In this document: piece by piece, positions 1 to 46,236 of the stretch
Position numbering within the stretch: position 1 is the stretch's first letter
How the letters are laid out: every line of letters starts with the position of its first letter
Source of the DNA: a virus
Virus record (IMG/VR): IMGVR_UViG_3300007351_000020
Coordinates: 1 to 46,236 of that record
Length of the DNA stretch: 46,236 nt
Reading direction: 5' to 3' (one strand)
Position numbers and translations under genes: made by a program
The notes under the pieces: generated by a model
Seen by the model: only the letters and a program-made list of their open reading frames with translations
The model's database searches: none
What the model was told of the DNA's origin: nothing

Positions 1-99
1 TTTCACAGTTAGAAAGAATGGCAACACCAACGCGTACGCAACCTCATCAGTTCGCACACAGGTTGCAAATGTTTATGTTGAAGGCTGCGTAACAATCCC
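1..99. repeat. Terminal direct repeat, left copy
   Basis: Bases 1-99 are identical to 46138-46236. A perfect repeat of exactly this short length at both contig ends is the usual assembler overlap of a circular or terminally redundant genome. The tail-fibre reading frame passes through it without interruption, which supports joining the ends. It need not be a physical terminal repeat of the virion DNA. Confidence 0.95.
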
Positions 100-184
100 A
101 TGCGACACAAATAGGGTGATAGAGTACTCTTCTTATGCGGGAATGGATTATATTGCGCTTGCCGTTTTGGGGTGGTTTTTATAA
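1..184 (+). CDS. Tail fibre protein, C-terminal end (continues from 43928-46236)
   Basis: When the two contig ends are joined, the open frame from 43928 continues here in phase (codons start at base 2) and ends with TAA at 182-184. The completed product is about 797 residues. This part gives the last 60 or so residues, ending in the hydrophobic run IALAVLGWFL. That ending is compact and aromatic, as expected for the folded tip of a fibre or tip-attached protein. The stop lies 37 bp inside the convergent minus-strand gene at 148-999. Confidence 0.85.
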   Translation, partial: FTVRKNGNTNAYATSSVRTQVANVYVEGCVTIPCDTNRVIEYSSYAGMDYIALAVLGWFL

Positions 185-999
185 GGGCGAATCAGAGATC
201 GCAGCTGTAGGATGCCAGCTTCATTGAGATGCACAAAGTCTTTAAAATGTTCAGGTGGAATGCTCCCGGAAAGATCGACAACGGGTAAGCCGCTATGTAA
301 AAAGGAGGCTTTGAATTCTCTCGAGCAAGCAACCACCTTATTGACTTTTGCAGAAAACTCGCTGGTTTCAGAAACGGCATGGATTGGGAAAGTTGGATAC
401 AGCACATACAGGATGTTGGGATGTTTCTCGTAGAGACGCCTAAAAGGTTCAATGGTTGGCTCCTGAACGAGAGAGGCATACAGGTCAACATGGCGTGCAA
501 TTCGATATTCCATATGAACGGGCATAAAATCGGCGGCTTGACGGATGACCTTCTTGTGGCCGTTGTGAATTGTTCCCGTGTAGGGTCTAAAAAGTGCCGG
601 TCCTTTCAATCCGAGAACTTCATGTGCTCGAATTTTGGAGAGAAATAAGCGGCGGAAAATGGGATTAGTGATTGATTCTCTTGCATCATCCAAAAGAAAA
701 GCAAGGTCATTGATGCTGACCGGATATATGACAAGATCATCCGGTTTGCATGATGCGGCAACACGCAGAATTTCCTTTGTACGGGCGCTGTGGATGCCTA
801 GATTCTTAATGTCACCAAACTCGCCCAAAAAGGCCACATATGACGGGCCAACAAGAACAGGGCACGGCGGGTGCTCGGCATCGTATTTACGCATTCTTAA
901 GTCGAGATCGTACAACCAATGGTCTTTGGCGGGGAATGCGAGAACCGGCAAGGCAGAGGCAATTAGGAACAGCAGGAACCATGCTGCGAGTTTTTTCAT
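148..999 (-). CDS. Secreted SGNH-hydrolase-like protein (possible moron)
   Basis: This is a 283-residue protein and the only convincing minus-strand gene. I chose the ATG at 999 because a GGAGGGG ribosome site lies just before it and the protein then opens with a clear signal peptide (KK, then AAWFLLFLIASALPVLA). An upstream start at 1083 would add residues translated from repeat DNA. The C-terminal DFVHLNEAG resembles the D-x-x-H block of SGNH/GDSL esterases and acyltransferases. However, the block I serine appears only as GPS near residue 52, so activity is doubtful. It points against every neighbour and its end overlaps the tail-fibre stop. Such isolated opposite-strand genes are typical morons. 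It may act on the host envelope or surface glycans. The family assignment is moderate; the secretion signal is strong. Confidence 0.65.
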   Translation of the reverse strand: MKKLAAWFLLFLIASALPVLAFPAKDHWLYDLDLRMRKYDAEHPPCPVLVGPSYVAFLGEFGDIKNLGIHSARTKEILRVAASCKPDDLVIYPVSINDLAFLLDDARESITNPIFRRLFLSKIRAHEVLGLKGPALFRPYTGTIHNGHKKVIRQAADFMPVHMEYRIARHVDLYASLVQEPTIEPFRRLYEKHPNILYVLYPTFPIHAVSETSEFSAKVNKVVACSREFKASFLHSGLPVVDLSGSIPPEHFKDFVHLNEAGILQLRSLIRPYKNHPKTASAI

Positions 1000-1084
1000 A
1001 ATCCCCTCCGATCTGCGTGAATCTGCGGAATCTGCGGATCGAATATCCGTCAAAATTGTATCGCGGAAAGCGGGATTTGTCAAA

Positions 1085-1270
1085 TCTCGGAGGGTCCAAG
1101 GTCCAAAGCTTGTCCCGGACTCTGATCCGGGATCAAAGGTCCCCGATCCGGGATCGCGAAAGGAGAGCGGTTATGAAATCGAATTCGTGGTTAAATGATT
1201 TTGCTCCTCCGGCGGCGGATCGCCGCAAAGATTCCCCCTTAAACAAAGGGGGACTAAGGGGGATTTTGCT
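1085..1270 (+). repeat. Cluster of host-type short repeats
   Basis: GTCCAAGGTCCAAAG (1094-1108), two copies of GATCCGGGATC (1124-1134, 1145-1155), GAATTCGTGGTTAAAT (1181-1196) and a CCCCCTTAAACAAAGGGGGA-type element (1231-1266) lie within 190 bp. Just upstream, at 1013-1040, is a tandem ATCTGCG/AATCTGCGGA repeat. Such words are dispersed by the hundred in many environmental bacterial chromosomes and are unusual in phages. A related cluster lies at 43864-44030, on the other side of the fibre and SGNH genes. Confidence 0.7.
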
Positions 1271-1553
1271 TTTAGCCCTTGCGGCGGCGGTGTTCCTGGC
1301 GCTGCTTATATTGCTGGATGCGCCTGTGCCGGCAAAGGACCTCGGGCCGATGTCGACCATTAAATGCGACGTGTGCGGCCTCGATCTCGTCGTTTACGAT
1401 AACCAGGTGCCGGAGACGTGGGCGGTCTTTAGCGTGTGCACGCCCGACACCTGGGGCAACGATTGCACAGATTATTTTCACGTCTGCCCCGCCGACAGGG
1501 TAAAACCTGCGGTGCACGCTCAGATTGTGGCGATGATATTGGAGCCGAAATAA
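1173..1553 (+). CDS. Small membrane-anchored Cys-rich protein
   Basis: This is a 126-residue protein. ATG 1173 follows AGGAGAGCGG at a good distance. A 20-residue hydrophobic segment (around residues 34-55, ILLLALAAAVFLALLILL) is followed by a soluble part with CDVC near residue 64 and three more cysteines up to FHVCPADR, which could bind zinc or form disulfides. The first 30 codons are partly made of repeat DNA: the PLNKGGLRGI stretch is translated from the C5/G5 repeat. An alternative start at 1350 would give a plain soluble 67-residue protein. I do not recognise the family. Confidence 0.55.
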   Translation: MKSNSWLNDFAPPAADRRKDSPLNKGGLRGILLLALAAAVFLALLILLDAPVPAKDLGPMSTIKCDVCGLDLVVYDNQVPETWAVFSVCTPDTWGNDCTDYFHVCPADRVKPAVHAQIVAMILEPK

Positions 1554-1578
1554 CTCTCTCTAAAACGCGGGACTCGGA

Positions 1579-1866
1579 ATGAACCAAAATCCATTAGACG
1601 GCGTCTGCAACCCTTTAGGCAACGGCTGTAAGGCGCTCTCAATCATGATCGGGGAAATTCGCAACGAGAAGGCGTCAAAGGACTACGTTGACAAACAGTT
1701 CGAAAAACAGGACTCAGGGAGAAGGGAGTTAGAAAAGAAAATGGAGGAAGCGATCAAAGCGTTTCGGGGCATGCTGTGGTGGGTTGTCGGCCTTGTGTTT
1801 GCGGAAATGCTGACGATTATGGGTGTTCTTGCATTCGCGCTATTCAAGGTCAAGGCGGGGCTATGA
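1579..1866 (+). CDS. Coiled-coil membrane protein of the lysis cassette
   Basis: This 95-residue protein has a charged, helical middle (about residues 30-60, rich in K and E) followed by one transmembrane segment (about 68-90, WWVVGLVFAEMLTIMGVLAF). The layout resembles XhlA-type lysis accessory proteins. It stands directly before the endolysin and overlaps it in an ATGA, so translation is probably coupled. A role as holin or holin partner is inferred from position and shape, not from a motif. Confidence 0.6.
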   Translation: MNQNPLDGVCNPLGNGCKALSIMIGEIRNEKASKDYVDKQFEKQDSGRRELEKKMEEAIKAFRGMLWWVVGLVFAEMLTIMGVLAFALFKVKAGL

Positions 1867-2183
1867 ACCGCGTCGACTTCACAAGGGCGATATCAACCCT
1901 ACTGTTTGAGATGGAGGCCGAGGGCGAAAGGCCGATACTCGATTATGTTAAGCGGCCCGCAGAGGAACAGCGGCGGCTATATGATGCCGGCCTGTCCAAG
2001 TGCGACGGTAAAGTGAAGGTTTCGAAACATCAACCGGGGAAAGCGGCAGATATCTACTTTGCCACAGAGGACGGCAAGCGCCTTGAAGATCCGCAAAAGG
2101 GCTGGGAATACTGGCATGAGCGGTGGGAGCGGCTGGGCGGCCGGCCGATGATCGAATGGGACAAAGGCCATTTCGAAGTTTAA
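1863..2183 (+). CDS. Endolysin, M15-type peptidase
   Basis: This is a 106-residue peptidoglycan peptidase of the M15 (VanY/phage L-alanyl-D-glutamate peptidase) group. The zinc site is visible: SKHQPGKAADI supplies H and D (the SxHxxGxAxD motif, about residues 56-66), and EWDKGHFEV at the C-terminus supplies the last histidine. The length is close to the minimal single-domain M15 endolysin, with no cell-wall binding domain. It has no signal peptide, so it needs a holin for export. It starts within the stop of the preceding gene (ATGA) and is followed by two membrane proteins. Confidence 0.85.
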   Translation: MNRVDFTRAISTLLFEMEAEGERPILDYVKRPAEEQRRLYDAGLSKCDGKVKVSKHQPGKAADIYFATEDGKRLEDPQKGWEYWHERWERLGGRPMIEWDKGHFEV

Positions 2184-2198
2184 CCGAAAGGGGATGCT

Positions 2199-2573
2199 AT
2201 GGAAAATCTAGACTGGATCGAAAGCGCATGGGAAGTATGGATACCGTGGGTGCTGCTCGTTTTGGGCGTCGTATTCCGCATTTTCGGGAATCCAAAGCTC
2301 GTACGGCTTGTGCGGACACTGAGATTCACCGTGATCGAGCACAAAAGCCTCGTGCATCAACTGACGGAGGCAATTGAGGACTATTCTAAAACCGACACGG
2401 CAATCAAAAGGACCGTTGCGGCCAGGATCCCCGATCATACACCGGAAGGGCGTTTGCTCAATGACACGCTCGAAAAGACCGGCAAGCGTAAGCCGCGGCA
2501 GAATTTCGGCCCTCGTAAGCGCCCTGCTGCTGGCCGGGCTTCTAAGCGCCGAATTGACCGCGGCGGACCTTGA
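2199..2573 (+). CDS. Small membrane protein of lysis cassette (holin or i-spanin candidate)
   Basis: This 124-residue protein starts after AAAGGGG. It has one N-terminal transmembrane segment (about residues 12-30, VWIPWVLLVLGVVFRIFG), then a helical region and a very basic tail (RKRPAAGRASKRRIDR). The last third overlaps the next gene in another frame, as in i-spanin/o-spanin pairs of Gram-negative phages. The basic tail may simply be the by-product of that overlap. Its job is inferred from context. Confidence 0.6.
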   Translation: MENLDWIESAWEVWIPWVLLVLGVVFRIFGNPKLVRLVRTLRFTVIEHKSLVHQLTEAIEDYSKTDTAIKRTVAARIPDHTPEGRLLNDTLEKTGKRKPRQNFGPRKRPAAGRASKRRIDRGGP

Positions 2574-2745
2574 CGCGCTCGAGGCCGAACGGGTGAATAT
2601 CCGGCATATGACACGCGGCGAGATCGTTCACGTTGTGGAGCTCGGGGGCTGGCGCCATTGGGGGATTGGGTTTTCGCTGCTCAACCCGCACGGCAAAACG
2701 CATGGGCAACCAATGATCGAGGAAAACATGAGAGGAGGTATTTGA
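2461..2745 (+). CDS. Exported small protein overlapping the previous gene
   Basis: This is 94 residues from ATG 2461, which follows GGAAGGGCG. The frame is open further upstream, but only this start has a ribosome site. The basic N-terminus is followed by a hydrophobic stretch (about residues 16-32, LVSALLLAGLLSAELTA), so it is a signal or membrane anchor. There is no lipobox cysteine, so it is not a normal o-spanin lipoprotein despite the spanin-like overlap of 113 bp with the gene before it. The mature part contains two histidine-rich patches. The function is unknown. Confidence 0.5.
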   Translation: MTRSKRPASVSRGRISALVSALLLAGLLSAELTAADLDALEAERVNIRHMTRGEIVHVVELGGWRHWGIGFSLLNPHGKTHGQPMIEENMRGGI

Positions 2746-2746
2746 T

Positions 2747-3100
2747 ATGTGGGACTGGTTAAAAGGGCTTGTTGGCGGCGTGATTGATTTCTTCACGCCC
2801 TGGTTTCAGGAATTCGTCACCACGATTTTCACCAAAGGCGAGCAGGTGCTCTACGAAAAGATCATGCCTGGGGTGCTCGGGATTCTGGCGGACATCAACA
2901 ACGATCCGAATATTATTCTGGATGACGATCGACGCCATGCCGCATTTACGCGAATCGAGAGCCTATTGACAACCGATTACAAGGTGGCTGCAATCCGGCT
3001 CGGGGTGACGGTCACAACGAGCTTTATCAACCGCCTGATCGAGAACGCGCTGGAACACGCCAAAAAGACGGGCCAGCTTCCGCCGAATGCAGGCGAATAA
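2747..3100 (+). CDS. Small protein closing the lysis cassette
   Basis: This is a 117-residue protein. AGAGGAGGT inside the previous gene serves as its ribosome site. The N-terminus is amphipathic and aromatic (MWDWLKGLVGGVIDFF), and a second mildly hydrophobic helix lies near residues 85-100. There is no clear transmembrane span. Being last in the cassette and directly before a hairpin, it probably belongs to the lysis or tail-end transcript. I do not recognise the family. Confidence 0.6.
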   Translation: MWDWLKGLVGGVIDFFTPWFQEFVTTIFTKGEQVLYEKIMPGVLGILADINNDPNIILDDDRRHAAFTRIESLLTTDYKVAAIRLGVTVTTSFINRLIENALEHAKKTGQLPPNAGE

Positions 3101-3109
3101 GCGCCCATA

Positions 3110-3148
3110 GAGCCCCCGGGTTTTCCGTCTCCTTTCGCTCGGGGGCTC
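3110..3148 (+). terminator. Hairpin terminator after lysis cassette
   Basis: A 9-bp G+C-rich stem, GAGCCCCCG (3110-3118) with CGGGGGCTC (3140-3148), encloses a 21-nt pyrimidine-rich loop. No strong T-run follows, so it may be a weak or Rho-assisted terminator. It separates the late transcript from the consensus promoter at 3215. Confidence 0.55.
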
Positions 3149-3214
3149 CCCTATTTGTAAATACTGTTTAGTAAAAATAATTCCCACTTTTTTCATTTTT
3201 CTTGCTTTTTCCTA

Positions 3215-3243
3215 TTGACAGATATACTAGCTCGTGATATAAT
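3215..3243 (+). promoter_or_regulatory. Perfect sigma70 promoter, P1
   Basis: TTGACA at 3215-3220 and TATAAT at 3238-3243 are separated by exactly 17 bp, both hexamers at full consensus. An A/T-rich stretch lies upstream. Transcription should start near 3250 and reads into the IbrAB-type operon. A closely related promoter lies at 6395-6423. Confidence 0.9.
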
Positions 3244-3294
3244 ATACTCATGAGAACAGAGAACATAAAACTAGGTGAAATGGAGGAAAAGGAA

Positions 3295-3744
3295 ATGGAA
3301 AGCAAGGATGCGATCAAGGGTTTAAGCCTGAATGAGATTTTAGCAACCACTAAAGAATTGAGCAATTATTTCCATCAAGCCCATATGAAGGTTGCAGCCC
3401 CGGCCAGCGGGTGGGCAAAGAATATGGAGCAATATTCCTTGCACATGAAGTTTCAGGTTGGCGGCTGGTTCGCAAAGTCCGCAGAGGAACAGGGCGAATA
3501 TTCCAAAGGTTTGTGGAGTACTATAAACCAAGGTTTTGGCATAATCGAAGTTAATATATGGGCAAAATGGGGCGGCAATTATTACGATGAAACCCCGATC
3601 GAGGGAACCATTGCTGAAATTCTTATCGTTGACCGCAGAACGCAATGGGATGACGGCAGCTACACGCCCCGAAGCTTTGAGGAAGCAAAAGCGCAAATTC
3701 AGCAACTTCTCGATAATCCAAAATCGGCGCCTCTTCTCTCATGA
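3295..3744 (+). CDS. Unknown protein, first gene of IbrAB-type operon
   Basis: This is 149 residues from ATG 3295, which is preceded by GGAGGAAAAGG. An ATG at 3250 would sit on the predicted transcription start and lacks a ribosome site. The protein is soluble and Trp-rich (AKNMEQYSLHMKF, GLWSTINQGFGI), with a probable beta-rich core and a helical C-terminus (SFEEAKAQIQQLLDN). I do not recognise it. It overlaps the next gene in an ATGA, so the two are translationally coupled and probably cooperate. Confidence 0.7.
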   Translation: MESKDAIKGLSLNEILATTKELSNYFHQAHMKVAAPASGWAKNMEQYSLHMKFQVGGWFAKSAEEQGEYSKGLWSTINQGFGIIEVNIWAKWGGNYYDETPIEGTIAEILIVDRRTQWDDGSYTPRSFEEAKAQIQQLLDNPKSAPLLS

Positions 3745-4145
3745 AATATCACCTTAAATTTGAGGCCATTGGGGACAACATCTCTCAAATGATGCGCCTT
3801 TACCGATGGATAACAGACCAGGCTCTTGGTAAAGGCGCTGGCGATGTGGTGGTTGGGCATATTAGCAGCGGATGGGTTGCTGAGATTACAGGCAAGGACA
3901 AAAAATATAAATTTCGCCGTCACTTTTTGCGGGGGTTCAAGGATTATTCCAAAACAAATTCCGCGGGAAGTCGGGGCGTTTTTATTTCATTTTTTCTAGA
4001 TGAAGACAAACTCTATGAGGCTTGTTACCGGGTTACATGGGGAAGCGCGAGACGATATTTCTGCATCATCAAGAATGGGTGTATCATTGAGTTATCTGAA
4101 AAAGAGGCAAGGGAATGGCTAAAACAAAAAGGCCTTTGGGAATAA
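3741..4145 (+). CDS. Unknown protein, second gene of IbrAB-type operon
   Basis: This 134-residue soluble basic protein has mixed alpha/beta character and ends in a helical segment (SEKEAREWLKQKG). No known motif was seen. Its start is fused to the stop of the previous gene (ATGA). Its last 31 bp overlap the PAPS-reductase-like gene. This tight packing places it in the same functional unit. Confidence 0.7.
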   Translation: MKYHLKFEAIGDNISQMMRLYRWITDQALGKGAGDVVVGHISSGWVAEITGKDKKYKFRRHFLRGFKDYSKTNSAGSRGVFISFFLDEDKLYEACYRVTWGSARRYFCIIKNGCIIELSEKEAREWLKQKGLWE

Positions 4146-5317
4146 ATGTGCTTGAGGCCGCGCAACAGCGCGTCGCCTGGGCATTCGACACCTTCCAAAA
4201 ACTCTATGTCTCTTTCAGCGGCGGAAAAGATTCGACCGTTATGCTCCACCTAGTTGCCGATGAGGCGCGCCGGCGCAGCCGCAAATTCGGGCTGCTCTTC
4301 ATCGATCTTGAAGGACAATATCAATACACGATCAAGCACGTACGCGCCATGTACGACACGTACGCCGACATTATCGAGCCGTACTGGGTTTCCCTTCCCA
4401 TCCACCTGCGCAACGGCGTCAGCCAGTTCCAGCCGCATTGGGTCTGCTGGGACCCGGACAAGCGCACCGACTGGATACGCGAGCCGGACCCGCTCTCAAT
4501 CACAGACCATGGCCATTTCCCGTTCTTTCATTATGCGATGGAGTTCGAGGAATTTACGCCCAAATTCGGGCGATGGTACGCCGGCGGGAAAACATGCGGA
4601 TGCTTCGTCGGGATTCGGGCGGATGAATCACTCAATCGATACCGCACAATCAAGCGCCGAAAAAGCATGATGGAAAATAAGCCGTTTACCACATGGTTCG
4701 GCGAGGGCCTCTTTAACGTCTATCCGATCTATGACTGGAGAACGCGCGATATCTGGATCTATCACGCGCGCACCGGCAAACTGTACAACCATCTCTACGA
4801 TATTATGCACAAGGCCGGCCTCAGTATCCACCAAATGCGGATCTGCCAGCCGTACGGCGACGATCAGCGCAAAGGGCTTTGGCTGTTTCACCTGATCGAG
4901 CCGGATACGTGGGCGCGAGTTGTTGCGCGCGTCAACGGCGCCAACCAAGGCGCACTCTACGCGCAGGACAGCGGGAACATCCTGGGTAATATCAAAATTT
5001 CGAAGCCCGAAGGGCACACATGGGAATCATTTGCAAGATTGCTACTTGAAAGCATGCCAGCAAAGACGCGCGAACATTATGAGGATAAAGTCGCTGTCTT
5101 CCTTCATTGGTATTCCGAGCGCGGATATTTTCACGGAATCATCCCGGATGAAGGACCCCTCACAAAAGATGCGCCGAGTTGGAAACGCATCTGCAAGGCG
5201 CTTCTGCGGAATGATTATTGGTGTAAAGGTCTTTCATTTTCTCAGCACAAATCCGAAGCTTACGAAAAATACCGTAAAATCATGAAACGGAGGCGAAGCG
5301 AATGGGGATTGATCTGA
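4115..5317 (+). CDS. ibrA: PAPS-reductase-family protein, IbrA-like (DUF3440)
   Basis: This 400-residue protein has the PP-loop signature SGGKDST at about residues 35-41, which binds the pyrophosphate of adenylated substrates in PAPS reductases and related N-type ATP pyrophosphatases. GIRADES (about 167-173), YPIYDWRTRDIW (about 204-215) and QMRICQPYGDDQ further match the DUF3440/IbrA branch. Its length is typical of that branch. The following gene is IbrB/ParB-like and overlaps it by 16 bp, the same order as the ibrA-ibrB pair first described in Escherichia coli as activators of immunoglobulin-binding protein genes. The actual substrate is unknown. A role in nucleic-acid or cofactor chemistry is possible. 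Confidence 0.85.
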   Translation: MAKTKRPLGINVLEAAQQRVAWAFDTFQKLYVSFSGGKDSTVMLHLVADEARRRSRKFGLLFIDLEGQYQYTIKHVRAMYDTYADIIEPYWVSLPIHLRNGVSQFQPHWVCWDPDKRTDWIREPDPLSITDHGHFPFFHYAMEFEEFTPKFGRWYAGGKTCGCFVGIRADESLNRYRTIKRRKSMMENKPFTTWFGEGLFNVYPIYDWRTRDIWIYHARTGKLYNHLYDIMHKAGLSIHQMRICQPYGDDQRKGLWLFHLIEPDTWARVVARVNGANQGALYAQDSGNILGNIKISKPEGHTWESFARLLLESMPAKTREHYEDKVAVFLHWYSERGYFHGIIPDEGPLTKDAPSWKRICKALLRNDYWCKGLSFSQHKSEAYEKYRKIMKRRRSEWGLI

Positions 5318-5943
5318 TTGGCAATACCATCATCGAGCGGGCGCGTGAGTTGTTCTCAGAGCTTGAAAATCTGGACGCAGATGTGAAAATTGAAGTCATC
5401 AACGAAATAAAGGGTGCGCTTCATGAGCATAGCCCCTTCGCCGGCGAGCCCGTCGATTGCGTTCTCTGGATTCCCGCCGACCAGGTCGAGGCCAACGACT
5501 ATAACCCGAATGCAGTGGCGCCGCCGGAAATGCGCCTGCTCGAGCACTCCATTAAAAAAGATGGTTACACTCAGCCGATCGTTGCCTGGCCGGTCGAGGG
5601 TGGCTATGAGGTCGTCGACGGTTTTCATCGCAACCGGATCGGAAAGGAATGTAAAGCGGTCCGCGAGCGGGTAAGAGGACATCTGCCGCTGACTATTATC
5701 AATCCCGATCGCGAGGATCGGGGCGATCGAATCGCCGCTACCATCCGGCATAACCGCGCGCGTGGGCGCCACCAGGTCGCCGCTATGAGCGATGTGGTCC
5801 AGGAGCTTGCCCGCCGAAACTGGAGCGATAAGCGCATCGCGAAAGAACTCGGAATGGATCCAGACGAGGTCCTCCGCCTCAAACAGATCACCGGCCTCGC
5901 TGAAATGTTCTCCGATCAGGAGTTCTCAGAAGCATGGGATTAA
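5302..5943 (+). CDS. ibrB: ParB/sulfiredoxin-like protein, IbrB-like
   Basis: This 213-residue protein has a ParB/Srx N-terminal fold at about residues 50-130: NDYNPN, then SIKKDGYTQPIVAWPV, then GGYEVVDGFHRNRIGKE, the typical G-x-x-x-P-I-V and DG-x-H-R blocks. A helix-turn-helix-like part follows (NWSDKRIAKELGMDPDEV, about 175-192). It overlaps the ibrA-like gene and is the usual partner of it. ParB-like proteins of this class use CTP or ATP in some families; which one applies here cannot be seen. No parS-like site or ParA neighbour is present, so plasmid-style partition is unlikely. Confidence 0.85.
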   Translation: MGIDLIGNTIIERARELFSELENLDADVKIEVINEIKGALHEHSPFAGEPVDCVLWIPADQVEANDYNPNAVAPPEMRLLEHSIKKDGYTQPIVAWPVEGGYEVVDGFHRNRIGKECKAVRERVRGHLPLTIINPDREDRGDRIAATIRHNRARGRHQVAAMSDVVQELARRNWSDKRIAKELGMDPDEVLRLKQITGLAEMFSDQEFSEAWD

Positions 5944-5960
5944 ATAGAGGAGGAAACCTT

Positions 5961-6128
5961 ATGACCGAAAACCTTACCAAACATCAGACCGTACCGCTCT
6001 CGCCTCGTCAATGGGAGGCGATCCGGCAGGCTGCCGCTGAGCGCAACCGGAAACCGACAGAGCTCATGCGGCTCATTATATTCGGGAAAGAGAAGCCGGT
6101 GAAGGAGGGGAAACATGGGAACGTATGA
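5961..6128 (+). CDS. Small putative ribbon-helix-helix protein
   Basis: This 55-residue protein starts at ATG 5961, directly after a strong GAGGAGGAAACC site. The pattern TVPLSPRQWEAIRQAAAERN followed by a second helix (PTELMRLIIFGK) looks like a CopG/Arc-type beta-helix-helix DNA-binding unit. It could autoregulate promoter P1, or be a small partner of the IbrAB-like pair. It overlaps the next gene by 14 bp. Confidence 0.6.
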   Translation: MTENLTKHQTVPLSPRQWEAIRQAAAERNRKPTELMRLIIFGKEKPVKEGKHGNV

Positions 6129-6294
6129 CACCATTGGCGGAACACCGCGCCATAACCCAATGTTTGACTGCGATCCGCCATGCGATATTTGTGGGAAAGA
6201 TCCTTATCTGTGCACGTGCCAGGAATGCCCTATCTGTGGCGAGCAAGGCAATCCTTGTTGCTATGTTGAGCACGGGCTTAAACGCGACAACTAA
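6115..6294 (+). CDS. Cys-rich zinc microprotein
   Basis: This 59-residue protein starts at ATG 6115 after GGAGGGGAAAC. It carries CDIC, CTCQEC and PICGEQGNPCC, at least nine cysteines in about 40 residues, so it probably binds two or more zinc ions. It is the last gene of the operon, and its stop codon forms the first bases of the terminator stem. No known family is recognised. Confidence 0.65.
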   Translation: MGTYDTIGGTPRHNPMFDCDPPCDICGKDPYLCTCQECPICGEQGNPCCYVEHGLKRDN

Positions 6295-6333
6295 AGCTAA
6301 AAGCCCCTGCCGGGCGGCAGGGGCTTTTAGCTT
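6294..6333 (+). terminator. Perfect 18-bp terminator of IbrAB-type operon
   Basis: AAGCTAAAAGCCCCTGCC (6294-6311) pairs perfectly with GGCAGGGGCTTTTAGCTT (6316-6333) across a four-base loop. The TTTT in the right arm acts as the T-run, and the mirror A-run makes it work on both strands. It closes the operon and insulates it from promoter P2. Confidence 0.9.
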
Positions 6334-6394
6334 CTCGATATCGGGGCCGCATAACCGGACTCAAAAATATTTTTGTATGCACGTTATTTTCCTC

Positions 6395-6423
6395 TTGACA
6401 GAATTACATATCTATGCTATGAT
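6395..6423 (+). promoter_or_regulatory. Sigma70 promoter P2
   Basis: TTGACA at 6395-6400 and TATGAT at 6418-6423 are separated by 17 bp. Like P1 it is preceded by TTTTCCT and followed at the expected start point by ATGAG-AACA. The start should be near 6430, leaving the short peptide at 6431 almost leaderless. Confidence 0.85.
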
Positions 6424-6430
6424 CTTGCAC

Positions 6431-6514
6431 ATGAGGAACATTCTACGCGCCAATCGCACAGTATCAATCCAATTAAATAACCACTATATTATTCTACCCG
6501 AGCGGTCTCTATAG
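6431..6514 (+). CDS. Possible 27-residue leader peptide
   Basis: The frame ATGAGGAAC to TAG at 6512-6514 encodes a basic peptide starting MRNILRANR. The ATG coincides with the predicted transcription start of P2, so it would be leaderless. The first codons contain GAACATTCTACGCGCCAA, the sequence matched by the predicted antisense RNA. It may be a regulatory leader and not a functional protein. Confidence 0.3.
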   Translation: MRNILRANRTVSIQLNNHYIILPERSL

Positions 6515-6536
6515 CATCCACGCTGATTCTAAGGGC

Positions 6537-6553
6537 CGCTCAAATTTTGAGCG
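6537..6553. promoter_or_regulatory. 17-bp palindrome, possible operator
   Basis: CGCTCAAATTTTGAGCG is a perfect inverted repeat of two 8-bp arms around one central T, between the two short reading frames downstream of P2. In RNA it could also form a small hairpin. Its form (8-1-8) is the same as the palindrome at 26940-26956, though the sequence differs. Confidence 0.5.
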
Positions 6554-6591
6554 TAAACGTCGTACTGGCACACTATCGGGGAGTTTACGCA

Positions 6592-6726
6592 ATGAAACCT
6601 AGAAACAAGATAAACTTATCCCGCCTAAGTCATTGCTATAAAATGACTTACGTCTTTGATAATATATCTTATGTCTACTTCAGCGGGGCCGTAAAACTAA
6701 AATTCGAGGCCGAGACGGACTCCTAG
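6592..6726 (+). CDS. Possible 44-residue protein
   Basis: ATG 6592 is preceded by CGGGGAG about nine bases upstream. The product is basic at the N-terminus and beta-like afterwards (YVFDNISYVYFSGAVKLKF). The stop lies within a strong hairpin (6708-6742), so gene end and transcript end coincide, which favours a real gene of the P2 transcript. The function is unknown. Confidence 0.45.
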   Translation: MKPRNKINLSRLSHCYKMTYVFDNISYVYFSGAVKLKFEAETDS

Positions 6727-6836
6727 AGACCCTGTCTCGGCCCCATTTATCGGCAGGAAAGGCCAAAGGACGCCAGTGCAGAACATTCTAAGCGCCAACT
6801 TAGGAAGGAACCGCGCCTGTTCGCCCCTTAGCCTTA
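6697..6836 (-). ncRNA. Predicted antisense small RNA
   Basis: A consensus minus-strand promoter (6843-6871) should start transcription near 6836, and the hairpin at 6708-6742 should end it, giving a transcript of roughly 130-140 nt. It contains the complement of GAACATTCTAAGCGCCAA (6781-6798). That plus-strand sequence recurs with one mismatch at 6436-6453, just after the P2 start, so the RNA could pair with the 5' end of the P2 transcript. A 29-codon frame (6786 to 6697, minus) is present but has no clear ribosome site. Confidence 0.5.
6708..6742. terminator. Bidirectional hairpin terminator
   Basis: GGCCGAGAC (6708-6716) pairs perfectly with GTCTCGGCC (6734-6742). On the minus strand the stem is followed by TCGAATTTTAG, a usable T-run. 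On the plus strand CCCATTTAT follows. It can end both the P2 transcript and the opposing transcript from 6836. Confidence 0.75.
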
Positions 6837-6842
6837 ACCTAT

Positions 6843-6871
6843 AGTATAACATCCCGATGTTATTTTGTCAA
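6843..6871 (-). promoter_or_regulatory. Minus-strand sigma70 promoter
   Basis: Read on the minus strand, TTGACA (6871-6866) and TATACT (6848-6843) are separated by 17 bp. A second TTGACA lies 12 bp further upstream. The whole spacer is taken up by an 18-bp palindrome, so the promoter is very likely repressible. Confidence 0.8.
6846..6863. promoter_or_regulatory. Operator-like palindrome in promoter spacer
   Basis: ATAACATCCCGATGTTAT is a perfect inverted repeat of 8-bp arms around CC. It fills the space between the -35 and -10 of the minus-strand promoter and overlaps the -10 by three bases. A dimeric repressor bound here would block RNA polymerase. The repressor itself was not identified in the genome. 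Confidence 0.7.
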
Positions 6872-6899
6872 GCGATGTCAAGGGAAAGGTGGCGAGCAA

Positions 6900-7256
6900 A
6901 TGGCATTTGAACCAATCGACAGGGACGCCGATCTAACCTTCTTCAAGAGCGGCCAGGTTTACATTACCCAAAGCGCCGCAGAGCGATATTTCAAGGGCAT
7001 TTCGCTTGTACGGGTTGAATACGATCCCGAGGCTCTCAGCGTGTCCTTCTCCCCCGCTACTACGGATGGACCGGCGATGCGGCAGGTCTGGAATACGACC
7101 CGAGGGACAATGACCATTTCCATAAGAATGCTATTCCGGCGATTCCATTTCCATCTCAGGAAAACCGTCTATGCAAATTTCTACCGGAAGGATGATCGAA
7201 TTGTTTTTAATCTGCCGGCAGATGCGATTATCAGGGATGAAGATTCAGCCCGTTGA
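6900..7256 (+). CDS. Unknown early protein
   Basis: This 118-residue protein follows AAAGGTGGCGAGCAA, with ATG at 6900 downstream of the control region. The sequence is beta-rich with a repeated aromatic pattern (FFKSGQVYITQSAAERYF, then FRRFHFHLRKTVYANFYRK). There are no membrane segments or cysteines. It is the first gene of the early block. The function is unknown. Confidence 0.7.
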   Translation: MAFEPIDRDADLTFFKSGQVYITQSAAERYFKGISLVRVEYDPEALSVSFSPATTDGPAMRQVWNTTRGTMTISIRMLFRRFHFHLRKTVYANFYRKDDRIVFNLPADAIIRDEDSAR

Positions 7257-7458
7257 CGATCTAACCGGCCATAGGTTCGGGCGCTTGCATGTGGTGACGA
7301 TGTTGCGCGATTCGAGCCGGACCATTGAGCGCCTTTATCTCTGCGAATGTTCCTGCGGGAATGCGGTTGAAATATCCCATTACGATCTATGGAACGGGAA
7401 GAAGAGATCATGCGGCTGTTTGAAGGGGCGGGGAGATAGGCTACAGCGGGCAAAATAA
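7237..7458 (+). CDS. Zinc-binding phage protein of the LTGxxFGRL/CGCL family
   Basis: This 73-residue protein starts at ATG 7237, inside the end of the previous gene. It shows the recurring phage pattern DLTGHRFGRLHVV (about residues 7-19), then LCECSCGNAV, then KKRSCGCLKG at the end, four or five cysteines that should hold one zinc. Such domains occur free-standing and next to AP2/HNH domains in phages and mobile elements, and are thought to bind nucleic acid. Confidence 0.75.
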   Translation: MKIQPVDDLTGHRFGRLHVVTMLRDSSRTIERLYLCECSCGNAVEISHYDLWNGKKRSCGCLKGRGDRLQRAK

Positions 7459-7496
7459 TGCGTATACGCATTTCTAACGGGACTTCATCCTAATCA

Positions 7497-7685
7497 ATGG
7501 GAAATTCTCAATGCGAGTTCTGCGGGCGCTCCTACACGAAAAAACGGCAATGGCAAAAATTCTGTTCCCGGACCTGCCGAATCGAGTTTCATCAATCCGG
7601 CGGCGAAGAGGTTTTGAGATTGAGGCGCGAGAACAAGGCGTTGCGGGAACGGATGAAAACTATTACGGAGATTGCCTCTCAATGA
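7497..7685 (+). CDS. Zinc-finger and coiled-coil microprotein
   Basis: This 62-residue protein has one N-terminal zinc finger, CEFC and CSRTC (about residues 6-27, the CxxC...CxxxC spacing of FCS-like fingers), followed by a leucine-rich coiled coil (EEVLRLRRENKALRERMKT). It is probably a dimeric nucleic-acid-binding protein. It overlaps a following frame in an ATGA. Confidence 0.65.
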   Translation: MGNSQCEFCGRSYTKKRQWQKFCSRTCRIEFHQSGGEEVLRLRRENKALRERMKTITEIASQ

Positions 7686-7876
7686 ATAGCCCTAATCCCC
7701 TACCAAGTCGCCCCGCCCTGGGGCGTGCATGCGACCTCCCTTTTTCAGCTTGCTGGTTAGTGGTGGTGCTGGAGAGAAAACCGGCGCCCGGCTCACGCTT
7801 GGATTGGGGCTATTTATTAGGACACTACGGGCAATCGAGGAGGCAGAAAAATGAAAATCATAACCGTATTCCTTGA
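7682..7876 (+). CDS. Possible small protein (weak)
   Basis: This 64-residue frame starts in the stop of the previous gene (ATGA) but has an irregular composition. A competing frame, 7729-7854 (41 residues, ending in an ATGA overlap with the next gene), would leave a neater operon. At most one is likely to be real, and the sequence does not decide. Confidence 0.25.
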   Translation: MNSPNPLPSRPALGRACDLPFSACWLVVVLERKPAPGSRLDWGYLLGHYGQSRRQKNENHNRIP

Positions 7877-8006
7877 AGCCTCATGCCCCGTTTGTGGCGG
7901 TTATAACACCTGTGCCTATGGCGGATCATCAAAGCGGCTCTGTCTAACGTGCGACGTAGTATTTGAGATTGAGTGCAAAGAGGTTATCAGTGAACCATTA
8001 TCGTGA
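7851..8006 (+). CDS. Zinc-ribbon microprotein
   Basis: This 51-residue protein starts at ATG 7851 after GAGGAGGC. CPVCGG and CLTCD (about residues 12-35) form a classic two-knuckle zinc ribbon. It ends 17 bp inside the helicase-methyltransferase gene, so the two are probably co-translated. Confidence 0.65.
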   Translation: MKIITVFLEASCPVCGGYNTCAYGGSSKRLCLTCDVVFEIECKEVISEPLS

Positions 8007-10236
8007 CTTCCTTGAAGGCAAAAAGACCTTGTGGGGCGCATACGGCAAGCCCGTTTCGCGTGGCGATATTCATGAGAAGCTATTTCCATTTCAGCGGGAT
8101 TTAACTTATTGGGCGGCTCGCAAGGGCAAAAGTGCGATATTCGCTGACTGCGGACTCGGAAAAACATTCATGCAGTTGGAATGGGCCCGATTGCTAGATG
8201 AAAGAACGCTGATAATTGCGCCGCTGTCGGTTGCACGCCAAACAGTACGGGAGGCGGAAAAGCTCGGGCTGACCGTGAAATATATCCGGGATTGTTCGTC
8301 TCTAGAAAAACTGAATATCACAAATTATGAAATGCTCGATCACATTAACCCCGCTTTGTTCGGGGCCGTTGTGCTCGATGAATCAAGTATCCTAAAATCA
8401 ATCGCCGGAAAGACCCGCGAAAAACTGATAGAGATGTTTCAACAAACCAATTTCAAGTTATGTTGCACGGCAACGCCCGCCCCGAATGACATTGCAGAGA
8501 TTGCGAACCATGCAGAGTTTTTGTCAGTTGCTACCCGCAATGAAATGCTCTCAACATTCTTTGTGCATGATGCCGAAGGGTGGAGATTGAAGCGACATGC
8601 GGTTGAGCCATTCTACCGCTGGCTTGCCTCGTGGAGCATGAATATAACAAAGCCCTCGGATTTTGGGTATGAGGATAACGGATTTATTTTGCCGCCATTA
8701 ACGGTTGCCCCCGTTTTCGTCCGTTCAAACTACAAGCCGCAGGATGAATTGTTCGCAACCGGGCTATCCGGCATTGCTGACCGCTGCAAGGTCCGGGGGG
8801 CATCAATCAGCGACCGGATAGAACAAACAAAGAAACTTCTTCATGCGCGATCAGGCCAGTGGGTTATTTGGTGCAACCTGAACAAAGAGGCCGATGTGCT
8901 AATTAAAGAGCTCGCTAATTGCCGCGAAATCAAGGGCGCGGATTCGCTGGAAATGAAGCTGCGGAATATCGAAGATTTTCAAGACGGTAAATATCGCATT
9001 CTTATAACAAAACCATCCATTTGCGGCTTTGGGCTGAACCTTCAGAACTGCGAAAACCAACTATTTTTTGGGCTTTCCGATTCATGGGAAAGTTATTACC
9101 AGTGTATCAGGCGATCGTGGCGATTTGGCCAGACAAAGCCAGTAAGCGTTCATATTGTTTTAACTGATATTGAGCGGGTGATATATGAGAATGTAATGGA
9201 AAAGGCGCAGGCGGCGGAAACGCTGACCAAGGGGCTTATTGAGAACATAGCAATATTTGAGAAAGAGGAAATCGGGGGCATCAATCTAGGCGATTCATGG
9301 AGGTATGAAATGCGCGACGTGAAGGGCGAAAATTATTATATCATGCTTGGTGATTCATGCGAGCGCATGAAAGAACTACCCGCTGAATCAATCCACCTTT
9401 CGGTATTCTCTCCCCCATTTGCAAGCCTCTATACCTACAGCAGCACAGAGCGCGATCTTGGGAACTGCAAGGATGAAGCGGAGTTTTTAAAACACTTCGA
9501 TTTTATCATTGAAGAGCTTTACCGGGTAACTATCCCTGGCCGAATTTGCGCCGTTCATGTTTTTGACATCCCGGCGATGCTGATAAGAGATAACTTTATC
9601 GGCCTGAAAGACTTCTCCGGGGATGTTATCCGCCAATTTATCAATCATGGCTGGATTTACGACGCGCGAATCCCAATAGACAAGAATCAGCAGGCGCAAT
9701 CCATCCGGACGCATTCAAAGGCGCTGACCATGACGCAACTTGAAAAAGATCGGTCATGGCTCCGGCCCGCACTTCCCGACTATATTCTTAAATTCCGCAA
9801 GCCCGGCGAAAATCCCGCTCCCGTCGTAAATGGTGGCGTGACGCGGGATCAATGGATTGAGTATGCCGCCCCTACATGGCCAGACCCGATAGCCGATCGA
9901 TGCGCCGAAATGGGCGCATTCCCAACGTGGTACGGTATCCGGGAAACCGATACCCTGCAGGGCTGGCGAACAAAGGCCGGGCACAGGAATACGGGCGGAA
10001 AAGACGAAAAGCACATTTGCCCGCTGCAACTTGAAACGATATCCCGCATTATTCGCCTCTGGTCAAACGAACATGAGCGCATATTTACCCCGTTCATGGG
10101 GATCGGGTCCGAGGTCTATCAGGCTATCAGCTTGAATCGCTATGGCATTGGAATAGAACTAAAGCCCGAGTATTTCGAGCTTGCGGTTGAATACCTGAGT
10201 GAATACGAAAGAGGTATGGAGTTATTTGCATCATAA
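7990..10236 (+). CDS. SNF2-like helicase fused to DNA methyltransferase
   Basis: This 748-residue two-domain protein has its best start at GTG 7990 (AGAGG upstream). The N-terminal half is a superfamily 2 SNF2/DEXH ATPase: CGLGKT (about 54-59, Walker A), VVLDESS (about 127-133, motif II with DESS instead of DEAH), CTATPAPND (about 159-167), and YYQCIRRSWRFGQTKPV (motif VI). The C-terminal third is an amino-methyltransferase: LGDSCERM, catalytic SPPF, then the S-adenosylmethionine-binding FMGIGS near the C-terminus. The SPPF-before-FMGIGS order marks the beta class of N6-adenine or N4-cytosine enzymes. There is no nuclease domain, so it looks like a solitary modification protein, possibly protecting phage DNA, with the motor tracking DNA. 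Confidence 0.85.
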   Translation: MNHYRDFLEGKKTLWGAYGKPVSRGDIHEKLFPFQRDLTYWAARKGKSAIFADCGLGKTFMQLEWARLLDERTLIIAPLSVARQTVREAEKLGLTVKYIRDCSSLEKLNITNYEMLDHINPALFGAVVLDESSILKSIAGKTREKLIEMFQQTNFKLCCTATPAPNDIAEIANHAEFLSVATRNEMLSTFFVHDAEGWRLKRHAVEPFYRWLASWSMNITKPSDFGYEDNGFILPPLTVAPVFVRSNYKPQDELFATGLSGIADRCKVRGASISDRIEQTKKLLHARSGQWVIWCNLNKEADVLIKELANCREIKGADSLEMKLRNIEDFQDGKYRILITKPSICGFGLNLQNCENQLFFGLSDSWESYYQCIRRSWRFGQTKPVSVHIVLTDIERVIYENVMEKAQAAETLTKGLIENIAIFEKEEIGGINLGDSWRYEMRDVKGENYYIMLGDSCERMKELPAESIHLSVFSPPFASLYTYSSTERDLGNCKDEAEFLKHFDFIIEELYRVTIPGRICAVHVFDIPAMLIRDNFIGLKDFSGDVIRQFINHGWIYDARIPIDKNQQAQSIRTHSKALTMTQLEKDRSWLRPALPDYILKFRKPGENPAPVVNGGVTRDQWIEYAAPTWPDPIADRCAEMGAFPTWYGIRETDTLQGWRTKAGHRNTGGKDEKHICPLQLETISRIIRLWSNEHERIFTPFMGIGSEVYQAISLNRYGIGIELKPEYFELAVEYLSEYERGMELFAS

Positions 10237-10253
10237 CCCCGAAAGGAGACCCT

Positions 10254-10511
10254 ATGACCAAACCACTACCATCGAAACCACGACGCGCAACCCGCGCGGA
10301 AGTTGAGCAGGAGCGGACGGCGAAAGAGCGGCTGCTCGAACAGTTGAGCGGTTATGAAATCGCCAATCAGGAATTGAGGAAATTATATTCGACTTCTCAA
10401 TCCACGATTCAGAAGTTGCATGAAGATCTGCGGCAGGAGGAGAGAAAATCCGCACAACTTCAGCGTACCCTTGACGCCCTCGTCGCGGCAACGCTGGGGA
10501 GGCGGCCATGA
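10254..10511 (+). CDS. Coiled-coil protein
   Basis: This 85-residue protein follows GAAAGGAGACCCT. It is almost wholly helical, charged and heptad-like (about residues 17-75). The N-terminus is basic and proline-rich. It overlaps the next start by four bases (ATGA). The function is unknown; it may be an adaptor or scaffold for early replication genes. Confidence 0.65.
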   Translation: MTKPLPSKPRRATRAEVEQERTAKERLLEQLSGYEIANQELRKLYSTSQSTIQKLHEDLRQEERKSAQLQRTLDALVAATLGRRP

Positions 10512-10825
10512 TGGTTATGTCCGGCCATATCCTCACGTCTGAGCAGCGCCAGCGGCGATCTGATTTTCTTGACCACATGGTTTCAATCTTCCGGACCCGC
10601 CAGAATGTCATTTCCTTCCTGGCCGGCCATGCGGCAATCAAGGAAGAGCCGCTTACGAACTGCGAAATGGACGGTTACATGAAGGTGATCGAGGCGCATT
10701 ATCCTATGGCCGCGGCAGACCTGTATCAGCGGCATCAACAGCAGATAGAGGCGGCGAAGCTCGTGGAAGAAGTGAAAGTCGGGAACAGCGGAAAGCGAAA
10801 GGAAAAAGATAATGGACATTCTTGA
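10508..10825 (+). CDS. Unknown helical protein
   Basis: This 105-residue helical protein is probably translationally coupled to the coiled-coil gene before it. An internal ATG at 10517 (start MSGHIL) is possible. No motif was recognised. The C-terminus is strongly charged (KLVEEVKVGNSGKRKEKDN). It overlaps the next gene by 14 bp. Confidence 0.6.
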   Translation: MMVMSGHILTSEQRQRRSDFLDHMVSIFRTRQNVISFLAGHAAIKEEPLTNCEMDGYMKVIEAHYPMAAADLYQRHQQQIEAAKLVEEVKVGNSGKRKEKDNGHS

Positions 10826-11033
10826 CTCTTACATTCCCGAAACAGAGCACCCATACATCGAGCAGAACCGCACAGGGACCGAACTGCTACGGCAGCAATT
10901 GGCGCTTGTCCAGCGGCAGAACGACCTATTGCAAAAGACGTGTGATGTCTATTCGCTGATCGTTCAGGGCATGGAGCGCGAGATCAAGACGTTGCGCCAA
11001 AAACACCACGGCGATATGTGGGTGGAAAACTGA
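10812..11033 (+). CDS. Small coiled-coil protein
   Basis: This 73-residue protein starts inside the end of the previous gene, with GAAAGGAAAAAGATA as ribosome site. A heptad region spans about residues 22-66 (LLRQQLALVQRQNDLLQK). No further motif was seen. It is followed at once by the next start. Confidence 0.6.
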   Translation: MDILDSYIPETEHPYIEQNRTGTELLRQQLALVQRQNDLLQKTCDVYSLIVQGMEREIKTLRQKHHGDMWVEN

Positions 11034-11034
11034 T

Positions 11035-11313
11035 ATGCCGACCATGACTACATCAAAACTGGAAGTCATCGTTGACGGAAGGATTCTATTCTCAGATACC
11101 TTTCCAGTTGCAATAATGGGCAAGCCTGAAGTCGATAAGGAATTGGCAGATATGCCGCGCCTAATGATTTTCTGCGCTGCCAATCTTCTCGTGGGCATTC
11201 TAAAAATCGGGGATTTCGCTTGGGCGGCAGAGCGATTTCAGGCAATGAGCCTTGAGGCAATGGGAAGGTGCATCGCTAAAATGCGGGGGCCAACGGATGC
11301 CGACCATGACTGA
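11035..11313 (+). CDS. Unknown small protein
   Basis: This 92-residue protein has a beta N-terminus (KLEVIVDGRILFSDTFPV) followed by helices containing a mildly hydrophobic stretch (LMIFCAANLLVGILKIG). Its first bases, ATGCCGACCATGACT, recur exactly at the start of the next gene (11297), so the two starts share a duplicated translation-initiation segment. The function is unknown. Confidence 0.6.
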   Translation: MPTMTTSKLEVIVDGRILFSDTFPVAIMGKPEVDKELADMPRLMIFCAANLLVGILKIGDFAWAAERFQAMSLEAMGRCIAKMRGPTDADHD

Positions 11314-11551
11314 AAGCAAGCTCGCGGAGATGGGGGCAGCGGCTCACGCTTGTCGGGGCTACCTGATTTTCAGGGCGACAGCCGCCCAATGGGACGACCG
11401 CTACCCGTTCATTTGCTGGCTTCGTGACCGGATAAAGCTGCCGGATGACTACGCTTACGCCATCGACGCCAACTTCTTTGGCGACGACATCAGGCGCTGG
11501 CATTGGGAAGCGTATCTCGATGACGTGTACGGGAGGGAGGAAAGTCGATGA
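11297..11551 (+). CDS. Unknown small Trp-rich protein
   Basis: This is 84 residues from ATG 11297. It is rich in Trp, Asp and aromatic residues (RWHWEAYLDDVYGREE at the end). There is no clear domain. It overlaps the previous gene by 17 bp and the next by four, inside a continuous early operon. Confidence 0.6.
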   Translation: MPTMTESKLAEMGAAAHACRGYLIFRATAAQWDDRYPFICWLRDRIKLPDDYAYAIDANFFGDDIRRWHWEAYLDDVYGREESR

Positions 11552-11889
11552 ATTTCAAAATGCCGAAACCCACACCAGGTTTCCGAATCACTGGCAAAAA
11601 GGGTTTTCATATGACCTTTGAAAATGGTTATACCGTGTCCATCCAGTTCGGGCCAGGAGATTATTGCGATAACTATGACATGGAAATCGGAGAGCAGGAT
11701 GAGGCCGCCGGAGCCAATGGCTCATCGAATGCCGAGTACGCCGTATGGGGGCAAGGGGGAGAGATGATTCAGTACGGCGACTGGGGGGATACGGTCAGCA
11801 ACCGCTCAACGCCAGCGCAGGTTCTTGAATTATTGAATTGGGCGGCGAATCAACCAGCAATGGGGAATCCTGATGCCCTCGCTCGATGA
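11548..11889 (+). CDS. Unknown conserved-looking phage protein
   Basis: This 113-residue protein follows GGGAGGAAAGTC. Its beta-rich core contains GFHMTFENGYTVSIQFGPGDY (broken by loops), an Asn-Gly-Ser loop, and AEYAVWGQGGEMIQYGDWGDTV. The C-terminal helix (TPAQVLELLNWAANQP) completes a small globular fold. Proteins of this look occur in phage early regions. No biochemical role is known to me. Confidence 0.65.
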   Translation: MNFKMPKPTPGFRITGKKGFHMTFENGYTVSIQFGPGDYCDNYDMEIGEQDEAAGANGSSNAEYAVWGQGGEMIQYGDWGDTVSNRSTPAQVLELLNWAANQPAMGNPDALAR

Positions 11890-11983
11890 CGCGGTAACTG
11901 CGTTCGCCCATGCGGATGCCGCATACAAGACAGCCAAACGCGAACCTGCTCCCCCACGTGCTCGGAGCACCGCGCAAGGGTAA
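11873..11983 (+). CDS. Possible 36-residue protein
   Basis: ATG 11873 overlaps the end of the previous gene. The product is Ala-rich and basic (AVTAFAHADAAYKTAKR). The ribosome site is poor. It is listed because the operon is otherwise gap-free here. Confidence 0.3.
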   Translation: MPSLDDAVTAFAHADAAYKTAKREPAPPRARSTAQG

Positions 11984-12023
11984 CGATCAACTTCAAGGTG
12001 GTTAAAAAAGGAGAGGGTGAAGA

Positions 12024-12116
12024 ATGACAACAATACCATGGCAATTAGACTCGCCGGAAAAGACCGCGACCGAAAGCACAAAGTCTAAATCCGAAATTAA
12101 GGTGGGAAAAAGATAA
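12024..12116 (+). CDS. Possible 30-residue protein
   Basis: ATG 12024 follows a strong AAGGAGAGGGTG. The peptide is polar and Lys/Thr-rich. The stop TAA is followed directly by the ATG of another short frame, as expected for coupled genes. It may be a true microprotein. Confidence 0.35.
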   Translation: MTTIPWQLDSPEKTATESTKSKSEIKVGKR

Positions 12117-12239
12117 ATGATTGCTTGGTTTATCGGAGGGCAAGACCATGAATCGCAGTACCCGCCATTGCGGGCTATGAGACAGCACACGATGGAGTAT
12201 TTCTTTCACGCGGCCTCGTGGATGAGCGGGGCTGCGTGA
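12117..12239 (+). CDS. Possible 40-residue protein
   Basis: This starts immediately after the stop of the 30-residue frame, with AAGGTGGGAAAAAG upstream. The product is MIAWFIGGQDHESQ followed by an aromatic helix. Together with the two frames before it, it fills 11,890-12,240, which otherwise holds no longer gene. Confidence 0.3.
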   Translation: MIAWFIGGQDHESQYPPLRAMRQHTMEYFFHAASWMSGAA

Positions 12240-12273
12240 GGGAAATAGGGTAGAGAAAAGGAGCGGGAAAACA

Positions 12274-13137
12274 ATGGAAGGTGAACTTATGGAAAACGGA
12301 AAGAGCATTGCACCGCAGAACATGCTCGAGACTGCTTTGAGCGCGGACTTTGACGCAACTAAGGCAATTGCTCAGGCGGAAAAGCGGGTAGCGTTCTTGA
12401 AGCAGATCGCCGTTGTCAGCCTGAAAATGACAACAGAGGAGGACTGGACAAACGAGGGCGGCAAGCCCTACCTGCAATCATCGGGGGCCGAAAAACTGAA
12501 ACCGTTGTGGGGCATCTACGTGAAACCGGGGACGGTACGCTTTGAACGAGAAGATGATGAAGGACATCCGGCATTCACGTGCACCGGGGTCATGGGTTCA
12601 ACAATCACCCATGAAGAATCTGAATTTGTCGGCGGCAGATCGGCAAAGGATACGTTCTTTTCCCATCAAGCGTCTTGTGACATTCTCGACGTGAAAAAGG
12701 CGGCATATTCGAACCTTGAAGTGAACGGGATCACCCGCCTCCTCGGATTGCGAAACCTCACATGGGACCAACTCAAAGCCGCCAATCTCAATATCGAGAA
12801 GATCGGCAAGGTGGAGCGCGACACTTCCGGGATGGAGAAAGAGGAGATCGACAAGGCGCGGCTAAAGCATTTCGGAGAGTGCCTCGACGCCCTTTGCGAG
12901 ACGCGGGAAAAGGCGATCGAAAAGTTGTATGAGATGACAACCTTCACCGGCCGTGACGGGAAGACGATCACCGGCATCAAGTCTCTGAAGGCAATCAAGA
13001 GCAACAAGCAACTCAACAAGCTCACCCATGACATTCACGAGGCCATGAAAAAGGCGGGCGTGACGATCCCGGAAATGCCGAAGGCTCCGGCGCCTGAAAA
13101 TAAGAATGGAGGCGGCAATGATCCCGGGAATAGTTGA
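12274..13137 (+). CDS. Recombination-associated protein, possible single-strand annealing protein
   Basis: This 287-residue protein starts at ATG 12274 after AAAGGAG. ATG 12289, behind GGAAGG, is an equally good start. A mixed alpha/beta core includes EEDWTNEGGKPYLQSSGAEK (about residues 55-74), a pattern I associate with phage proteins that travel with Cas4/RecB-like nucleases. It ends in a long charged helix and a proline/glycine-rich tail (GGGNDPGNS), like the acidic or flexible tails of annealing proteins. It is followed at once by the PD-(D/E)XK nuclease, the usual annealing protein plus exonuclease pairing. The function is inferred from context. Confidence 0.5.
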   Translation: MEGELMENGKSIAPQNMLETALSADFDATKAIAQAEKRVAFLKQIAVVSLKMTTEEDWTNEGGKPYLQSSGAEKLKPLWGIYVKPGTVRFEREDDEGHPAFTCTGVMGSTITHEESEFVGGRSAKDTFFSHQASCDILDVKKAAYSNLEVNGITRLLGLRNLTWDQLKAANLNIEKIGKVERDTSGMEKEEIDKARLKHFGECLDALCETREKAIEKLYEMTTFTGRDGKTITGIKSLKAIKSNKQLNKLTHDIHEAMKKAGVTIPEMPKAPAPENKNGGGNDPGNS

Positions 13138-14050
13138 CCGCGTTTTTGAGGTGAAGCGGGCACGAAGGAAGATATTCCCCTGCCATACGAATCGCGCCTC
13201 CGCGCTTGGACATCCGTGTGAACGATATCTCGTCTATTTGCGGACCAGGTATCAGGAAGCAACCCTGCCGGACGTTGGCCTTCAATTTATTTTCGACGGC
13301 GGGGAAATGATTGAGCGGATCGCCATAGACCAGCTCAAAGATGCTGGTTTTGTTGTCATGCAGCAACAGCGGCCGCTCGATTGCCCGGAGTTTCGGGAGC
13401 TCAATATCACGGGGCATCTTGACCTGATGATTGGGGATTACAAGGACAGTTCCACGTTTTTCCCGTGCGAGATCAAGGGGCTTAACCAATTCGATTGGGA
13501 AAAAATCGAGAGCATTGAGGATTTGACCCGCTCAAAAAAGCCGTGGCTGAGGAAATACCCGGCGCAACTCTACCTCTACATGCTCATGACGAACACAGAC
13601 GAGGGCTTATTCTACCTCGTCAACAAGCAGAATTTCCAGCCGAAAGCGATATGGGCGCCGCTCGATTATGGGTACACAGAGGAACTATTGCAACGCGCTT
13701 CCCGAATAAACCGGCATGTCCTGGACGACACGATACCGGACCGGCTTGAATACGAGCCAACTGTTTGTGACCGCTGCGAATTCGCCATGATCTGCGCTCC
13801 TGGCCGGGATTATGGGCCGGGCGTGCGAATTGTCGATGATGCCAAATTAGCGGTAAAGCTCGCCCGGAGAGAAGAGCTGAAACCGCTAGCCAAAGAATAC
13901 GACGCGATTGATGAAGAAATTAAGGCGGCATTCAAGGACATCCCGGAGGCGCTCTGTGGTGATTTCATCGTCAAGGGAAAGCTTGTCGAATATGCGGCCA
14001 GCACAAAACCGGCTGGTTCGTATTGGCGATGCACGGTAAAGAAGCTGTGA
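13118..14050 (+). CDS. Cas4-like PD-(D/E)XK exonuclease
   Basis: This is 310 residues from ATG 13118, directly after GGAGGCGG. Visible nuclease motifs are GHLDLMIG (about residues 109-116), CEIKG (about 127-131) and QLYLYMLM (the Q-x-x-x-Y motif, about 153-160), the RecB-nuclease order D...ExK...Q. HPCERY near residue 33 and CDRCEFAMIC near 215 give four cysteines placed as in Cas4 and AddB iron-sulfur nucleases. It probably makes single-stranded ends for the annealing protein encoded just upstream, whose last 20 bp it overlaps. Confidence 0.85.
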   Translation: MIPGIVDRVFEVKRARRKIFPCHTNRASALGHPCERYLVYLRTRYQEATLPDVGLQFIFDGGEMIERIAIDQLKDAGFVVMQQQRPLDCPEFRELNITGHLDLMIGDYKDSSTFFPCEIKGLNQFDWEKIESIEDLTRSKKPWLRKYPAQLYLYMLMTNTDEGLFYLVNKQNFQPKAIWAPLDYGYTEELLQRASRINRHVLDDTIPDRLEYEPTVCDRCEFAMICAPGRDYGPGVRIVDDAKLAVKLARREELKPLAKEYDAIDEEIKAAFKDIPEALCGDFIVKGKLVEYAASTKPAGSYWRCTVKKL

Positions 14051-14103
14051 GGCGATCAATCGGCCCTCGCGCATGCGGGGGCCGTGAGATAGAGGAAATA
14101 TGA

Positions 14104-14874
14104 ATGGCGTCACCGCAAGTTGAGAACGGGTACATCAGGATTGCGACGGAACTATGGGCCGCGCTTGTTAGGGCTCGTATTCCAGGGGAAGCCCGGCAGG
14201 TGTTTGATTCAATCATCCGGAAAACTTACGGGTTTAACAAGAAGGAGGACGTTATTTCTCTCTCCCAATTTGCCAAAGACACCGGGCTTTCCCGTATCGC
14301 AGTATTTCGGGCGGTCTCAAAACTGCAAACTATGCGGCTGATCACTGTTACCAAAAAAGGTAACAGATCGGCGAATGAGTATGCAATAAACAAGGATCAT
14401 TCACAATGGCAACTGTTACCAAAAAAGGTAATAGAAACTGTATCCAAAAAAGATAACAGTCATGGGAGTTCTGTTAACATTTTGGATACAACTGTATCCA
14501 AAAAAGGTAACAAATCTGTATCCAAAAATGTAGCACACAATAGACATAATAAACACTATACAATAGACAATTGTCCGGAGCGATCGTTGATCGACTCCGA
14601 ACCCTCCCCGGCGATACCCCCATTTTTCTCTCAACTTGAACTCTACCGAAACGACAAAAAACTATGCGGCCGGATATGCCAACTTTTGCCAGCATGGAAG
14701 AGTGCTTTCCCGGCCGTAGACGTTGAGGCGGAAATCAGAAAAGCCCATGCCTGGGAAGTCGCAAATCCGAAACGGCAGAAAAAAGACCGCGCAAAGTTCC
14801 TGAATAACTGGTTATCCCGCCAACAGGATCGAGGCGGGACTGTACCTGAAAAACCGGACCCAATGAAATGGTAG
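14104..14874 (+). CDS. Replication initiator, phage O-like, with internal origin
   Basis: This 256-residue protein has an N-terminal phage replication protein O-type winged-helix domain (about residues 1-95): ENGYIRIATELWAALVRA, RQVFDSIIRKTYGFNKKED, SLSQFAKDTGLSRIAVFRAV. The middle (about 95-155) is low-complexity with repeats of VSKKGN and VTKKGN, because it is translated from DNA iterons. The C-terminal part would recruit the helicase encoded next. This copies the lambda arrangement, in which the O gene carries its own origin. ATG 14104 follows AGAGGAAATATGA. Confidence 0.85.
   Translation: MASPQVENGYIRIATELWAALVRARIPGEARQVFDSIIRKTYGFNKKEDVISLSQFAKDTGLSRIAVFRAVSKLQTMRLITVTKKGNRSANEYAINKDHSQWQLLPKKVIETVSKKDNSHGSSVNILDTTVSKKGNKSVSKNVAHNRHNKHYTIDNCPERSLIDSEPSPAIPPFFSQLELYRNDKKLCGRICQLLPAWKSAFPAVDVEAEIRKAHAWEVANPKRQKKDRAKFLNNWLSRQQDRGGTVPEKPDPMKW
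14345..14535. other. Origin of replication: iterons within the initiator gene
   Basis: Six related units of about 22 bp lie inside the initiator gene. The best, 14345-14366, is a perfect inverted repeat, CTGTTACC-AAAAAA-GGTAACAG. Others are 14413-14434, 14438-14459, 14492-14513, a shortened 14516-14535, and one in inverted orientation at 14471-14490. The left half alternates between CTGTTACC and CTGTATCC. An A/T-rich stretch with repeated ACAATAGACA (14530-14575) follows and could be the unwinding element. Confidence 0.8.
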
Positions 14875-14876
14875 CC

Positions 14877-15734
14877 ATGAAAGAAATAGAACCGACTGAA
14901 ACCGAAAAACTGATCAAGCGGGAATATGAGCTATCGCAGTATCAGGGCGAGTTTGAGGTATTGCCGGCCAGTGAACTTCGCAAAATAGCACGCGGTAGAC
15001 CTCGCCCATCCGTCCTGCTTAAATCCGGCATTCCGGCGATTGACGCCACGATCGAGGGCTTTGAGCCGCCGGAACTGACAATCATAACCGGACCAACAAA
15101 GGGCGGAAAGACATTATTTTGCCAGACCTTGACGGAATCATTTATCCGTCAGGGATTTAATCTGCTGTGGTTTCCGTACGAAAACTGCGGCGAATATGGC
15201 GAACGATTCATGCGAGCTTTCGGCGCGGAAGTTCCTGAGTTTTTCATGCCGAAGAAGCTGAAGCGGAACGCGCTTGAATGGCTTAATGAGCGCATTTGGG
15301 AAACACAGGTTAAATATAACCACGTCCACGCGGTTTTCATCGATCATTTGCACTTTCTCTTTGACATGGCTCGAAGCAAAAGTCCGTCTCTGGAGATCGG
15401 CGCAATCATGCGGCAGCTAATCGGTATCGCGCAGGAGCGCAACGTTGCGATGTTTTTGATTTGTCATATGGTCAAAGTCGCTCCTGATCATGAACCACAG
15501 GCCGGGGACACGAGGGACAGCGGAATGATCGAGTGTGAATGTGACAACTTGCTTGCCGTCTGGCGAAGCAAAAAGCAGGGATCAACGCAATCGAAAATCA
15601 AAGTTATCCTCAACCGCAGGCTCGGAGTGTTCGACTACGTGGTAACAGTCGCAAAACAAGGCCCGTACCTCCGCGAGATCGAACAAAGACAGCAAGAGGC
15701 CCCGCAATCATGGGAGAACAAATGCTATCAGTGA
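14877..15734 (+). CDS. DnaB-like replicative helicase ATPase domain
   Basis: This 285-residue protein has a RecA-fold core of the DnaB C-terminal type: Walker A GPTKGGKT (about residues 73-80), Walker B HAVFIDHLHFLFDM (about 150-163), then AQERNVAMFLICHMVK, and a basic C-terminal strand with KVILNRRLG. The N-terminal DnaB domain is missing, so it resembles the shorter phage helicases or loaders that work with an O-like initiator. ATG 14877 is preferred. ATG 14868, inside the previous gene, is possible. Confidence 0.8.
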   Translation: MKEIEPTETEKLIKREYELSQYQGEFEVLPASELRKIARGRPRPSVLLKSGIPAIDATIEGFEPPELTIITGPTKGGKTLFCQTLTESFIRQGFNLLWFPYENCGEYGERFMRAFGAEVPEFFMPKKLKRNALEWLNERIWETQVKYNHVHAVFIDHLHFLFDMARSKSPSLEIGAIMRQLIGIAQERNVAMFLICHMVKVAPDHEPQAGDTRDSGMIECECDNLLAVWRSKKQGSTQSKIKVILNRRLGVFDYVVTVAKQGPYLREIEQRQQEAPQSWENKCYQ

Positions 15735-16339
15735 CCGACGCTGAAACCCTTGCATGGCAGGAGCAAGAGCGGGATAACGCGGACCTCGAGCGAATGAACC
15801 GCGAAATATTCACGCCGCAGGCCCGGACCGCTATTGCCGAAATGAAAGAAGAGGCGGGCGCATGGGGGCTGGAGCGCCGCCATATATTTCTTGCCGGCAT
15901 CCAGGCCCAGCTCGAAATTCAGATCATGGACCTGGAAGCCGATTACCTTGACGGCATGAAACGGGGGCAGCCGTACCTTGAGCGCCGGATAACCGCAGAC
16001 CTGATTGTCAACAAACAAAAGACGCTGGAGCGCGTCCAGGGCGAAATGAAAAGTCTGATCATCCGGCTCCACGCTCTCCAGCAGGGCAAGGAACTGAAGC
16101 AGGCCGGATTGACTGACGCCGAAATTAAGCGGGCCCGGCAATACCCGATCGAGCGGCTTGTTGAGATCGGGCGCAACGGCCGGGCGCTGTGTGTATGGCA
16201 TGAGGATCATGATCCGTCAATGGACTGTAGGAACAATTTTGCATACTGTCACGCCTGCGGGAAACACGGGGATACGATTGATCTTTACCGGCAGATCCAC
16301 TGCGTGGATTTTCCTACAGCGGTAAGGGCGCTCCAATGA
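15722..16339 (+). CDS. Primase-type zinc-finger protein without catalytic domain
   Basis: This is 205 residues from ATG 15722, just behind GGAGAAC. An upstream ATG at 15710 lacks a ribosome site. About residues 1-150 are helical and charged. The C-terminus is a CHC2 zinc finger like that of DnaG: CVWHEDHDPSMDC, then FAYCHACGKHGDTIDLY, followed by the usual closing helix (PTAVRALQ). No TOPRIM or polymerase domain follows and none is encoded nearby. It may load or guide the host primase. It overlaps the end of the helicase gene. Confidence 0.75.
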   Translation: MLSVTDAETLAWQEQERDNADLERMNREIFTPQARTAIAEMKEEAGAWGLERRHIFLAGIQAQLEIQIMDLEADYLDGMKRGQPYLERRITADLIVNKQKTLERVQGEMKSLIIRLHALQQGKELKQAGLTDAEIKRARQYPIERLVEIGRNGRALCVWHEDHDPSMDCRNNFAYCHACGKHGDTIDLYRQIHCVDFPTAVRALQ

Positions 16340-16373
16340 CCCGCCTAGAGCGCGTGGCGATACAGGAGGAGAG

Positions 16374-17156
16374 ATGCTAGGGCCGTTCACTTACCTTTCC
16401 CTTTTCACTGGCGCTGGCGGTGGAGATTTAGCGTGTCAACACCTACTTGGATGGAGATGCCTCGGATATGTCGAAATTGATGAATACTGCCAAAAAGTCA
16501 TCGCGCAAAGGATCAAAGACGGCTTCCTCAACGAAGCCCCAATCTTCACCGATATCCGCACATTCATCAGTGACGGGTACGCCGCAAGCTATCAAGGAAT
16601 GGTTGATGTCGTCACGGGGGGATTCCCATGTCAAGACATTTCAAGCGCCGGGTCAATGCGTGGTATCAACGGGAAGCGGTCAAGTCTCTGGCGTTCAATG
16701 GCCGAAGTGGTTCGCCAAGCTAGACCCAAATTCGCGCTTGTGGAAAATTCGCCAATGCTCACTATTCGAGGACTTGGAGACGTCCTTAGAGAGTTGGCCG
16801 AAATGCGGCGAAATGCGCGATGGAAAGTGTTTTCCGCTTGCGAATTCGGAGCGCCACACACACGGGAAAGGCTGTTCGCAGTTTCCAACGCCGAATGCGA
16901 TCGACGGAGAGCCGGTAGCAGCCTTATGGGATGGGCATGGGGAAATTTACAAAACGAAAAACGGAACGCTTCGGCGCCGCGCCAAGACGGGAAGCAATTT
17001 CGGCGTGAAGTTGCCCGTTGCAATTGGTGGAACTCCGAACCCGATGTGGGTCGAGTGGCTAATGGGCTGGCCTATGGGGTGGACCGCCTTAGAGCCATTG
17101 GCAACGGACAAGTTCCAATTATGGCTGCAACTGCATGGGAGATATTGAGTCAATGA
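16374..17156 (+). CDS. dcm: DNA cytosine-5 methyltransferase
   Basis: This 260-residue protein starts after AGGAGGAGAG. The C5-methyltransferase motifs appear in order: FTGAGGGD (I), YVEIDEYC (II), GGFPCQDIS with the catalytic Cys (IV), ENSP (VI, normally ENV), TRERLFAVS (VIII) and RLRAIGNGQVP plus AATAWEIL (X). The target-recognition region between VIII and X is short. No matching restriction enzyme is encoded, so it is probably used to hide phage DNA from host nucleases. Almost the whole gene is shared with a second frame at 16447-17148. Confidence 0.9.
   Translation: MLGPFTYLSLFTGAGGGDLACQHLLGWRCLGYVEIDEYCQKVIAQRIKDGFLNEAPIFTDIRTFISDGYAASYQGMVDVVTGGFPCQDISSAGSMRGINGKRSSLWRSMAEVVRQARPKFALVENSPMLTIRGLGDVLRELAEMRRNARWKVFSACEFGAPHTRERLFAVSNAECDRRRAGSSLMGWAWGNLQNEKRNASAPRQDGKQFRREVARCNWWNSEPDVGRVANGLAYGVDRLRAIGNGQVPIMAATAWEILSQ
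16447..17148 (+). CDS. Nested +1-frame protein inside the methyltransferase gene
   Basis: This frame of up to 233 residues lies wholly within the dcm gene, one base out of phase. It is not a random shadow. It reads KEWLMSS and VKTF, then SRLWKIRQCSLFEDL, SWPKCGEMRDGKCFPL, PTPNAIDG and the end NPMWVEWLMGWPMGWTALEPL...KFQLWL. That succession I know from phage proteins often annotated beside or within C5 methyltransferases. The true start is uncertain; ATG 16606, with AAGGA upstream, gives about 180 residues. Its role is unknown, perhaps target recognition or a partner subunit. Confidence 0.65.
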   Translation: MDGDASDMSKLMNTAKKSSRKGSKTASSTKPQSSPISAHSSVTGTPQAIKEWLMSSRGDSHVKTFQAPGQCVVSTGSGQVSGVQWPKWFAKLDPNSRLWKIRQCSLFEDLETSLESWPKCGEMRDGKCFPLANSERHTHGKGCSQFPTPNAIDGEPVAALWDGHGEIYKTKNGTLRRRAKTGSNFGVKLPVAIGGTPNPMWVEWLMGWPMGWTALEPLATDKFQLWLQLHGRY

Positions 17157-17220
17157 ATCGCGGCCTAACCGTCCCTGAGCTTGAGCAGGGCCAACAAACG
17201 CTATGGTGAAAGGAGGAGAT

Positions 17221-17391
17221 ATGGTTACGGTTTACAATCGTGGATACTGTTTCAATTGTGGGGAGCCGACTGATGATGACTACGATGTCGGCAGGGTCAG
17301 GCTGTATTGTTGCACACAGCGCGAATGCCAGAGGGAATTGAGGGACATGGAACAGGAAGAGCGCGAAGAGCGCGACTGTGAGTGGAGATAA
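17221..17391 (+). CDS. Zinc-binding microprotein
   Basis: This is 56 residues from ATG 17221, directly after AAAGGAGGAGAT. YCFNCGEP and YCCTQREC supply two cysteine pairs for zinc, followed by an acidic/basic helix (ELRDMEQEEREERD). It opens the block of small accessory genes after the methyltransferase. Confidence 0.65.
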   Translation: MVTVYNRGYCFNCGEPTDDDYDVGRVRLYCCTQRECQRELRDMEQEEREERDCEWR

Positions 17392-17397
17392 ATACAA

Positions 17398-17514
17398 ATG
17401 ATCCTCGCAGTCGCTCTTATCTTCGCAACACTGCTCACGTGGTCACTCTGCTACGCGGCAGGCGAGGCGGACAGGGGAAAAGAAAGGTGGGAAAATGAAA
17501 ACACTAACACCTGA
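17398..17514 (+). CDS. Possible 38-residue membrane peptide
   Basis: ATG 17398 opens a frame with one hydrophobic segment (ILAVALIFATLLTWSLCYAA) and a polar tail. The ribosome site GGAGATAAATACA is acceptable. The stop lies 20 bp inside the next gene. Single-span microproteins are common in phage early regions; expression is not proven. Confidence 0.45.
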   Translation: MILAVALIFATLLTWSLCYAAGEADRGKERWENENTNT

Positions 17515-17749
17515 ACAGGTCAAGGCATTCTGCGAGAGGATGGGGTTTAGGTACTATTGCGGAACGGATGCTTGGAGCAATACCCATGCTTCTGCTGGGA
17601 GATATAGAAATGCCCGCACTATTGAAATCGCCTTTTTTCGCTATGGCCGCACGGAGCGCGAGGCCGCCAACAATCTCTACCGCACGATGACCCGCGAGAT
17701 CAAGCGGCTGGCCGAAAGGTGGGAGGAGGAAAACCATGAACGTCCGTGA
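17495..17749 (+). CDS. Unknown small protein
   Basis: This 84-residue protein follows GAAAGGTGGGAAA. It is helical and basic, with a C-terminal coiled segment (AANNLYRTMTREIKRLAERW). No known motif was seen. It ends 14 bp inside the next gene, whose ribosome site (GGGAGGAGGAAAACC) lies within it. Confidence 0.6.
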   Translation: MKTLTPEQVKAFCERMGFRYYCGTDAWSNTHASAGRYRNARTIEIAFFRYGRTEREAANNLYRTMTREIKRLAERWEEENHERP

Positions 17750-17993
17750 AATCGTAAAGGCGTATCTCGAAGCGAACGGGTTTGACGGGCTGTACAATCC
17801 CAACATTGTCTGTGGCTGCATGAGGGATGATTTAATTCCATGTGACTTTGAGAATGGGAATTGCGAGGCGGGATACAAGCAAACGTGCGAAAATTGCAAC
17901 CCTGAAGACTGTGAGGAAGCGCAATATCCGCACGAGGACAAAACCTATTTCTGCATCGGCCCGAAGAGGCAGGAGGAAAACCATGTCGTGTAA
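17736..17993 (+). CDS. Cys-rich protein
   Basis: This 85-residue protein has nine cysteines from about residue 26 (CGCMRDDLIPC, CEAGYKQTCENCNPEDC, FCIG). It probably binds zinc or a metal cluster. The N-terminal helix REIVKAYLEANGFDGLY is a pattern seen in small phage proteins of this kind. It is coupled to its neighbours by short overlaps. Confidence 0.6.
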   Translation: MNVREIVKAYLEANGFDGLYNPNIVCGCMRDDLIPCDFENGNCEAGYKQTCENCNPEDCEEAQYPHEDKTYFCIGPKRQEENHVV

Positions 17994-18492
17994 ACCGGAA
18001 ATGAACAAGAGCATTCTGAAGAAGTTAAAGCAGGCCGATGAAGAGGGCGGGTTCGGGATGTTTAGTGCTGCGTGGTATGACCGGCGCTGCACTTCCTGGG
18101 AGGCGTGGAAATCTTTCATTGAGCATCATTCAGGCCGTGCTCTCGCCCTCTTCCGCGAACAGGTGATTGCCGCAAAATTCACCCGCGCCGAACTCCTCTA
18201 CTGCAAGGAGAACATCGGAGAAGAGGCATGGAAGAAGCTGGAGATCGAGATACCGGAAGAAGGGTTCAAGCCGTATGCGGCGGATAGCAAAAGGGTGCTG
18301 GAGGAGTACGGGTTCAAACGCTACTGGGTTCGCTCTTCGCATGCTGGCTACTTCGTGGAAATGGCAGACGGTTTATATAGCGACTTAACGGACGTTGTTG
18401 TCTCAATGGCGCAATGTCACATGAACGAACGTGCCGCCTATGACGCCGCCGCCACGTGGTGCAAGGAAAACCTGAAGGAGAAGGGGAAATGA
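17983..18492 (+). CDS. Unknown protein
   Basis: This is 169 residues from ATG 17983 after GGCAGGAGGAAAACC. An ATG at 18001 is an alternative. The upstream open frame is only a shadow of the previous gene. It is mostly helical, with a central beta segment (FKRYWVRSSHAGYFVEMADG). No catalytic motif was seen. Confidence 0.6.
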   Translation: MSCKPEMNKSILKKLKQADEEGGFGMFSAAWYDRRCTSWEAWKSFIEHHSGRALALFREQVIAAKFTRAELLYCKENIGEEAWKKLEIEIPEEGFKPYAADSKRVLEEYGFKRYWVRSSHAGYFVEMADGLYSDLTDVVVSMAQCHMNERAAYDAAATWCKENLKEKGK

Positions 18493-18734
18493 GTAGAGCC
18501 GAAGAACTGGAAATGATGAATAAATATCAACAGCATGTTATCGATGCCGATAATACCGAACTCTCCTCTCTCCGCGCCCAGCTTGCGGACGCGGTGGCGG
18601 AGAATGAGCGGCTGAAGGGCGCGTTAGCCGACCTTTGCGCAAGCCACAGAATGCAGAATCTTGGACTGTGCAGGGAGATCGAGTCGTTGGAATACGAGAA
18701 CGCCTTTGCAAAGATTCTGCTCAACTCTTACTGA
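18489..18734 (+). CDS. Coiled-coil protein
   Basis: This 81-residue protein starts in the stop of the gene before (ATGA). There is a long heptad region at about residues 18-45 (ELSSLRAQLADAVAENERLK). The pattern is common among phage proteins that pad accessory operons. No specific role is visible. Confidence 0.6.
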   Translation: MSRAEELEMMNKYQQHVIDADNTELSSLRAQLADAVAENERLKGALADLCASHRMQNLGLCREIESLEYENAFAKILLNSY

Positions 18735-18754
18735 CAAGATAAGGAGCCGCAACC

Positions 18755-19117
18755 ATGAGCTTATTTAAGAAGCCCCCAAGACCTATTATCTCTGGGTACG
18801 ACACCATCACCGGCCCTATGACGGATGAAGAGCGCGACACCCGCCATTATAAACGGCTTGGCAAGTATCTAAATGAGAAAGCTGCGCCGAATGATGCTTA
18901 CTCGGATGCAGAATATCTGCGTAAGGAACTGCGGAAGGCGAGAGAGGAGATTAAGGAACTCGCCGCCGCCAAAGAGGAGGCTAAGCGGCTGATAGAGGCA
19001 ATTCGCAAGGACAACAAATGCACAAATGAGCATGACATGCATTGTGGATGTGGGGCTACTGCCTTGCTTGAAGCTCTTGCAGAATACGATGGAAAGCAAG
19101 TAGCTGATTACTACTAG
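18755..19117 (+). CDS. Coiled-coil protein with Cys/His end
   Basis: This 120-residue protein has the ribosome leader AAGGAGCCGCAACC, which is nearly identical before this gene and the next two. A central coiled coil (about residues 52-85) is followed by CTNEHDMHCGCG, a possible metal site. The function is unknown. Confidence 0.6.
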   Translation: MSLFKKPPRPIISGYDTITGPMTDEERDTRHYKRLGKYLNEKAAPNDAYSDAEYLRKELRKAREEIKELAAAKEEAKRLIEAIRKDNKCTNEHDMHCGCGATALLEALAEYDGKQVADYY

Positions 19118-19131
19118 AAGGAGCCTCAACC

Positions 19132-19461
19132 ATGACACCATCAATACCGCCACATGACCACTTATCCGAAACCAGAGGCTACCGAGCACCAATCTACATT
19201 AAACAGCTTGAAGAAGAAAACAAGCGCCTGAGAGAGGAGGTCGAGAGGCTGAAGACGCAGATGGCGGAATTGTACGGTGAGGATATCTGCGGCATATGCG
19301 GGCTTCCTGGGGCCGACAAGATTCCGCATCCTTGCCATTGGCCGGGCGAAATGGTTCCCAATACGGAATTTGTCCATGCTTATTGCGAAGAAATGGAATG
19401 CCGGAGGGCGCACGCCGCGCTTACCGATCAAGAACGGGAAGCGTTTCTGCGAACGATTTAA
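19132..19461 (+). CDS. Coiled-coil zinc protein
   Basis: This 109-residue protein has a coiled coil (about residues 22-47, IKQLEEENKRLREEVERLK) and then DICGICGLPGADKIPHPCH with further Cys/His residues up to YCEEMECRRAH, a likely zinc-binding module. Its leader AAGGAGCCTCAACC matches that of the previous gene. Confidence 0.6.
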   Translation: MTPSIPPHDHLSETRGYRAPIYIKQLEEENKRLREEVERLKTQMAELYGEDICGICGLPGADKIPHPCHWPGEMVPNTEFVHAYCEEMECRRAHAALTDQEREAFLRTI

Positions 19462-19473
19462 GGAGCCGCAATC

Positions 19474-19896
19474 ATGAAACTTACCGAATCCGACTGTAGA
19501 CAAATAGAAAAAATCAATGGAGACTGGATTGCGTATCAGTACATTACCATCGACAGTCTGCGCTGGCTGATTGAGGACTTTTTCCCACGGGTAAGCCTCC
19601 GCCCCGCGCCTGAAGTGGTGTGGGGGGAGTGGGAGCATCTTGGCATGCAGGATTATGAGCTGGACATAAAATGTCAATCCTGTGGCCGTGATATGTACTA
19701 TCTGACGGTAACATCAACCCTAAGCGGCTTTGATTGGGAGGTTGCATGCGCCGATGATGATAATACTACGATTTGCACGCTAAAGAAGGGTAAGCGTGCC
19801 ACTGTTGCCGCCGCCCAGTCCGCCGCCGAGACCGCCGCGATGCACCTGGAGAAGGGGGTGGAGGGCCGAACGCAGACAATTGGGCAGCTGAAATAG
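19474..19896 (+). CDS. Unknown protein with zinc pair
   Basis: This 140-residue protein has CQSCGRDMYYL near residue 67, followed by a beta-rich stretch. The C-terminus is a basic, alanine-rich helix (RATVAAAQSAAETAAMHL). It has the third copy of the AAGGAGCCGCAATC leader. The function is unknown. Confidence 0.6.
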   Translation: MKLTESDCRQIEKINGDWIAYQYITIDSLRWLIEDFFPRVSLRPAPEVVWGEWEHLGMQDYELDIKCQSCGRDMYYLTVTSTLSGFDWEVACADDDNTTICTLKKGKRATVAAAQSAAETAAMHLEKGVEGRTQTIGQLK

Positions 19897-19926
19897 CGGA
19901 TAAAATCAGGCCAGTGGAGGCGAAGG

Positions 19927-20298
19927 ATGAATAAGAGCGACGCTTTTGTCCAAGCAGATATAGTTGTCGGCGTAGACAGAGACGGCAACTTCGTCTACCG
20001 CGAATTTGAGGCGTGGCACGGCCTCATGAATCTCATCGCCCGCACGCTCACTGAGGATGACTATGAAGATTGGTATTGGAGCATTGACGAGCCGGATAGC
20101 TGGTTTGAGTGCCAGACATGCGCCGATGAAGGGTTTGTCGAATGCCGGGAATATTATAACGACTATGTGAATTACGACAGCGACGATGTCATGGAATGCC
20201 CCGAATGCAAACGCGCCGAATGGGACAGACGATTTGCCGTGGCTCAGTGGAAGTTGAACAAATGGGTGAACAAACACGGAATGGTGATAGTGACATGA
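19927..20298 (+). CDS. Acidic protein with zinc-ribbon-like cysteines
   Basis: This 123-residue protein is strongly acidic and aromatic in the first half (EDDYEDWYWSIDEPDSWFE), then carries CQTCADEGFVEC and CPECKRAEWD, the spacing of a DnaJ-type zinc site. It ends with an ATGA overlap into the DUF5131 gene, which suggests a joint role. Confidence 0.6.
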   Translation: MNKSDAFVQADIVVGVDRDGNFVYREFEAWHGLMNLIARTLTEDDYEDWYWSIDEPDSWFECQTCADEGFVECREYYNDYVNYDSDDVMECPECKRAEWDRRFAVAQWKLNKWVNKHGMVIVT

Positions 20299-20960
20299 AA
20301 ATGAGCTGGAACGCTGCCGCCGGATGCAATCATGGCTGTTGGTATTGCTATGCTCGGAAATTCTTGCGCCGGAGCCACTGTCAGAAATGCCAAGCGTTTG
20401 AACCGCACTGGCACTGGGAGCGGCTAGAGCAACCGCTGAAGCGCAAGAAACCCACAACGATTTTTCTTGACAGCGTGTGGGATATCGGCGCGGACTGCTG
20501 GAAGAATGAGGATATCCAGAAGGTGCTCGATGTGGTACGCGAAGCGAAACAGCACACCTTCCTCGCGCTGACAAAAAACCCGAAACGGTATATGGATTTT
20601 GACTTGCCGGAAAATTTGTGGTGCGGGGTGACGGTGACGGGATTGGAGGATTGGGGGAAAACGATAGCCATGAACCCGCCAGCGCCCAATATGGCTGGGG
20701 ATAAATGCTACCGGCGATTCATTTCTTTTGAGCCGGTTCTTGATGATATGAAATGGCTGCATTGGCAAAAGCTGCATAAGTGGCAAGGCATCATCATCGG
20801 CCCATTGAACCACAAAAAGCGCGTGACGAAGAGGGAATGGATACTCAATCTAACCGATCTTGCAGTCAAGGCCGGTGTGCCGGTATTCCACAAACGCGAT
20901 TGTCTAAAACAAGGCTTACTCCGTCCCGACGAGATGCGGGCGGAACTGGCGTGGAGGTGA
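20295..20960 (+). CDS. Radical-SAM-like DUF5131 (Gp37/Gp68) protein
   Basis: This is 221 residues from ATG 20295. The frame extends upstream only as a shadow. AAGCNHGCWYCYA at about residues 8-20 gives the C-x3-C-x2-C iron-sulfur motif of radical SAM enzymes. TIFLDSVWDIG, FLALTKNPKRY, WCGVTVTG and ISFEPVLDDM follow in the order of the DUF5131/phage Gp37-Gp68 family. It is a bit shorter than usual. The family is common in phages and mobile elements, but its substrate is not established. A nucleic-acid or protein modification is plausible. Confidence 0.85.
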   Translation: MKMSWNAAAGCNHGCWYCYARKFLRRSHCQKCQAFEPHWHWERLEQPLKRKKPTTIFLDSVWDIGADCWKNEDIQKVLDVVREAKQHTFLALTKNPKRYMDFDLPENLWCGVTVTGLEDWGKTIAMNPPAPNMAGDKCYRRFISFEPVLDDMKWLHWQKLHKWQGIIIGPLNHKKRVTKREWILNLTDLAVKAGVPVFHKRDCLKQGLLRPDEMRAELAWR

Positions 20961-20963
20961 AGG

Positions 20964-21233
20964 ATGATCGACCTGAAATGGATTAAAGAACGGGCGGAGA
21001 AATTTGAGCATTGCCAAGAATACGATTGGTGCAAGGCGGATGGAATTGCAGAGGATGTTATTGACCTCATCGCGCACATCGAGGAGTTGGAGAAGGCGCT
21101 GAGGACATGGTTGCCACTTGTTGATCATCAATATCCATGCGAGGATGAACCAGTTACAGGCGTTCATAGTCCGGATGGTTGCATATGTGGACTCGCCCAA
21201 GCCCGCGCCCTTGTGGGAGAGGAGGAGAAGTGA
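20964..21233 (+). CDS. Unknown small protein
   Basis: This 89-residue protein follows GGAGGTGAAGG. It has a helical N-terminus with CQEYDWCKADG and a C-terminal part with CEDEP and CICGLAQARAL. It is possibly metal-binding. The stop overlaps the GTG start of the next gene. Confidence 0.55.
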   Translation: MIDLKWIKERAEKFEHCQEYDWCKADGIAEDVIDLIAHIEELEKALRTWLPLVDHQYPCEDEPVTGVHSPDGCICGLAQARALVGEEEK

Positions 21234-21466
21234 TCCTTAACACGCTGAAAATTGGTCGCAAAAAGCTCTACTGCGTGCACTGGAAACTGCGCGGTGCTCT
21301 TTTCGGTAACGAGGCCCTCGTGCTCGCGCAGAGCATGGAAGAAGCAAAGCGAATAGTCAAAAGCGCGGGCCTTATTCAGTCGAACCATGAGATAGTTCGC
21401 GTGAAACTTGCGATGGTTCATGCTGCGGAGCATAAATCTAACGAACAGTGGAAGGAGGCCCCATGA
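21230..21466 (+). CDS. Unknown small protein (GTG start)
   Basis: This is 78 residues from GTG 21230, which overlaps the previous stop (GTGA) and is preceded by GAGGAGGAGAA. The upstream open frame is out of context. The protein is basic with an alpha/beta look (KKLYCVHWKLRGALFGNEAL, then SMEEAKRIVKSAG). No motif was recognised. Confidence 0.6.
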   Translation: MILNTLKIGRKKLYCVHWKLRGALFGNEALVLAQSMEEAKRIVKSAGLIQSNHEIVRVKLAMVHAAEHKSNEQWKEAP

Positions 21467-21642
21467 CCTACGAAGAACTGAAAGACTGCTACCTGCGTGC
21501 AATGGCAATCGGGGTTATGTGCCACAAGCGAAAAGAGGACAAAAAATTCGCTTGCCCCATTACCTTTGACCGCAGGCCGAAATGCGAGGGCTGCCGCGTA
21601 CCCGACGCGATACGGTCTGTACAAGGAGGGGAAGAAGAATGA
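21463..21642 (+). CDS. Unknown Cys-containing microprotein
   Basis: This 59-residue protein is coupled to the previous gene (ATGA) and preceded by GAAGGAGGCC. Four cysteines (DCYL, VMCHK, ACPIT, CEGCRVPD) may bind zinc. It ends in an ATGA overlap. Confidence 0.55.
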   Translation: MTYEELKDCYLRAMAIGVMCHKRKEDKKFACPITFDRRPKCEGCRVPDAIRSVQGGEEE

Positions 21643-21839
21643 CCGAGAAAAAACTCATCATGACCATCGCCAAAGCCGAGCAGATCGAGGCGGCGGCTGA
21701 AGTGGGAGCGGCGGTTTCGCCAGGATATTTAGAGGTTGCCCGTAGCGTGCTCGATGCAAGAGACGAAGCATGTATCACCATGAACTATGACTGCGTGCAT
21801 TGCACCTATTACCAGCAATGCAAGGAGGCCGCAGAATGA
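21639..21839 (+). CDS. Unknown microprotein with C-terminal Cys cluster
   Basis: This is 66 residues from ATG 21639 after GGAGGGGAAGA. The helical N-terminus is followed by YDCVHCTYYQQCKEA at the end, a three-cysteine cluster. It is coupled to the following gene by an ATGA. Confidence 0.55.
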   Translation: MTEKKLIMTIAKAEQIEAAAEVGAAVSPGYLEVARSVLDARDEACITMNYDCVHCTYYQQCKEAAE

Positions 21840-22432
21840 CACCGGAAGAAAGAAAGCGGTTTGAAGAGATACGGCGCGAGGTCTATAAACTTTATCACCC
21901 CGAAGATGGTGGTCGTTACTTTTACGATGCAGATGGAAATCCTGAATATGAAGAACCCGAAAAAGGAGAACCAACAATCAGAGATGATATGAAGTTTCTA
22001 TTCACCCTCCTCGACCGCCTCTCCCCCGCTGCCCCTGCGCCGCAGAGCGCGGAGCAAAGGCGATGTTGTGATTGTCACTTTGCCGTGATTGATGCAAATT
22101 CATTTTACTGCGAGAAGTCGGGCGCGTTCGTAGACGATGACCCCTGTACAACCTTTTGTGAGAATTGGCAAGCAAATGTCACGCCCCTCACAGTCACCGA
22201 AGAAACCAAAGAGCCTCAGACCGCCGAAGAGGTCAGGAAAAGGCTGGAGGGGATGGGGTACGCCGTTGCACATTACATGGATTATCAAAAGAAGCCGCAC
22301 ATGATGCAAGCGGCAGACATGCAAATAACACACGAAATATTCTATCGAGGCATTGGCTCCACCCCCGACGAAGCCGCCCGCAACCTGTGGACGGCGGTGA
22401 AAGGAGAGAAATGCCACATCCAGAAACCATAG
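21836..22432 (+). CDS. Unknown protein with central Cys cluster
   Basis: This is 198 residues from ATG 21836 after AAGGAGGCCGCAGA. The acidic N-terminus is followed by a cysteine module at about residues 75-110 (RRCCDCHFAV, FYCEKSGAFVDDDPC, FCENW) and a C-terminal alpha/beta part (TAEEVRKRLEGMGY). The Cys module resembles small proteins that record or bind metals in phage accessory regions. There is no firm family. Confidence 0.55.
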   Translation: MTPEERKRFEEIRREVYKLYHPEDGGRYFYDADGNPEYEEPEKGEPTIRDDMKFLFTLLDRLSPAAPAPQSAEQRRCCDCHFAVIDANSFYCEKSGAFVDDDPCTTFCENWQANVTPLTVTEETKEPQTAEEVRKRLEGMGYAVAHYMDYQKKPHMMQAADMQITHEIFYRGIGSTPDEAARNLWTAVKGEKCHIQKP

Positions 22433-22914
22433 AGCGGGTGGATGAAGGCCAGCCGATACCGCCGCTCTATCAGCGGACTCTCGCGCTCGATCCGGCAACG
22501 AAATGCGGCTGGGCATTACAGGACGGAAAGCAGATAATTTCCGGCGTGTGGGACTTGTCAACTCACCGTTATGAGGGCGGCGGCATGAGGTACGTTCGCC
22601 TGAAGAAGTATCTGCGTGATATCGGGCCGGTTGACCTGTTGACGTTTGAAGAAGTCGCGAGTCATAAGGGAACTGCGGCGGCTCATGTTTATGGCGGCAT
22701 CGTCGCAACGATAACCGGATGGTGTGAGGAACAACTAATCCCCTATCAAGGCATACCCGTCGCAACGATCAAGAAACATGCGACCGGCAAGGGCAATGCG
22801 AACAAGGAAAAAATGTGCGAGGCGTTCAAGGCAAGGAACGGGCGCGACCCGATTGACGATAATGAGGCCGATGCGTGGTGGCTGTTGGACTACACGCTGA
22901 AGGAGCTTGTATGA
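22411..22914 (+). CDS. RuvC-like Holliday junction resolvase
   Basis: This is 167 residues from ATG 22411, just after AAAGGAGAGAA. An RNase H-fold resolvase is visible: LALDPATKCGWAL with the first catalytic Asp (about residues 24-36), LLTFEEVASHKGTAAAHVYG with the Glu (about 76-95), and DDNEADAWWLLDY with the last acidic residues (about 148-160). It probably resolves recombination or replication junctions before packaging. It overlaps the previous gene by 22 bp. Confidence 0.9.
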   Translation: MPHPETIERVDEGQPIPPLYQRTLALDPATKCGWALQDGKQIISGVWDLSTHRYEGGGMRYVRLKKYLRDIGPVDLLTFEEVASHKGTAAAHVYGGIVATITGWCEEQLIPYQGIPVATIKKHATGKGNANKEKMCEAFKARNGRDPIDDNEADAWWLLDYTLKELV

Positions 22915-22973
22915 AAACCGTCTTATTCGTTCTCACGCTGGCTGCTTTATGAGGCAACGGGAATAGAGTAACT

Positions 22974-23327
22974 ATGCCACAGCGTCAGCCGCCAAAAAAG
23001 CCGCTACGGATTTGTACCCACCCAGGATGCAATAATCTGACAACGGAAAGATATTGCCAAAAATGCGCCCCGAAACATATACAGAACTGGATAAAAAAGC
23101 GAGAATTCCCCCGAATATCCGGCCGAAAATTACAAAAAGCGCGGAAAAGGCTATTCAAGGAGCGACCACATTGCGAAAATTGCCTAAAACAAGGGAAATA
23201 CAGCCTCGCAACTGAGCGAGATCACATAATTCCGCTATCTCAGGGCGGGCCGGATGCAGAGGAAAACATTCAGGCGCTTTGCAAGGAATGCCATGATAGA
23301 AAGTCCAAAAATGAACAAAAAGGCTGA
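22974..23327 (+). CDS. HNH endonuclease at the terminase locus
   Basis: This 117-residue basic protein has two cysteine pairs at the N-terminus (CTHPGC, RYCQKC). The HNH core is CENCLKQ, then ERDHIIPLSQGG, then ALCKECHDRKSKN, the HNH motif of the HK97 gp74 type. HNH proteins next to the terminase are needed for specific cleavage of concatemers in HK97-like phages. That, together with its position directly before the terminase block, suggests a packaging role. Confidence 0.9.
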   Translation: MPQRQPPKKPLRICTHPGCNNLTTERYCQKCAPKHIQNWIKKREFPRISGRKLQKARKRLFKERPHCENCLKQGKYSLATERDHIIPLSQGGPDAEENIQALCKECHDRKSKNEQKG

Positions 23328-23390
23328 AAATGCGGGAATGAGAAACAAGGTACCCTCTACGGTTTCCGCTCTTTCCCAAAAACTTCTTGA

Positions 23391-23399
23391 CCCCCCCCC
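23391..23399. other. C9 homopolymer tract, possible packaging site
   Basis: Nine consecutive C residues follow CTTCTTGA in the noncoding gap between the HNH gene and the PLD-like gene. This is where cos sites lie in several HNH-terminase phages. No overhang can be defined from sequence alone. Confidence 0.3.
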
Positions 23400-23416
23400 A
23401 TACTAGGAGTTGCAGA

Positions 23417-24094
23417 ATGAAACACAATCCCCTTGACAAACTATCCCCGCCAACAACCCACAAGCGTAAATCTGTATCACGCAGGCTCATCAAAGCCGTG
23501 CGCCAGGAGAACATCAAGCAGGCGATCGGCCAGCTCTTCCCGGGCTGCGAAATCTACGGCTTCACCAAAGGCCAGTTCTGCTTGATTGACATTATTGAGC
23601 ATTGCCTAGAGCAGACCGGCGGCGCTGACGTTGTTGTCTCAACATGGTCTGCGGCATCGGGCGACATCAAAGCCGCGAATAGGCTCATGACTCAAAGCCT
23701 CATTAAGTCCTTGCGGTTTATTGTCGACTTCTCTTTCAAATCCCGCAAACCGCACTTTTGCGCTGACCTACTCAATACCTTCGGCCAGGATTGTATCCGC
23801 GTCTCAAAGATACATGCCAAGTTTTGCACAATCAAAAACGAGCAATGGGCGCTTACGATCCGAACGTCAATGAATCTCAACTATAACCCGAGGTTTGAGA
23901 ACTTCGAAATCTCGGATGACGTAGGACTGTATAATTTCATGAATGAGATTGTTCAAGAACTTTGGGCAACACAGGAATCACATGACGGCTTTAATCTCAG
24001 ACCGTCACAGAACGAGCGGGCATTTGACCGCATGTATAGAACAGGCGAATTAAGGCCGGTAACGGCGGACGCGCTAATCACAAGGAGGCTGTAA
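23417..24094 (+). CDS. PLD-like (HKD) family protein
   Basis: This is 225 residues from ATG 23417 after AGGAGTTGCAGA. The C-terminal half has HAKFCTIKN (H133, K135) followed by RTSMNLNYN and FENFEI, a phospholipase D-type HKD half-site. The N-terminal half has VVVSTWSAASGDI, the usual early strand of the fold. One HKD copy implies a dimer. Members of this superfamily can be nucleases. The position between HNH and the terminase small subunit is common in phages and suggests a DNA-end or packaging function. Confidence 0.75.
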   Translation: MKHNPLDKLSPPTTHKRKSVSRRLIKAVRQENIKQAIGQLFPGCEIYGFTKGQFCLIDIIEHCLEQTGGADVVVSTWSAASGDIKAANRLMTQSLIKSLRFIVDFSFKSRKPHFCADLLNTFGQDCIRVSKIHAKFCTIKNEQWALTIRTSMNLNYNPRFENFEISDDVGLYNFMNEIVQELWATQESHDGFNLRPSQNERAFDRMYRTGELRPVTADALITRRL

Positions 24095-24097
24095 TCT

Positions 24098-24589
24098 ATG
24101 CCAGGCAGAAAACCGATTCCAACAAACATGAAGCTACTCAAAGGCAATCCCGGCAAGCGCGCTCTGAATGAGAACGAGCCGAAACCGGAAATTGAGATCC
24201 CGGACCCGCCGCGCTTTCTAACAGGGTATGCGCTGGAAGAGTGGCATGAGATCACGCCGATTCTCTATAGGCTCGGGCTCGTCTCAAAGCCAGATCGGGC
24301 CGCCCTTGCCGCATATTGTCAGGCGTTTCAGCGATGGGCGGAAGCGGAAGAGCAGCTTACCGGCCTTGACGGCCGCCAGAATTTGCTTACTCAGGACACG
24401 TCCGGCAATATCCGCAAATCGCCGCTCGTGAATATCGCTCATGAGGCGATGGATCAAATGCGCCGATTTTTGGTCGAATTCGGCATGACCCCGAGCTCCC
24501 GGGCAAAGGCTGTTGCCCGAAAGCCGAATGAAAACAAAAGCCCGTGGGATAAATTCAAGACGGCTGACACGAGAAAGAAAAAGAAATAA
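24098..24589 (+). CDS. terS: Terminase small subunit, P27 family
   Basis: This 163-residue protein opens with the P27 hallmark MPGRKPIPTNMKLLKGNPGK, a basic glycine/proline-rich start, followed by PDPPRFL, EEWHEITPILYRLGL and KPDRAALAAYCQAF. It ends in a strongly basic tail. It recognises phage DNA for packaging together with the large subunit, whose start overlaps its stop. Confidence 0.9.
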   Translation: MPGRKPIPTNMKLLKGNPGKRALNENEPKPEIEIPDPPRFLTGYALEEWHEITPILYRLGLVSKPDRAALAAYCQAFQRWAEAEEQLTGLDGRQNLLTQDTSGNIRKSPLVNIAHEAMDQMRRFLVEFGMTPSSRAKAVARKPNENKSPWDKFKTADTRKKKK

Positions 24590-26253
24590 TGTCACTTTCC
24601 TATGCCGCTCGCGCTAACAAATACGCCCGCGAAGTCCTATCCGGCAAAATCCCGGCCTGCATTTATGTCCGGCAGGCTTGCCAGCGCCACCTTGACGATC
24701 TCGCACAGTCAAAAGACAAATCCTATCCGTACTATTTCGACACTGGCACCGCAGACCGTATTTGCTCATTCGCTGAAAACATGGTTCACGTCAAGGGCAA
24801 ATGGGCGCTTGAATCTATCCGGCTTGAAGCATGGCAGATTTTCCTATTCGCCGTTGCGTTCGGTTGGCTCAGACATACCGACAACATGCGCCGATTCCGG
24901 GAAATCTATTGGGAAATTCCGCGCAAGAACGGTAAATCGCTTATGGGGGCAATTATCGGGCTTTACATGGCATTTGCCGATACCGAGGCGGCTGCAGAAG
25001 TATTTTCCGGCGCTACTTCCGAAAAACAGGCGTGGAAAGTGTTCTGGCAGGCCCGCCAAATGTGCCTGAAGTCAGAGGAATTCCGGGAACATTTCGGCAT
25101 CTATGTTGGCGCGAAAAACCTTTGTTGCCTTGATGACGGCTCGAAATTTGAGCCGATCATCGGCGACCCCGGCGACGGCGATTCCCCGCATTGCGCGATT
25201 ATAGACGAGTACCACGAGCATAAGAAATCGAATCTTTACGACACGATGAAAACCGGCATGGGTGCCCGTACTCAACCTATGCGCGTGGTTATCACAACCG
25301 CCGGAATGGACACGTCCACGCCCTGTTATGCAAAGCATGACGATTCAATCAAGATCCTCGCGGGCGTCCTGCAGGATGACGAAACATTCCCCTGCATTTT
25401 CACAATTGACCCTGACGATGACTGGACCTTACTCGAAAACTGGAAAAAGGCTAACCCAAATTATGGCGTATCCGTTTTTGAGGACTTCCTGGAAGCCCGC
25501 CGGCAAGAGGCGATGGTCAAAACCGGCGAGCAGAATGAACTCAAATGCAAGCACCTGAATGTATGGAGCAGCGCGGGCGTCGCATGGATCAACATTCTGC
25601 AATGGCGAAAAAACATAATTCCCATGACACTCGAAGAACTCAAAGGCCAGCCCTGTATTGCCGCCCTCGATCTCGCGTCAAAAATTGACCTCGTTGCGCT
25701 TGTTTTCATGTTCAAATTCCCCGAATATTACTACTTTTTCGGGCGATACTATCTCCCGGAAAATACCGTCGATCTCCCGGCTAACAGGCATTACCAAAAA
25801 TGGCGCGATGAAGGCCATTTGATTGTCACGCCCGGCGCTCGCACGGATTTTCACTACGTCAAAGACGATCTTCTAGAGCACAATAAGACTTTCCCGATAA
25901 AAGAACTGGCGTATGATCCCCACGAGGCCGCGATGCTCATTCAGGAAATCGAAGAGGAGGCGTCTTTCCCCTGTATCGAAGTCATGCAATCGGCGGCGCA
26001 AATCTCCGAGCCGATGAAAGAACTGGAGGCCCTTTACATGGCCGGGAACCTTCATCATGACGGAAACCCGATTCTCAATTGGACCGCGTCTAATGTTGTG
26101 CTCAAATCTACCCGGACAAAGCTATTTTATCCGGCTAAAGAGCGCCCGGAAAACAAGATCGACCCGATTGTCGCCGCGATCATGGCGCTAAAACGGGCGA
26201 TGATTGCCGCTCCAACATCCGTCTACGAAGAAAGGGGGATTTTATTTGTATGA
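24589..26253 (+). CDS. terL: Terminase large subunit
   Basis: This 554-residue packaging motor is of the HK97-like Terminase_1 type. The ATPase carries EIPRKNGKS with Walker A (about residues 106-114), CAIIDEYHEH with Walker B and catalytic Glu (about 200-209), and VITTAGMD. The RNase H-like nuclease domain starts at IAALDLASKIDL (about 355-366, first catalytic Asp), with YDPHEAAML and DPIVAAIMAL further on. The full length matches the family. The start is fused to the small-subunit stop. Confidence 0.93.
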   Translation: MSLSYAARANKYAREVLSGKIPACIYVRQACQRHLDDLAQSKDKSYPYYFDTGTADRICSFAENMVHVKGKWALESIRLEAWQIFLFAVAFGWLRHTDNMRRFREIYWEIPRKNGKSLMGAIIGLYMAFADTEAAAEVFSGATSEKQAWKVFWQARQMCLKSEEFREHFGIYVGAKNLCCLDDGSKFEPIIGDPGDGDSPHCAIIDEYHEHKKSNLYDTMKTGMGARTQPMRVVITTAGMDTSTPCYAKHDDSIKILAGVLQDDETFPCIFTIDPDDDWTLLENWKKANPNYGVSVFEDFLEARRQEAMVKTGEQNELKCKHLNVWSSAGVAWINILQWRKNIIPMTLEELKGQPCIAALDLASKIDLVALVFMFKFPEYYYFFGRYYLPENTVDLPANRHYQKWRDEGHLIVTPGARTDFHYVKDDLLEHNKTFPIKELAYDPHEAAMLIQEIEEEASFPCIEVMQSAAQISEPMKELEALYMAGNLHHDGNPILNWTASNVVLKSTRTKLFYPAKERPENKIDPIVAAIMALKRAMIAAPTSVYEERGILFV

Positions 26254-26726
26254 AAGAAGTTGTTGAAATTAGGCTAAAAAGGCGCTATGGAAAAGTGCTG
26301 AAAACCATAAGCACTGAAATACCCCTTAATCAAATGACAGCCTGCAATGACATTGGAGAAATGGTTGCATATTTAATGCGAAGCACTGGCGAATTCGTCA
26401 ATGATAACGCGGCGCTGACCCCCAACCTCAAGAGAGAAACACTATCCCGCCGCGATAGAACAGACGAAATAGCCGCGCTAAAGGCGATGCCCTACAGTGA
26501 ATATTTAACAACTAAGCATTGGAAGTCAATCGCTAGAAGGGCAAGGCTGCGAGCAAAGCATAAATGCCAGCTATGCAATAACACCGGAGAGAGCCATGTC
26601 CACCATCGGCATTATAAGACAATAGGCGAGGAAAGTATAATTAACGACTTGATTGTTTTATGCGCTGACTGCCATGCAAAATTTCATGGGACGGGTTTAC
26701 CGGAGGATTCCCCCAGTGACCGCTGA
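26250..26726 (+). CDS. HNH endonuclease, second copy
   Basis: This 158-residue protein is coupled to the terminase stop (ATGA). The C-terminal HNH domain reads YLTTKHWKSIARRA, KCQLCNNTG, HVHHRHYKTIG, LIVLCADCHAKFHG. The first 85 residues have no nuclease motif. It differs from the HNH at 22974 and is more like free-standing or homing-type HNH proteins. Whether it acts in packaging or as a selfish gene is open. Confidence 0.85.
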   Translation: MKEVVEIRLKRRYGKVLKTISTEIPLNQMTACNDIGEMVAYLMRSTGEFVNDNAALTPNLKRETLSRRDRTDEIAALKAMPYSEYLTTKHWKSIARRARLRAKHKCQLCNNTGESHVHHRHYKTIGEESIINDLIVLCADCHAKFHGTGLPEDSPSDR

Positions 26727-26883
26727 CACCACCGCCCAAACCTATCACATCACCAAATGCCCCGGATGCGGCGGTAAAGCGCCGGTAACGCGGACAATGC
26801 CGAAAGAAGATGAAAACGAAATCCGAATCAGGTATCATAAGTGCTCGATCTGCGGAAGGCGGTTTAAGACAACGGAGGGATGA
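26716..26883 (+). CDS. Zinc-ribbon microprotein, NrdR/Ogr-like
   Basis: This is 55 residues from GTG 26716, behind GGAGGATT and overlapping the HNH stop. CPGCGGKAPVTRTMP, then IRIRYHKCSICGRRFKTTE, match the spacing and basic residues of the NrdR and Ogr/Delta zinc ribbons. It could be a transcription regulator, fitting its place just before a promoter-like region. Confidence 0.6.
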   Translation: MTADTTAQTYHITKCPGCGGKAPVTRTMPKEDENEIRIRYHKCSICGRRFKTTEG

Positions 26884-26939
26884 AAATGCAATACGGAATA
26901 GACTTCTACACCACAGATTGCCCGCTCTGCTAGACCTCT

Positions 26940-26956
26940 TTTCTAGATTCTAGAAA
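26940..26956. promoter_or_regulatory. 17-bp palindrome, possible operator
   Basis: TTTCTAGATTCTAGAAA is perfect with 8-bp arms and one central T, 18 bp upstream of a TTGACT hexamer. The position suits an activator or repressor site of the promoter at 26975. Confidence 0.5.
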
Positions 26957-26974
26957 CGACCACCCCAAAATCTA

Positions 26975-27003
26975 TTGACTTACCCGCCGTTTAGTGCTTA
27001 GAT
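26975..27003 (+). promoter_or_regulatory. Possible structural-operon promoter
   Basis: TTGACT (26975-26980) and a weak TTAGAT (26998-27003) are separated by 17 bp, with the same CTATTGAC context as promoter P1. The weak -10 suggests that an activator is needed. It would transcribe the head and tail genes. Confidence 0.4.
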
Positions 27004-27035
27004 AACACCGTACATGGTTTCCGCTCCTTTGTTAT

Positions 27036-27083
27036 AAGGCCGTTCGGGAGGCCCGAAACTTCCGGACGGCCTTTCGGTTTTTT
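27036..27083 (+). terminator. Nested hairpin with T-run (attenuator or terminator), element 1
   Basis: The outer stem AAGGCCG/CGGCCTT (27036-27042, 27067-27073) encloses the inner hairpin TTCGGG-AGG-CCCGAA and a 9-nt unpaired 3' segment. TTTCGGTTTTTTT follows. It sits in the leader between the promoter-like site and the first gene, so it can act as attenuator or terminator. Its architecture repeats at 29024, 31754 and 35182. Confidence 0.75.
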
Positions 27084-27094
27084 TGGAGAGAGAT

Positions 27095-27256
27095 TTGGGA
27101 ATAGGACCGCGAGAGGTAATATTCACGCTTGGTTTTCTCACCCTTGCCGCCGGTCTTGCCGGTTATGACTGGCGTATTTCCGCCTCTGTAATGGGGGCGA
27201 TTTTGCTGTTATTGTCCATAATTCCCGCGATTTTACCGAAAAAGCGTAAAAAATGA
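27095..27256 (+). CDS. Small two-span membrane protein
   Basis: This is 53 residues from TTG 27095 after TTTGGAGAG. It has two hydrophobic segments (VIFTLGFLTLAAGLAGY and AILLLLSIIPAIL) and a basic end KKRKK, so the C-terminus is probably cytoplasmic. Its stop overlaps the portal start (ATGA). Small membrane proteins between terminase and portal are frequent in HK97-like phages. The role is unknown. Confidence 0.6.
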   Translation: MGIGPREVIFTLGFLTLAAGLAGYDWRISASVMGAILLLLSIIPAILPKKRKK

Positions 27257-28974
27257 GCCTATTATTGCGCCTTTTACAGCCCGATTCCTTCGAGGCCCGC
27301 GCTTCCGCAGACGATGATTTTTGGTATACCCACGCGCCTTCGGGTCCGACAAAGACCGGCCTCGATATTGACGAAACGAATGTCATTCAAATCGCTACGG
27401 TTTGGGCGTGCGTGCGAGTGATTGCCGAAACAATAGCCTCTTTGCCCCGTTTCGTATATGAACGGCTCGAAAAAGGCAAGAAAAAAGCCATAAATCACCC
27501 GCTTTACAACCTGATCCACCTGCAACCGAACCCCGAATCTAGCGGGATGCAGTTCCATGAGACAATGCTCCATCATTTGCTATTGTGGGGAAACTTTTAC
27601 GCCGAAAAGCAAATCAATCAGCGAAATGAACTCATTGCGCTCTGGCCGTGGAATCCGGCGCAAACAAGCGTGGAAAGAGATAGAGAAACCAGTCAATTGA
27701 TGTATACTCTACAACTTGGCAACGGGAAAGACCCCCGAAAACTGCCCCGCGAGCGTATGTTCCATATCGCCGGACTCTCATTTAACGGCGTAACCGGGCT
27801 TTCGCCAATCGCCAATGAGCGGGAAACATTCGGCCTCGCAATGGCTACCCAGGAATTCGGGTCGCGATTTTTCGGCAACTTCGCAAAGCCCGGCGGGGTC
27901 ATGGAACACCCCGGGCAAATAACCGATGAAGTCTATAAGCGCCTGCAGGCGTCATGGCAAGAAGGACACGCAGGACTACATAACGCTCATAAGCTGGCAA
28001 TTCTCGAAGAGGGCATGACGTTCAAGCCTATCACGATGCCGCTTGAGGACGCTCAATTTCTCGAAACGCGGAAATTTCAGCAAAATCAAATTGCCGCGAT
28101 CTTCCGGGTCCCGCCTCATATGATCGGCGATCTCGAACGCGCAACATGGGGAAATATCGAATTTCAGAGCCTTGATTTTGTTGTGCATTGTATTCGCCCG
28201 TGGCTTGTGCGGATTGAGCAGGCGTGGTTACTGCAATTATTCAAGCCCGAAGAGCGCCGCCGCTTTTTTGCAGAGCATGTTGTCGATGGACTCTTGCGGG
28301 GCGATTTCAAAAGCCGGATGGAAGGCTACGCGATTGGCAAAAACAACGGGTTTATGTCTTCAAATGACATTCGCGAGCTCGAAAATATGAACCCGATCCC
28401 GGAGGAGCAGGGCGGCAATACGTATCTCATACCCGCCAACATGCTGCCGGCGGAGCGGGCGCTCAATCCAGAGCCGGAGCCGCAGGAGACGATGCCAGAG
28501 CCGGAAGAGCAGCCCCAGCGCCGCGAGCGCATGAGAAGCGCGTTTACGCGATGGTTTGCCGATGCAACCGCAAGGATTGTCCGGCGCGAATCAGCCGCGA
28601 TCGGCAACCAGGCGAAAAAATTCATGGGGATTTATGCGCTTGAGGACTTCGAGGCATGGCTCGATAGCTTCTATGGCGATCTGCCGGCATTCATCGGCCT
28701 GCAGTTAGAGCCGGTCGTTTCATCCTACTGCGATACGGCGGATCTTAATGGGCAGGCAGGGACGTTTTGCGCGGCATTCCTGGAGGATTTCTCGGGGCGC
28801 CACATTTCGGAGAGCAAGAACCTTATCCTTGCGACGGCAAAACAGGCGGATCGGAGCGTTAGATTCGCTGCAATAGAAAATATGGTTAACGAATGGACTG
28901 AGGGCCGGGCCGAACACATAGCAGAGCGCGAGATTGATTATATGGCGGCTCTCATACAGGAAAATATGATCTAA
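27253..28974 (+). CDS. Portal protein, HK97 family
   Basis: This 573-residue protein is recognised by VIQIATVWACVRVIAETIA (about residues 46-64), HPLYNLIHLQPNP, MLHHLLLWGNFY, then FRVPPHMIGDLERATWGNIE and the typical C-terminal region with SSNDIRELENMNPI and ILPAN-like YLIPANML. The last 170 residues are a helical extension beyond the usual length. The portal forms the dodecameric DNA gate at one capsid vertex and docks the terminase. Confidence 0.93.
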   Translation: MSLLLRLLQPDSFEARASADDDFWYTHAPSGPTKTGLDIDETNVIQIATVWACVRVIAETIASLPRFVYERLEKGKKKAINHPLYNLIHLQPNPESSGMQFHETMLHHLLLWGNFYAEKQINQRNELIALWPWNPAQTSVERDRETSQLMYTLQLGNGKDPRKLPRERMFHIAGLSFNGVTGLSPIANERETFGLAMATQEFGSRFFGNFAKPGGVMEHPGQITDEVYKRLQASWQEGHAGLHNAHKLAILEEGMTFKPITMPLEDAQFLETRKFQQNQIAAIFRVPPHMIGDLERATWGNIEFQSLDFVVHCIRPWLVRIEQAWLLQLFKPEERRRFFAEHVVDGLLRGDFKSRMEGYAIGKNNGFMSSNDIRELENMNPIPEEQGGNTYLIPANMLPAERALNPEPEPQETMPEPEEQPQRRERMRSAFTRWFADATARIVRRESAAIGNQAKKFMGIYALEDFEAWLDSFYGDLPAFIGLQLEPVVSSYCDTADLNGQAGTFCAAFLEDFSGRHISESKNLILATAKQADRSVRFAAIENMVNEWTEGRAEHIAEREIDYMAALIQENMI

Positions 28975-29023
28975 ATTTTTCATATCGGGCTTATCAAGGG
29001 CCGATCACCCGCGATAACGCAAG

Positions 29024-29079
29024 AAAAGAAGGCGGCAGTTCCGGTGCCGGAACCATCGGGATTACCGCCTTTTCTTTTG
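29024..29079 (+). other. Nested RNA hairpin, element 2
   Basis: The outer stem is AAGGCGG (29029-29035) with CCGCCTT (29065-29071). The inner hairpin is GTTCCGG-TG-CCGGAAC. An 11-nt 3' internal loop (29054-29064) and a T-rich tail (TTTCTTTTG) follow. It lies between the portal and protease genes and closely resembles the element at 35182-35233. Confidence 0.75.
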
Positions 29080-29099
29080 CCCGAATGAAAGGACTGGAA

Positions 29100-29891
29100 A
29101 TGAAAAAAGACAAGGCGGAGCTTAAAGGCTACTCGATCACGGCAAAGGCGAAAGAAGCCGAAGTCTGGATTTATGAGGAAATCGGCGAGTATTGGGGCAT
29201 GGGCCTTTCGTCAAAGCAATTCGCAAAGGACTTGAAAGACCTCGGGGATGTAAGCAAGATCACCGTTCATCTCAATTCGCCTGGCGGAGACCCGTTCGAA
29301 GGCGCGGCTATTTATAACACGCTCCGGAGTCACAAGGCAGAAGTCATTGTGAATATCGACGGCCTTGCCGCTTCCGCCGCCTCGATCATTGCAATGGCCG
29401 GCAATGAAATCAATATCGCCGAAAACGGCATGTTCATGATCCACGAGGCCGCCGGGATGACGTTTGGCCGCGCCGAAGATCATGAGCATATGGCTGAAGC
29501 CCTCCGCAAGATCAATGGCTCAATGATGAGCACCTATCTCAAACGGGCGAAGATCGATCAAGAAAAAATTGCCGAACTCATGGCCGCCGAAACGTGGATG
29601 AACGCAGACGAGGCGGTTGCGTACGGCTTTGCAGATCAAATCAGTGAGCCGCTTGAAATGGCGGCCAGCTTTGATCTCTCGAAATTCAAATACCGGAACG
29701 CGCCCGCGCTAAGCATGAGCGCGGAAGATATCCCCTCACGGCCAAAGCCGGAGGAAGGGGCGCCGGAATCGGCCAAAGTCGATAACCCGCCGCCTGCGGA
29801 GCCCGTCAGGGCAACGCTCCACGACGTGACCTTGTATGAAAACGACAGACAGAAGAGGCTCGCACACTTGCGACGCCCGAAAGGAAAGTAA
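29100..29891 (+). CDS. Head maturation protease, ClpP-like
   Basis: This is 263 residues from ATG 29100 (AAAGGA upstream). The earlier ATG at 29085 lacks a site. It is a ClpP-fold serine protease: LNSPGGDPFEGAAIYN (about residues 58-73), the catalytic Ser in GLAASAASIIAMAG (about 89-102), and the His in FMIHEAAG (about 112-119). An acidic, proline-rich tail follows. It cleaves scaffolding or the capsid N-terminus during head maturation and stands between portal and capsid as usual. Confidence 0.92.
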   Translation: MKKDKAELKGYSITAKAKEAEVWIYEEIGEYWGMGLSSKQFAKDLKDLGDVSKITVHLNSPGGDPFEGAAIYNTLRSHKAEVIVNIDGLAASAASIIAMAGNEINIAENGMFMIHEAAGMTFGRAEDHEHMAEALRKINGSMMSTYLKRAKIDQEKIAELMAAETWMNADEAVAYGFADQISEPLEMAASFDLSKFKYRNAPALSMSAEDIPSRPKPEEGAPESAKVDNPPPAEPVRATLHDVTLYENDRQKRLAHLRRPKGK

Positions 29892-31237
29892 TGCTCACGA
29901 TCACGCAGATGCGCGAGAAGGCCGCCGCTCTGCTCGATGAGGATGCCGGCATTAGAGCGGCAGCCGTGAATCAGAAACGGCAACTCACCGGGCAGGAGCA
30001 GGACCGGATCACGCAGATTTACAACGAAGTCGAAGAGCTTGAAGCATCGATCAAGCTCGAAGAAAAAGGGGAGGCAATCCGCGCCCGATTCAATCAGTCC
30101 GTTGACGAACCGGCGCGGCCCGATCCGACCGACGATGGAAACGGCAGTTACCGCGCTCCCGGCGCGGCCAATCGCCCGAAACCCCGCAAGGGTGACGGCT
30201 TCCGCACGCTCGGAGAATTTCTCACAAAGGTAGCGATTGCACAATCACCCGGCGGACTCACAGACCCGCGGCTTATTCAGGCCGCCGCAACCGGCATGAG
30301 CGAGGGCGTATTCTCTGACGGCGGGTTTGCAGTCGGAACGGATATCGCCGGTACGATCATGGACAAGATTTTCGGGGCCGAAAACCTTGCTTCCCGTTGC
30401 ACCCGCTTCACCATCAGCAACACGTCAAATTCAATCAAAGTGCCTCGCATTGTTGAATCATCTCGCGCTGACGGCTCGCGCTGGGGCGGAGTGCGCGGGT
30501 ACTGGAAAGACGAGGCCGCGGCAATGACCGCCAGCAAACCCAAGGGCGGCGATTGTCAGTTGAGCCTCGAAAACCTGACGGTATTGATTTACACGACGGA
30601 CCAGCTCCTTGCCGATTCCGCCGCGCTCGAATCGTATATCCGCCAGCTCGCGCCGAAAGAGATCATCTTCAAAATGAACGATGCTCTCATTAACGGCGAC
30701 GGCTCCGGCAAACCTCTGGGCATCCTTCAGGCCGGTTGCCTCGTATCGCAGGCAAAGGAAACCGGACAGACGGCGGAAACGATCAAGTACGAGAATATTG
30801 TCAAAATGTGGTCCCGCATGTTCTCTGATTCGCGCCCGAATGCCGTATGGCTTATCAATCAGGACGTGGAGCCGCAACTCTACACGATGTCCCTTGCGGT
30901 CGGTACGGGCGGCAGCGCGGTTTATCTGCCCCCGGGCGGCGCGTCAGATCAACCGTATGCGCGGCTCTTCGGCCGGCCGGTAATTCCGATGGAGCAATGT
31001 CCTACGCTGGGAACGGTTGGCGATATCATCCTGGCCGATTTCAGTCAATACCTGTTGGCTGATAAAGGCGGAGTGGAAAGCGCCTCCTCGATCCATGTCC
31101 AGTTCCTTTACAACGAAACCGTTTTCCGGTTCGTCTACCGCGTGGATGGCCAGCCGTGGTGGGGCGCTCCATTGACCCCCAAAAGCGGATCATCCAATAC
31201 CCTGAGCCCCTTTGTGGCGCTCGCAACCAGGTCTTAA
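29891..31237 (+). CDS. Major capsid protein, HK97 fold
   Basis: This 448-residue protein has a helical scaffold-like delta domain at residues 1-90, with a coiled coil (ITQIYNEVEELEASIKLEEK). The HK97 fold follows, with SNTSNSIKVPRIVE, VLIYTTDQLLADSAALESYI, ALINGDGSGKPLGIL (the E-loop/A-domain hallmark) and LFGRPVIPMEQCP. The delta domain is presumably removed by the ClpP-like protease. The start follows the protease stop (TAATG). Confidence 0.93.
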   Translation: MLTITQMREKAAALLDEDAGIRAAAVNQKRQLTGQEQDRITQIYNEVEELEASIKLEEKGEAIRARFNQSVDEPARPDPTDDGNGSYRAPGAANRPKPRKGDGFRTLGEFLTKVAIAQSPGGLTDPRLIQAAATGMSEGVFSDGGFAVGTDIAGTIMDKIFGAENLASRCTRFTISNTSNSIKVPRIVESSRADGSRWGGVRGYWKDEAAAMTASKPKGGDCQLSLENLTVLIYTTDQLLADSAALESYIRQLAPKEIIFKMNDALINGDGSGKPLGILQAGCLVSQAKETGQTAETIKYENIVKMWSRMFSDSRPNAVWLINQDVEPQLYTMSLAVGTGGSAVYLPPGGASDQPYARLFGRPVIPMEQCPTLGTVGDIILADFSQYLLADKGGVESASSIHVQFLYNETVFRFVYRVDGQPWWGAPLTPKSGSSNTLSPFVALATRS

Positions 31238-31253
31238 GGGGAGGTGACAGCTA

Positions 31254-31736
31254 ATGGCTAGAGGAATCAATATTGCCGAACAATGCCACGTTGTGAATGC
31301 CACGGCTCCTATCGATATCAATGGCGCGGGCGCGTCTTCAGACGTTTTTTCAATGGAGAACTTCTCCCACGCTACGATCATCGTTCAGCTTGGCGTCACC
31401 GGCGCGGCTACCACGATCACAGTCAAGGAGTGCGATGACGTTACGCCGACGAATTCAACGGCTATCGCGTTCTACTACTACTCTGAAACCACGGCGGCGG
31501 GAGATACGCTTTCGACTCGCACGGCCGCCACGACTTCGGGAATCACCGGCTCAACCAACGATGGTGTCATGTACGTCATCGAAATCGACGCATCGCAGCT
31601 TACCGATGGGTACAAGTACCTGCAGGTATGCGCAAGCGATCCGTCAGCCGCAACGCTTTATTCCTGTGTTGCGATTCTGAGCGGCTCGCGCTATTCCGGC
31701 GATCCGGCAACTGAGGCAATAACGGCGATCGTGTAA
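31254..31736 (+). CDS. Putative capsid decoration or head-stabilising protein
   Basis: This 160-residue protein follows GGGGAGGTGAC. It is rich in Thr, Ser, Ala and beta-strands (ATIIVQLGVTGAATTITVKE), and lacks helices or charge clusters. Small beta-sandwich proteins directly after the capsid gene usually decorate or clamp the head. No exact family was recognised. Confidence 0.65.
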   Translation: MARGINIAEQCHVVNATAPIDINGAGASSDVFSMENFSHATIIVQLGVTGAATTITVKECDDVTPTNSTAIAFYYYSETTAAGDTLSTRTAATTSGITGSTNDGVMYVIEIDASQLTDGYKYLQVCASDPSAATLYSCVAILSGSRYSGDPATEAITAIV

Positions 31737-31753
31737 CTGAGACAATAACCAAC

Positions 31754-31802
31754 TATCCGCCCGGCCTCCAGTGACGAGGCCGGGCGCCCTACGGGGCGGA
31801 TA
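31754..31802 (+). other. Nested RNA hairpin, element 3
   Basis: The outer stem is TATCCGCC (31754-31761) with GGCGGATA (31795-31802). The inner hairpin is CGGCCTC...GAGGCCG, with an 11-nt 3' internal loop. There is no T-run, so it is not a classical terminator. It lies between the decoration gene and the next structural gene. Confidence 0.7.
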
Positions 31803-31818
31803 GAAGGAGAAAGAAAAA

Positions 31819-32523
31819 ATGGCAGACGTACACAGCAAATGGATTAATGGGCAGCTCGTCTTTTGGGACACCTACGAATACAGGTGGGTTGATGCAATCG
31901 GCCCGGATGTCGTCAAGTATTGCAACCACTTCGTCAATTTGCCGGTAGACGATACGACCGGCAATCCGACGGAATTCACGACAACGGAAACGGGAGTGAA
32001 TACGGTCGTTATTAGCACGACGGCGGGCGGACGGCTCCTGCTTACCACCGGCGCCACGGAAAACAACGGCATCAGTATGCAATTGACGGGCGAAGCGTTC
32101 AAGCTCGAATCGAACAAGCCGCTGTATTTCGGAACGAAATTGCAGGTGAACGATGCCGACCAGGTTGACTTATTTATCGGCCTCTGCATAACCGACACCG
32201 ATTTGGCGGGCGGCATGACCGACGGAGTCTATTTTGAATCGCTTGACGAAAGCGCGAGCATCTCATGCGTGACCGAAAAGGATTCAACCGAAACGCAGAC
32301 CGATTCCACCGGAACGCTTGTCGATGCCACTGACAAGACGCTCGAATTCTACTGGGACGGCAGCACATACATTCATTTCTACATCGACGGAACGCTTGTG
32401 GCGTCAAGTTCCACAAACATTCCAACCGATGAAGAGCTTACGCTCTCGATCGAATTGCTGACCGGCGAGGGTACGGCAAACACCTGCTCAATCGATTGGG
32501 TCCGCGTCATTCAGATCCGGTAA
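31819..32523 (+). CDS. Putative head-associated beta-sandwich protein
   Basis: This 234-residue protein follows GAAGGAGAAAGAAAAA. The first 35 residues (WINGQLVFWDTYEYRWVDAI) may attach to the head. The rest is a Thr-rich beta-sandwich of concanavalin/lectin appearance (PLYFGTKLQVNDADQVDLFIGL, KTLEFYWDGSTYIHFYIDGTL, broken by loops). Such folds in phage heads bind carbohydrate. The function is inferred. Confidence 0.6.
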   Translation: MADVHSKWINGQLVFWDTYEYRWVDAIGPDVVKYCNHFVNLPVDDTTGNPTEFTTTETGVNTVVISTTAGGRLLLTTGATENNGISMQLTGEAFKLESNKPLYFGTKLQVNDADQVDLFIGLCITDTDLAGGMTDGVYFESLDESASISCVTEKDSTETQTDSTGTLVDATDKTLEFYWDGSTYIHFYIDGTLVASSSTNIPTDEELTLSIELLTGEGTANTCSIDWVRVIQIR

Positions 32524-32533
32524 GGGGGTTGCA

Positions 32534-32950
32534 ATGAGAAGATACCTGATTGCGCTAGTGCTCGTGCTTCTCTTTGCAGGGGCGGCATGGGCAACGAGCC
32601 TCAACTTTTCGAGCAGCCCGAACCTGACGGGGCTTACTTACTGGGTTGAGCGTGATAACGTCGGCGATGCCTCAACCGCGCAAACGATCAAAGCCGCTCC
32701 TGGCGCGGGCTACAGGCTGACGGTAACGCGGGTAATAATCAGTTGCGTAACCGCATGTGCCATTTACTTGAAAGACGAAGACGGCACGGTAATAGCCGGC
32801 GGTTACGAATTCACTACGGGCGGCCCGGGAACAATAGACCTCAATTTCTACCGATACCCGCGATATTTGGCCGACAACAAGGCGCTGACGTATGAGGCAA
32901 CCGCAGAGGGAAACGTGACGGTTGAGGTTGAGGGGTTCACAAGCAACTAA
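32534..32950 (+). CDS. Exported beta protein within the structural module
   Basis: This 138-residue protein has an unmistakable signal peptide (MRRYLIALVLVLLFAGAAWA) and a probable cleavage after AWA. The mature part is a small beta-sandwich (VTRVIISCVTACAIYLKDEDG). A signal peptide is odd for a virion part. It may be a surface-exposed or periplasmic protein, or the hydrophobic start may be used in assembly. Its neighbours are head genes. Confidence 0.65.
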   Translation: MRRYLIALVLVLLFAGAAWATSLNFSSSPNLTGLTYWVERDNVGDASTAQTIKAAPGAGYRLTVTRVIISCVTACAIYLKDEDGTVIAGGYEFTTGGPGTIDLNFYRYPRYLADNKALTYEATAEGNVTVEVEGFTSN

Positions 32951-32974
32951 CGGGCGATGACTGAAAGGGGCGAT

Positions 32975-33142
32975 ATGAGCGAGTTGAAAATGGTGCAGGT
33001 GAGGTTGAAGCCGCATTATCTTCCTCACCTGCATTCTCGTATTGTGGAAATGTATGAGGGACCGGCAAGGCAACTTGCAGATAGCGGATTGCTCGAGATC
33101 CTGCCGGTAGAGAAAAAGCGCGGGCGCAAACCAAAGGCTTAG
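32975..33142 (+). CDS. Small basic head protein
   Basis: This is 55 residues from ATG 32975 behind GAAAGGGGCG. An upstream ATG at 32957 lacks a site. The sequence KMVQVRLKPHYLPHLHSRIV ends in a basic KKRGRKPKA tail, which is common to short phage proteins just before the gp6-type connector. No precise role is known. Confidence 0.6.
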   Translation: MSELKMVQVRLKPHYLPHLHSRIVEMYEGPARQLADSGLLEILPVEKKRGRKPKA

Positions 33143-33145
33143 GCG

Positions 33146-34051
33146 ATGTCGATAAGCTCTCCGAATCGGATAATCACAGCTACCGATTTCAAGAACATTA
33201 TGCGCGTTGGCGATACCTCGCAGGATACGATTCTTGGGCGCGTTCTCCCGGGGGCGCTCCGGGCGCTCGAAAGATACTGTAACCGCAAATTCTGCGAGTA
33301 CGAAGAGGAGGCGTTTTCGGTTTATTGCAACGATACCGGCAGCGTTTCAGCGGCAACAGTCACCGTTACGGAATCCACGCTTACCCTTGTCAATACCGGC
33401 GGGGATAATGCGGGAACAAATACGCTCACCCTTGCCGATGCCGCCAATGACACGCTGACAGAACTTGTTGCCGTCATAGAGGCACTGGACGGCTGGACCG
33501 CAACGATATCTTCATCGGCAACGGGGACGGCATCGAGCACAGAACTAACTCCGGCGGCCGCTCAATCCTGCATCGGCTCTGCAAATGCCGTCACATTGGG
33601 CTATCGCGTGGACATAACGGAGTACTTTGACGGGGACGGCAAAACGCGGCTCTGGCCGCAGTATATCCCGCTCATTTCCGTCACTTCGCTTTACGATGAC
33701 ACAGACCGGACTTTTACGGATTCGAATGACGCGCTTGACGATGACGATTATGCGCTTTTTGACGATTACCTTCAGCTGGTCGATAACAACACTTTCAATG
33801 TCGACACAAAAAACATTCGCTTGATCTATCGCGGCGGCTACACGCCCGCACAGCTTGACGATGACGAGCGATCAGATTTGAGGCTGGCGGCGGCTCAGTA
33901 CGTGAATTACATCATGCAGCAGATATCAACCGGGCCCGTCCAGGCGCAGGTTGACATTGACGGCATGGTTCAAAGGCCGCTATTTTTCGGCCCAATTCCC
34001 GCGATGGTTCGGGCGCTCCTGGAGCCCTACAAACGCAAGGTATTTTTCTAA
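33146..34051 (+). CDS. Head-tail connector, gp6-like, with inserted domain
   Basis: This 301-residue protein has an N-terminal helical connector part (TDFKNIMRVGDTSQDTILGR, RALERYCNRKFCEYE) and a C-terminal connector part (IRLIYRGGYTPAQLDDDERSDLRLAAAQYV). These match the gp6/gp15-type ring protein. Between them, about residues 65-150 form a Ser/Thr/Ala-rich beta insertion, so it is about twice the length of HK97 gp6. It probably joins the portal to the tail. The insertion may be exposed at the neck. Confidence 0.75.
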   Translation: MSISSPNRIITATDFKNIMRVGDTSQDTILGRVLPGALRALERYCNRKFCEYEEEAFSVYCNDTGSVSAATVTVTESTLTLVNTGGDNAGTNTLTLADAANDTLTELVAVIEALDGWTATISSSATGTASSTELTPAAAQSCIGSANAVTLGYRVDITEYFDGDGKTRLWPQYIPLISVTSLYDDTDRTFTDSNDALDDDDYALFDDYLQLVDNNTFNVDTKNIRLIYRGGYTPAQLDDDERSDLRLAAAQYVNYIMQQISTGPVQAQVDIDGMVQRPLFFGPIPAMVRALLEPYKRKVFF

Positions 34052-34614
34052 TGGGTGACTACAAATTCGAGGTCGATACGTCCCAGGCTGAAGCTCTTGG
34101 CCGGCGCATTGAACAGGCCGCTAAAGATGGTTTCTCTGATGCTCAAATTACAAAAGCCCTCAGACAAGGGGCCCGCGTGATACGGGATAAGGCGCGAGCT
34201 ACGGCTCCGGTACGGAAAACGGGCAAGTCCATTAAGGGCAAGGGACGCCCCGGGGTGCTCAAAAGATCGATCAAGGACGTAACCCTTAAAAAGCGCCAGG
34301 GTAGACCACCGGCGGCAAAAGCGGCTGGCGTTGCTCCTCATGCTCATTTGGTGGAACTCGGGACGGGGCCGCGATTCCGGGGAATCAAAAAGCATTTCGT
34401 TGGCGGGAGGACAGAGCGGGGAATAAAGCGATACGGACCGCGTCATTTCTTTTGGGAAGGCACCGGCAACAAATTCGGCTATACCGGCTCGATGCCGCCT
34501 AATCCCTTTTTCAAGCATGCCGTTGACGCTGGTATGGCGGCGGCCAATCAGGCTATAGACCAGGGCATTGACAAAATGCGCGATGCGTTTGACCGGAAGG
34601 TACGCGGAAGTTGA
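34051..34614 (+). CDS. Neck protein, HK97 gp10-like
   Basis: This 187-residue basic protein has the family pattern ALRQGARVIRDKARATAPVR (about residues 36-55), APHAHLVELGTGPR (about 95-108) and PPNPFFKHAVDA near the C-terminus. HK97 gp10-type proteins connect head and tail at the neck. It starts at the stop of the connector (TAATG) and overlaps the next gene by four bases. Confidence 0.88.
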   Translation: MGDYKFEVDTSQAEALGRRIEQAAKDGFSDAQITKALRQGARVIRDKARATAPVRKTGKSIKGKGRPGVLKRSIKDVTLKKRQGRPPAAKAAGVAPHAHLVELGTGPRFRGIKKHFVGGRTERGIKRYGPRHFFWEGTGNKFGYTGSMPPNPFFKHAVDAGMAAANQAIDQGIDKMRDAFDRKVRGS

Positions 34615-35129
34615 GCATTGATATTTCCAGCCTTGAAGACGCCGTTAAGGTGGTTTATGCCGCCGATTCATGGTTCTCGGAGTCCGCAAACTGCGTTACT
34701 ATCGAGGCCCGATTCCGGCGCGTTTCGCAGGACTATAACCGCGCCTTTTATGGATTCGAGCCAACAAGCGAATTACCCGCCGTTATCATTGTGGCGGCAA
34801 TTCAGCGCAACGGATTCGAGGGTAAGGTCCGGCGCGAACATACCACGACCGGCGAATACGATTACTTTATTCCAATGGCGATTCTGTGCATCTTGCAAAA
34901 GGCCGATTATGACGATTGCGAAAGCGCGATTATCACGATGATCGAAAAGGCCACCGACGTTGCAGAGGAGCAAATTCATTCCGGCGCCGATTGGGGAACG
35001 GGTGACGGCATAACCGTACCCGACAGCATTGAGGACTCATATAACGTGATTCCGCACGGGGCAACGCATATCGGAGTTGGCATTGTGAAATTCGACATTC
35101 AAAAGATTGGGGATATCGGGGGAATATAA
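34611..35129 (+). CDS. Putative tail terminator or completion protein (TTG start)
   Basis: This 172-residue protein begins at TTG 34611, overlapping the gp10-like stop (TTGA), with GGAAGGTACGCGGAAG upstream. Its position directly after gp10 and before the tail tube is that of the tail terminator. It is alpha/beta, with LPAVIIVAAIQRNG and GEYDYFIPMAILCILQ. The assignment rests mainly on synteny. Confidence 0.65.
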   Translation: MSIDISSLEDAVKVVYAADSWFSESANCVTIEARFRRVSQDYNRAFYGFEPTSELPAVIIVAAIQRNGFEGKVRREHTTTGEYDYFIPMAILCILQKADYDDCESAIITMIEKATDVAEEQIHSGADWGTGDGITVPDSIEDSYNVIPHGATHIGVGIVKFDIQKIGDIGGI

Positions 35130-35181
35130 AATAGCATTCAGGGCTTGACCTGAGCCGGACGCGGCAGACGGTCAATGAAAG

Positions 35182-35233
35182 AAAGAAAGGCGGCTGGTAG
35201 GAGCCTACCCTCCTATTAGCCGCCTTTTTCTTT
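35182..35233 (+). other. Nested RNA hairpin, element 4
   Basis: The outer stem is AAAGGCGGCT (35186-35195) with AGCCGCCTTT (35218-35227). The inner hairpin is GGTAGG-AG-CCTACC, and the 3' internal loop is eight nt. A TTTTTCTTTG tail follows. It lies in the 130-bp gap before the tail-tube genes and is the closest match to element 2. Confidence 0.75.
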
Positions 35234-35260
35234 GCCCTGACAACGAGGAGGATACGACAG

Positions 35261-35461
35261 ATGCCGAGCAAGGCAAAACGCGATTTTGAGGTTTTTACCG
35301 GCGCTCTCAGGCGCAAATTCAAAGCCGGTGACGTTGACCTGCGGGATGTCTACGCCCGTAAATGGCCGCATGATTTTGAGTTCATTCCGGCCGATACGCC
35401 ACCAAAGGAGGGCCCGAAACCCGTAAATGTTGAGATCAAGCCGGAAGGGGGTGACGAATAA
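35261..35461 (+). CDS. Small protein before tail tube
   Basis: This 66-residue charged protein follows ACGAGGAGGATACGACAG. VFTGALRRKFKAGDVDL suggests a compact helical fold. The proline-rich C-terminus is acidic. It ends where the tail-tube gene begins (TAATG). The role is unknown, possibly tail initiation. Confidence 0.6.
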   Translation: MPSKAKRDFEVFTGALRRKFKAGDVDLRDVYARKWPHDFEFIPADTPPKEGPKPVNVEIKPEGGDE

Positions 35462-36531
35462 TGGCACGTACATTTGCAGAACCGTCATACAGGGGTTTTT
35501 CGGTTACGGCGGAAAGCCCGTATGGAACGGCAGAGGCCGCCGCCTCGTGGATTGCCCGTTTTCAGGACAAGGCCACAATGCCGCAACCTGGCGGGCTTGT
35601 CGATGCCGATGAAGACGAGTACACGGGCAGCACTTATCGCAAAAAGCATGACATTGTGCAATGGGCGGTCCAACTCACACATGAGCAGCGCCTATTACCA
35701 TATGTCGCGGGGTTATTTCTTTCGCTTGTCGGCGGATCGACTACTGCAACACAGCAGGCAGCGACCGCCGCATATCTGCATGTGATAGAGGATGATTCCG
35801 ACGCTGTTGACCTGCTCTCCGTAACCATGTGGGAGGATACGCCCGCATACGGCCAGCAGGAATTTACCGGAATCGCTTGCACTGAGGTTTCCATTGAATT
35901 CGGGCGCGGCGAATTCTGCAAGCTGACGGCCCAACTCATCGGCGACGGCGCGGTTGCGGCGGGAGACGATCTCTCAGCCGTTGCGGTAGCGAATACCTCG
36001 GAGGTCTATCTCAAATGGAGCGATGTTGATGTTCTTGTCGGTGGCACATATTCCGAGGCCGCAGGCGTTGGATCGGTAGCGGGTGGAACGTCAATCAAAT
36101 CACAGATTCGCAGCGGGAAAATCACGATCAAAAACAACGGCGCCCTGCTCTATGCGCTCGGGGAATCGGACGACTACGCCTCGGGAGCAATTAAGGGAAA
36201 CATGAAGGACGCCGAAATCGTGAAAATCGAGCTCGAATTTGAACCCGCATTGGCGGATCCCGATTTAGAGCTTGATTACCTTACCGGCGAAACGGAGAAC
36301 GTCCTGCAGATCGAATTTCAGGGCGCATCAATGGGCGGCGCAGAGGCCGCCTATTACTACACCGTGGATTTCTACTTCCCGGTTACTCGCGTCAATGCGG
36401 GGGCGCTCGATAAGGACAACCTGGTACAGACGGCAACGCAGACATGGATTGCCATAAAAGACGATTCAGTCAATGACTATCCGCTCTGGCAGGCGCAGGT
36501 GACCAACAAGGTAACGGCCTATCTAGGCTAG
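35461..36531 (+). CDS. Major tail tube protein
   Basis: This 356-residue protein follows GGGGGTGACGA. It has the tail-tube pattern of long siphophages: an early beta hairpin (GFSVTAESPYGTAEAAASWI), KHDIVQWAVQLTHEQ, repeated Gly/Asp/Ala strands, and a C-terminal AYYYTVDFYFPVTRV strand followed by NDYPLWQAQVTNKV. Many copies stack around the tape measure. It is followed by the frameshifted chaperones, as in lambda. Confidence 0.85.
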   Translation: MARTFAEPSYRGFSVTAESPYGTAEAAASWIARFQDKATMPQPGGLVDADEDEYTGSTYRKKHDIVQWAVQLTHEQRLLPYVAGLFLSLVGGSTTATQQAATAAYLHVIEDDSDAVDLLSVTMWEDTPAYGQQEFTGIACTEVSIEFGRGEFCKLTAQLIGDGAVAAGDDLSAVAVANTSEVYLKWSDVDVLVGGTYSEAAGVGSVAGGTSIKSQIRSGKITIKNNGALLYALGESDDYASGAIKGNMKDAEIVKIELEFEPALADPDLELDYLTGETENVLQIEFQGASMGGAEAAYYYTVDFYFPVTRVNAGALDKDNLVQTATQTWIAIKDDSVNDYPLWQAQVTNKVTAYLG

Positions 36532-36561
36532 GGTATGGGCGAATGAAAGGAGACTACAGCA

Positions 36562-36951
36562 ATGGCGAGGGTACTCAACGAAGGCGATCAAATCAGAATC
36601 AGGATCGAAACCGAAGACGATGAAAAACGCTGGCCGGTTTTGATTCTGACGTATCCGAACGAGCAAGAGCTCGATAAACACGAGCGCGACCGCGCAACCG
36701 TCGAAATGGCGCGTCACGGCAAAGTCAAAACCAAAGTCGACTATGCCGCAGATATTCAGTTCATCGAAAAGCATCTTGTCGGCTGTGAAAACATCGAGAT
36801 TCCCGATCCCGCCAATCCCGGCCAATTCGTACCGCTAACCACCACAACCCCTGAATGGAAATCGAAAATCCCCGTTCGCTGGAAACGACGAGCGATCAAT
36901 TATTTCCTTACGGGTGACGCAATGGGTGACGAGGACCCGGAAAAAAACTAA
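36562..36951 (+). CDS. Tail assembly chaperone, gpG-like (0-frame product)
   Basis: This 129-residue charged protein follows GAAAGGAGACTACAGCA. It stands between tail tube and tape measure, where lambda G and its homologues lie. The last codons are GAA-AAA-AAC followed by TAA. The run A-AAA-AAC at 36942-36948 is a canonical slippery site, so part of the ribosomes should bypass the stop by a -1 shift. The gene product coats the tape measure during assembly. Confidence 0.85.
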   Translation: MARVLNEGDQIRIRIETEDDEKRWPVLILTYPNEQELDKHERDRATVEMARHGKVKTKVDYAADIQFIEKHLVGCENIEIPDPANPGQFVPLTTTTPEWKSKIPVRWKRRAINYFLTGDAMGDEDPEKN

Positions 36952-36992
36952 TCGCGTTCCTGGAGTCAGACTATTTTCGGCGGCTCCAGGAA
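36942..36992 (+). promoter_or_regulatory. -1 ribosomal frameshift signal
   Basis: The slippery heptamer A-AAA-AAC (36942-36948) lies in phase, just before the 0-frame stop. A 9-bp stem, TTCCTGGAG (36957-36965) with CTCCAGGAA (36984-36992), begins eight bases downstream, the standard distance for a stimulatory hairpin. Confidence 0.88.
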
Positions 36993-37244
36993 TGCAGGGA
37001 CATGGAGGGCGAGCCATGCGGGGAATGCAAAGACTGTCCGCATTACAAAGAGGCTTTCAGCCGATTCACGCCCGAATATGCGGCTTATGTTTCACGCCTG
37101 CAGCGCGGCATTTTGCGGCTGAAGCTCGCCCCCACGCTGGCCGGCCAATATTCCTTGCGGGAAATCGATCTCATGGCCTTGATGATCGCACACGCCGAAC
37201 AGAAGGCCGCAGAGAAGGCAAAAGAAAATGCCAAGACCAGTTGA
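36945..37244 (+). CDS. gpT-like extension made by -1 frameshift
   Basis: After slipping at 36942-36948 the ribosome reads KLIAFLESDYFRRLQECRD and continues to the stop at 37242-37244, giving a fused protein of about 227 residues with the upstream gene. The extension contains CRDMEGEPCGECKDC, a cysteine cluster probably binding zinc, then helices (IDLMALMIAHAEQKAAEKA). It has no ribosome site of its own near its beginning. It overlaps the tape-measure start by 17 bp. The arrangement equals lambda G-GT. Confidence 0.85.
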   Translation, partial: KLIAFLESDYFRRLQECRDMEGEPCGECKDCPHYKEAFSRFTPEYAAYVSRLQRGILRLKLAPTLAGQYSLREIDLMALMIAHAEQKAAEKAKENAKTS

Positions 37245-39351
37245 AATAATCCTGCGTGGAGCATTTGACGACAAGATCACACCCGCATACAAGCGGGCGA
37301 TGAATCAGGTCAAGGCGGAGGCTAAATCTGCTACTGCCGCAATGGGCCAGCTTTTCAATTCCGGCATCGGCCTAATCAAGCGCGGATTTACCAGCCTCTT
37401 GTCCCTCGCAAGGCGCGTATTCTCCGAACTCGTACAGGCCGCGAAATGGGCGGCATTAGGAATTGCCGCGATATCGGTAGCTTTAATCAAGATCGGCTCT
37501 GACGTTACGGAAGCGGAGAACCTTTTTGTCGTTTCAATGGGTGAAATGCGCTCGCAGGCAGAAGCATGGGCGAAAGAATTTTCGCGCACCCTGCGATTGA
37601 ATGTCAATGACGTAAAGAAATTTTTGGGCACGTTCAATGTCATGCTGTCAAGCCTCGGACTCGCCGCAGACGAAGCATATGAGATGTCGAAGGGGCTTGT
37701 CCGGCTCGCCTACGATATTAGCTCATTCTACAATCTGAAGCCCGAGGAGGCATTCCTGAAACTTCAGGCCGGCATCACCGGCGAGGTGGAGCCGTTAAAG
37801 CGCCTGGGAATTGTGCTGAATGAAACGACCGTAAAAGCTTACGCCATGGCGCATGGCATCGGCGAGGCCGGAAAAGAGCTTACGGAAAACCAAAAAATTC
37901 TTGCTCGTTACGGCGCATTGATGGAAGCAACGAAAAAGGCTCAGGGCGATCTTAACCGGACGCTGGGAAGCTCTACGAACATATTCCGCTCGATTTGGGC
38001 GGCGATCCGAGAAGTTGCTCAGCATATCGGCAAGGGGATCGTTGAGAGCAAAGCGTTTCAGGCCGCCGTTAAATGGCTGGGTGATACATTCATTGAATTG
38101 AAAGATAAGATCCTCGGGGTGAATATCTCCGAAACGATAGACCGCTGGACCGACAGCATCCGCCGCTTTTTCACTGAAACATTGAATGTGGGGGCGCGGC
38201 TGCAGAACATGAAACAGCAGGCGCTCGATCTGCTCAGAAGTATTCCTATTGGCGGAACGATCACGGAAACCAAAGTGCATTCCACCGGATTCGGAACGGA
38301 AAAGACCACCACGACCCGGGCCCGGACGCTGGCGGATATCGGCGGTATTCGAGAGGCGCTAAAGGCGCTCGGAGTTGACGCCAAACAATTCATTGCCGAT
38401 GCGTTCACGTGGATCGAGCAGAAGATTCTCGCGGCGTTTGCATATATCAAATCCGGCGAGGCTAAAAGAGACTTCGAAGGCTTAAAGAGAAGCTGGGCGG
38501 CCTTCAGGGAAGATGTTGCTGTAATCGCTGGCGTACTTCGGCCAACGTACACAATATTAAAAAACCTTGCCGGCCTCGCCTTTGACTTTGCTAAAGCACA
38601 CCCGGATATCGCCGCCCTTGGCGCCGCCTTTATTCTGCTCGGACCGCCAATTGCCAGAATAGTAGGGCCGCTCGCCACTATCGCATCGTTCCTGTTTACC
38701 ATCGGGAGCGGAGTAATCCCCGTGATTATCTCCGGCATAGGCGCGGTTGTGGGTGTTCTTGGTGGACCGCTGACGCTTGCGATCATCGGCGTTGTTGCCG
38801 CAATCACCTCGATTTACCTCAATTGGGAAAACATCTGGAAAATGTTTCGTGACGGTTGGTGGGCAATCCGGGATGCCGCGATCGAAACATGGGAAATGAT
38901 CAAGGAAGCATTCACATTTGATGCCTTGACGCTGGCGCTTAATGGTTTTATCGACGGCGCGAAGGCAACATGGCAGGATTTTTCCACCTGGTTCAAATCC
39001 CTCTGGAACGAAACCATAAGCGCGGGTATCGATAAGGTCAAGGAATTCTTCGGGGTTGCGCGTCCTCAGCATAAAGAAAGCCCGTCCATGATCGAGAATT
39101 GGGCGGCTGGTATTGGACAGATTGAAGCCACGTTTGCGAGCGCGATGTCAAACATGATGGCGCAGTCGCAAGTATTAACGGCTCAGTCGAGGCCAAATTA
39201 TCAAACGTCGTATTCCACGGTCATTAATGGCGGCATCAATGTTTCTCTTCCGCCTTCGAATGACCCCGAAACACTGTCAGATGAATTTGTCCGCAGGCTC
39301 CAACACAAGATGAACCGGCGCTCTCGCGTTGGCTGGGACCCGATCTCATGA
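37228..39351 (+). CDS. Tape measure protein
   Basis: This 707-residue protein is the longest in the tail block. The N-terminus is helical (ITPAYKRAMNQVKAEAKSA), followed by a hydrophobic stretch (AAKWAALGIAAISVALIKIG) and the region SLGLAADEAYEMSKGLVRLA with LKAGITGEVEPLKRLGIV-like LQAGITGEVEPLKRLGIV, typical of tape-measure proteins. Strongly hydrophobic segments lie at about residues 465-535 (VIPVIISGIGAVVGVLGGPL). It sets tail length and probably helps DNA pass the membrane. Confidence 0.92.
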   Translation: MPRPVEIILRGAFDDKITPAYKRAMNQVKAEAKSATAAMGQLFNSGIGLIKRGFTSLLSLARRVFSELVQAAKWAALGIAAISVALIKIGSDVTEAENLFVVSMGEMRSQAEAWAKEFSRTLRLNVNDVKKFLGTFNVMLSSLGLAADEAYEMSKGLVRLAYDISSFYNLKPEEAFLKLQAGITGEVEPLKRLGIVLNETTVKAYAMAHGIGEAGKELTENQKILARYGALMEATKKAQGDLNRTLGSSTNIFRSIWAAIREVAQHIGKGIVESKAFQAAVKWLGDTFIELKDKILGVNISETIDRWTDSIRRFFTETLNVGARLQNMKQQALDLLRSIPIGGTITETKVHSTGFGTEKTTTTRARTLADIGGIREALKALGVDAKQFIADAFTWIEQKILAAFAYIKSGEAKRDFEGLKRSWAAFREDVAVIAGVLRPTYTILKNLAGLAFDFAKAHPDIAALGAAFILLGPPIARIVGPLATIASFLFTIGSGVIPVIISGIGAVVGVLGGPLTLAIIGVVAAITSIYLNWENIWKMFRDGWWAIRDAAIETWEMIKEAFTFDALTLALNGFIDGAKATWQDFSTWFKSLWNETISAGIDKVKEFFGVARPQHKESPSMIENWAAGIGQIEATFASAMSNMMAQSQVLTAQSRPNYQTSYSTVINGGINVSLPPSNDPETLSDEFVRRLQHKMNRRSRVGWDPIS

Positions 39352-39707
39352 GTGTGATATTCACACAGGGAGCAACGACCGTAACATTAACCCGCGGCCC
39401 GATATTCCCGTACACGCCGCAGACGGATAAATACCAGCTCATAGGCCGGACGGCCGGTAATACAATCATTGTCCAGGAGCTTGCAACACAGGATTCGGTT
39501 TATACGTTTCGATTCGCTAACGTCTCAGACAGCGATTATGCCGATCTGTATAGCTTCTGGAATACAACGATCGATGGAGCAAATGAGACGTTTACCTTTA
39601 CCGACCCGGATGCTTCCGCGCATACCGCCCGCTGGATGAACGGCTGGAAATGGGAGCAGACATCCGAAGGCCGCTGGGCCGGGGAAGTAACTTTGAGGTA
39701 TGAATGA
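39348..39707 (+). CDS. Distal tail-like protein
   Basis: This 119-residue protein is coupled to the tape measure (ATGA). It is beta-rich (YTFRFANVSDSDYADLYSFW, then NETFTFTDPDASAHTARWM), with a fold pattern of small proteins at the tail tip that receive the tube. The assignment rests on position plus beta content. Confidence 0.7.
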   Translation: MSVIFTQGATTVTLTRGPIFPYTPQTDKYQLIGRTAGNTIIVQELATQDSVYTFRFANVSDSDYADLYSFWNTTIDGANETFTFTDPDASAHTARWMNGWKWEQTSEGRWAGEVTLRYE

Positions 39708-40972
39708 GAACTCTAACAGCCGCGATGGAGGCGCAACGGACCGCTACCGCAACATCCCCGCGCATTCTCGTCAGGATTGACATTTCCGGCGACGGCGACT
39801 ATTCCGGCATGTACTCAGACCAGGACATGGATGTATCCGGCAACACCTACGAGGGATACGTTCAGGAGATATCCGACATCAACTCTTCCCTCGATCTCGT
39901 GAAACTCGGAAGCACGGATGACATTGAGATCATCATGAAAAATGACGATACGGAGAAGTTCGCCACAATCGCAATCACAAATCAGCTTGAAGGTAAAGCC
40001 GTTTGGGTTGAACTGTGGTTCCCGGGGACTACATACAGCACAGACGCTATAACCCTTTTTCGCGGGCATATCGAGTCGATCCGGGAGCACGCAAACGGCG
40101 GAACGGCGCTGCATTGCGTGGAATTTGGCAAGAAATACCTTCAAGAACTTCCGCTCCGGGAGATAAATGAGGATGATTTTGATTGGGATTTGCCGCCTGA
40201 AAACCTGGGCGCGAAAATCCCGGTGATCTATGGCAAGCTGGAGAATGCGAAAGGGCTTTGTATTTGGGGTTATCCGACCACGAAATTATACACGGCGCAT
40301 CGGGCCGAACAAACCGTAATTCTCTGTGATGATGTGTCTAATTTTCCGTCATCTGGCACCGTTTTAATTGGCATGGAAGAGATCAGCTATGGCGACATCG
40401 ATGTTGAGTATGACTTTGAAGGCCAGACAATAGGAGCCTTGCTCGATTGCACGCGCGGCGCCGGTGGCACAACAGCCCTTCCCCACAAAGAGGGCAGCGT
40501 GGTCGCCATTGCAAAGCAACACATCTATATTTTTGCCGATCACGGTTGCGGGGCGATCCGGGCGCCGCTGATCAATGGGATTCGCCCGATTGACGATTAT
40601 ACGAGCAATGATGCATCCACCTCATTCGCGCGGCTGCGCGACGGAGAAACACAGCGGACGTGCATTCTCACGTTTGACGAGTCGCCGGCGCGATATCTGG
40701 AGATACAGGAAGGCGTGGAATCGATGAATGTATATCCGAATGTGGTGGATGCAGTAAATAGCGCAACCGACCCGACAAACGCGATTGATCAAATCGAGGG
40801 AGACAGTTATGCCCAAGTATCGGCCGCCGCAACCCCGCTGGCGGTTAAACAGACACTCGATCTATCTGATTACGAGTATGAGCGCGGCCCGATAAAGCAG
40901 GCATTCGTGACGGTTGAGTATGAATATGACGGCACATTTTCGGTCGGCGATTTTACGGTGGACGTAGCCTAA
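39704..40972 (+). CDS. Tail tip/baseplate hub protein
   Basis: This 422-residue protein starts in the stop of the previous gene. The N-terminal part (ILVRIDISGDGDYSG, then WVELWFPG...TLFRGHIES) resembles hub-domain starts. The centre has IPVIYGKLENAKG and the strand NFPSSGTVLIGMEEISYGDI, a recurrent module in tail-tip proteins of environmental siphophages. It is probably a structural protein of the tip ring. No enzymatic motif was seen. Confidence 0.7.
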   Translation: MRTLTAAMEAQRTATATSPRILVRIDISGDGDYSGMYSDQDMDVSGNTYEGYVQEISDINSSLDLVKLGSTDDIEIIMKNDDTEKFATIAITNQLEGKAVWVELWFPGTTYSTDAITLFRGHIESIREHANGGTALHCVEFGKKYLQELPLREINEDDFDWDLPPENLGAKIPVIYGKLENAKGLCIWGYPTTKLYTAHRAEQTVILCDDVSNFPSSGTVLIGMEEISYGDIDVEYDFEGQTIGALLDCTRGAGGTTALPHKEGSVVAIAKQHIYIFADHGCGAIRAPLINGIRPIDDYTSNDASTSFARLRDGETQRTCILTFDESPARYLEIQEGVESMNVYPNVVDAVNSATDPTNAIDQIEGDSYAQVSAAATPLAVKQTLDLSDYEYERGPIKQAFVTVEYEYDGTFSVGDFTVDVA

Positions 40973-40973
40973 T

Positions 40974-41210
40974 ATGCAGTCCTGGAATTTATATGATGTC
41001 GATCAAGGCCATTCCAAAAATTCGGATGATACGAAGGATCGGGATTTTGTTGGGCGCGGAGGCGTCCAGGACGCAAAATTTTGGAGGCAGTCATCCGAAC
41101 CGACGCCTGTTGCCGGCAAGACAAACTTTTGGGAAGACACTGACGACGGCCATGAATATAAATATAACTTTTCACTGTCAATGTGGGTTTCAATCACGGG
41201 GTTTTCATAA
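40974..41210 (+). CDS. Small tail protein
   Basis: This 78-residue polar, Asp/Ser-rich protein ends in aromatic strands (NFSLSMWVSITGFS). It has no clear ribosome site, so it is probably translated by re-initiation from the upstream stop only three bases away. The function is unknown. Confidence 0.55.
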   Translation: MQSWNLYDVDQGHSKNSDDTKDRDFVGRGGVQDAKFWRQSSEPTPVAGKTNFWEDTDDGHEYKYNFSLSMWVSITGFS

Positions 41211-42355
41211 TGCCTGTAAGCGGCGAACCTCCTTATAGCTGGTATAAAGGCACGTCCCTTACAAAGCAATTCTTTTGGAGTCGCATCTTTTGTGAGGCGA
41301 TGCAGGCGCTAAACAATCGCGCCGCCATTGTCGAGATGTCGCCCTTTACATGGTATGCGTATCGCCCTAATGGTTCGGTGATCGGAGCTCTCGAACACTT
41401 ATCGTTTACATACGAAGAGGCAGAAAACGAGGAGGATATTTCCGCAGGCAAGACGCTCGAAAACGACACGACGGCGGCAAGCGCGGAAATATATTCAATC
41501 AACACAACGACTAAACGCATCATAATTATTGCCACAAGCACCATTGATTGGAATGCGGGAGACGCGATCTCGTGCGATACATTTGCGGCAGTGATCAGCG
41601 ACACATATATTTCATGCCCGGATGATGACGCGCTCAAGAATTTCAAAGCGTGGCGTCACTCGAATGTAATTTACGATATGCGGACGGCGATTGACCAACT
41701 CATTGCCAGCGGCAGGTATAAAACACCCGATACCTATGAGGACTACACGCTCGCGAGGCTGTTAACTGATGCGGTTGCTAGAGAAGATTGGAAACACACG
41801 ATAGCGGCAATTCAGGGGTTGGGCTATTACGATCCCGAGGATATAGAGGAAATTCTGAAGTGCGCCGATCTCTTGATTCCGGGTATCTGGTATATCCCAA
41901 AGACATATATCGGAGAAACCGTTGTTCAAGAAGCGGCGGCGACACGGACAAATTACAGTGAGGCGCCGTATCGAGAGGACGGATTCTGGACGCTGAGCTG
42001 TACAGGGGCTGCGGGCAAGAAGGGCTCCGTAGCGTGCGACGGCTATCATTTCACACTGCAAACAGGGGAATGGGAGACCGGCGGCGCGCTGACGGCAGAA
42101 GTTGCCGTTGGCGAAACAGATAGAATGGTTGATTTCTCCCCTACCGTGAGTTTTTTGACTGTACTAGGGGATTATTGGGAATTCACTTTTAGCGGCGACG
42201 CTTCGACTGTGCTAATGACGGCAACATCTGGGACGCGATATAAATATACGCCCAGCCTGGATTCTATTGAATACCAACTGCTGATAGATGGACAGTGGCA
42301 GACATGGTGGGAGGGCGAGGGCGACACGATACGCCATACATTTGAGGCGCCCTGA
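41210..42355 (+). CDS. Tail tip protein
   Basis: This is 381 residues from ATG 41210 (TAATG with the previous gene). The aromatic N-terminus (PYSWYKGTSLTKQFFWSRIF) is followed by alternating helical and beta parts and a C-terminal strand-rich domain (DTIRHTFEAP end). I recognise no domain. Its place between two hub-like genes makes it a structural tail-tip component. Confidence 0.65.
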   Translation: MPVSGEPPYSWYKGTSLTKQFFWSRIFCEAMQALNNRAAIVEMSPFTWYAYRPNGSVIGALEHLSFTYEEAENEEDISAGKTLENDTTAASAEIYSINTTTKRIIIIATSTIDWNAGDAISCDTFAAVISDTYISCPDDDALKNFKAWRHSNVIYDMRTAIDQLIASGRYKTPDTYEDYTLARLLTDAVAREDWKHTIAAIQGLGYYDPEDIEEILKCADLLIPGIWYIPKTYIGETVVQEAAATRTNYSEAPYREDGFWTLSCTGAAGKKGSVACDGYHFTLQTGEWETGGALTAEVAVGETDRMVDFSPTVSFLTVLGDYWEFTFSGDASTVLMTATSGTRYKYTPSLDSIEYQLLIDGQWQTWWEGEGDTIRHTFEAP

Positions 42356-42358
42356 CAA

Positions 42359-43480
42359 ATGACTATCAATTATTTCAAAATCAACCTGGGAAGCGGACTC
42401 GATGACATTCTGACGGACCCCTGGGGCTTTTTCACAAACAAGGTGGTTCGCGTGAGCAGCACAACAAGCTCGCCGGTTAAGGTGCGGAACGTCCTTTTTA
42501 ATATCGAGTATCACCCGGCCGATATCCGCGTCGGTGATGATGTGCGGGCGACGGTGTGGGGCGACACGGTCACCGAGGATATGGAGCCGGTTGTTGACGG
42601 CAGTGGGGTTGTTGCGGAGCACCCGGCAACAATCCTCTATCATTTGCTGAGTTACTGGTTTCAGGTGCCGGCCGCGCGAATCGATAAGCAGTCGTTTCGT
42701 GACGCAAAGAATACATTAGGAGACGTGCGTTTCGCGTTCGCGCTTTCACAGGCGAGGGCGGGAGAGGAGATCCTTGCCGATCTCGCGTATCAAGCCCGAT
42801 GCTGGTTATTCATGGACTCCGGCAAATACAAGCTCGTTGTCAGGCCAACCGTGCTAACCACGTCCGTCCGCTCGATCGGCACGACCGGAGTAACCGGATT
42901 CATTGGCGGCACAACAAAGCTATTTCCGCTGGGACTGAAGCAAATCTATAACAAAGTGATCGTCAAATATTATCACTCGAATAAAGATGAACTGGACCCG
43001 TACAAACGAAAGGTTATCGCTCAGGACGTTGACAGTCAAACGGAATTCGGAATCCGGACGCTCACGATCGACGCATGGGCGGTCCGGCAGTACGAATGGG
43101 CGCTAAATATCGCAAATCATTATCTCGCCTGGCACCTCGGGCCGCGCTACATATGGCAGGCGGAAACATACCTCGGAAACATGGATCTCGAGCGCGGGGA
43201 CGTTGTTGCTATTACTGACAGCCAATGGGGGCTTTCCGGTGCGTTAGGCGTGGTTGTTGGCATCCAGTGGCTACCAGGATCGGCGCCTGCAGGACGCATG
43301 TATAAAATGCGGCTGAATGTTTTGCTCTATCCCTGTGACTTCTATTGGACCTCGAACCCCAGCGATGAAGAGCCGGAAGAGGGCGAGCCCGAGACGCCCG
43401 ATAATCCGTTTGATCCGGGCGACCGTGGGATCTGGTTTGGCGGCGGCTGGGGGATCGGCTTCGGCCGGGGGATTGCCTAA
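42359..43480 (+). CDS. Tail tip/hub protein with Gly-rich end
   Basis: This 373-residue protein has LYHLLSYWFQVPAARID and ADLAYQARCWLFMDSGKYKL, similar in style to central tail-tip proteins that bind the tape-measure end. An acidic linker (DEEPEEGEPETPDNPFDPGD) leads to a glycine/aromatic tail (GIWFGGGWGIGFGRGIA), which could insert into or anchor the next tip component. No enzymatic motif was seen. Confidence 0.65.
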   Translation: MTINYFKINLGSGLDDILTDPWGFFTNKVVRVSSTTSSPVKVRNVLFNIEYHPADIRVGDDVRATVWGDTVTEDMEPVVDGSGVVAEHPATILYHLLSYWFQVPAARIDKQSFRDAKNTLGDVRFAFALSQARAGEEILADLAYQARCWLFMDSGKYKLVVRPTVLTTSVRSIGTTGVTGFIGGTTKLFPLGLKQIYNKVIVKYYHSNKDELDPYKRKVIAQDVDSQTEFGIRTLTIDAWAVRQYEWALNIANHYLAWHLGPRYIWQAETYLGNMDLERGDVVAITDSQWGLSGALGVVVGIQWLPGSAPAGRMYKMRLNVLLYPCDFYWTSNPSDEEPEEGEPETPDNPFDPGDRGIWFGGGWGIGFGRGIA

Positions 43481-43861
43481 ATGTCCGATACCGCGCTTTT
43501 CGCATTCAATAAAAAAGATTTTTACATATTGGGGCGTGTGCGAGAGCGGCAGGCGCTGGCCGCCGGCACGGTTGACGATCTCTCGTATGACGATACAACG
43601 GGCCGGATTAAATTCTGCTTACTCGATCTTACGTGTGTGGCTGAGATTGACGAATCCGGGAATCTCTATATCCCGGGGCGAGTGCGGGAAAGAGAGGTAT
43701 TCGCAAACAGGAATTCGACCGACGGCATCCGGGCGGAGGCATCGGCGGTTGTGCTGAATATCGGGATTACATCGGTTGTCGAATTTACCGTTACCGCCAT
43801 GAGAATTAAAGGGCGGCTGTATGAGCACACGCTCGGGGCGGCATTGCTCGCGGGCGTGTGA
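43481..43861 (+). CDS. Small tail protein before the fibre
   Basis: This is 126 residues. It starts directly after the previous stop. An internal duplication is visible: FYILGRVRERQALAAG and LYIPGRVREREVFANR. It is beta-rich. It may be an adaptor that attaches the fibre encoded downstream. Confidence 0.6.
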   Translation: MSDTALFAFNKKDFYILGRVRERQALAAGTVDDLSYDDTTGRIKFCLLDLTCVAEIDESGNLYIPGRVREREVFANRNSTDGIRAEASAVVLNIGITSVVEFTVTAMRIKGRLYEHTLGAALLAGV

Positions 43862-43863
43862 GA

Positions 43864-44030
43864 AGTCCAAAGTCCAAAGGCTAAGGTCCAAGGTTGCGGG
43901 CCGTGCCCGTGAAGAGGAGGAAAAGCCGTGAAAATGAATCCGTGGTCAAAAATCTTCGTGTTTTTCTGTCTTGGTCTTTTCGTTTTGGTCTCCCTGACCT
44001 TGGACCTTAGACGTTGGACCTTGGACCAAA
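43864..44030. repeat. Host-type GTCCAA repeats, partly inside the fibre gene
   Basis: AGTCCAAAGTCCAAAGG and AAGGTCCAAGGT (43864-43894) are followed, in opposite orientation, by ACCTTGGACCTT and TTGGACCTTGGACC (43997-44030). The inverted pair could form a long hairpin around the fibre start. GAATCCGTGGTCAAAAA (43937-43953) matches the GAATTCGTGGTTAAAT seen at 1181-1196. Confidence 0.7.
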
Positions 44031-46236
44031 TTTCCGCATGGGCTTTGGGCTACAGCCCTATCACCGCCGTGGCCGTTGGCGAAGGTGACGTGGTCATATG
44101 GGACTCTTCGACTGCCTATCAGGTGACCACGACCACCACGCAAGGCAGTCAGCTTGTGGCCGGCGTGTGCGATGAGGCGGCCTCACTCGGGCAGCCCGCG
44201 CCAATCACTTCCAGCGGCCCATGCGTCAAAGTGGCGGTTACGGGCAGCGTCTCGATCGGCGATTACCTGATTACGAGTACGACGGCGGGCAAGGCGGTTG
44301 CGTCGGCCACGCTCGTTAACGGAGTATTTGGCCGGGCGATCACTGAGGATGGTACGCCGTCAGCCGGCTTCTGCTATGCGGACGTTGATGTCGGATTACA
44401 GGACGGTGCGGGTACTCCCAGCGCCGGAACAATTACAGAATCGATGCTCGATATCACGAACGCGGCTGTAGACGAATATACGCTCACCTACGAAACAACC
44501 GACGATGATCTTGAATGGCACGCGCCTTCCGAATGGATAAGCGTGGATGATCCTCTTGTGTGGCGCGGCGGGTTTCTCCTCGATATTCTGGCCGATGGGA
44601 TCAATGACCTCCATATCGATTGGGGGACCGACGCGGACCAGGTTAGCCAGGATGATGTTGTCGACGGCACGTCTTACGAGCGCGTGGCGGCAAATCAGCT
44701 TTCCAGCGGCATCTATATTGACGCCACGACCGCGGTTAAAGGTATTGCCTCGTTTGTGAGCTCATTTTTCTCCGTCTCTTCCGGTGCGGTATCCATTGCG
44801 AATGATGCAATCACCGAAGCACTCCTGAAGGCCGTCAATGCCGCTTCGGATGAATACTGCTTTACCTATGAGAGCACGACGGGTGACTTTGAATGGGAAG
44901 CGCCTTCCGACCTGTTCACCGCAGGCGCGTCACTCGATTGGGCTGGCGGGTTCGTTCTCGAAGTTGCGGCGGACGGCGTGAACGACCTGCATGTTGATTG
45001 GGGGACCGGAACGAATCAGGTATCAGCGGCGGACGTGCCTTTTGCTGACGGCGACAGCAACTATACGGCTACCACGGTTGAGGCTGCATTTGCCGAACTC
45101 GATGACACAAACCCGTCAGGCGTGAATGCCGCAGACGCAAAGGTTGACTGGACTCAATTGGGTTCTGTCCCCGCCGGATTCGCTGACGGTACGGATGATA
45201 CAGGGGGCGGCGGCGATATTACAGACGTGTTTGATTGTGCCACCGGCGATTGCGCATCTATCGCCATGACGGACGGTGATCTTCTCAATGCCTCTGCCGT
45301 CAATGGTTCGAGCACGACTGAAGGCATTATCATTCCGCAGTCTACCGACTGTTCGGCGGCAACGGCTGAAGGTCAGCTTTGCTGGGATACCGACAACACC
45401 ACGCTCTATATCGGCAACGACGGCGGTACGTCTCAGATAGGCGCGGCTGGCGGCGCTGGCGATATCTCAGACGTTTACAACTGTGCATCGGGTGACTGTG
45501 CGGCTATAGCCATGGCCGACGGGGACCTGCTGAATGGTTCGGCTGTCAACTGCTCAGGTACGGGCGAGGGCATCATATTGCCGCAGGCGGCTGATTGCGC
45601 CGCTGCTACCGCAGAGGGTCAGATATGCTGGGACACTGACGATCGGCTGTATGTGGGAACAGGCGCGGCTACGGTGGGGATGCTGAAAGCGACGGATACG
45701 GGCGGGGCAATCGACTTCGGCGGCTCTACCAGTTTAGAGATTCCCAATGGCACAGATCCACAGCCTAATGCTACCGGCGAAATAGCACTTGATACCGACC
45801 TTGCGGATTGGTCAATCGACCGGGCGCTTATCGTCTATGCCCTTGACGCCACAAATCAAATGTACGCTATCGCCGTTCATGAGGATGAATTTGCAAGCCT
45901 GGCCGATGACTTCATAGTCAAATACGATGCCGCAACGGATGAATTTAAACTGGAGGAAGATACGGGCGGAAGTGGCGGATTTGTAGATCGAGGCGATCCA
46001 GCGGCCAATGATTACACACAAGCCACATTGACGAGTGACAGCACATATCATGACCTTGATTTGAGCGCAATCGTGCCAGCAGGTGCAACCGGGGTGCTTC
46101 TCAAAATCATGATCAAAGATGCTACCGTAGGGGCGGCTTTCACAGTTAGAAAGAATGGCAACACCAACGCGTACGCAACCTCATCAGTTCGCACACAGGT
46201 TGCAAATGTTTATGTTGAAGGCTGCGTAACAATCCC
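43928..46236 (+). CDS. Tail fibre protein, N-terminal part (continues at 1-184)
   Basis: The frame is open from GTG 43928 (behind GAGGAGG) to the contig end and continues at base 1, giving about 797 residues. The start encodes a hydrophobic segment (IFVFFCLGLFVLVSL) partly made of repeat DNA. The body is Gly/Thr/Asp-rich and built of duplicated modules. In module A (44459-44668 and 44837-45052), both copies share EAPSD/HAPSE, ADGxNDLHxDWGT. In module B (45206-45442 and 45449-45681), both share GDCA-IAM-DGDLLN, ATAEGQ-CWDTD. Module B resembles the AxxGxLYWxxD pattern of phage fibre shafts. It probably contacts the host surface. Confidence 0.85.
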   Translation, partial: MKMNPWSKIFVFFCLGLFVLVSLTLDLRRWTLDQISAWALGYSPITAVAVGEGDVVIWDSSTAYQVTTTTTQGSQLVAGVCDEAASLGQPAPITSSGPCVKVAVTGSVSIGDYLITSTTAGKAVASATLVNGVFGRAITEDGTPSAGFCYADVDVGLQDGAGTPSAGTITESMLDITNAAVDEYTLTYETTDDDLEWHAPSEWISVDDPLVWRGGFLLDILADGINDLHIDWGTDADQVSQDDVVDGTSYERVAANQLSSGIYIDATTAVKGIASFVSSFFSVSSGAVSIANDAITEALLKAVNAASDEYCFTYESTTGDFEWEAPSDLFTAGASLDWAGGFVLEVAADGVNDLHVDWGTGTNQVSAADVPFADGDSNYTATTVEAAFAELDDTNPSGVNAADAKVDWTQLGSVPAGFADGTDDTGGGGDITDVFDCATGDCASIAMTDGDLLNASAVNGSSTTEGIIIPQSTDCSAATAEGQLCWDTDNTTLYIGNDGGTSQIGAAGGAGDISDVYNCASGDCAAIAMADGDLLNGSAVNCSGTGEGIILPQAADCAAATAEGQICWDTDDRLYVGTGAATVGMLKATDTGGAIDFGGSTSLEIPNGTDPQPNATGEIALDTDLADWSIDRALIVYALDATNQMYAIAVHEDEFASLADDFIVKYDAATDEFKLEEDTGGSGGFVDRGDPAANDYTQATLTSDSTYHDLDLSAIVPAGATGVLLKIMIKDATVGAAFTVRKNGNTNAYATSSVRTQVANVYVEGCVTI
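46138..46236. repeat. Terminal direct repeat, right copy
   Basis: This is identical to bases 1-99. It lies inside the tail-fibre gene, so the right contig end is an assembly break point within a coding region and not a gene boundary. Confidence 0.95.

Follow-up and report, generated by a model that had tools for sequence, protein, structure and literature searches.

Two C5-cytosine DNA methyltransferases (C5-MTases) with divided chains are the closest described systems. According to the account in PMC3404938, M.EcoHK31I is a two-polypeptide enzyme whose larger chain contains motifs I to VIII, motif X and the predicted target-recognition domain (TRD), and whose smaller chain contains motif IX; its specificity is YGGCCR (Lee, Kam and Shaw 1995, via PMC3404938). 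In the same account, M.AquI, specific for CYCGRG, is split into an alpha subunit with motifs I to VIII and a beta subunit with motifs IX and X (PMC3404938).

The locus studied here lies in a window of 46,236 nucleotides, i.e. the whole stretch analysed (IMG/VR virus record IMGVR_UViG_3300007351_000020). The original prediction for this DNA placed two proteins in overlapping frames of one methyltransferase gene. The 0 frame at 16374-17156 and the open +1 frame within it were both confirmed at these coordinates, and all the +1 motifs quoted at that time are present. Very probably, the two subunits of a single heterodimeric C5-cytosine DNA methyltransferase of a tailed phage are both specified by this segment, with alpha read in the 0 frame and beta in the +1 frame. 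The features of the segment are as follows.

16364..16369, + strand: AGGAGG, Shine-Dalgarno-like sequence of the alpha gene, 4 nt 5' of ATG 16374 (sequence)
16374..17156, + strand: predicted alpha subunit, C5-cytosine methyltransferase catalytic subunit, 260 aa (Pfam, phrog_363, M.HhaI alignment)
16398..16424, + strand: alpha motif I SLFTGAGGG, SAM binding (sequence and M.HhaI alignment)
16594..16598, + strand: AAGGA, Shine-Dalgarno-like sequence of the beta gene, within the alpha codons YQGMVDV, 7 nt 5' of ATG 16606
16606..17148, + strand: predicted beta subunit, +1 frame, 180 aa from ATG 16606 (tblastn, start-codon column, dNN/dNS)
16620..16634, + strand: alpha motif IV GFPCQ, catalytic Cys86 (sequence and M.HhaI alignment)
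16732..16839, + strand: beta module SRLWKIRQCSLFEDL...SWPKCGEMRDGKCFPL, overprinting the part of the alpha core that leads up to and surrounds motif VI, with a putative target-recognition-type role
16743..16751, + strand: alpha motif VI ENS (sequence and M.HhaI alignment)
16851..16883, + strand: alpha motif VIII APHTRERLFAV, where the similarity to M.HhaI stops (M.HhaI alignment)
17038..17085, + strand: beta motif IX NPMWVEWLMGWPMGWT, sharing bases with the beginning of alpha motif X (canonical motif IX matrix)
17079..17117, + strand: alpha motif X VDRLRAIGNGQVP, containing GNGQVP (sequence; phrog_363 match reaching residue 257)

The 0-frame product exhibits the motifs of a C5-cytosine DNA methyltransferase, namely I, IV (PCQ), VI (EN), VIII and X. 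It is matched by phrog_363 (E=2e-58) and by Pfam DNA_methylase (PF00145; E=4.7e-30), the latter over positions 1-163 of the 324 of the profile only. In the same way M.HhaI, the best solved relative, aligns with alpha at residues 12-169 only, corresponding to motifs I to VIII. No motif IX was found in the window 0 frame, and the interval of about 65 aa between motifs VIII and X contains no TRD recognisable by Pfam or by the M.HhaI alignment. Alpha does not qualify as a complete monomer, since motif IX and the TRD are absent from the same chain; the 0 frame had been credited with a full set of C5 motifs, which is wrong, as it holds I to VIII and X.

The +1 frame is open from 16447 to 17148, giving 233 aa when counted from the TTG at 16447. 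The beta gene most likely starts at ATG 16606 rather than at 16447, and is then 543 bp long, encodes 180 aa and lies wholly within the alpha gene. In most relatives the similarity of the +1 product starts near 0-frame motif IV, and the start codon is commonly found 20 or 23 nt 5' of the PCQ codons, within the alpha codons WRGIVDV; this start region of the relatives, GAGGAATTGTTGATG, stands at the place of the AAGGA and ATG of the window. A start codon is present at the beta-start columns in 180 of 208 relatives, compared to 106 expected from synonymous shuffles. Considering that the Shine-Dalgarno-like enrichment at the same place is weak (141 of these relatives versus 130 in shuffles), the start codon was weighted over the Shine-Dalgarno sequence. 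Downstream, the residues W46, T48, P65, G68 and G73 of beta are near-invariant in 127 relatives, and the conserved module follows the pattern SxxWKTxQCSLxEDL...WPxxGxMRxG, the same DNA encoding the alpha core around motif VI. Variable stretches containing WPTP come after this module.

Motif IX is located in beta, not in alpha. The C-terminal stretch of beta, L-N-P-x-W-V-E-W-L-M-G-W-P-x-G-W, aligns without gaps with the canonical motif IX, L-T-P-R-E-x-x-R-L-Q-G-F-P-D-x-W, and with a matrix built from 18 canonical motifs, 119 of 127 relatives have an in-register match, and 94% score higher than the 99th percentile of shuffles. Taken alone, the motif IX of the window beta reaches about the 1% level only (19 of 2000 shuffles). 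A link toward the canonical motif is provided by locus L296, with LTPEMVEQMLGFPPGWTD in its +1 frame, and three loci (L446, L527, L478) present a fully canonical motif IX in the +1 product, e.g. VRRLTPAECERLQGFPDGWT; for L446, Pfam DNA_methylase recovered this +1 motif IX at profile positions 258-295, with E=2e-4, just below the cut-off. At three further loci (L085, L086, L147) motif X is also found in the +1 product, continuing from IX to X, and the 0 frame ends after motif VIII or lacks X. Since motif X is relocated there, the two frames appear to divide one enzyme, with a dividing line that can shift.

The overlapping layout was then followed across other genomes. A tblastn search with the +1 protein gave 55 phage records, down to E=8e-24, and where the frame was worked out it is always +1 relative to that of the methyltransferase. 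Translated examples from phages of Stenotrophomonas, Mycobacterium, Acinetobacter, Pseudomonas and Porphyromonas are likewise open in +1 and share this layout with one E. coli prophage. The profile comparison covered 269 loci, which include bacterial genome contigs from many phyla, and at 259 of them both proteins are present in the +1 register. None of the beta-profile matches at the 269 loci was found without an overlapping alpha-profile match on the same strand. The exceptions in register were considered as counter-examples and rejected, being single indels (L015, L069, L070, L105, L220), relocations of motif X (L085, L086, L147) or a duplicated beta (L181).

Most of the 208 homologues used for the shuffle comparisons had been retrieved via the +1 protein, and a sample blind to that protein was therefore needed. 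Viral contigs were chosen only by a degenerate motif IV DNA pattern (GFPCQPFS or GFPCQDxS), which yielded 204 usable genes among the matches listed, of GFPCQ type and from one viral collection. Among these matches listed, 164 of the 204 genes have no stop in +1 over 130 codons or more past motif IV, compared to 8.4 expected from synonymous shuffles, and a long open +2 frame is present in 3 of 204; the median open length after motif IV is 198.5 codons in +1 and 15 codons in +2. Most sampled viral GFPCQ-type genes among the matches listed thus have the overlapping-frame layout. In a second blind sample, of GPPCQGFS-type enzymes, a long +1 frame was observed in 1 of 95. Sorting the 204 genes among the matches listed by motif IX gave 137 with a long +1 frame containing MGxP and no 0-frame motif IX, 15 with a 0-frame motif IX and a short +1 frame, 5 with a 0-frame motif IX and a long +1 frame without MGxP, which belong to a second nested class, and 1 (L424) scored with both a 0-frame motif IX and a long MGxP +1 frame; the two features are all but mutually exclusive.

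An open +1 frame could arise merely as a by-product of the codon conservation and composition of alpha, with no second protein. An overlapping frame indeed inherits some similarity because alpha is conserved, and shuffled +1 frames still score a median of 88 bits against the beta profile. Nevertheless, the observed median over the 208 homologues is 209 bits, compared to a shuffle maximum of 165, and 1 stop was seen in their +1 frames versus about 4.1 expected per locus. When synonymous shuffling of the window preserves the 0-frame protein and its codon usage, only 9 of 1000 shuffles leave the nested +1 stretch free of stops. The blind sample, with its excess of open +1 frames over both the shuffles and the +2 frame, and the loss of the open +1 frame in canonical enzymes point in the same direction. 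Because the variable part aligns poorly, which partly confounds simple comparisons of codon positions and fourfold sites, we relied on isolated differences within 55 independent close pairs. Counted per site, a change altering both proteins is 11-fold rarer than one that alters alpha and is silent in beta, with a dNN/dNS of 0.089 (bootstrap 0.075-0.112) in the overlap; in the portion of these genes 5' of the nested start, the ratio is 0.262 (0.188-0.357). Purifying selection has conserved both frames, and the overlap is genuine and long-standing; the by-product explanation, already refuted on conservation, retains practically no probability. The statement that both frames look conserved, made in the original prediction together with the suggestion to compare substitution rates in each frame, is in agreement with the register at 259 of 269 loci, the stops, the shuffles and the dNN/dNS values. 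It had also named, as an outcome that would speak against it, homologues that keep the 0 frame with stops scattered through +1, together with a lack of proteins matching the nested one. This outcome did not occur: scattered stops were found only in canonical-type methyltransferases, and none were seen in methyltransferases lacking a 0-frame motif IX, like that of the window.

Two other explanations accept a translated +1 frame. In one of them, a programmed ribosomal frameshift would join the 0 frame (motifs I to VIII) to the +1 frame (motif IX) into a single-chain enzyme. The motif order would be restored at such a junction in the three loci whose motif X is also in +1, and one indel joins the 0-frame N-terminus to the +1 frame in L015 and L220. 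At most loci, however, the return of motif X to the 0 frame would call for two shifts. Conservation of the +1 frame moreover reaches back over motifs IV to VIII, a region that a shift after VIII would leave untranslated in +1. The enrichment of a start codon at the expected place (180 versus 106) and the report of M.EcoHK31I as two polypeptides in the account of PMC3404938 also argue against a frameshift, which we consider very unlikely. It is equally improbable that the +1 protein is an independent factor, such as an inhibitor, an anti-restriction protein or a regulator, merely sharing its DNA with the methyltransferase. The lack of a database function for beta, which has no Pfam match, would suit such a factor, but beta carries exactly the motif that alpha lacks, was never seen apart from an alpha-profile gene at the 269 loci and in some relatives also contains motif X. 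The nested protein had been proposed to be a recognition subunit, an inhibitor or an anti-restriction factor; we favour the recognition subunit because beta has motif IX, and probably the TRD, that the 0 frame lacks, and nothing supports a factor acting apart from the enzyme. The suggestion of a formerly separate gene compressed onto dcm found no support either, as nothing points to a free-standing ancestor and the relatives are nested across many bacterial phyla and their phages.

Searching both translations against databases, as had been proposed, identified alpha by Pfam and phrog_363 and beta by phrogs and tblastn, and no Pfam or NCBIfam match was obtained for beta. Four families (phrog_1008, phrog_26627, phrog_27243, phrog_35493) all match the +1 protein, and therefore some annotators have deposited pieces of the beta family as proteins. 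Only phrog_1008 bears a function label (DNA methyltransferase), and none of the four entries mentions a link to an overlapping frame. Modelled by itself with AlphaFold2, from 26 sequences and subsequently from 127, beta reached low confidence in either case (pLDDT 62, pTM 0.26). We treat as uninformative the Foldseek comparison of the better model with the PDB, which gave no match. The beta profile gave a best E of 0.13 against PDB sequences, with an apparently unrelated protein, and hhalign of the whole beta with 9 canonical MTases gave no match, the motif IX similarity being short. Because the models are of low confidence and the profile comparison gave no match, we assign beta from its motif IX, from the near mutual exclusion and from the move of motif X. 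Considering that the conserved module precedes motif IX, that the variable WPTP stretches lie behind the module and that alpha has no such domain, we infer that beta carries most of the TRD.

In the heterodimer that we propose, alpha would supply SAM binding, the catalytic cysteine and motif X, and beta would supply motif IX and presumably most of the TRD. Both would be translated from one mRNA by separate initiations, beta probably at its own ATG 16606 behind the internal Shine-Dalgarno-like site. The two chains may then associate, and the predicted heterodimer would methylate the phage DNA at a specific site. The alpha/beta gene adjoins helicase and primase genes; the contig, that of a tailed phage, also carries terminase, portal and capsid genes. 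No cognate endonuclease was found beside the methyltransferase, the neighbours being replication genes or short ORFs without a match. Since the gene adjoins phage replication genes and no recognisable endonuclease, the methylation would most likely shield the phage DNA from host restriction. The Rfam search of 15500-17800 gave no match.

Elsewhere in the window, a 757-aa ORF at 7963-10236 matches DNA helicase families and, in its C-terminal part, a DNA methyltransferase family, and a phosphoadenosine phosphosulfate reductase-like protein is encoded at 4115-5314 beside a ParB-like gene. The phage contig belongs to a 24-contig assembly of 0.7 Mb that is 92% complete, and one beta relative (L113) lies in a Patescibacteria MAG; a small-genome bacterium is a possible host on these grounds.

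The second nested +1 class comprises L431, L435, L440, L446, L459, L522, L527, L533, L541 and L542-L581, with the pattern S[LW]KT...SSGxW...SGM...ESSLSDVLE...KYSLSAKACEGILRRAxRRGKxLP. Its +1 protein (ESSLSDVLE...KYSLSAKACEGILRRA) covers the same region as beta, differs from it and is conserved. Several viral C5-MTases of this class keep motif IX in the 0 frame, and L446, L527 and L478 have the canonical IX in +1 instead. The S[WL]KT...W...G pattern present in both +1 proteins hints at, without proving, a common recognition module.

Some loci show rearranged frames. L181 (Actinomycetota MAG) presents, at 3134-4106, a second downstream copy of beta beside an intact nested alpha/beta pair; the would-be alpha frame of this copy is a C-terminal remnant with motif X only, and the second beta seems to have been kept without a full overlapping alpha. 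A single indel displaces both frames together in L105 (Mycobacterium phage Llama, 1213-1972) and yields two annotated methylase genes, gp74 and gp75, a pattern repeated in related phage records. Single indels near a G run after motif IV separate the frame of the alpha N-terminus from the rest in L015, L069, L070 and L220, joining it to beta in L015 and L220; they may reflect sequencing error, a natural break or slippage.

Annotation of these genes is frequently incomplete. RefSeq gives a single CDS per gene in the E. coli prophage with two such genes, L300 (PT62; 53-1039 and 3011-3748), where two different C5-MTase genes have only their 0 frames annotated and in each of them a nested +1 frame stays open and terminates in a stretch resembling motif IX. 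In L109 (Pseudomonas phage Shamal, 1211-1897), it is the nested frame that bears the CDS annotation, and the methyltransferase frame has none. The wide occurrence of the arrangement is not described in the literature searched, which cites M.EcoHK31I as a single case; most subscription papers lie outside that search, and an earlier description is possible. The frequency of the arrangement in viruses, the relocation of motif X and the frequent absence from annotation are what we regard as new. We lean towards the view that the viral GFPCQ-type C5-MTases, and not just one curious enzyme, are predominantly of the overprinted two-subunit kind, in which the +1 frame over the catalytic core supplies motif IX and a recognition module, that motifs IX and X moved between frames in different lineages, that a second, possibly related nested +1 protein occurs in otherwise complete-looking enzymes, and that a large phage family without Pfam entry is hidden under annotated genes.

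Long same-strand overlaps with clear homologues of both proteins across many bacterial phyla and phages are rare, and the overlap in the window is a testable natural case of two interdependent enzyme parts on the same bases. Many annotated phage and prophage DNA cytosine methyltransferases may be inactive or non-specific when expressed as alpha alone, which could mislead methylome predictions and cloning work. The presence of motif X in alpha or in beta offers a natural series for the evolution of split enzymes.

Compared with M.EcoHK31I, the window alpha likewise has motifs I to VIII and X without IX, and the window beta likewise carries IX. A small-subunit gene nested in the other frame is seen in the window; for M.EcoHK31I, Lee et al. 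are said to have found in 1995 that the beta gene is nested in the alpha gene in another frame. M.EcoHK31I is part of a restriction-modification system and has a known specificity, whereas the window gene stands among the replication genes of a phage, where no endonuclease is recognisable. The comparison with M.EcoHK31I is by description only, and in the account of PMC3404938 its alpha has a predicted TRD, in contrast to the window alpha, in which none is recognisable. A division of motifs like that of M.AquI is seen in the relatives L085, L086 and L147. The window gene itself keeps X in alpha, unlike M.AquI, whose subunits are not described as overlapping in this way in the account of PMC3404938. 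With the monomeric C5-MTases of the M.HhaI and M.HaeIII type, the window alpha is homologous over motifs I to VIII; these enzymes differ from the window gene by holding motif IX and the TRD in one chain and by the many stops in their +1 frame. From its motif arrangement, the window gene fits the M.EcoHK31I kind, and its relatives span both the M.EcoHK31I and the M.AquI divisions.
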